NCBI GenBank assembly: GCA_947446935.1
Contig: CANFIV010000007.1
Location: 1 to 13,441 of the forward strand
DNA: 13,441 bases
Source: Sphingomonadaceae bacterium
GTDB taxonomy: Bacteria > Pseudomonadota > Alphaproteobacteria > Sphingomonadales > Sphingomonadaceae
Reading direction: 5' to 3'
In this document: piece by piece, positions 1 through 13,441 of the stretch
Position numbering within the stretch: the first letter of the stretch is position 1
How the letters are laid out: every line of letters starts with the position of its first letter
Notes under the pieces: generated by a model
The model's database searches: none
What the model saw: the letters and a program-made list of their open reading frames with translations, nothing else
Told to the model about the DNA's origin: nothing
Made by a program: the position numbers and the translations under genes

Positions 1-199
1 AGCCTCCCCCATCGAAGCTGCGGCCACCCGAGGCGGCTTCCTTGCTGAAATAGGTGTGCTCGTCGAAGGCCATGATCGCGGGCTCTCGTGCGAGTTGCAT
101 CGATTTGCGCGCCAGCACATCACGCTGCCAAGGCTGCGCGCCGATATGGGCGCAGCCCGAAAGCGAGATGAGCGCGGCGAGGAAGGCGATCCGCCGCAT
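1..199 (-). CDS. DUF4266-domain lipoprotein, N-terminal 66 codons only (runs off the left edge)
   Basis: The visible 66 residues start with a short lipoprotein signal peptide whose lipobox is LSGC (Cys16), so the mature protein should be a membrane-anchored lipoprotein. After it come QPWQRDVLA and the block HTYFSKEAASGGRSFDGGG, which is the signature of the short DUF4266 family; full members are about 70-75 residues and end in a Gly/Cys-rich tail that is cut off here. The ATG lies 2 bases beyond the TGA of the thioredoxin gene, so the two are surely co-transcribed and probably translationally coupled. In known genomes DUF4266 sits between a TlpA-like thioredoxin and a DUF3570 outer-membrane-type protein, often with an ApbE flavin transferase. 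The function of the cluster is not established, although extracytoplasmic redox work is the usual guess. Family call is confident; role is not. Confidence 0.88.
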   Translation of the reverse strand, partial: MRRIAFLAALISLSGCAHIGAQPWQRDVLARKSMQLAREPAIMAFDEHTYFSKEAASGGRSFDGGG

Positions 200-201
200 T
201 C

Positions 202-681
202 TCACTTCTCACGCACCAGCTGGGCGACGTGGCTTTCGTATTCGGCGGCCTTGCCCGGGAAGAAGCCTTGATGGCGAAAGCGCATCGAGCCCTTACGGTC
301 GAACACCAGCGAGGTGGGCATGTCTGCCACCTTCCACGTTTTCGCAAGATTGCCCGCCGGATCATAGACCACCGGCAGCGTGCCATGGACCTGACGCAGG
401 AAAGCTTCCGCAGCCGGGCGCTGGCGATCAAGATTGATCGTGACCACCGCAACGTCGCCTGCCGGATAGCGCGCGGCAAGCTGCTGCATGAACGGGAACG
501 AGAGCTTGCACGGTCCGCACCACGATGCCCAGAAATCGACATAAACGACCTTGCCGCGATACTTGGCGAGATCGAGCGCGTCGGCCTCGGCGCGGGCGGC
601 AATCGGGGCCATGGCAACGAGTGCTGCGCAGGCACCAAGGAGGGTGCGGCGGGCGAGCCGCAGCGAAAATCGGTTCAACAT
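202..681 (-). CDS. TlpA-like extracytoplasmic thioredoxin
   Basis: A 159-residue protein. Residues 1-31 form a signal peptide with twin arginines (ARRTLLG) before a hydrophobic stretch and an AxA-type cleavage site (AARA), so export may be Sec or Tat. The thioredoxin fold follows: VDFWASWCGPCK carries the redox cysteines (Cys55, Cys58), and VADMPTSLVFD holds the cis-proline loop, as in TlpA/ResA disulfide reductases. It should reduce disulfides in the periplasm. I chose the ATG at 681 because GGAG lies 9-10 bases upstream (691-694 on the minus strand); a longer version would start at a TTG that is part of that ribosome binding site. It sits 57 bases after the RTX gene and immediately before the DUF4266 gene, consistent with one operon. 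The actual reductant partner and substrate cannot be told. Confidence 0.93.
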   Translation of the reverse strand: MLNRFSLRLARRTLLGACAALVAMAPIAARAEADALDLAKYRGKVVYVDFWASWCGPCKLSFPFMQQLAARYPAGDVAVVTINLDRQRPAAEAFLRQVHGTLPVVYDPAGNLAKTWKVADMPTSLVFDRKGSMRFRHQGFFPGKAAEYESHVAQLVREK

Positions 682-738
682 ATGGGTAGTCTCCAACCGG
701 TGCGGGTATGGCCCTGCACCGGCGCGATCTGGGGGCGA

Positions 739-1530
739 CTAAAGGACGAAGTCGGTCGCGGAAAGGGTGTGGACCCCGGCCAGTTTTATGCAGAAGTCAG
801 CCGTCGTATCGCCGTTCACCTCGCCATAGACGTAGGTGTTGCCGCCCGAGACCGCATAGCGCAGCTCCGCGCCGGTGTGGTTGTGGAAGTTGTTGGTGCC
901 GATGAAGTGGAAGGCCTGGTTGCCGCTTGCGCCATAGCCGCTGGCTGAAACCTGCGCATCGATCGCGCTGAGATCGATGTGATCGCCAGTCGTGAAATCA
1001 ACGATGGTATCCGCCCCGCTGCTGGTCTTGCCAGTATCGGAGGTGGAAGCGAGCACGAAAGCATCGTTGCCGAGGCCGCCGGTCAGTGTGTCCATGCCGG
1101 TCCCGCCGATGATCTTGTCTGCGCCTGCTCCGCCGATGATCGTATCGTTTCCAGCAAGGCCGGAGAGCGTATTGGCCCCGTCGTTGCCGGTGATCTTGTT
1201 GGCCAGCGCGTTGCCGGTACCGTTGATCGCCGCCGAGCCGGACAGCAACAGGTTCTCGACATTGGCGGTGAGTGTGTAAGAGATGCTGGCCCTTACCGCG
1301 TCGGCGGTGCCCTGCCCGGCCAGCTCGATGACCTTATCGCCTATAGAATCAACAATATACAGGTCGTTGCCGAGGCCGCCGTACATCGTATCGTTGCCGC
1401 TGCCGCCATCGAGCGTGTCGTTGCCGTCGAGGGCTTTGAGGATATCGTTTCCGGCGAGCCCGAGCAGCGTGTCGGCGAGCGTCGTGCCGGTCAGCGTATC
1501 GATGTTGGCGGTTCCTGTGATCTTGGTCAT
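739..1530 (-). CDS. RTX calcium-binding protein with serralysin-type C-terminal domain
   Basis: 263 residues with no N-terminal signal peptide. Two blocks of GGxGxDxxx nonapeptide repeats are visible (about residues 22-60, for example [16 protein letters not shown], and about 120-155, for example [20 protein letters not shown]), which form Ca2+-binding beta-rolls. The C-terminal part ([17 protein letters not shown] onward) resembles the M10 peptidase C-terminal domain of serralysins, and the protein ends in SATDFVL, like the hydrophobic tail of type I secretion signals. No zinc-protease HExxH motif is present, so this is a short RTX protein without a catalytic domain, presumably secreted by a type I system encoded elsewhere. 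AAAGGCAG precedes the ATG. It is the first gene of the minus-strand run RTX, thioredoxin, DUF4266. A partner role for the thioredoxin is only suggested by adjacency. Confidence 0.9.
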
Positions 1531-1711
1531 GATCTGCCTTTCGGTTTGCTAGCGGACATCTGACAATGTGCGAGTGCACCGCCGGAGCAGAGACTTGCGC
1601 GGACGCATTTCGCGGCCCGATCACACCTCTTCACCCCACAACGCCCGGTTCGCCGGTCTATTCCCGGCACCTTTCTCAGACGTAAATGTTTCCCTTAAGC
1701 CCACTGCCCGA

Positions 1712-1910
1712 TCACACTGCAGTGCCAGCTAGCCGCCCGCTTCCGGCGGTTAGCGCCATGGCAAGGGCTCCCCAGAGGGTAACACGCAGGGTGGCCTTGA
1801 GCACCGGCCTGCACGCCAGTAGCGCCCAGCAGCGCAAGGAACAGGAGCGAGCCAATAGCCTCGATCTCGACCAGCATAGCCGCCGGTGCAAGGATCATGA
1901 TTGTGCGCAA
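1712..1910 (-). pseudogene. 3' remnant of a VIT1/CCC1-family metal transporter, frameshifted
   Basis: Two reading frames of the minus strand together give the C-terminus of a VIT1/CCC1-type (Fe2+/Mn2+ transporter) protein. The upstream piece (about 1890-1806) reads SLLFLALLGATGVQAG, a membrane helix. After a shift near 1805 the second piece (1804-1712) reads VLKATLRVTLWGALAMALTA and continues GSGRLAGTAV to a TGA. The LRVTxWGALAMAxTA block followed by a short G-T-A-V end is what I recall as the last helix of this family. The loop normally between the two helices (GGAP) is lost, together with the frame, and everything N-terminal is missing. A short open frame starting with TTG across the first piece is not a real gene. 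The identification rests on recognition of the C-terminal helices only. Confidence 0.6.
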
Positions 1911-1974
1911 GTGAATCTAACGACGCAATCTGGTGCGTGCAGACGCGCTGTCAGCATTCGCATCTAAGCAACGT

Positions 1975-1995
1975 CATCTCCCATGTGGGTAGATG
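1975..1995. repeat. Imperfect palindrome upstream of the adaptor pseudogene
   Basis: CATCT-CCCA-TG-TGGG-T-AGATG: arms of nine paired bases with one bulged T and a 2-base centre. It lies about 60-80 bases before the pseudogene start, just left of the tandem 11-bp repeats. It could be an operator or the terminator of lost upstream DNA; there is no T tract. Confidence 0.35.
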
Positions 1996-2002
1996 CATTT
2001 GC

Positions 2003-2024
2003 CGTCAGGAACGCGTCAGGAATG
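2003..2024 (+). promoter_or_regulatory. Tandem 11-bp direct repeats, candidate response-regulator operator
   Basis: CGTCAGGAACG is followed directly by CGTCAGGAATG: two copies of CGTCAGGAA with an 11-bp period, that is, on the same face of the helix. Direct repeats with 11-bp period are typical of OmpR/PhoB-family response regulators (for example CzcR/CopR-like regulators of metal efflux operons). The site ends 29 bases before the ATG of the CzcB-like adaptor pseudogene, so it probably controlled that operon. Which regulator binds is unknown. Confidence 0.45.
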
Positions 2025-2053
2025 ACCGGAAGCCGTGCCGTAGAGGGATTTAA

Positions 2054-2794
2054 ATGCCCTTAGTCTTGGGATCGCTGCTAGCCACCGCTTCGGTGGGTGC
2101 CGGAGTTTGGGATTTCACCGCTTCGGCACCGCCTCCGTCTTCAGAAGCCGCAACCACTGCACCCACGGGCGGGGAGTACGGCGAACTGATTGTCGGCGCC
2201 GCATAAGCAAAGCAGTTCGGCATCAGTCTGACGGCTGCCTTACCGGCCCTAGAAGTTTCACTCGCCACCTTGCCCGCTGTGATCGCGCCGCCGCAGAATG
2301 CGAGGCAGGCGGTTGCGGCCCCGCTGCCCGGTGTTGTGATGCGCACAATGCTCGTGGAGGGAGACAGTGTGCGGCGCGGACAGCCACTCGCCGTGGTGGC
2401 CAGCCGCGGTGTCCTCAGCCTGCGCGGTGATCTCTCGCGCGCTGGTGCCCGGCTAGAGGTCGCCCAATCAAATGCGAGGCGCTTGTCTCAGCTCAATAGC
2501 GAAGGGACAATCGCCGGAGCGCGCGCTGAAGAGGCAAGGGCCCTTGCGGCCGAGGCTCGCGCCGATGTGTCCGAAGAATCCCGCATTCTCCGCCTGGTGA
2601 ACGGCTAGGGTGCTTGCGGCACTTATACCTTGGTGGCCCCGATCGCCGACCATGTGACCGGGGCGAGCATTCAGGTCAGAAGCACTGTCGATGGCACCAC
2701 CGCCCCTTAGGTGATCGACGCGGTCGATCGCTATGAGGTGCAGGCGCAGCTTCCTGAGCGGTTGGTCGGCGCGGTCTGTCTCGGCCCGGAATGA
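2054..2794 (+). pseudogene. CzcB/HlyD-like RND efflux periplasmic adaptor, truncated, three in-frame stops
   Basis: Reading one frame from the ATG at 2054 (AGAGGG 6 bases upstream) gives a recognisable membrane-fusion protein of a heavy-metal RND pump interrupted by TAA at 2204-2206, TAG at 2606-2608 and TAG at 2708-2710. The order is: an N-terminal hydrophobic segment and Pro/Thr-rich linker; the first half of the barrel-sandwich domain (AAPLPGVVMRTMLVEGD, then RGQPLAVVAS); a long alpha-hairpin rich in Ala/Arg/Glu (about 2420-2600); the returning half (GTYTLVAPIADHVTGASIQV); and VIDAVDRYEVQAQLPERLVG of the beta-barrel. Homology stops at about 2790, where a TGA occurs, so the rest of the barrel and the membrane-proximal domain are gone. 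Apart from the stops there is no frameshift in some 740 bases. No RND pump or outer-membrane channel gene follows. Shorter open pieces inside (for example 2270-2608) should not be annotated as genes. Confidence 0.82.
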
Positions 2795-2812
2795 TCATGC
2801 GGCACGACTGAT
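2790..2812 (+). repeat. Dyad element, copy A (degenerate), at the truncation point of the adaptor pseudogene
   Basis: AATGATCAT-N5-ACGACTGAT. It matches the two better copies at 2937-2959 and 4604-4626 in the same orientation, with three changes in the 18 arm positions. It begins exactly where similarity of the pseudogene to RND adaptors ends. Confidence 0.5.
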
Positions 2813-2849
2813 TGCCTATGGCTGGAAATCGGGATTTTGACGGTGGCTG

Positions 2850-2870
2850 CAGCGTTCAAACGCTGGTTTT
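2850..2870 (+). terminator. Candidate intrinsic terminator
   Basis: CAGCGTT-CA-AACGCTG forms a perfect 7-bp stem and is followed by GTTTT. It lies 56 bases after the end of the adaptor pseudogene. The tight loop and short T run make it a modest candidate. Confidence 0.35.
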
Positions 2871-2936
2871 GGCATACTTGAAGCTGATGAGCGGCTTGGG
2901 CGCTGTTTGGGCTGGGTTTTCCTCGGGTTGATCGAG

Positions 2937-2959
2937 AATGGTCGTTTGACACGACTGTT
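2937..2959 (+). repeat. Dyad element, copy B
   Basis: AATGGTCGT-TTGAC-ACGACTGTT: GTCGT and ACGAC form a 5+5 palindrome around a 5-base centre. The preceding TTGATCGAGAA (2928-2938) also appears, inverted, on the far side of copy C (4625-4635), so B and C together look like inverted flanks of the repeat-protein region. Confidence 0.6.
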
Positions 2960-3287
2960 TGGCTTGGGACGAAGGAGCCAAACCAACGGGCTTCTCCGGC
3001 ATTGATTTTAAGATGCTGGCCAAGCTCTTCGAGGTCAGCCCGAAGCTCGCCCTGCAGAGCGGAAACGCCACTCCCAAAGGATGTTTCCTGCATTTTTGGA
3101 TAGATCGGACCGTCGGGCGAACGGCCCGCTGCCGATTGTATCAGGATTGGCACCATTAGAGCAATGCCGCGCTTAGGGTACAGCCAACCCTGCACCGTTT
3201 ACAGATGATGATGTATGACTTCCGATTTATGGCTGACATCAGATTAATAGGTGATCGCGAAATACCCTAACCCCAAAATAAATGGTT

Positions 3288-3307
3288 ACATTTTTGTGAA
3301 AAAATGT
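3288..3307. promoter_or_regulatory. AT-rich inverted repeat upstream of the repeat-protein gene
   Basis: ACATTTTT-GTGA-AAAAATGT is a perfect 8-bp inverted repeat with a 4-base centre, 27 bases before the chosen ATG at 3335. It may be an operator, or a hairpin in the leader of the mRNA. If translation began further upstream it would be coding, which is less likely given its composition. Confidence 0.35.
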
Positions 3308-3334
3308 TTAATGATTTTTTCTTCAGAGAAGTTG

Positions 3335-4552
3335 ATGGCTTTTAAGAATTATTACAGCCTGATTTTCTCCTTTTTATTCGTATTATTCATAAGCAATGAT
3401 CCGGTATATGCTCAGATTGCAGAAAGCTGGAGCTTATCTGGCGATGTCAGCGTAACAGCCGCCAATACCGACACGACAGTTTCCATTCAGCCAGCCTTCG
3501 GTTTCCTCATGAACTTGCCGACCATTTCCGATGGCGCCCGTGGTTCGATCAGCGCGGCTTCCGTTGGCGCTACCGCATCATCCAGTTACACTCATGCTGC
3601 GGGTGTCGATGCCTCGGTAGATGACATCGTTGTTGGGACCGTCACCATCACCGCATCTAATGTCGACAGCGCCGTGACAACCACAGGCTCGATCAATGGC
3701 GGCTTGATCGAAGGAGGCCACGACAATGCGATCACCGGCACTGCGTCGGGGGCATCGGCCCAGCTATCCGTGAACGACTATGTATCTAGCAGCGCCACTT
3801 TAACCGATAGCCTCACCATCAATGGCGAGATCGGACTTGATTCCGAGAATTCCGGTGCGGTGACCCTGCAGACGGATTTTGGTGCCGACGGCAGCGGCCC
3901 GCAGATCAGCGGTGGCACCCGCAATTCAATCAGCGGAATTGCCGTAGGTTCCTCAGCCGGCATCTCAGTTTCAACAACGGTTGATGATGGCACGTACGAA
4001 TCGAACATCGCGATCGGCACCGGCAGCCCAATCACGGTGACGGCGATCAACAGCGGCGATGTCACCATTGGCTATACCGACGATCCAACACAGCCCGCCA
4101 TGCTGAGCGGTGCGACAATAACGTCCGACAGTGTCAACAGCAGTGTTTCGCTAATGGCGGTCGGCGCCAGCGGGTTCGTGACGAGTTCCACGGTGGTCTA
4201 TTCCGGCACTGCCAGCCCCAGCGTATCGTTCGGCGACGTGAGTTTTGATGTTCAAAACACCGGCAGAGTGCAGGCGAATGTCTCGATCAGCGACATGTCG
4301 CTCGATGGATCGAACAGCATCAGCGCGGGTGCGGTTGGCTCCTCGGTAAGCTTCTCGGCCAACACGACAACCTACGGGGACGGTGCCATTAACTATACTG
4401 GTACCATTGGCAGTGTCAGCTTCGCGAGTGCCAACTCCGGGGCCATACTGTCAACTGGCGGCCTGTTCGCAACGACTATTGTACGCGGCTACAACGTCGC
4501 CAGTGCCCTTACTGCGGTTGGTTCGACGGCCTCGTTGCCTTTCACCAGCTGA
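3335..4552 (+). CDS. Exported beta-type repeat protein (six ~60-70-residue repeats), function unknown
   Basis: 405 residues. Residues 1-26 are a clear Sec signal peptide (MAFKNYYS, a Phe/Leu-rich core, VYA before Gln27). The mature part is Ser/Thr/Gly/Val-rich, has no Cys, and consists of six units whose core, NSISxxAVGSSAxxS, begins near residues 70, 131, 197, 268, 327 and 387. About 40 residues after each of the first five cores comes a second motif, NSGxV or a variant (near 109, 172, 239, 308, 367). This alternation suggests a beta-solenoid or tandem beta-domain surface protein. The sixth unit ends straight after its core (AVGSTASLPFTS), so the C-terminus looks cut short; no autotransporter barrel or anchor is seen. 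The ATG at 3335 was chosen for the signal peptide and AGAGAAG 4 bases upstream. A GTG at 3251 or ATG at 3311 would add a non-signal extension. The AT-rich 5' end suggests foreign origin. Confidence 0.72.
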   Translation: MAFKNYYSLIFSFLFVLFISNDPVYAQIAESWSLSGDVSVTAANTDTTVSIQPAFGFLMNLPTISDGARGSISAASVGATASSSYTHAAGVDASVDDIVVGTVTITASNVDSAVTTTGSINGGLIEGGHDNAITGTASGASAQLSVNDYVSSSATLTDSLTINGEIGLDSENSGAVTLQTDFGADGSGPQISGGTRNSISGIAVGSSAGISVSTTVDDGTYESNIAIGTGSPITVTAINSGDVTIGYTDDPTQPAMLSGATITSDSVNSSVSLMAVGASGFVTSSTVVYSGTASPSVSFGDVSFDVQNTGRVQANVSISDMSLDGSNSISAGAVGSSVSFSANTTTYGDGAINYTGTIGSVSFASANSGAILSTGGLFATTIVRGYNVASALTAVGSTASLPFTS

Positions 4553-4587
4553 TGGTTGGCACGGTTTCGGTTTGGTAGTTTGACTGT

Positions 4588-4619
4588 GTTTGGCATGGTC
4601 ACGAATGGTCGTGCCAAAC
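4588..4619. terminator. Hairpin downstream of the repeat-protein gene
   Basis: GTTTGGCA (4588-4595) and TGCCAAAC (4612-4619) form a perfect 8-bp stem with a 16-base loop, 35 bases after the stop codon. The right arm overlaps dyad element C. There is no T tract, so it may be a weak terminator or simply part of the repeat element. Confidence 0.35.
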
Positions 4620-4626
4620 GACTGTT
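4604..4626 (+). repeat. Dyad element, copy C
   Basis: AATGGTCGT-GCCAA-ACGACTGTT: both 9-base arms are identical to copy B and only the 5-base centre differs. The following TTCTCGATCAA (4625-4635) is the reverse complement of the sequence that precedes copy B. Confidence 0.6.
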
Positions 4627-4860
4627 CTCGATCAATTCAAGCGATTACACCGCCGTCATAAGCTCGGGCTTTAGGCTGCTGGTGCGGTGTTCTAAATACG
4701 GTGTTGGGGCGGTCGGCTCAACATAACTCACCCGCCTGTCCGCTTGATCGACCCGAAACTGTATCAGGCCTTTGCCCCGCAAGGGAATCAACTGGCGGCA
4801 AGCGGTGGTCCCGGAAGCGCCAGCCTTGCCGTTTATGACCGCGCTGACGGGAGTAGAGCG

Positions 4861-4876
4861 TTAAATTAAAATTTAC
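4861..4876 (+). promoter_or_regulatory. Near-consensus CtrA box upstream of the CtrA-type gene
   Basis: TTAA-ATTAAAA-TTTAC fits the alphaproteobacterial CtrA site TTAA-N7-TTAAC with one mismatch (TTTAC). It lies about 95 bases before the start codon of the CtrA-type gene, in a good position for autoregulation or control by the host CtrA. Confidence 0.5.
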
Positions 4877-4969
4877 CACCTGCGTTCATCCCTTTGGGCA
4901 GCAAGTTATGGATTGAAATCCCTTTTGAGAGGGATGCGTCCATAGAATCCAAGTGAGGATAGAGGTCGC

Positions 4970-5665
4970 ATGCGTGTTTTGTTGATCGAGGATGAGCCCA
5001 CCACAGCGAGGGCCATCGACCTCATGCTGAGCAATGAGGGCTTTAATGTCTATTCCACGGACCTGGGCGAGGAAGGCCTCGATCTGGGCAAGCTCTATGA
5101 CTACGATATCATCCTGCTCGATCTTAACCTGCCGGATATGCATGGGTACGACGTGCTCAAGAAGCTGCGTGTCGCGAAAGTCCAAACTCCTGTTCTGATC
5201 TTGTCGGGCATTTCAGAAATGGCTTCGAAGGTGCGCTCGTTCGGCTTCGGTGCCGACGATTACGTGACAAAGCCGTTCCACCGCGAAGAGCTCGTCGCCC
5301 GCATTCATGCCGTTGTGCGCCGCTCGAAGGGGCATGCGCAGTCGGTGATCCGCACGGGCATGCTGACAGTTAATCTTGATGCCAAGACTGTCGAAGCCCA
5401 TGGAGCCCAGGTTCAGCTAACAAAAAAGGAATATGCCATCGTGGAGTTGCTTGCGCTCCGCAAAGGCACGACCTTGACAAAGGATATGTTTCTTAATCAC
5501 CTTTACAACGGCATAGACGAACCCGAGCTCAAAATCATTGACGTTTTCATCTGCAAGTTGCGGAAAAAGCTAACCCATGCCTGTGGTGGGGATAATTATA
5601 TCGAGACAGTTTGGGGGCGTGGCTATGCGCTGCGCGATCTTGAGACCTTTGCTGAGGCAGCCTGA
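4970..5665 (+). CDS. ctrA: CtrA-type cell-cycle response regulator, probably an island-borne paralogue
   Basis: 231 residues, full length for CtrA. The receiver domain (1-118) has the acidic pocket (Glu7, Asp8), phospho-acceptor Asp51 in [13 protein letters not shown], the switch Ser in LILSG, and the conserved Lys in YVTKPF. The OmpR-type winged-helix domain (about 125-225) carries the CtrA-diagnostic stretches [27 protein letters not shown] and [15 protein letters not shown]. It ends in Ala-Ala, the kind of C-terminus that makes Caulobacter CtrA a ClpXP substrate. CtrA is a transcription factor controlling cell-cycle, motility and often gene-transfer or prophage genes. The start has AGAGG 4 bases upstream. 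Some positions differ from the sphingomonad CtrA I remember ([27 protein letters not shown]), and the neighbours are pseudogenes and accessory genes rather than the usual chromosomal context, so a second copy is likely but unproven. Confidence 0.88.
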
Positions 5666-5971
5666 CTTACAAATAAGGCTCAACGCGATTGCGGGAGAAT
5701 GTGGATTTGGCCTATCGGATCCCTGCCCGTGGCCTGCGTTTAAGGCTGCACACAACCAACGGCAGGCCACTTGTGGCCAAAAGCAGGCGTTCCAGCCTTG
5801 CACGGTTGTCGTCGTCGATTGACAGGGGTTAGGCCAGAACCGCAAAGAGAACGATGGCTGCCAGCAAAGTTAGCAACGATCGGAATGGCAATGCTTTTTG
5901 CTGACCCGGGTCATCCGGCGGCCTGAGGCGGGCCTGTACCGCTGATAGCCCCGTAGGACGCGGTGGCCGTT
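5666..5971. other. Convergent intergenic region with palindromes and a possible small ORF
   Basis: The CtrA-type gene (+) and the beta-propeller gene (-) converge here. I see no clear T-rich terminator. A perfect GGCCAC-TT-GTGGCC palindrome lies at 5765-5778. The right half is covered by a possible 57-residue minus-strand ORF listed separately. Confidence 0.4.
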
Positions 5972-6002
5972 CTATCGGCCACTTTCGGCCGAAACCGGAC
6001 AC
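5829..6002 (-). CDS. Possible 57-residue peptide with C-terminal membrane segment
   Basis: From a GTG at 6002 the minus strand encodes 57 residues beginning MSGFGRKWPIERPPRPTG, with a basic/Pro-rich middle (QARLRPPDDPGQQKALPFRS) and a C-terminal hydrophobic segment LLTLLAAIVLFAVLA ending at a TAA. It overlaps the last 31 bases of the beta-propeller gene in another frame, as a coupled downstream gene might. The sharp polar-then-hydrophobic layout resembles a small tail-anchored membrane protein. Against it: a GTG start with only a weak GGGCG ahead, no family I recognise, and its short length. It could instead be the old frameshifted tail of the propeller protein. Confidence 0.35.
   Translation of the reverse strand: MSGFGRKWPIERPPRPTGLSAVQARLRPPDDPGQQKALPFRSLLTLLAAIVLFAVLA
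5963..5982. terminator. Inverted repeat over the propeller stop codon
   Basis: GTGGCCG-N6-CGGCCAC is a perfect 7-bp inverted repeat with the TAG of the beta-propeller gene in its loop. It could end transcription of the minus-strand operon, but no T run follows in either direction, so this is a weak terminator call. Confidence 0.3.
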
Positions 6003-6991
6003 CGCCCAAACCCGAGGCCATTGGGTCCCGACAATCCCTCGATCGTAAGGATGTTTTCTCCCCGCAGGCCCAGAACGTTGATGTGATCGTCCTCCGCGTT
6101 GGATACGTAAATCAGGTTGTCCGGACCGCGCCGGACCAGGATCGGTGATCTGCCCGTCGTGACAAACTGCGGAGGTTCGCCGCTCGCAGGGAAGAGGGCG
6201 ATGCCCCCGTCACTGGGCGAGGGCGCGACAATCATCCCGTCGGGCCACTGTTCGGCATAGATGTACTGGCCGGGACGGGGCGCCTCAAGCCGCTGCATAA
6301 TCCCGAGATCGCCTGGGTCGAGCGTGAAGAGCGCACCCTTGGCGCTGGCCAGGATGGCGCCGGCCTTGGTTAGGAACAGCCCGCGGATGGGTGATCCGAC
6401 ATCCCCATGGGCCAGCACGCTACCGTCACCCGGATCGATCCGGCTGGCGCCGTCGGCACCGGCAAAGCTGTAGAGCGATTTGCCGTCCGCTGAAAAAACG
6501 AAATTGTGCGTCCCGTTCGGCAGCGGAAAGCGGCGGAGCAGCCGACGCGTACGCGTATTGAACACGAACATCACATACCCGCCGACCTCGGCGTTGACAA
6601 ACAGTTCGCTGGTGCCGGGGCGCAACTTCACCCCGTGCGGACCACGCGCCGGAGGCGGCAAAATGAAATCTGCGACACGCCGGGCGTTAAGCAGATCGAT
6701 CTCGGCAACACGATCTCCCGGCGTTCCGAGGCGGCTGTCGTAATCGGTGATGCCGAATTGCGAGACATAAGCGGTCTTGCCGTTTCGCGTGATGGTGATC
6801 TCGTGGGGCCGCACGCTGATTGGTATCGTTGCCACCACTGCACCGCCCGACGAGACGATGCCCAGTTGACCCGACGTTTCCTGAACGGAAAGCACGCAGG
6901 CTGCAGCCTTTGGCAGGTGCGCTGTAGCTCCAGCGGAATGGCTGAACAGCGCCACCCCCGACGCCAGCGTGATGGCAAACCTGTCGATCAT
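5972..6991 (-). CDS. Exported beta-propeller protein, YVTN/YncE-like
   Basis: 339 residues. A signal peptide (MIDRFAITLASGVALFSHSA, cleavage near GATA) directs it to the periplasm. The rest is a string of propeller-blade motifs: SVRPHEITITRNGKTAYVSQ, GPHGVKLRPGTSELFVN, GTHNFVFSADGKSLYSF, GPDNLIYVSNAEDDHINVL, each with the pattern of a His/Pro turn, then D/G-K, then a hydrophobic strand. This is typical of seven-bladed YVTN/YncE/lactonase-like proteins, which bind ligands or partner proteins more often than they catalyse. There is a Cys near each end of the mature chain, possibly a disulfide closing the ring. The ATG at 6991 (GGACGAGG just upstream) gives the cleanest signal peptide. An in-frame ATG at 7090 overlaps the permease stop as ATGA and would add 33 residues. 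It is third in the run with amidohydrolase and permease. Ligand unknown. Confidence 0.8.
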   Translation of the reverse strand: MIDRFAITLASGVALFSHSAGATAHLPKAAACVLSVQETSGQLGIVSSGGAVVATIPISVRPHEITITRNGKTAYVSQFGITDYDSRLGTPGDRVAEIDLLNARRVADFILPPPARGPHGVKLRPGTSELFVNAEVGGYVMFVFNTRTRRLLRRFPLPNGTHNFVFSADGKSLYSFAGADGASRIDPGDGSVLAHGDVGSPIRGLFLTKAGAILASAKGALFTLDPGDLGIMQRLEAPRPGQYIYAEQWPDGMIVAPSPSDGGIALFPASGEPPQFVTTGRSPILVRRGPDNLIYVSNAEDDHINVLGLRGENILTIEGLSGPNGLGFGRCPVSAESGR

Positions 6992-7086
6992 GGCCCTCGT
7001 CCGTTTCGGCCTGCACGATCCGCGCACCCACCCAGTCAAGCGTTGGCCCCGCGCCGTGAGCGCCCGCTGCCATTGCTTGGCGACGC

Positions 7087-8031
7087 TCATGCTCCCACCG
7101 CCCTGACCCGGGCGAGGCTGCGGTGTAGCCACCACCAGGCAAGTGTGATCGGTACAGCGACGGCATAAGCAATCACGCCGTGAAGGCCTCCGCCTGGAAT
7201 GGTCCAGAACAGCCAGGTGTCGGTCCCGCCGGGCACGATCTGGGCCCCGGTCTGCATGATGTAACCGCCCAACAGGCATCTGACTACGCCGCTCAGTCCA
7301 GGCGGTTCCAGTCGCCACTGTCCAGACGTCACATTTGCGATAATCGCCCCAAGAAACAGCGTCACGCCGGCGAACTGTGGGAGACCGAGAGCCAGTACGC
7401 CCGAACGGGCGAGACCGGCGATCGTTGCGCCGTAGCTCCAGCCGGGCAGGATCGAGAACATCAACAGCGCCGACACGCTCGCTATGATCACGCCCCCCAT
7501 GCGCTGTCGACCGCCCGCATTCGCCTTCGGGCCGAGGACGATCCATGCAAGGATCGCGAAGACGGCAGCTGTGGCGGCCAAGGGTGGAATCGACGCCTGC
7601 GGAACAAGGTTCTCCTGTTCGCTGAACATCAGCCGCCGCGGGACCGAAATCAGCTCGGCCACGTAAATGCCGATCAGGGTGAAGAGGTAACGGATCTTGC
7701 CCTGGCCAAGAAAGCTGACGCTGCCAAGATAGCAGCCATCGTTGAGGATGAACCCAATGGCGAGAAGCGCTGCGCCCACCGGGACAAGGCCAACGCCCGC
7801 GCCCGCCATTGGCAGGGGTAGCCGGTGCATTACAAGCATCTGTTCGCTGCCGAACAGGAATGCCATGGCGCCGATGGCCAGTGCCTGGAGACGCAATCCG
7901 CCAGGATCAGCCGCGAAGACAAAGTCATGGGTCGCGGTGATCAAGCACAGCCGCGCGCGGCCCATGCCAAAGCCCAGGCCGCAGGCGAACAGGAGGGCAA
8001 GTGTAGCGGCAATCAAACTGGCACCAGACAT
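7087..8031 (-). CDS. YeeE/YedE-family sulfur-compound permease
   Basis: 314 residues with about nine hydrophobic helices. The YeeE/YedE signatures are present: GFGMGRARLC (Cys29) in the first helix pair, LNDGCYLGSVSFLGQG (Cys100) in the middle, and GGYIMQTGAQIVPGGTD near the C-terminus. In the thiosulfate transporter YeeE, cysteines in such half-helix motifs pass the substrate along. Here the third motif has PGG instead of a Cys-containing sequence, as in a subgroup of the family, so substrate may differ. It sits in the inner membrane and probably imports thiosulfate or another small sulfur compound. It starts 61 bases after the amidohydrolase gene, and its TGA overlaps a possible ATG of the propeller gene (ATGA at 7090-7087), so the three are likely one transcript. 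Family is confident; substrate is inferred. Confidence 0.88.
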   Translation of the reverse strand: MSGASLIAATLALLFACGLGFGMGRARLCLITATHDFVFAADPGGLRLQALAIGAMAFLFGSEQMLVMHRLPLPMAGAGVGLVPVGAALLAIGFILNDGCYLGSVSFLGQGKIRYLFTLIGIYVAELISVPRRLMFSEQENLVPQASIPPLAATAAVFAILAWIVLGPKANAGGRQRMGGVIIASVSALLMFSILPGWSYGATIAGLARSGVLALGLPQFAGVTLFLGAIIANVTSGQWRLEPPGLSGVVRCLLGGYIMQTGAQIVPGGTDTWLFWTIPGGGLHGVIAYAVAVPITLAWWWLHRSLARVRAVGA

Positions 8032-8092
8032 CGTCAGTTTCCGGAGTTGGATTGACCTTGCCGCGTCGCAGTCAGAGCAAGGCCTTGGTCTA

Positions 8093-9388
8093 TCAAGGTC
8101 GGGGCTTGTCCGCGTCGGCCGGCGCCCGCACGATCTGGCCGCCCTTCATGACGAAGACGGGATGGGCCACCGCGCCGATGTCGACTGTCGGGTCGCCGGA
8201 CACCGCTACCAGGTCGGCGATGAAGCCGGGCTGCACTTTGCCCAGGCGTTTGCCTTCTCCCAGGATGGCGGCATCGATCGCCGTGGCGGCGGTCAGCGCT
8301 TCGGCTGGCGCCATGCCGTAGCGCACCATCCAGACAAGCTCGCGGGCGTTTTCGCCATGCGGATAGACGCCCACGTCGGAACCTGACGCGATGGTTACGC
8401 CAAGTGATCGCGCGGCGCGGAACGCCCGTTCACTATTCGCCATGTCTGCGGTAGGGGGCGTTTTTCCGGGTACATATCCGTGGAAGTAGATCCCGTAATA
8501 CTCCACTTCGGTCAGGGTCGGGACATAAGCGACGCCTGCCTTGGCCATCAGGCGAAAGGTCGCCTCCGATCCGCCCTTGCCATGCTCGATGGTGTCGACC
8601 CCCGCCACAATCGCCCGGCGCATGCCCTCATCCGATTCCGCATGGGCGGCGACTTTGCGGCCAAGGTCGTGAGCCTTGGTAACGGCGGCGGTCAGTTCCT
8701 CCTGAGAAAAGGCCGGCAGGGTCTCGCCGTTTGGTCCGATCTGGTAGTCGGCATAGAGTTTGATCCAATCGGCGCCAGCTGCGGCCTGATGACGCACAGC
8801 AGTGACAATGCCATCGGTCCCAGAGGCTTCTTCGGCGCCCTGCGGAAGGTCGCTGATCGTGTAATCCCGCCGAGCCGGGCCATAAGCGCCGGTCGCGACG
8901 ATAGCCCGGGTCACCACGTGCAGCCGAGGGCCCGGCACAAGGCCGGCATCGATCGCCTGTTTCAGCGCCACGTCGGAATTGCCGGTGCCTTCGGTGCCAA
9001 GATCCCGCAACGTGGTGAAGCCGGCATTCAGGGTGTCCCGGGCGTGGTTTGCAGCGGCCAGAACACGATGAGGCAGTTGCTCCTTAAGGACCTGATCATC
9101 CCACAGGGTCTCGCTGTAGGGATGGAGGAACAGATGCGAGTGAAGATCAATCAAGCCTGGCAGCAGGGTTGCGCCAGGCAACTGCAGCGTCCGCGTTCCC
9201 GGCGGCGCGACGATATCGGGGCCAACGGCCTGGATGGTGTCGCCGTCTACCAGCACTTTCCAGCCCGCGTGCGCGGTCCTGTCCTGAGCGGTGAAGACGC
9301 GATCGGGGGCGATTAGCAGCGTTTCACACCGGGCAGTCGATGAGGCCAGCGCGAAAAAGATGATACCAAAAGCCAGTCGCGAGCGCAT
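8093..9388 (-). CDS. Exported metal-dependent amidohydrolase (prolidase/imidazolonepropionase-like)
   Basis: 431 residues with an N-terminal signal peptide ([17 protein letters not shown]) and then a complete amidohydrolase-superfamily TIM barrel. Metal ligands are visible in order: His83 and His85 in LIDLHSHLF, Lys210 in DWIKLYAD (the carboxylated lysine of binuclear members), His249 in VAAHAES, His269 in DTIEHGKG, and Asp338 in [12 protein letters not shown]. The set fits the binuclear Xaa-Pro dipeptidase/Cc2672-like group, which hydrolyses N-acyl or dipeptide amide bonds. Being exported, it should act in the periplasm. The ATG at 9388 is preferred because GGAGGGG lies about 8 bases upstream; an ATG at 9412 precedes that ribosome binding site. 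It is first of the amidohydrolase, permease, propeller unit, so it may release a small (sulfur-containing?) product for uptake. Substrate unknown. Confidence 0.92.
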
Positions 9389-9712
9389 GAATCGGTCCCC
9401 TCCGTGGGCCATCTTCGTCTTCTTTGCAGCGCGTCGTTAGCTGGGACGCGCGCGGCGCGAAAGGGGGGGCGATGGCAGTTGGTATCTGGCTCATTGGCGG
9501 AAGAGAATGCGCAACTTAAACCGCAGGCCTGATGTGGATAGCGCTTCGCCCTAAAATCGCCGCGCGATAGCTCTGCCGGGGAAGGCGACTTTCCCCAAGC
9601 GCTTGCGGGAACCTGCCGGTCTTCTCACATCGCAAAGCGCATCGTTCCGTGTACCACGAAAAGTCCGATACTCTTGCCAATGCCAACTATTTTGCAATCG
9701 GCCCAAATGACC
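9389..9712. other. Gene-free stretch between terminase gene and amidohydrolase operon
   Basis: No gene is seen. Since both neighbours read leftward, it should hold the end of the TerS transcript and the promoter of the amidohydrolase operon, but I cannot pick a convincing -35/-10. Visible structure: GGGGAA-N7-TTCCCC hairpin at 9578-9596, the perfect palindrome CAAGCGCTTG at 9596-9605, and a run of seven G at 9463-9469. It is also the junction between mobile-element core and cargo. Confidence 0.5.
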
Positions 9713-10318
9713 TCAATCGTCAGATTTTGCGTATTCCACGGTAAAGGTCACTGGCACAGGTGCGGTATCGGCCCCCCGCATCAATCCCTTTATCTTCGCC
9801 AAGGCCACCAGCGATTGATGTTTGTCGCCAAGCTTCAAACGGGTGCGAATGATCTGCACTGTGTCGTCACCCCTCCGACCCACCCGGTCGACCGTGAAGT
9901 CTGTGATCGCTGCGGATTCGTCACTGGTTAAGCAGTCGATTTCACCGCTACCCAGCAACTCAGCATAATCCTTCATACGCGCGAATGCCGAGAGAGCCAT
10001 CTCGCCCACAATGCGATCGTTGATCACTTCGTACCTCTCGAACAGCACTTCTCGAAGTTCGGCCACGCGCGCCGCAATCCTATCATCTGCTATCAGCCTT
10101 GCTGCGTTCGCATGCATAGACTGTATGGTGCCTTTGAAACCCGCCTCGCGATATGCATCGGCCTGTGTGAGCCTGCCGGAGACAAGGTGCTGGCAAAAAA
10201 GCTCGTGGCGCTGATTTGCAAGTGGGCCGGGCATTGTGGGTGTCGCCTTTCGGAGGGTTCGAGTCTCAACTGGGGTGGCGCGGCCAAAGGTCGACCGAGC
10301 AATGGGGGAGCGCGTCAT
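9713..10318 (-). CDS. Phage terminase small subunit (TerS-like)
   Basis: 201 residues. After a basic N-terminal stretch comes the Terminase_2 pattern: LANQRHELFCQHLVSG, LTQADAYREAGFKG (helix-turn-helix), SMHANAARLIADDRIAARVAELRE. The C-terminal part (IRTRLKLGDKHQSLVALAKI) matches the usual end of this family, where the protein oligomerises and contacts the large subunit. TerS recognises pac/cos DNA and starts packaging. The ATG at 10318 has GGAG 8 bases upstream and overlaps the stop of the preceding gene as ATGA, so translation is coupled. No large terminase, portal, capsid or tail gene is in the window: downstream comes the amidohydrolase cargo. A lone TerS beside int/xis is what phage satellites such as PICIs carry, though a prophage remnant would look similar. 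Confidence 0.82.
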   Translation of the reverse strand: MTRSPIARSTFGRATPVETRTLRKATPTMPGPLANQRHELFCQHLVSGRLTQADAYREAGFKGTIQSMHANAARLIADDRIAARVAELREVLFERYEVINDRIVGEMALSAFARMKDYAELLGSGEIDCLTSDESAAITDFTVDRVGRRGDDTVQIIRTRLKLGDKHQSLVALAKIKGLMRGADTAPVPVTFTVEYAKSDD

Positions 10319-11226
10319 CCGGAAATCTCCGCTGTCCGGCTGGCCAAGAATGCCGAGTGCGAGAGGGCGCGGGCGCAGGCCATGTGCAGAGCGGACTGGT
10401 ACTGGGCGGGTAAATTTCGGCCCTTTCGAAACTTAGAGAGCGCCGATTCTGGAATGCCTGCATCGGCTGCTAACTGCCGAGCCCCGCCATATCCTGACTG
10501 ACGAATGATCGTTTCGCACCACTCCCTAAGTTCGGCCAGCGATGGGCCCGCGTAGGTTTGGTCGACATTCTGGTCGATTCCGGAAACATTTGCAGGTGCC
10601 GATGATCGAACTCTAGACTGGTATACTATATGGTGTGCAGTATCTGCAACACGGATAAGCCCCTCAAACCTGCGGCTTTCCGTCGGAAGTGTTGCAAAAT
10701 CTATGACGGAAACTTGCAGCTTATTTGCAGTATCTGTGACGCGAGAGGGCGTTCTTGTTGCAGACACTGCACCACCAAATTTTTTCTTCGCGCCCGGTAC
10801 CGGACGCCAATCGGCATACTCATGGGTGGCGGGGCGAATCCGCTTTTCTTTTCCCGTACTAATGTAGGTGAGGCGATATTCGCGTACCTTTGCGAGCGAC
10901 CGGCTTGCATCGCTCATGCACTCGAGGAAACCGTGCTCGATCAATTCGACTATCGCCCTGGACGCGGCGCGATGGTTCTGATCGCCGAGTGCGGCACTGA
11001 GTGCCTTCACACCCATAGCGATGGAACCGTTGTTGAATCCATTATGGCTCATCTGAAAAATCTGGAGCGCGACGCGCGCCCGCAGGGAAAGGTGCAGCCA
11101 CGCGACGCTTTTGAGCACGCGGTACGGCACCACGGAAAACTTGCCGCCATGTTCGGCCTTCTGCGGGCCCGCGCTCACCTCGCCTTCGCCTTTATGCGCC
11201 GCGCTGTCGAAGCCCGGCTGATGCAC
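10315..11226 (-). CDS. Two-domain DNA-binding protein (winged helix plus XRE-like HTH), replication/regulatory candidate
   Basis: 303 residues. Residues about 30-125 look like a winged-helix domain of the plasmid/phage replication-protein type: FSVVPYRVLKSVAWLHLS, then ALSAALGDQNHRAASRAIVE and LIEHGFLECMSD, a helix-turn-helix followed by a wing. A variable Ser/Thr-rich linker spans about 130-225. The last 70 residues contain a Cro/C1-like HTH (GGARQLAADAGIPESALSKF). It probably binds element DNA as a replication initiator or regulator; no primase or helicase motif is visible. The start is a GTG at 11226 with GAGG 10 bases upstream. Its TGA overlaps the ATG of the terminase gene, so the two work as a pair. 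It follows the excisionase-like gene by 119 bases, which include the small palindrome CGTGG-N9-CCACG at 11253-11271. Confidence 0.6.
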   Translation of the reverse strand: MHQPGFDSAAHKGEGEVSAGPQKAEHGGKFSVVPYRVLKSVAWLHLSLRARVALQIFQMSHNGFNNGSIAMGVKALSAALGDQNHRAASRAIVELIEHGFLECMSDASRSLAKVREYRLTYISTGKEKRIRPATHEYADWRPVPGAKKKFGGAVSATRTPSRVTDTANKLQVSVIDFATLPTESRRFEGLIRVADTAHHIVYQSRVRSSAPANVSGIDQNVDQTYAGPSLAELREWCETIIRQSGYGGARQLAADAGIPESALSKFRKGRNLPAQYQSALHMACARALSHSAFLASRTAEISG

Positions 11227-11345
11227 GTAACATTGGCCTCGCTGATTTGAACCGTGGAAAATGGTCCCACGCCACCTTCAAGCTCTGAACGACAAAACCG
11301 TGATAATACCTGCCGGGGGTCGAGAGGATTCTGGTTTATCATCGC

Positions 11346-11585
11346 TCAACACCCCTTTTCGATCAGGTCGTGAAGGCTGCTCGCGAGGATGAGCCGCCGC
11401 TTCCCAATGGTCGTGCTGGCAAGTTTGTTCTGCGCAATCAGTTGATAAATGCGACTGCGTGACAAACTGCTAACGCGGCATGCTGTGGGCACGTCATACG
11501 CTAGCACGGGGGTCTGTGCTACCAATTGCCTTGAAGATTGAGGACAAATTCCCTGATTGTCGGGCGCGGTACTGCAGATCGGCAT
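11346..11585 (-). CDS. xis: Excisionase-like helix-turn-helix protein
   Basis: 79 residues. The C-terminal 50 form a MerR/AlpA-type helix-turn-helix of the excisionase family (HTH_17): VPTACRVSSLSRSRIYQLIA, then NKLASTTIGKRRLILASSLHDLI, with the typical GKRRLI wing. The N-terminal 27 residues are polar and unassigned. Such proteins bend DNA at attachment sites to favour excision, and often repress or activate element promoters. The ATG at 11585 was chosen for GGAG 7 bases upstream; a longer TTG start at 11612 would include the ribosome binding site. It lies downstream of the integrase gene on the same strand, separated by 450 bases containing a large hairpin. The symbol is by family and position; a purely regulatory AlpA-like role is also possible. 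Confidence 0.75.
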   Translation of the reverse strand: MPICSTAPDNQGICPQSSRQLVAQTPVLAYDVPTACRVSSLSRSRIYQLIAQNKLASTTIGKRRLILASSLHDLIEKGC

Positions 11586-11620
11586 GTGAAGTCTCCAAGC
11601 GTTCGAGTACAAATCGAAAT

Positions 11621-11697
11621 CGCTTGACGCCTCATCCTTGATCTACAGATTTTGCACACACATTGGCTAACCGTAGATCGCGCTAAGGCGTCAAGCG
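11621..11697. repeat. Long nested inverted repeat upstream of xis
   Basis: Outer arms CGCTTGACGCCT (11621-11632) and AGGCGTCAAGCG (11686-11697) are a perfect 12-bp pair. Inside, GATCTAC (11640-11646) and GTAGATC (11673-11679) form a perfect 7-bp pair around a 26-base loop, separated from the outer stem by a 7/6-base internal loop. It ends 36 bases before the xis start codon. Confidence 0.75.
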
Positions 11698-11927
11698 GTG
11701 CTCGGCAGTGTCTTCCGTGCAGCTCCCGCATCGCGGCGAGCACCCTGACAATTAATCCCGAAGATTGAAGAGTCAAGAATTGACCGGGAAAAACAGGAGT
11801 GGACGCTCGCCACGATGCTGTGACCTCTACCGTTAGGCCGCCATCAGCCTAGCAGCTGCGGACGCTATTTCGCCTGCAGGCATGAAGTGAGGCAAATCGG
11901 CACGTCGCCGGATACAGTCAGTTGTCC

Positions 11928-11961
11928 TGCCTCGATGAGCTGCGTGGTATGCTTCGAGGCA
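11928..11961. terminator. Hairpin downstream of the integrase gene
   Basis: TGCCTCGA (11928-11935) and TCGAGGCA (11954-11961) form a perfect 8-bp stem, extendable by AGC/GCT inside after a 2-base bulge. It lies about 75 bases after the integrase stop on the minus strand. No T run follows, so a factor-dependent terminator or a protein site is equally possible. Confidence 0.35.
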
Positions 11962-12036
11962 CTATCCAGCCAAGTCCTTTCGACAACACACTCCGGCAAG
12001 ATCAGCAACGTCGGCGCTCATTCTGCCTATGAAGTT

Positions 12037-13206
12037 CTAGATTGCCAACTGCGCGAGCGCGTTCTCTGCATCGCTGCGGACCAAATGTCCGTAGTGTTTT
12101 TCTATCATTGCAACGCTCGTGCCAGAAAGCTGAGCAACCGTAAGTACTGGCAGGCCAACGCGCACAAGGTCGGTAATCACACTGTGACGAAGCGTGTACG
12201 CTGAAAGCTCGCTTGGCAGCTTAGCAGCAATTGCAGCGTCCTTGACGGGATGCTTCCATGCGTCCTTGTTCCACGCGCTGCCATCCGCGCGAGCGAACAT
12301 GCTGGCGCCGGGGGGCCTATCCTTAACTTGCTCTGCGAGAAACTCGGCAATGAGTTGCGGCACCGCAATCTGGCGCGGTCTACCGTTTTTGTCCTTGCCG
12401 ATAGTCAGCGCGCGAGTGCGATTTTCGAAATCTCTTGCACAAAGCGCGGCGATCGCGCCGGGCCTCAGCGGTAAGAGGCACATGGCTCGAATGAACGGCA
12501 CAGCATCTTGAGCAGCACATTCCAAGAGCTTCTTGCGCTCGTCGCGGTCTATGTAGAGACCTCGCCGCCTATCCGCCCCTCTATGTGGTTTCAAGGCTTC
12601 CTGCCAAGCTGCATCGGTCGCTGGGGCCCCCAGAGCGAGCACAGCGGCAATCGCCGCTCGGAGCGGCACCATGTCACGGTTGACGGTCGATTTCGCCCGC
12701 TCCCTCGTCTTCTTTTCGCCGCCTTTATTGCGAGACACCAGAGCAGGCGCCTCTTCAAGGCGTGTCCGCCAATCCCGCAAATGATGGCGGCGCAGCTTGT
12801 CGAGCCGAACTTTAGCAATGGGGTCACCAAGAACGTGTCGCCGGAAAACCCCTTCGGCGATTGCTCCAGGCTTGGCGCTCAAATATGCGCGGCAGGCGTC
12901 CGCCACAGTTTCGACTTTTTGAGCGCGAACTCCGCCAGTCTCAACCCGATCAGCCCACGCTTCAGCATCTCGCTTAGCCTGACTAAACACATCGTTGCCG
13001 GTCAAGTGACCGTAACCGCCTAGCGCCTGCCGCCGATATTTTCCGGTGTCCGCATCGTATGCGCGTGCGAACCATGTTCCGCGACCGCCAAGCTTCGCTG
13101 GTCGATAGCCGATAAAGCTACCGGCGCGGAGCCGCTGCCAGTGCGGTTCATCGCCCGCGCGCGGGCGCAACCTCTCCCGCTCCCCAATTTTACTCAGATC
13201 CGTCAT
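12037..13206 (-). CDS. int: Tyrosine recombinase (site-specific integrase)
   Basis: 389 residues. An N-terminal arm-binding region (1-90, with GTWFARAYDADTGKYRRQALG) precedes a SAM-like core-binding domain (about 95-175) and the catalytic domain (200-380). Catalytic residues: Arg248 in LLPLRPGAIAAL, a Lys in the turn KDKNGRPRQI, Arg340-His341 in YTLRHSVIT, and nucleophile Tyr372 in IEKHYGHL. The usual HxxR is YxxR here and the later GH is GT (LSGTSVAMIEKHYGHL), a pattern I recall as normal for alphaproteobacterial phage/island integrases, so the enzyme should be active. The ATG at 13206 has GGAAG about 8 bases upstream; the TTG before it is not needed. Its start faces the att region, 122 bases from a tRNA-Val 3' fragment, which is the likely integration target. 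Confidence 0.95.
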   Translation of the reverse strand: MTDLSKIGERERLRPRAGDEPHWQRLRAGSFIGYRPAKLGGRGTWFARAYDADTGKYRRQALGGYGHLTGNDVFSQAKRDAEAWADRVETGGVRAQKVETVADACRAYLSAKPGAIAEGVFRRHVLGDPIAKVRLDKLRRHHLRDWRTRLEEAPALVSRNKGGEKKTRERAKSTVNRDMVPLRAAIAAVLALGAPATDAAWQEALKPHRGADRRRGLYIDRDERKKLLECAAQDAVPFIRAMCLLPLRPGAIAALCARDFENRTRALTIGKDKNGRPRQIAVPQLIAEFLAEQVKDRPPGASMFARADGSAWNKDAWKHPVKDAAIAAKLPSELSAYTLRHSVITDLVRVGLPVLTVAQLSGTSVAMIEKHYGHLVRSDAENALAQLAI

Positions 13207-13215
13207 CAATCAGCT

Positions 13216-13237
13216 TCCATGAAATATCCATGAAATA
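13216..13237 (+). repeat. Tandem 11-bp repeat at the integrase promoter
   Basis: TCCATGAAATA occurs twice head-to-tail with no spacer (13216-13226, 13227-13237), beginning 10 bases upstream of the integrase start codon and covering its ribosome binding site region. It is placed like an Xis or autoregulatory operator. Confidence 0.6.
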
Positions 13238-13243
13238 CAGGGA

Positions 13244-13321
13244 TGGACAACGGTAGACAAGGTTAGAAAAACCTATTGATTTATAATGATTTCACAACGT
13301 CAGTGGACAGCACTAGACAGC
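13244..13321 (+). promoter_or_regulatory. Candidate integrase arm-type binding sites
   Basis: The heptamer TRGACAR occurs four times in one orientation: TGGACAA (13244), TAGACAA (13254), TGGACAG (13304), TAGACAG (13314). Spacing is 10 bases within each pair and 60 bases between pairs, so all lie on the same face of the helix. Paired, phased short direct repeats beside an att core are typical arm sites of tyrosine integrases. Confidence 0.55.
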
Positions 13322-13327
13322 TTATCT

Positions 13328-13377
13328 CACCCTTCACACGGGTGGGGTCGCAGGTTCAATCCCTGCCGCGCCCACCA
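13328..13377 (+). tRNA. 3' fragment of a tRNA-Val(CAC) gene: attachment-site copy
   Basis: The sequence folds as the 3' two-thirds of a tRNA: anticodon stem CACCC/GGGTG around TTCACAC (anticodon CAC, valine), variable region GGGTC, T stem GCAGG/CCTGC around TTCAATC, acceptor strand CGCGCCC, discriminator A and encoded CCA. The expected 5' half (GGGCGCG, D arm) is absent; the bases to the left are element DNA. This is the usual mark of an element integrated into a tRNA gene: the 3' fragment stays with the chromosomal flank and the intact copy sits at the other end. As a functional tRNA gene it is incomplete. Confidence 0.85.
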
Positions 13378-13406
13378 CCTAAGTCCTTGAATTTAGGTGT
13401 TATTTT
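13376..13406 (+). terminator. Intrinsic terminator after the tRNA-Val fragment
   Basis: CACCTAA (13376-13382) and TTAGGTG (13393-13399) form a perfect 7-bp stem with a 10-base loop, followed by TTATTTT. It starts within the CCA end and is most likely the original terminator of the tRNA-Val gene, which supports the view that DNA to its right is host chromosome. Confidence 0.65.
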
Positions 13407-13441
13407 GACTTAAACCAGTCGCAATTGAAACCATTTTTGGA

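Follow-up and report, generated by a model that had tools for sequence, protein, structure and literature searches.

A candidate phage-satellite-type core at the 3' end of tRNA-Val(CAC) in a Sphingomonadaceae genome

The window analysed here is the whole of contig C7 (13,441 bp), one of the 389 contigs of a MAG that is 53% complete, so the far end of the element described below lies outside it. A satellite-type core with integration, putative replication and packaging-tag genes is located at the right end of the contig. Inward of a copy of the tRNA-Val(CAC) 3' end, it comprises four minus-strand genes, which encode a tyrosine integrase (12037-13209; Phage_integrase, 7e-10), an excisionase-like protein of the HTH_17/excise type (11346-11612; HTH_17, 1.2e-7), a wHTH/XRE protein (10315-11226; alignment A1) and a terminase small subunit, TerS (9713-10318; Terminase_2, 1.1e-5; phrog_51, 1.8e-13). 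A previous sequence-only reading had described this gene set next to a tRNA fragment, and the open reading frames, the family matches and an exact 50-nt att site confirm it; its label of sphingomonad agrees with the named best matches. Its claim that no other virion or packaging gene is present also holds on this contig, where Pfam/PHROG-type profiles recognised no TerL, portal, capsid or tail gene among the scanned window proteins. TerS was the only virion gene recognised in the available DNA of C7 and of C92, a second contig of the MAG, and an Rfam search gave no match.

The probable start codon of the integrase gene is the ATG at 13206, which gives a protein of about 389 aa, and most of its best relatives align from residue 2. 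We kept 80 of 147 relatives in GTDB genomes, the best of which is 72% identical over residues 2-390, and found 17 loci of the family in IMG/VR; plasmids gave only three matching records, all under 32% identity. The integrase has one match in the 53%-complete MAG, and the main target of its family is tRNA-Val(CAC). The attR (13328-13377, plus strand) is the last 50 nt of this tRNA and is 100% identical to C92:4046-4095 (E 8.6e-19), the end of an intact tRNA-Val(CAC) at C92:4021-4095; the intact gene that the sequence-only reading had called for is thus located in the same MAG. The sequence CCATGAAA, a putative integrase arm-type site, occurs twice, 11 bp apart, just before the integrase gene (13217-13235, plus strand), and it is found at no other place in the window. 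The pair is also present on C92, starting 36 and 47 nt after the tRNA-Val, and nowhere else on either contig. The arm-site match is 17/19, a score that none of 1218 background windows taken from four other loci attained (L037, L038, L065, L118 and L161 were left out of the comparison). An integrase and att repeats at a conserved gene are therefore present, with the two ends on different contigs. The presumed chromosome flank (13378-13441, plus strand) has no match to C288, a contig of G020, the closest relative compared. A hairpin-like inverted repeat, read by eye, stands at its start, and an inverted repeat directly follows tRNA-Val in several relatives. Three observations on the integrase family count against a satellite or bear on the size of its elements. 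The C92 arm sites also fit further elements from the same subclade, and same-family integrases are also found in loci without recognised satellite genes; both are counted against the satellite reading. For 66 of the 80 kept relatives, no att repeat could be seen in the DNA that was fetched.

The excisionase/AlpA-like ORF has an HTH at residues 39-86 and an uncertain true start. It clusters with the xis family of the relatives, and its HTH_17 match is accompanied by a TIGR01764 match (7.5e-6) below the cut-off of that model, which is what is expected of an AlpA/excisionase-type regulator. In alignment A1 (23 sequences), 20 of 22 homologues of the wHTH protein begin at the column of window Val17 (11178), and the resulting protein (10315-11178) has an N-terminal winged helix and a C-terminal XRE-like HTH. 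It has no Pfam match, and its C-terminal matches are weak (phrog_3949, 3e-4; carph-isopro, below cut-off). Replication-initiator/DnaD-like PHROGs are matched by two of the four relatives scanned (L042 and L038, not L044 and L285), while the window protein itself matches no replication-initiator profile in the PHROG scan. Comparison of its model with the PDB returned entries named "initiator" and "Rep-DNA complex" among the matches, at a non-significant E of 0.04-0.1. We regard the wHTH/XRE protein as a putative replication initiator. A single-sequence scan of viral contigs with this protein gave nothing useful, and plasmid searches with it and with TerS gave no match.

The Terminase_2 match of TerS is barely above the gathering score, and a search with its profile, A2, hits the small terminase of Pam5, a solved structure, at 7.5e-17. 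All eight homologues in A2 begin within a few residues of window Met29 (10234). The ATGA coupling between the wHTH and TerS genes proposed from the sequence is present as an overlap at 10315-10318, but it is probably not the true TerS start because the homologues begin near Met29. The TerS model consists of N-terminal helices with low confidence beyond them, and C-terminal residues are kept in common with the homologues. Members of this TerS family often lie beside TerL in IMG/VR contigs. The window element has TerS without TerL or capsid genes, a statement valid for the C7 and C92 DNA seen.

We compared the core with wHTH loci in other genomes (20 of 25 matches in one list fetched; 47 of 58 listed downstream proteins scanned). 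Of 40 loci, 38 have an integrase no more than 9 kb away, 11 have TerL together with head genes, and 17 have MCP. The integrase and wHTH genes, often with an AlpA-like gene, are shared by small tRNA-linked elements with varied cargo, and such int-(AlpA)-wHTH elements appear to be diverse in the taxonomic order of the window: a head cassette is present in some, TerS alone in at least two, and neither was recognised in many. The window's TerS type stands beside wHTH in one of the 40 loci, the window itself, which counts against the satellite reading. One other element with this gene order is L285, a 10.8-kb element at tRNA-Arg(ACG) in a genome of the MAG's family (G287). It has the same int-AlpA-wHTH-TerS order as the window, and no head gene was recognised in it, nor any TerL, MCP or portal gene. 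L285 differs from the window in its TerS (phrog_1482 versus phrog_51), its methyltransferase cargo and its 50-bp att repeats at both ends, and its wHTH protein is 36% identical to the best match in the set compared. The sequence-only reading had proposed a search for the int-xis-wHTH-terS order with different cargo; the int-(AlpA)-wHTH part does recur with varied cargo and L285 adds a TerS, but of a different type. Four elements at tRNA-Val(CAC) in named Sphingomonadales genomes (L097, L098, L099 and L127) have integrases 68-72% identical to that of the window and the same att and arm-site layout; unlike in the window, no wHTH or TerS gene was recognised in them. L099 carries Toprim and DUF3987 genes, and L098 a type IIG restriction enzyme.

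Left of the core, a minus-strand block (5774-9587) encodes a beta-propeller-like protein, a Sulf_transp permease and an amidohydrolase. The block is common to G020 C288 with 90.5% nt identity over 3,815 columns, and the match breaks at 9,587 and 5,774, which leaves 9588-9712 (no strand) as the left edge of the core. Between G000 and G020, the background identity amounts to 94% in ctrA and 88% in sciP, and since 90.5% falls within this range, we rejected the block as recently transferred cargo. The sequence-only reading had assigned it to a satellite as cargo; because it is shared with the closest relative at background identity, it is better read as host-lineage DNA, and the DNA left of 9,587 looks host-derived. 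In G020, the block adjoins genes read as an amidase and RNase E/G, and the amidase-like gene has 0 matches in the MAG. No att remnant above background was found in 9380-9740. Simple insertion of the core into a G020-like chromosomal site was also rejected, because of this result and the unmatched flank.

An extra ctrA copy lies farther left (4970-5665, plus strand) and an extra sciP is at C92:5845-6141; with the canonical ctrA at C43:8070-8714, both genes are present twice in the MAG, with the extra copies apparently inside the island. The dN/dS of the extra ctrA is about 0.04-0.06, at a near-saturated dS above 1.2. A scan for the CtrA box TTAA-N7-TTAA found none in the window or C92. The idea that ctrA on mobile DNA is unprecedented was rejected, as 45 plasmid records have a ctrA homologue at E<=1e-50; sphingomonad plasmids also carry homologues of both ctrA and sciP. 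It seems improbable that this is a satellite-type island with its own functional CtrA and SciP, under purifying selection and diverged mainly in the DNA-binding half of CtrA, that would couple its excision, replication or packaging to the cell cycle of the host.

C92 is probably the far end of the island, which would make the island at least 15.7 kb long. On the element length raised by the sequence-only reading, this gives a lower bound if C92 is the other end, the two ends being on separate contigs. No contig joining C92 to C7 was seen, and G020 DNA beside the DUF4266 gene gave no linking contig. Seven of nine bounded wHTH elements span 9.9-11.0 kb in a detection biased to short elements (L038, with a 23-bp repeat 13.3 kb apart, and L280, with a 25-bp repeat 3.9 kb apart, were left out because their repeats are not at a tRNA). 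The inferred island exceeds these seven, which is counted against the satellite reading. C92 also carries a DDE_3 transposase fragment and an IS3-like end read by eye, which point to decay. These remnants, the missing join between C92 and C7, and the host-like DNA left of 9,587 likewise count against the satellite reading.

We lean towards reading 9,588-13,377 as the integrase-side core of an integrative element of the phage-satellite type at the tRNA-Val(CAC) 3' end, a satellite being credible but unproven. The gene content, the att identity to tRNA-Val, the paired arm sites that match between the window end and C92, the single integrase match in the incomplete MAG, and the family context, including the wHTH-integrase linkage, L285 and the occurrence of TerS beside TerL, argue for this reading, as does the absence from phage records described below. 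The satellite-type core of the sequence-only reading is thereby supported, and its compact satellite with metabolic cargo is not, because the DNA left of 9,587 is at background identity and the extra ctrA and sciP seem to lie within the island. We infer that the integrase and the AlpA-like protein would recombine the tRNA-Val att sites via the CCATGAAA arm sites, that the wHTH/XRE protein would initiate replication of the excised circle, possibly with a regulatory role too, and that TerS would mark element DNA for packaging by the large terminase, and into the capsid, of a helper phage that superinfects the cell or is induced in it. The helper's proteins are invoked because TerL, portal and capsid genes of the element itself were not found; no helper phage was identified, which also counts against the reading. 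The far end would probably be the tRNA-Val end of C92, with non-standard DNA, including the extra ctrA and sciP, between it and the core.

A less probable, still serious alternative is a composite genomic island in which an old satellite core remains at the attR end and IS-borne, plasmid-derived and host DNA has replaced the rest, with an active integrase, a relic TerS and no packaging. The probable size, the transposase remnants on C92, the host-like block ending at 9,587 and the plasmid homologues of ctrA and sciP are consistent with it, and larger islands may be common given the many integrase relatives lacking an att repeat; however, the int, wHTH and TerS genes are all full-length open reading frames, and TerS retains its shared C-terminal residues. 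An assembly or binning artefact, either a chromosomal segment to about 9,587 fused to a satellite fragment of other origin or a bin that draws C92 and C7 from different strains, is unlikely. The breaks of the G020 match without an att remnant, the fragmented MAG and the duplicate ctrA and sciP would fit it, but the contamination estimate is 0.33% and a listing places the same TerS and wHTH on two contigs, the longest of 15,631 bp, with the contents left of them unseen. A decayed prophage with int and terS as the ends left after virion-gene deletion, the main alternative of the sequence-only reading, is very unlikely: its TerS family adjoins TerL in many phage contigs, yet a search of 50,697 phage records at E<=1e-5 gave no match to int, wHTH or TerS, genes in int-(xis)-wHTH order are found repeatedly, some of them in bounded elements about 10 kb long, and TerS is the sole virion-type gene recognised in the window (the DNA between C92 and C7 lies outside the scan), so an ordinary remnant was rejected.

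If the TerS-only forms are packaged, they would offer a tractable alphaproteobacterial satellite system in which gain or loss of the head cassette could be compared within one family. Arm-site pairing is in itself a simple way to match element ends in fragmented genomes. Among known satellites, cfPICI carry their own head cassette of MCP, protease, portal, TerS and TerL. Relatives sharing the integrase or wHTH family carry cassettes of the MCP-protease-portal-HNH-TerS-TerL type, whereas the window has TerS alone, of another family, with no head gene, and so is not placed among the cfPICI. PICI-type satellites are induced by a helper phage and packaged in it; those of the PICI/SaPI type are compact, roughly 8-15 kb, with a tRNA-type att, an integrase, an AlpA-like regulator, a replication gene (primase-helicase) and TerS, and no structural genes in the core. 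The window element differs in that it probably measures at least 15.7 kb and includes host-like DNA, and in that a wHTH/XRE protein, in place of a primase-helicase, is its putative replication protein. It resembles them in its tRNA-type att, integrase, AlpA-like regulator, putative replication gene and TerS, held in a core without structural genes.

The window spans the whole of contig C7 (13,441 bp) from G000, a metagenome-assembled genome (2.1 Mb in 389 contigs, 53% complete, contamination 0.33%), and a satellite-type core in it is well supported. ORF calls and family matches confirm the four core genes, all on the minus strand, in the places assigned to them by the sequence-only reading: an integrase (int; Phage_integrase, 7e-10; phrog_1, 5e-32), an excisionase-like HTH protein (HTH_17, 1.2e-7), a two-domain wHTH protein with no Pfam match and weak C-terminal matches, and a terminase small subunit (TerS; Terminase_2, 1.1e-5; phrog_51, 1.8e-13). 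A TerS profile from a nine-sequence alignment also picks up the Pam5 small terminase (7.5e-17), whose structure is solved. Comparison with homologues suggests that three true starts lie downstream of the longest-ORF starts, with int beginning probably at 13206, wHTH at 11178 (favoured by 20 of 22 homologues) and TerS at 10234 (8 of 8 homologues begin within a few residues). The ATGA overlap of wHTH and TerS is present in the sequence, but the translational coupling read from it is doubtful because the homologues point to later starts.

The tRNA-Val 3' fragment proposed beside int is borne out, since window positions 13328-13377 exactly repeat the 3'-terminal 50 nt of an intact tRNA-Val(CAC) gene on another contig of G000 (C92:4021-4095). 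Because the window's integrase has a single match in this incomplete MAG, the simplest reading is that C92 holds the element's far end; the element would then measure 15.7 kb or more (C92 contributing 2,356 bp and the window 13,377 bp), with an unseen gap. Read by eye, C92 breaks off in an apparent IS3-type transposase end. The same arrangement, with int and an intact tRNA-Val(CAC) at opposite ends, is found in 7 of 17 IMG/VR loci of integrase relatives. In GTDB genomes 147 integrase loci were confirmed and 80 kept, and in 14 of the 80 the DNA upstream of int shares a direct repeat of 18 bp or more with the downstream DNA; 12 of these 14 are located at a tRNA, which is tRNA-Val(CAC) in 9. In the relative G016, a 228-aa integrase frame (L039:10190-11050) that matches residues 2-186 only (75% identity) adjoins the same 50-nt tRNA-Val fragment, and this locus is apparently a decayed sister island.

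The sequence CCATGAAA stands beside int at window positions 13217 and 13228 and on C92 at 4131 and 4142, just 3' of tRNA-Val, with no further copies on either strand of the window or C92. None of 1218 background windows reaches the 17-of-19 score of this window/C92 arm match. We compared the DNA just inside both ends of 16 bounded elements (L097, L098, L099, L127, L141-L143, L147, L160, L172, L054, L060-L062, L132, and L171), and in 12 of them the two ends share a paired direct repeat with at least 17 of its 19 positions matching. The elements' own scores are 14-19, against a cross-element mean of 13.1 (s.d. 1.8) and a maximum of 19, reached between close relatives. The C92 arm sites fit L097, L098, L099, and L127 on their int sides at least as well (17-18), indicating that the arm sequence marks an integrase subclade and not a single element. 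Such arm-site pairs could aid the matching of element ends across contigs.

A search of 396 genomes from the order at E<=1e-15 located the wHTH family (23 aligned members) in 25 of them, G000 included, and in 14 of 84 genera. From 25 places with matches in other genomes, 20 were fetched and the gene was called in 19, of which 18 have an integrase within 9 kb. Seven of the nine wHTH elements with both ends defined measure 9.9-11.0 kb (L065, L160, L279, L283, L284, L285, and L296) and the other two 5.9 and 6.3 kb (L132 and L294), a tight range that is partly ascertainment because the fetched flanks hide elements longer than roughly 13 kb. We scanned 47 of 58 proteins downstream of wHTH in TerL-less elements, and one, in L285, has a TerS-family match among the 25 of 35 families listed. 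L285:7189-18030 is a 10.8-kb element bounded by 50-bp repeats at tRNA-Arg(ACG), with the order int, 168 aa, AlpA-like (phrog_66), 87 aa, wHTH, 57 aa and TerS, followed by two DNA methyltransferases and other genes. Profiles, and PHROGs scans of nine further proteins, several of them without any match, detected no TerL, MCP or portal in L285. The expected gene order with different cargo thus exists in a related genome, but its TerS (phrog_1482, 1.6e-22) belongs to another family, which points either to two or more acquisitions of TerS or to its replacement. Defence-type proteins (PDC-M01A and SMEK/Aga-type) occur in L279, and type IIG restriction enzymes in L281 and L098, which are wHTH or tRNA-Val elements.

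The cargo proposed for this core fared less well. Window positions 5774-9587, encoding a propeller-like protein, a Sulf_transp permease and an amidohydrolase, are 90.5% identical to contig C288 of G020, the closest relative by ctrA and sciP trees, where the block adjoins putative amidase and RNase E/G genes (our own call). This identity is background, since G000 and G020 share 94% nucleotide identity in ctrA and 88% in sciP. The match ends sharply at 9587, and no att remnant was found at that junction. The block is host-lineage DNA, inside the island here or brought beside it. A composite or partly decayed island is favoured by the element's size, the transposase remnants and this host-like block; the satellite-type core stands, but a working satellite with metabolic cargo is not shown. 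Further left, positions 1-1901 (DUF4266, thioredoxin-like and RTX proteins) are 78% identical to G020:C204. Positions 2273-2770, which have 68-73% identity with DNA from several relatives but hold only short frames on both strands, look like a broken gene. A 433-aa protein at 3251-4552, in a low-GC stretch (47-58%), appears by eye secreted, repeat-rich and adhesin-like, and has no match in Pfam, NCBIfam or PADLOC.

G000 carries two ctrA genes (window 4970-5665 and C43) and two sciP genes (C92:5845-6141 and C2), and by identity and synteny the canonical copies are those on C43 and C2. The extra copies are divergent yet constrained, under purifying selection: dN/dS is about 0.04-0.06 for ctrA, with dS above 1.2 and near saturation, and 0.08-0.13 for sciP. 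In the extra ctrA, the dN/dS of the DNA-binding half is roughly threefold that of the receiver. In the trees, both form long branches of unsure position among genus sequences. This is not the only case of these genes on mobile DNA: a ctrA homologue is found in 45 plasmid records (E<=1e-50), and a sciP homologue in 18 (E<=1e-10). The relative G035 carries a second, divergent ctrA (77%; L350:10709-11440).

From the anatomy and homology observed, we infer every functional step. Int and the AlpA-like protein would use the CCATGAAA arm sites to recombine the tRNA-Val(CAC) att sites, the wHTH protein may start replication, and TerS would steer element DNA to a helper's TerL. Replication-initiator profiles are matched by two of four wHTH relatives scanned and not by the window's protein, whose model has a resemblance, short of significance, to winged helices of initiator type. 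Searches of 50,697 phage records with int, wHTH and TerS gave no match at E<=1e-5, and no helper phage was found.

Relatives of the core also occur with head genes. We gathered 40 wHTH loci in several ways, the window counted: 27 are, by handle, from the order's genomes, and the others come from named genomes and IMG/VR contigs, some of these chosen by their integrase. An integrase is present in 38 of the 40, an AlpA-like gene (by the detection used) in 17, MCP in 17, TerL in 11 and portal in 8, and the window-type TerS is found in the window itself only. An MCP-protease-(portal)-TerL cassette lies beside the integrase or wHTH family in L054-L060, L062, L064, L177-L179, L280, L287, L290, L292, and L296, small elements or contigs that are candidate capsid-forming satellites; by PHROGs, that of L057 comprises MCP, protease, portal, HNH, TerS and TerL. 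The window's integrase and wHTH families therefore overlap with those of capsid-forming satellite-like elements, which carry head genes, whereas the window carries TerS only.
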